Shown here piece by piece: positions 1 to 7,738 of a stretch of 7,738 nucleotides of DNA; within the stretch, counting starts at the first letter, position 1, and each line of letters begins with the position of its first letter. The position numbers and the translations under genes were made by a program. This DNA is from Planctomycetaceae bacterium (GTDB lineage: Bacteria > Planctomycetota > Planctomycetia > Pirellulales > Lacipirellulaceae). The DNA lies in NCBI GenBank assembly GCA_002713555.1, contig PATG01000002.1, positions 1-7,738 of the forward strand, given 5' to 3'. The notes below the pieces were generated by a model. The model searched no databases. It was not told the DNA's origin and worked only from the letters and a program-made list of their open reading frames with translations.

Positions 1-31
1 TCTACGGCCTGTTGAATCGCGCTTCGTTCCC

Positions 32-793
32 ATGATGCCCACCCCCCAGTACGAGCGTGACAGGTGTGTCACTGGAATCGCCGGGTTGGACGAAATTTTG
101 CGTGGTGGAATTCCCTACGGCTCCACGGTTTTGGTCGCTGGAACTTGTGGTTCAGGGAAGACAACCATGTGCATGGAATTCTTGGTCAATGGGGCCAGCC
201 AGGGTGAAGCTTGTGCCCACTTCTCAGCGACTGAACCTTCTGTAAAACTACTTGAGAATGTGCGTCAATTCGATTTCTTTGATATGCGTCTTGTCGATCA
301 AGGACTCATTAACGTGTTTGACATGGACGTGTTGTTCTCTTGGTTAGGCATGACCAAGTCCACATTCGATCTGTCGGATATTGATGCCATGGTCAAATCG
401 ATTACCGACATTGTCAACACCATTGGTGTCACTCGACTGGTGATTGATTCGGTTACGACACTCTGTTACAAGATTCCAAGCGAACAGTTGATTCGTGATT
501 TCCTGTTCAAATTGGGTAAATCTCTTGCAACATTAGGGTGTACAGCATTGCTCGTCTCGGAAATTACATCGTCGGGCGCCAAGGCATATTGGTCCTCATT
601 TGGTGTAGAAGAAGCTATTCTTGACGGCATTATTGTACTGGGTGACGTGGAAAGAATGGGGCACCTTCTCCGGTTCGTACAAGTTGTTAAGATGCGAGGA
701 ACTTCTCATGCTCGCGCAAAGTATGCACTGGAACTGACACCCAAAGGTGTAATGTTAACGCCGATGCTGAAGTGGGGTGCTGTAAATGATTGA
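32..793 (+). CDS. KaiC/RecA-like ATPase with intact P-loop (FlaH-like)
   Basis: This is a single-domain, 253-residue KaiC-type ATPase of the RecA superfamily, expected to be cytoplasmic. The N-terminus carries the usual KaiC signature TGIAGLDEILRGGIPYG (14-30). A canonical Walker A, GTCGSGKT, lies at 37-44, with K43 and T44. A Walker B strand TRLVIDS has its aspartate at 139, and a KMRG-x-x-H motif lies at 220-226. After the second strand there is a single acidic residue (E68 in SATEPS) where KaiC has a catalytic Glu pair, so ATP binding is likely and hydrolysis may be slow. It is the first of three related genes and overlaps the next by 8 bp, which points to one transcript and coupled translation. 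The start is uncertain: ATG codons lie at 32 and 35 with no clear Shine-Dalgarno site, and this frame stays open to the window edge, so the protein could begin further upstream. The family includes the archaellum regulator FlaH and many archaeal signalling proteins; the exact role here is unknown. Confidence 0.85.
   Translation: MMPTPQYERDRCVTGIAGLDEILRGGIPYGSTVLVAGTCGSGKTTMCMEFLVNGASQGEACAHFSATEPSVKLLENVRQFDFFDMRLVDQGLINVFDMDVLFSWLGMTKSTFDLSDIDAMVKSITDIVNTIGVTRLVIDSVTTLCYKIPSEQLIRDFLFKLGKSLATLGCTALLVSEITSSGAKAYWSSFGVEEAILDGIIVLGDVERMGHLLRFVQVVKMRGTSHARAKYALELTPKGVMLTPMLKWGAVND
774..779 (+). promoter_or_regulatory. Ribosome-binding site of the second KaiC-like gene
   Basis: GGGGTG ends 6 bases before the ATG at 786 and lies inside the last codons of the previous gene. 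It matches an archaeal anti-Shine-Dalgarno sequence and supports ATG 786 as the start, and so supports the 8-bp gene overlap. Confidence 0.6.
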
Positions 794-1373
794 ACTGGAT
801 GCGGGGATCGCTCAACAGTTGGCTGATGAAGTAAGTCCTTCTTCTGCTATTCAAGTTCGAGTAGGCACAAGTAATTCTGAATTGATTATTGCATCAATCC
901 TTCAACCGCTAATCCAAGGATTCGGGATGAGGGGAGTCTACATTTGCGCTTCTCGAAGTGCAGCAGAAATCATCCAAACTCTCGACAGCATCGGCATCGA
1001 TTCCAGCGGAATCCAATTCATCGATACTGTGTCGAGTGGATTCATCGGAGGAACAGAAGTACCGTATCCGAATGTTCGATTTGTCGATAGCCCAATCATG
1101 CTGGAGTCGATTATGTTGCGTACCCTATACCATTTGAGCGAATATACTGAAACCGGAAATTTCGTCATTTTGGATTCTGTAAACGCACTTTCAATTTACA
1201 ATGAGAAGCGAATGTTGGCAGAATATCTTCACACCTTCATCAATACATTCCGTGCGCGAGAGGTACTCACAGCCATCATCAACGTCCCAGACCAAACACC
1301 GCCAGGTGTGTTGGCCAACTTGGATTTGTATTGCACTGACCTCATCGATCGAGGGCAAGTTGTGATTCATTGA
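786..1373 (+). CDS. KaiC/RecA-fold protein with degenerate P-loop
   Basis: This 195-residue protein appears to be a shortened RecA/KaiC-fold domain. A strand-loop-helix at 22-39 sits where Walker A should be, but the loop reads GTSNSEL (27-33), with no GK[ST]. It therefore probably cannot bind ATP in the normal way. A Walker B-like strand survives as NFVILDSVNAL, with its aspartate at 130. It is followed by a helix (ca. 140-158) and a strand TAIINVP (162-168), in the order expected of the fold. The usual N-terminal TGIxGLDExLxGGIP segment is absent. The overall pattern resembles the degenerate, FlaH/KaiC-derived domains common in archaea (I am reminded of the haloarchaeal DUF7504 type, from memory only). 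It lies between two related genes, overlapping the first by 8 bp and sitting next to the third, so it is probably a non-catalytic partner of the intact ATPase. The fold call is moderately sure; the function is not known. Confidence 0.75.
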   Translation: MIELDAGIAQQLADEVSPSSAIQVRVGTSNSELIIASILQPLIQGFGMRGVYICASRSAAEIIQTLDSIGIDSSGIQFIDTVSSGFIGGTEVPYPNVRFVDSPIMLESIMLRTLYHLSEYTETGNFVILDSVNALSIYNEKRMLAEYLHTFINTFRAREVLTAIINVPDQTPPGVLANLDLYCTDLIDRGQVVIH

Positions 1374-1378
1374 GGTGA
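1372..1378 (+). promoter_or_regulatory. Strong ribosome-binding site that decides the start of the third KaiC-like gene
   Basis: GAGGTGA overlaps the stop codon of the previous gene (TGA 1371-1373) and ends 5 bases before ATG 1384. It pairs well with the archaeal 16S tail (UCACCUC). An in-frame GTG at 1375 lies inside this motif, so it is more likely part of the binding site than the start codon. Confidence 0.65.
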
Positions 1379-1383
1379 AAAAA

Positions 1384-2202
1384 ATGGAACCTGTACAATT
1401 TGACTCCGACGATGAGGAATTCTACGGTGATATGGGAAGCATCGGCTCTGTCAAATTCGATAACATCTTGACGGGGAGTCCACTAAATGATGGCAGTATC
1501 CCACGTGGTTTCACTTTGCTCGCCATTGGCAATCAAGGTGCAGGAATGGATTTGATGGCGAAACAATTCGCATCTGTCGCTGAAGATCCGGAAAACACAC
1601 TCTTGGTTTCAACAGCTGAGAGTCAAGCGGAGATTCTTGCGCTGTACCGCCGATATGATTGGCCGACTGACATCATGGTCCGAACCATGGGTGAGGAATA
1701 CAACCAGAATGTTTTGGAGCGAGATTTACGTGCCAGCCGATATCGACTCGAAGGGTTTACCATGCAAGATATTCAAAAACTCGCACAAACTCGATTCACA
1801 GAAAATGAGGTCCATGATTACTTGACAGATTTGACAAGTCAAATGACATCATTACCACCTTATTTCCGCGCAGCTGTGGACAATCTGGATTTCTTCTTTG
1901 CTCGAAACGACTCTTCTAGGGTGATCTCGATGCTCCGTATGATTCAAGCACATACGCAAATGAATCGTGGAATTTTACTGCTCAATGTTTCAAGTGACAT
2001 GGTAGACAAGTCTGTTGAGCGCCAGCTGTATGCCATCTGCGACATTGTGATGGAATTCGAAGTTGGTATGCTAGGAACAGACTTTGAAACACGGATGGTG
2101 ATTCGGAAATTCAGAAACGGACCAGAGAACCTGAAGGCGATTTCATTCCGTGTCACAAAGGATGAGGCGATTACACCAGAGACGGTGGATCGTATCGCAT
2201 GA
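1384..2202 (+). CDS. KaiC/RecA-like protein with degenerate Walker A
   Basis: The chosen ATG gives 272 residues; starting at the upstream GTG would add three. An acidic N-terminus (about 1-18) precedes a RecA/KaiC-like core. The segment before the P-loop, DGSIPRG (36-42), resembles the KaiC GGIPxG turn. The P-loop itself reads GNQGAGMD (49-56): the three glycines remain, but the invariant Lys is Met55 and the Ser/Thr is Asp56. E79 in TAES occupies the catalytic-Glu position, a Walker B-like strand AAVDNLDFF has its aspartate at 166, and KFRN (242-245) sits where KaiC has KMRG. A helical stretch at about 105-160 before Walker B is longer than in the first gene. The third member of the array, it is likely co-transcribed, with 10 bases between it and the previous stop. 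The Lys-to-Met and Thr-to-Asp changes argue against normal ATPase activity; a structural or regulatory partner of the intact ATPase is the likeliest role. Confidence 0.78.
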   Translation: MEPVQFDSDDEEFYGDMGSIGSVKFDNILTGSPLNDGSIPRGFTLLAIGNQGAGMDLMAKQFASVAEDPENTLLVSTAESQAEILALYRRYDWPTDIMVRTMGEEYNQNVLERDLRASRYRLEGFTMQDIQKLAQTRFTENEVHDYLTDLTSQMTSLPPYFRAAVDNLDFFFARNDSSRVISMLRMIQAHTQMNRGILLLNVSSDMVDKSVERQLYAICDIVMEFEVGMLGTDFETRMVIRKFRNGPENLKAISFRVTKDEAITPETVDRIA

Positions 2203-2237
2203 TGCTTCTTGTAGACCCGTGTCGCATGGATTAAACG

Positions 2238-2297
2238 TGGAGCTATGCAATTATGCTCCATGGTTGCCAGCATAAGCAACCATGATATGATAATCAT
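2238..2297. terminator. Adjacent inverted repeats between convergent genes, possible terminator
   Basis: The 91-bp gap between the third KaiC-like gene and the convergent methyltransferase gene holds a perfect 9-bp inverted repeat, CATGGTTGC at 2259-2267 with GCAACCATG at 2276-2284, around an 8-base loop. Just upstream is a 6-bp repeat, TGGAGC (2238-2243) with GCTCCA (2255-2260), which shares two bases with the larger stem. A weaker 5-bp repeat, ATGAT/ATCAT, spans 2282-2297 and reaches the end of the methyltransferase gene. No long T-run follows on either strand. Archaeal termination mostly uses T-rich tracts, so termination is plausible from position rather than proven. Confidence 0.45.
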
Positions 2298-4492
2298 TCT
2301 TCATCTTCAAATAATTGAATGAACTCATTGTAGGTGTAATGATGTAAAAGATATGTCGCAATATGGTGACTAATGTTCCTATCTGTAATATGGAATTGCC
2401 CTTCGCCGTCTCTTCCATGTTGCCGATCTGAGAAATTGATATCTTCACCAATTTGTTCAGAACGAATACAGAAAACCAAAACTCTATTTCTGAAAAACAG
2501 CAAGTAGTATAATCTCGAAAACTCGTCCCTCTTAATTTGTTGCATATTACAATCCCAAGAGTGATCTTCCCTTTCCTCGAAATCTAAAGGGCGACTTTCT
2601 GGGTCATTATTGATGCATTGATCAATAAAATTTTCTACGGTAATTTTTTCACTGTTTGCTTCTAAAACTCTTGAACATTTTACTTCAACTCGTTCTCCCT
2701 CACGAGGATCGAAAAGATCGTGGAAGTTAGATTCGGGGCCTGCCAAATTTTCCATTGCTTGGATAAATATCTCTCCAACTTTGCCGAAACGTGTAGTATG
2801 TAGACTGAAAAGTCCACGCCTAAAGGACTCTACTCTATCGCACATAATTAGGGATAAGGAATCAACAGTTATTAGACTATATCCTGATTCAGTTCTCTGT
2901 AGTCCTAAATGTTGCAAAAAATTATCTTCATTGAATAATTCATACTGCTGGAAATATTCAGTATGTATCGGTAACGATATTAAATCTGATTGAAGGATTT
3001 TATGAGTGCTGAATAGTTTTTCAAACAACCACGACATGACATCACTATTGAGTATGTTTGCCAATTGTTGGTGCGTAATCGGGAAGTCACGTAGAACAAT
3101 TAAATTGGCGCTATTCAAAATGTACCGTTGTTCCTTGTCAACATAAAAGCGCGGATTATTGCTAATGAACTTGTAAATTATCTTCTGAGGGGCTTTGTAC
3201 AACTCCTCTGGTGCAACTTGCTGATACTGTGACAGATCGGATGAAATGAATGAACTTGGAGGCTTCAAACAGTCATCGGTGATATCAGAGCCACGATAAA
3301 CGGGTACTCCTCCTGCAAAATTAGTACTTTTAACCAACTTTTTGTTATTCCCTGTCACTATCCCAAGGGCCCATTCAACACCGTGATCTAGATTTCTGTG
3401 AGGCAAAGAAAAAAGATGCTTGATGATTTTAGCATCATTATCGTTAGAGTTAATGTTGAAAATCTGCTTGGGATTTTCTGAAAAAGATGATTGCTTTCGA
3501 AAATAAACATCAGTCCCCATTCGACATTTAACCTCATTATCTAATTCTGCCTCGTTTTTCCTTAGAATAACTGAAATAGCCTTGGTTTGAAGTTTTGGAA
3601 ATAATTTCCCATAATGTTGAATTGAGACAAGTTGGTATGAGAGTGCCTTCTGACGCGCATCTGCAAATGTTTCAATGTTGAAGAAAGCATCTTGCAACAG
3701 AAAACCAAGATATCCATTCTCGTTTAAGACCCCAAGAGAGGCAAAGAAAAAGAAGGAACTCGTATCAGAACTTTTCTTAATTCCCATTTGCTCTGCATAG
3801 CTATCTTTTACATCTTTGTTGATTTTCTTCCCCCACGGTGGATTGGTCATAATCACATCATATCTGTGACACTTATCGTTGATGTGATGCTGAATAAAGT
3901 CGCCTTGGACGATATTATCTGACATGTAACCTGTGGAGTCATATATCCTTTTTTTTGTCAATGCTACAGCAACAGGATCGGTATCAAATCCAAATATATT
4001 CTCTGGACGAAACCCCTTTTTTATCGCTTCAATGATGAAATTCCCTGACCCACAACAGGGGTCGCAAAAAGTCAAATCGTTACAATCAGTGTTTACTTGA
4101 TCAAAGAAATCACATATGACGTGCTTTGGAGTATAATATACACCCTCTTTGTTCCTATATGAATTTGAAAGTTGGGATTGGTATTCCTCTGCAAGTTGTG
4201 CGCAATCAACCACAGTAGAATCAAGTAAACTGAGAATTTTTTCTTGTAAGGGTTGGTGGTCATGCGAATCCTTTTTCGACTTGTTCGCTCGTGAAATTAA
4301 CTTATCTTTCCCGAGATTTTCACGTTTGAATTTAGTGATTGATTCCCCCGATATCAATCCAGACTTGGTACGTTCTAGATAGCCAGTTTTGATCCAATTT
4401 CTGATTGTTGCTATAGAGACAGAAAAAGCTGAGGCTGCTTGATCAATCGTAAGTTCGTCAGAATTACTGACGTTCTGGCCCCCAGTACTCAT
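2294..4492 (-). CDS. Single-chain restriction-modification-like protein: HTH, N6-adenine methyltransferase, candidate C-terminal nuclease
   Basis: From ATG 4492 this is 732 residues. (1) About 14-57 is a MerR/excisionase-type helix-turn-helix (DQAASAFSVSIATIRNWIKTGYL region). (2) An N6-adenine methyltransferase of the Eco57I/TaqI class follows, with YYTP at 119-122, the AdoMet motif DPCCGSGNF at 144-152, GFDTDP at 168-173 and the catalytic NPPW at 217-220. (3) About 370-525 looks like a TaqI-type target-recognition region, opening with a GIVTGNNKK motif near 377 and RGSDI near 400. (4) The C-terminal 160 residues hold a candidate PD-(D/E)XK nuclease: E574, D592/D595, EVK at 603-605, and QIK at 652-654. 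The protein probably methylates and cuts the same DNA site, as type IIG enzymes do, but those usually carry the nuclease at the N-terminus. The gene is clearly AT-richer than its flanks (sampled 60-base lines: 30% GC at 2461 against 50% at 541 and 57% at 6181) and no partner subunit lies nearby, so transfer is likely. An in-frame TTG at 4501 is an alternative start. The methyltransferase call is very sure; the nuclease call is moderate. Confidence 0.9.
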   Translation of the reverse strand: MSTGGQNVSNSDELTIDQAASAFSVSIATIRNWIKTGYLERTKSGLISGESITKFKRENLGKDKLISRANKSKKDSHDHQPLQEKILSLLDSTVVDCAQLAEEYQSQLSNSYRNKEGVYYTPKHVICDFFDQVNTDCNDLTFCDPCCGSGNFIIEAIKKGFRPENIFGFDTDPVAVALTKKRIYDSTGYMSDNIVQGDFIQHHINDKCHRYDVIMTNPPWGKKINKDVKDSYAEQMGIKKSSDTSSFFFFASLGVLNENGYLGFLLQDAFFNIETFADARQKALSYQLVSIQHYGKLFPKLQTKAISVILRKNEAELDNEVKCRMGTDVYFRKQSSFSENPKQIFNINSNDNDAKIIKHLFSLPHRNLDHGVEWALGIVTGNNKKLVKSTNFAGGVPVYRGSDITDDCLKPPSSFISSDLSQYQQVAPEELYKAPQKIIYKFISNNPRFYVDKEQRYILNSANLIVLRDFPITHQQLANILNSDVMSWLFEKLFSTHKILQSDLISLPIHTEYFQQYELFNEDNFLQHLGLQRTESGYSLITVDSLSLIMCDRVESFRRGLFSLHTTRFGKVGEIFIQAMENLAGPESNFHDLFDPREGERVEVKCSRVLEANSEKITVENFIDQCINNDPESRPLDFEEREDHSWDCNMQQIKRDEFSRLYYLLFFRNRVLVFCIRSEQIGEDINFSDRQHGRDGEGQFHITDRNISHHIATYLLHHYTYNEFIQLFEDEE

Positions 4493-4520
4493 AGACAACA
4501 ATCATGGAGACGAGCGACGG

Positions 4521-4540
4521 TATATTAGCCCTTTTAGGGC
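4521..4540 (-). promoter_or_regulatory. Putative TATA box and adjoining palindrome upstream of the methyltransferase gene
   Basis: On the minus strand a TATA-like TAATATA (4521-4527) lies about 32 bases before ATG 4492. With usual archaeal spacing, transcription would start at about 4498, giving a very short leader, which agrees with the lack of a clear Shine-Dalgarno site. Directly upstream, where the BRE would be, is the palindrome GCCCTTTTAGGGC (4528-4540, 5-bp arms, 3-base centre). It could be an operator, perhaps for the protein's own helix-turn-helix; that is inference. Confidence 0.4.
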
Positions 4541-4617
4541 GTCAGAAGTACGCTCACAGAAGTTGAAAAATCGCACAGACACTTGCCTATAACTGCCAAT
4601 CGAAGGTGTGACCAGCA

Positions 4618-5628
4618 TCAAAGATAACTGAGAATCCAAACTATTGGGTCTCCGAACAATACAAGTGGAAGAATTGCAGGGAAAACAAACAGTAAGAATG
4701 GGTGCTTTGCGGTTACCCAGGCATTCTCAACACCGTACTCTGCCAACTCATTGAGAACTTGTTCGATCTCAGTTTCGGCGCGGCTACCACGTACTGGACG
4801 CATTCGACGAGTTACGCCTCGTGTCCCATCGGGTTTGTCAATCACTTCTTCAAGCAACCACACGTGGTTATTCGTAATTTCGCCCAATGCCATTTTTGAA
4901 GCGTGCCACGACATTGAAAGAGGTCTCAAATCACCTCTCCCCGCATTCCGGGCCAACATAATCAATGGTAAAACCAAGAAAGCCAAGCCAGCCCAAATCA
5001 GAAGTGATAATGCAGGTGGCATCGATGTTGACATCGCAGAATCATCGAGATACAGTGGGAATGCAGCACCCACCCAAGAAGGTAGTAACAAGGTGGCAAG
5101 CATCATTGCTTTGGCATCGGCACCACCGTGTAGCATCCTGAATCGCCAAGCCATCTCAAAGAATAGCAACACAATGCCCATGAGAATCATTTGCCCCCAC
5201 AACAACGCTGCCTTGGTCAATGCAGATTCTGTATCCATAGGTATACTTGGATCAAAATAATCCATGAGGACAGGCACATATTCCATTGCACCCATCACCA
5301 ATCCGACGCCACTGACAAAGTACCAAATGGTCACCGCGACATCCAATTTTGAGCCCTTGCGTATATCATTGAAATCTGGAATGCCAATCAATGCGGTAGA
5401 GGCGAAAGCAACAACGGCAGACGCTGTTAGCCATATCATCCAACCGGCTTCGAGAATCAACAGCTCTAGCATTAACAAGAACAGTGTGGGTTTTGCCCAC
5501 CCCCACCACCAATCATTGGATACGCGACGGGTTTTGTGATCAAGCCAAGCCGCTCCGCCAAAACAAACAACCAGTACGCTGAGGCGAACCCATTGAATAA
5601 GTTCCAACTGAATATCGATATCTGACAT
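4618..5628 (-). CDS. Archaeal prepilin/preflagellin-type peptidase, family A24
   Basis: This 336-residue membrane aspartic peptidase of the FlaK/PibD/TadV class would remove the short signal peptide of archaellins or type IV pilin-like proteins at the cytoplasmic face. Both catalytic motifs are present: the first Asp is D30 in AAWLDHKTRRVSN after the first membrane helix, and the second is D171 in HGGADAKAM, the GGAD form of the GxGD motif. I count about eight hydrophobic segments (roughly 13-28, 46-68, 69-83, 97-118, 139-161, 173-192, 205-226 and 310-335). A soluble region of about 80 residues (227-305) precedes the last helix. The two Asp residues are 141 positions apart, clearly more than I recall for FlaK of Methanococcus maripaludis (Asp18 and Asp79), and the protein is longer than that family's usual 230 or so. 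The start is ATG 5628 with CAGGTG 9 bases before it. Substrates are not in the window. Archaellum and pilus roles cannot be separated here. Confidence 0.85.
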   Translation of the reverse strand: MSDIDIQLELIQWVRLSVLVVCFGGAAWLDHKTRRVSNDWWWGWAKPTLFLLMLELLILEAGWMIWLTASAVVAFASTALIGIPDFNDIRKGSKLDVAVTIWYFVSGVGLVMGAMEYVPVLMDYFDPSIPMDTESALTKAALLWGQMILMGIVLLFFEMAWRFRMLHGGADAKAMMLATLLLPSWVGAAFPLYLDDSAMSTSMPPALSLLIWAGLAFLVLPLIMLARNAGRGDLRPLSMSWHASKMALGEITNNHVWLLEEVIDKPDGTRGVTRRMRPVRGSRAETEIEQVLNELAEYGVENAWVTAKHPFLLFVFPAILPLVLFGDPIVWILSYL

Positions 5629-5710
5629 GCGTTACAGCACCTGCACAGGAAAGCGACTTAAAGCAGCCTCGGCCCCCTTTGTCTTGTGAGCATGCTTTCG
5701 GAGGAGTACC
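5629..5710. promoter_or_regulatory. Divergent promoter region between the A24 peptidase and UPF0147 genes
   Basis: These 82 bases separate two divergent starts. A TTAAA element at 5658-5662 is a weak TATA candidate for the plus-strand gene (about 49 bases before its ATG, so a leader of roughly 25 bases). CAGGTG on the minus strand (5638-5643) is the likely ribosome-binding site of the peptidase, and GGAGGAG (5700-5706) that of UPF0147. Promoter positions are tentative. Confidence 0.4.
5700..5706 (+). promoter_or_regulatory. Ribosome-binding site of the UPF0147 gene
   Basis: GGAGGAG ends 4 bases before ATG 5711, with its GGAGG core 6 bases away. It is a near-consensus Shine-Dalgarno site and fixes the start of this short gene. 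Confidence 0.7.
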
Positions 5711-5986
5711 ATGACAGCCGATATCGAAAACAGATTGCAGCAAATTGCGAGCGTGATTACACAATTGGATGACCAAAAGGTCCCACGGAACATTCGCAAG
5801 GGTGCGAAGGACGCCGTTGAACAGTGGCTTCTAAACAAGAACAAGCAACTTGATGTTCGAATTGCGATGTCTCAAGCCAAGTTGGAAGAGTTGTATGAAG
5901 ACCCCAACATCCCAATGGAATTTGGTACCTTAATTCTACAAATCAATACAGCACTAGAGCAGATGCTCACGGATTTGCACTCCTAA
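5711..5986 (+). CDS. UPF0147 family protein
   Basis: This 91-residue, probably all-helical cytoplasmic protein matches the archaeal UPF0147 family. The diagnostic features are VPRNIRKGAKDA (24-35), a central helix with the LDVRIAMSQAKLEEL pattern (47-61), and DPNIPMEFGTLI (64-75), which corresponds to the family's DPNMPxHxRTLIW motif. Length agrees with the family (about 85-95 residues). Structures known for the family are small helical bundles, but no biochemical function is established. The gene has a strong GGAGGAG site, is read divergently from the A24 peptidase gene, and its last 20 bases overlap the end of the convergent isoaspartyl peptidase gene. The conserved tryptophan of the RTLIW motif is replaced here (GTLIL). 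The family call is confident; the role is unknown. Confidence 0.88.
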   Translation: MTADIENRLQQIASVITQLDDQKVPRNIRKGAKDAVEQWLLNKNKQLDVRIAMSQAKLEELYEDPNIPMEFGTLILQINTALEQMLTDLHS

Positions 5987-6740
5987 TCGCCCATGGCATT
6001 CCGGTATTTGCCAAACCGATACCTTCTCCGCCCGTGGAAATTCCAATCAGTCCGACTTCAATGGACGGATCAAACAAGGAAAGGCCATACTGCATTTTTT
6101 CTTGCAATGAACCAGGATGAATTGCAACGCGATGACAGAGCATCTTGAGCGTGATTTCCTCACCAATCCCTGTGGCGGCCAGTGCCACATTCTCGTCAAC
6201 CCAAAGACCGGGCCCCCAAAGAGGTGTGTCTCCAACTCGTCCACGGGGGCGTCCGGTACAACCTCCTGTTGAAGATGCAACGACCATCAAACCTGATTGA
6301 TCGATTGCAACACAGCCGACTGTATCATTTCCGGAAGGTGAATCGCTACCATTGACTTTGGCTTTTGGAAAACCTTTCTCGTCCGCCCATGCACGAGCGC
6401 CTTGGCCCACCAAAATGTGAATTGGTTCATCGAGTAGCCCTGCTGCAACGTGTATCGGATTCGGCGTATCTTCAATTGCCATAATGGCTCCAAGACGCCC
6501 ATCAGATGATGCGATAGCTGCATCCAATTGCACCGAGCCATCGGCTCGCTTTCGTCCACCCGTTCCTGCGTTGAGTACAGGGTCATCCTCCATCACTTGA
6601 ACTGCGGCGAGAGCCGCCTCGATTGCAGTCCCACCAGCACACAGGATTGCCCATCCCGCATCAGCGGCTCGATCCACGCCCGGTTGATCTTTTGCTGTGT
6701 GTCCTGCCCCACCATGACAAACAAGCATGGGCCCAGACAT
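5967..6740 (-). CDS. Isoaspartyl peptidase / L-asparaginase (Ntn-hydrolase, Asparaginase_2 family)
   Basis: This 257-residue N-terminal-nucleophile hydrolase would hydrolyse isoaspartyl (beta-aspartyl) dipeptides and, usually more weakly, L-asparagine. It is made as a precursor that cuts itself before the nucleophile: here GNDTVG gives T140 as the new N-terminus, an alpha part of 139 residues and a beta part of 118. Other family marks are HGGAG (9-13), NAGTGG (57-62), the substrate-binding STGG-x-TGRPRGRVGDTP (157-173) and TGIGEE (190-195). There is no signal peptide, so it acts in the cytoplasm. It is shorter than the E. coli enzyme (about 320 residues) but no motif is missing. The start is ATG 6740 with a GAGGG site 6 bases upstream. 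It lies 17 bases downstream of lonB, so the two are very likely one operon. Its final 20 bases overlap UPF0147 on the other strand. A distinction between isoaspartyl peptidase and asparaginase as the main activity cannot be made from sequence alone. Confidence 0.92.
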   Translation of the reverse strand: MSGPMLVCHGGAGHTAKDQPGVDRAADAGWAILCAGGTAIEAALAAVQVMEDDPVLNAGTGGRKRADGSVQLDAAIASSDGRLGAIMAIEDTPNPIHVAAGLLDEPIHILVGQGARAWADEKGFPKAKVNGSDSPSGNDTVGCVAIDQSGLMVVASSTGGCTGRPRGRVGDTPLWGPGLWVDENVALAATGIGEEITLKMLCHRVAIHPGSLQEKMQYGLSLFDPSIEVGLIGISTGGEGIGLANTGMPWAIRSANP

Positions 6741-6746
6741 GTGAAT

Positions 6747-6751
6747 CCCTC
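6747..6751 (-). promoter_or_regulatory. Ribosome-binding site of the isoaspartyl peptidase gene
   Basis: GAGGG on the minus strand lies 6 bases before the ATG at 6740, within the 17-base gap after the lonB stop codon. It supports independent re-initiation on a shared transcript. Confidence 0.55.
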
Positions 6752-6757
6752 AAGTGA

Positions 6758-7738
6758 TTACGCTGGGCGGCCACTTGGGTTCGGTGTCAAGCGATCAATA
6801 ACGGCACCTAGGCGCTCGACCAAGGAACTCTTGTTCTCGTTAGAGACCAATGCATTCTCCATCACTTCGTCTAAAGTATCGACTGCAATCACCTCAATTT
6901 GGTCTTTGTACAAATCGTCGATGAGAACATCCTTCATGTTGGCCCGTGGGATAATGACTCGATTGATTCCACTCTTTGCGGCAGCCTCAATCTTCGCCGT
7001 AACACCACCAATTGGGAGAACTTCACCACGGACAGAAAGAGAACCAGTCATCGCCAAGTTTTGGTCAATTGGGATGTCTTCAAAGGCCGAAATAATGGCC
7101 GTTGCAATGGTGATGCTAGCACTATCTCCATCAACCCCATGAGTGTCAACGAATTGAATGTGAATATCATAATCGGAGACATCCTTACCAGTCAACTTCT
7201 TGATGACCGCACTGACGTTGGTCACGCTTTCTTTGGCTAAATCGGACAAACCTCCTGTCGCAAACACACTACCTGCTTTGGATTGAGTTGGCGTGACCAG
7301 AGCCTCCACAGGGAGCATGATACCACTGAAGTCAGACATGCCGGAGTCTGCACCTAGTACAGCCAGCCCGTTAACGCGCCCTACACGCTCTCCACTATTG
7401 ACCAACATCGAGTAATCGAGACGACGTTCAATCATTCGATCTGCAACCTGCTGTTCCAATGGGCGTGCAATTCTACGTGCCCCAAGAACATGCTTGCTAC
7501 TGACAACTTGTGCATTTTCTTCGCAAGCAAGGTCTCCGGCAATACGAACCAAACCACCTAATTCACGTAGGCGCAAGGTCAACTTACCTCGACGACCAGC
7601 CCTACGCTGGGCCTCACGAAGGATGATTTGAACCGCTGAGCGATCAAAATGAGGTATGGGGTTGCCTGTCTTCTTGTTTTGCTCGTTACGCACCTCTTGT
7701 GCGATGAAACGAATGAGGCGACGGCGATTACGAGCTGT
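6758..7738 (-). CDS. lonB: Archaeal Lon protease (LonB), C-terminal half, partial
   Basis: The gene runs off the right edge, so the start is not seen; 326 C-terminal residues are visible of an expected 600-700. The frame is open to base 7738, and a GTG at 7693 is an internal codon, not the start. The first 85 or so residues are the end of the AAA+ module, with the LonB-typical helices RRRLIRFIAQEV and LTLRLRELGGLVRIAGD. The rest is the Lon (S16) protease domain. The catalytic Ser lies in VDGDSASI (visible residue 206; codon 7121-7123) and the catalytic Lys in GGVTAKIEAAAKSG (visible residue 249; codon 6992-6994). LonB is an ATP-driven, usually membrane-anchored protease that degrades damaged and regulatory proteins; the Walker motifs and membrane segments would lie outside the window. 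A short polar tail follows the domain. The isoaspartyl peptidase gene starts 17 bases after the stop codon. The identity is very sure. Confidence 0.95.
   Translation of the reverse strand, partial: TARNRRRLIRFIAQEVRNEQNKKTGNPIPHFDRSAVQIILREAQRRAGRRGKLTLRLRELGGLVRIAGDLACEENAQVVSSKHVLGARRIARPLEQQVADRMIERRLDYSMLVNSGERVGRVNGLAVLGADSGMSDFSGIMLPVEALVTPTQSKAGSVFATGGLSDLAKESVTNVSAVIKKLTGKDVSDYDIHIQFVDTHGVDGDSASITIATAIISAFEDIPIDQNLAMTGSLSVRGEVLPIGGVTAKIEAAAKSGINRVIIPRANMKDVLIDDLYKDQIEVIAVDTLDEVMENALVSNENKSSLVERLGAVIDRLTPNPSGRPA

Follow-up and report, generated by a model that had tools for sequence, protein, structure and literature searches.

A conserved gene trio of one intact and two inactive KaiC-like proteins in Poseidoniales, and a possible hetero-oligomeric complex

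Work by Makarova from 2017 is said to have described KaiC-like ATPases together with inactivated homologues in archaeal signalling. Related architectures are known from circadian KaiC, in which two KaiC domains are fused and which has KaiA and KaiB as partners and is phosphorylated rhythmically, and from the Elongator subcomplex Elp4-Elp5-Elp6 (Elp456), a hetero-hexamer of three RecA-fold subunits. Active KaiC-like proteins and their inactivated homologues (iKaiC) in archaeal signalling are also treated in Galperin 2018 (PMC5847659). Further KaiC-like proteins are known to work together with archaella and pilins, namely ArlH (PMC8978795) and CirA of Haloferax (PMC13286277). In bacteria, the N-terminal domain of the secretion-linked protein BcsE has a predicted fold like that of RecA/KaiC, and it still oligomerises although its Walker A has diverged (PMC7439463).

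Here we describe three adjacent KaiC-like genes, P1, P2 and P3, at the start of a window of 7,738 nucleotides, by which we mean the whole stretch of DNA that was analysed. The trio resembles the iKaiC systems in bringing together an active KaiC-like protein and broken-site homologues of the kind that act as signalling hubs. It differs from them in being a fixed set of three single-domain proteins, of which one is active and two are inactive, in keeping its order over a wide range of one phylum, and in having lost different parts of the ATP interface in each subunit. With ArlH/FlaH it shares the single-domain KaiC fold, and among solved folds FlaH comes nearest to P3, level with KaiC, but ArlH has its own gene, clade and locus, the trio has no adjacent ArlI/ArlJ, and an ArlH encoded elsewhere in a related genome (locus L091) retains its Walker A. 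Unlike circadian KaiC, P1 has one KaiC domain, and unlike Elp456, the trio has one subunit with a full P-loop; moreover, P1 did not reach the Pfam cut-off for Elp4 (PAXNEB; 14.8 versus 28 bits), nor did a P2 relative reach that for Elp5 (Elong_Iki1; 11.4 versus 22.5 bits). BcsE is alike in its KaiC-like fold with a diverged Walker A, and differs in being a single multidomain bacterial protein; the excerpts of the BcsE paper mention no active same-fold partner beside it.

The source of the window is an archaeon of the Poseidoniales that stands near Thalassarchaeaceae. Among the planktonic archaea of ocean surface waters, Poseidoniales are the most abundant (PMC6461757). We compared the window with the 80 nearest loci kept out of 200 stretches encoding a P1 relative: 13 of them (L001-L013) match the window P1 at 94-99% identity and the remaining 67 at ~78-84%, and the contig titles of the closest relatives read Candidatus Thalassarchaeaceae, Poseidoniales, Marine Group II or Euryarchaeota archaeon. 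The window begins within the P1 leader, and its other genes, as recognised by Pfam, encode a DNA methyltransferase, an A24 prepilin peptidase, UPF0147, an Asparaginase_2-family protein and LonB (Table 1 gives the features discussed here).

Table 1. Positions of the trio and associated features in the window
Feature	Position	Strand	Basis
P1, intact KaiC-like ATPase, 253 aa	32..793	+	PF06745 and motifs
P2, KaiC-like protein, short and inactive, 195 aa	786..1373	+	AlphaFold2 model; PF06745 below cut-off
P3, inactive KaiC-like protein, 272 aa	1384..2202	+	PF06745, model, motifs
GGTGA, putative ribosome-binding site of P3	1374..1378	+	Sequence
A24-type archaeal prepilin peptidase	4618..5628	-	PF06847 30.9 bits, cut-off 29.9

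The initial annotation had read the trio as KaiC-like proteins with a working P-loop in the first only, and motifs and predicted models, together with Pfam for P1 and P3, confirmed this. P1, whose 253 aa align to one half of KaiC, scored 187 bits against PF06745 (cut-off 26.6) and carries Walker A (GTCGSGKTT), Walker B (IDS), the catalytic-Glu position (E68) and a trans finger (K220-M-R222). We counted such motifs in alignments split into Poseidoniales, a distant group of class genomes referred to as lineage c, and other rows, using only rows with a letter at the position concerned. Given in that order, the Walker A Lys of P1 is present in 80/80, 17/17 and 20/20 rows, the catalytic-Glu position is kept in 80/80, 17/17 and 20/20, and the finger Arg (K-M-R-G) in 80/80, 18/18 and 20/20. 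By its motifs, P1 thus carries both faces of a ring ATP site and alone among the trio could bind and hydrolyse ATP.

The best start of P3 is the ATG at 1384, within an open reading frame that opens at a GTG at 1375, and it was this 275-aa frame that scored 29.6 bits against PF06745 (cut-off 26.6). The closest solved folds to its model are FlaH (4yds) and KaiC, tied. At the Walker A place P3 reads GNQGAGMDL, and the finger K-F-R-N is retained, its Lys and Arg being K245 and R247 of the 275-aa frame. Among relatives, the Walker A Lys occurs in 0/76 Poseidoniales, 18/18 lineage c and 1/18 other rows; the Thr place of Walker A is Glu/Asp in 76/76, 18/18 and 14/18; and the catalytic-Glu position is Glu in 76/76, 17/17 and 18/18. 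The finger is equally widespread, with Arg/Lys in 74/74, 17/17 and 16/17 rows and the following Asn in 74/74, 17/17 and 17/17. Since P3 of lineage c reads GKEL at Walker A, the acidic residue is a steadier mark of P3 than the loss of the Lys. On these sequences lineage c either retained or regained that Lys; a single loss is unsupported, as the Lys-bearing lineage c branches among Lys-less rows in the tree.

We take the finger residues of the KaiC CI domain to be K224/R226. HMMER places the K-x-R of P3 under the K-F-R of KaiC weakly (1.5 bits for the stretch), so that the alignment of the finger depends chiefly on how far the structural match to KaiC CI chains extends at its C-terminal end; it reaches residues 248-251, beyond the finger. 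Read in this way, P3 has mainly the neighbour-serving face of an ATP site.

P2 scored 20.6 bits against PF06745, under the cut-off, and its AlphaFold2 model has a PH0284/KaiC fold. It has neither a P-loop nor a catalytic Glu (0/114 rows carry Glu at the catalytic place), and its C-terminal end lies at about the start of the finger hairpin; the structural match to KaiC CI chains stops at residues 225-229. What is conserved strongly are the SPIMLE and LDSVN regions, together with the Walker B Asp (114/114 rows) and the Glu of SPxMLE (114/114). As far as its motifs tell, P2 therefore has neither face of an ATP site. Profile comparison (hhalign) did not recover P2 from the P1 or P3 profiles, and consequently the case for its kinship with them is made by its fold and by weak matches to Pfam; P1 and P3 found each other at E 1.5e-5. 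The P2 profile gave zero matches against PDB sequences. Haloarchaeal DUF7090, tried as a P2 counterpart, was rejected when the family matched Haloferax volcanii only, among 14 controls. As predicted KaiC/RecA folds with a lost Walker A, P2 and P3 of the window fit the description of iKaiC proteins; the absence of a RecA fold, which would have spoken against the earlier reading, did not appear, and the motif content matches its expectation of one ATP-burning and two non-burning subunits.

The expectation that the trio is conserved as a block was likewise borne out, in the 80 Poseidoniales loci up to the ends of their contigs, 17 lineage-c loci and 18 of 20 phylum loci. Downstream of P1 on the same strand, P2 was found in 78 of the 80 Poseidoniales loci and P3 in 76. 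In the four loci without P3 the contig ends soon after the last gene seen, that is 2 and 85 bases past the P2 match in L049 and L053, and 175 and 91 bases past P1 in L058 and L071. P1 and P2 are spaced by -8 to +3 bases (overlap or gap) in 74/78 loci.

Among 145 genomes drawn from the class, P1 was detected in 100 and P3 in 97 at E ≤ 1e-40 (100 for P3 at 1e-3). Both occur in 96, on one contig in all but G028, which has them on separate contigs, P1 stopping 91 bases and P3 beginning <500 bases from a contig end. P3 without P1 was seen once, in G127, where a contig begins with a fragment of the gene. Grouping the class genomes by LonB identity to the window (LonB matched in 137/145) separates three sets: all 79 genomes at 74-93% have P1 or P3; the 41 at 68-73%, here called clade b, have neither; and 16 of the 17 at 56-59%, most of them ~1 Mb in size, have the trio. 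The last set is lineage c, perhaps Marine Group III. Six of the eight genomes without a LonB match carry P1 or P3. Trio order is the same in 17 lineage-c loci, at best-segment identities of ~50% for P1, 32-39% for P2 and 36-41% for P3.

At the level of the phylum, a P1 relative was found at E ≤ 1e-55 in 126/292 genomes. From the 68 P1-positive genomes outside the class draw we fetched and inspected 20 loci, picked by score and contig. P1, P2 and P3 are ordered on one strand in 18 of the 20, with P3 of L160 cut by the contig end and one gene inserted between P2 and P3 in L159, L161 and L173; the exceptions, L170 and L174, have P1 and lack P2 and P3. The tree places the P1 of L160 beside lineage c, and this locus may belong to the class. 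In a tree of 78 chosen rows, whose deep joins are unsure owing to long branches, P1, P2, P3 and ArlH (three rows) each fall on one side of a branch, with supports of 98/97, 100/100, 100/99 and 100/100, respectively. With each trio member forming one clade the trio looks old, and it was probably in place before the phylum members sampled here diversified. Two natural joined P1-P2 proteins (P0283, complete at 456 aa, and P0295) point to contact between P1 and P2, or could be frameshift or sequencing artefacts.

Directly upstream of P1 in Poseidoniales lies a gene for a ~365-aa pilin-like lamin-tail-domain (LTD) protein, at position -1 in 75 of the 78 loci with a called P1. Two members matched PF00932 (1.1e-9 and 1.5e-9), and the consensus de...tAV.EFLsAF.LFL suggests a class-III-signal-like N terminus. 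The gene is present in L001, which shares 99% P1 identity with the window; as the window begins within the P1 leader, its own copy would fall just outside. One distant trio, L161, has an LTD homologue ~730 bases upstream (E 1.8e-23; PF00932 2.5e-11), and the search of the lineage-c and phylum loci gave nothing else under E 0.1. The upstream genes of four lineage-c loci (L102, L105, L111 and L112) encode an OPT transporter (PF03169, 4.8e-38 in L105) and a ~141-aa protein, and the pilin is absent there. The pilin is thus not a universal partner, and its link to the trio is supported by gene order only. Compared with the small pilins of T4P-2, in a loose search of 443 frames, the LTD pilin gave a best E of 0.016, on which we claim no homology.

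Beyond the LTD gene, 68 loci encode a ~990-aa surface protein (SURF), on the opposite strand in 65, with a predicted C-terminal membrane anchor. An acidic ..FF tail ends 47 of 53 long copies, the remaining six including at least three truncated ones; two members had no Pfam match over cut-off and one had no PDB sequence match. Gene clusters farther out vary between families. An A24 prepilin peptidase, a possible functional neighbour, is near the trio in 10/80 loci, directly behind P3 in seven that are near relatives of the window and upstream of the trio in three. In L159 and L161 the gene between P2 and P3 is MetOD1/ATC-hydrolase-like (MetOD1 1.1e-5 and 3e-5, over cut-off; ATC-hydrolase below cut-off), and such domains occur with archaeal response regulators (Galperin 2018, PMC5847659).

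We judge the chances about even that the three KaiC-family proteins, which separated long ago, are produced together and assemble into a single cytoplasmic hetero-oligomer with a signalling or scaffold role. The patterned loss, with P1 whole, P3 lacking the Lys except in one lineage yet retaining the catalytic-Glu position and almost always the finger, and P2 having neither face, fits a hetero-oligomer in which P3 completes the site of P1, and retention of the same trio far beyond the window genome suggests one regulatory complex. In such a complex, P1 would bind and turn over ATP; P3, mostly unable to bind ATP conventionally, would sit beside P1 in a ring and complete its ATP site with the trans-acting K-x-R finger; and P2, bringing neither side of an ATP interface, would probably dock on the ring as an adaptor. 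The ATP state or turnover of P1 would then set the shape of the complex, to be read by a membrane-side partner. Gene order makes the pilin-like LTD protein the likeliest candidate for that partner in Poseidoniales, and the divergently encoded, membrane-anchored SURF protein may be a further one. A more specific and less likely reading is a mixed KaiC-type ring of P1 and P3 with P2 as output adaptor, a phylum-old, asymmetric three-subunit machine that divides the cis and trans functions of the ATP site. P3 would there serve solely to donate its finger: its own ATP site would have been removed, the Lys being lost outside one lineage and the Walker A Thr replaced by an acidic residue in most rows, and the trans K-x-R kept to fire the ATP of P1.

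The same genes could instead be co-expressed and their products physically separate, P1 forming homo-hexamers and P2 and P3 serving other partners as iKaiC-type adaptors. Such an arrangement would suit the iKaiC domains known as separate signalling modules (PMC5847659), the gene inserted between P2 and P3 in three phylum loci and the two of 20 phylum loci in which P1 stands without P2 and P3. Yet order and near-overlap are preserved far across the phylum, a lone P3 was met in a single fragment among 145 class genomes, and P3 retains a finger that, to judge from KaiC, acts on the ATP site of the adjoining subunit, and so we regard separate action as rather unlikely. A further proposal, compatible with the hetero-oligomer, makes the trio the cytoplasmic control ring of a T4P-2 pilus whose PilB-like ATPase and two TadC proteins Poseidoniales carry at another locus. 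Across the 145 class genomes, trio and T4P-2 ATPase are both present in 93, the trio only in 8, the ATPase only in 1 and neither in 43 (clade b has neither); these counts and those for ArlI below leave out weak cross-hit-like matches, one 77%-identical ArlI fragment being kept, and Fisher values for co-occurrence ignore kinship. The pilin-like neighbour and the nearby prepilin peptidase point the same way. The agreement may, however, reflect one clade-wide loss, and the phylum test does not discriminate, as a T4P-type ATPase occurs at E ≤ 1e-40 in 20/20 P1-bearing genomes, two of which lack P2/P3, and in 17/20 genomes that lack P1. Furthermore, ten ArlI/ArlJ/Tad/T4P motor queries found no match in 120 P1 loci at E ≤ 1e-10 (1.63 Mb, many loci being short), when in 26 control loci the ATPase queries matched 25 (ArlI 25) and the platform-protein queries 6-10 (ArlJ 8). 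Together with the four lineage-c loci that lack the pilin, this leaves the control ring unlikely.

The lack of FlaI/FlaJ- or TadA/TadC-like motor genes in those 120 loci bears equally on the guess in the initial annotation of a filament or signalling control complex, drawn from FlaH and the archaellum motor; the archaellum part of it did not hold. Archaellum operons occur throughout Poseidoniaceae and in half of the genera of Thalassarchaeaceae (PMC6461757). One class genome, G004, has a separate archaellum-type locus (L091) with archaellin-like genes, ArlH, ArlI and ArlJ, and further carries a T4P-2 locus and a Tad-like locus; the names of the smaller genes at these loci were read from sequence. 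The three ArlH rows form their own clade, and against the NCBIfam ArlH cut-off of 215 bits P1 scored 34.7 and P3 39.5, with P2 unlisted. In the 145 genomes, trio and ArlI co-occur in 71, the trio is found without a strong ArlI match in 30, ArlI without the trio in 7, and neither in 37. An ArlH-like archaellum module is therefore highly improbable. We consider a KaiC-type clock or oscillator, with P2 and P3 as KaiA and KaiB, just as improbable: P1 is a good KaiC relative, but it has a single KaiC domain, and the P2 and P3 models match KaiC-type folds.

Signalling by active and inactive KaiC proteins is already known, and the fixed trio, which no title or abstract opening among the papers surveyed describes, looks like a new form of that idea. 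To our knowledge, little is known of the signalling components of Poseidoniales, and a conserved KaiC trio with one active and two inactive members would offer a core on which they could be tested. If the mixed ring is real, it would be a ring ATPase in which the ATP-binding and finger roles are divided among paralogues, comparable to Elp456 and separate from it, and particular single residues of P3 should matter even though P3 would itself be unable to use ATP.

Between the trio of KaiC-like proteins (P1, P2 and P3) on one side and the A24-type prepilin peptidase on the other lies a DNA methyltransferase gene, whose product carries an N-terminal HTH. GC content is 0.37–0.39 in the methyltransferase region, compared with 0.45–0.53 in windows outside it. 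Because a tblastn search of relatives' loci (80 kept of 200) returned no match to the methyltransferase, and because P3 and the prepilin peptidase adjoin in 7 of these 80 loci, the gene is probably a recent insertion.

Genes located next to or within the trio, in the window and in relatives' loci (L)
Feature	Location	Strand	Matches
Type II-like N6 DNA methyltransferase, 735 aa	window 2294-4501	-	PADLOC MTase_II, 4e-186
OPT oligopeptide transporter and ~141-aa protein, directly upstream of trio	L105:2903-5514
Gene between P2 and P3	L159:3751-4875		MetOD1/ATC-hydrolase
Gene between P2 and P3	L161:6785-7900		MetOD1/ATC-hydrolase
Gene between P2 and P3	L173:4364-4930		no Pfam match

The transporter and the ~141-aa protein also directly precede the trio in L102, L111 and L112, which belong to the same divergent lineage of the class as L105; in L105 a Pfam search of the ~141-aa protein found no family over the cut-off. 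Among the loci from elsewhere in the phylum, the intervening gene of L173 looks similar, by eye, to those of L159 and L161. P1 and P2 form a single chain in two natural proteins (P0283 and P0295).

At position -2 of the trio, L031, L002 and other Poseidoniales loci encode a large protein that looks exported and carries an anchor at its C terminus. Of the 53 long copies, 47 end in an acidic ..FFx cytoplasmic tail that looks like a docking motif.

The trio and the PilB-like ATPase of the type IV pilus system T4P-2 are both missing from an entire clade of the class (clade b, 41 of 145 genomes), defined by 68-73% LonB identity to the window. Despite this joint absence, 6 of the 41 genomes retain the archaellum motor gene ArlI.
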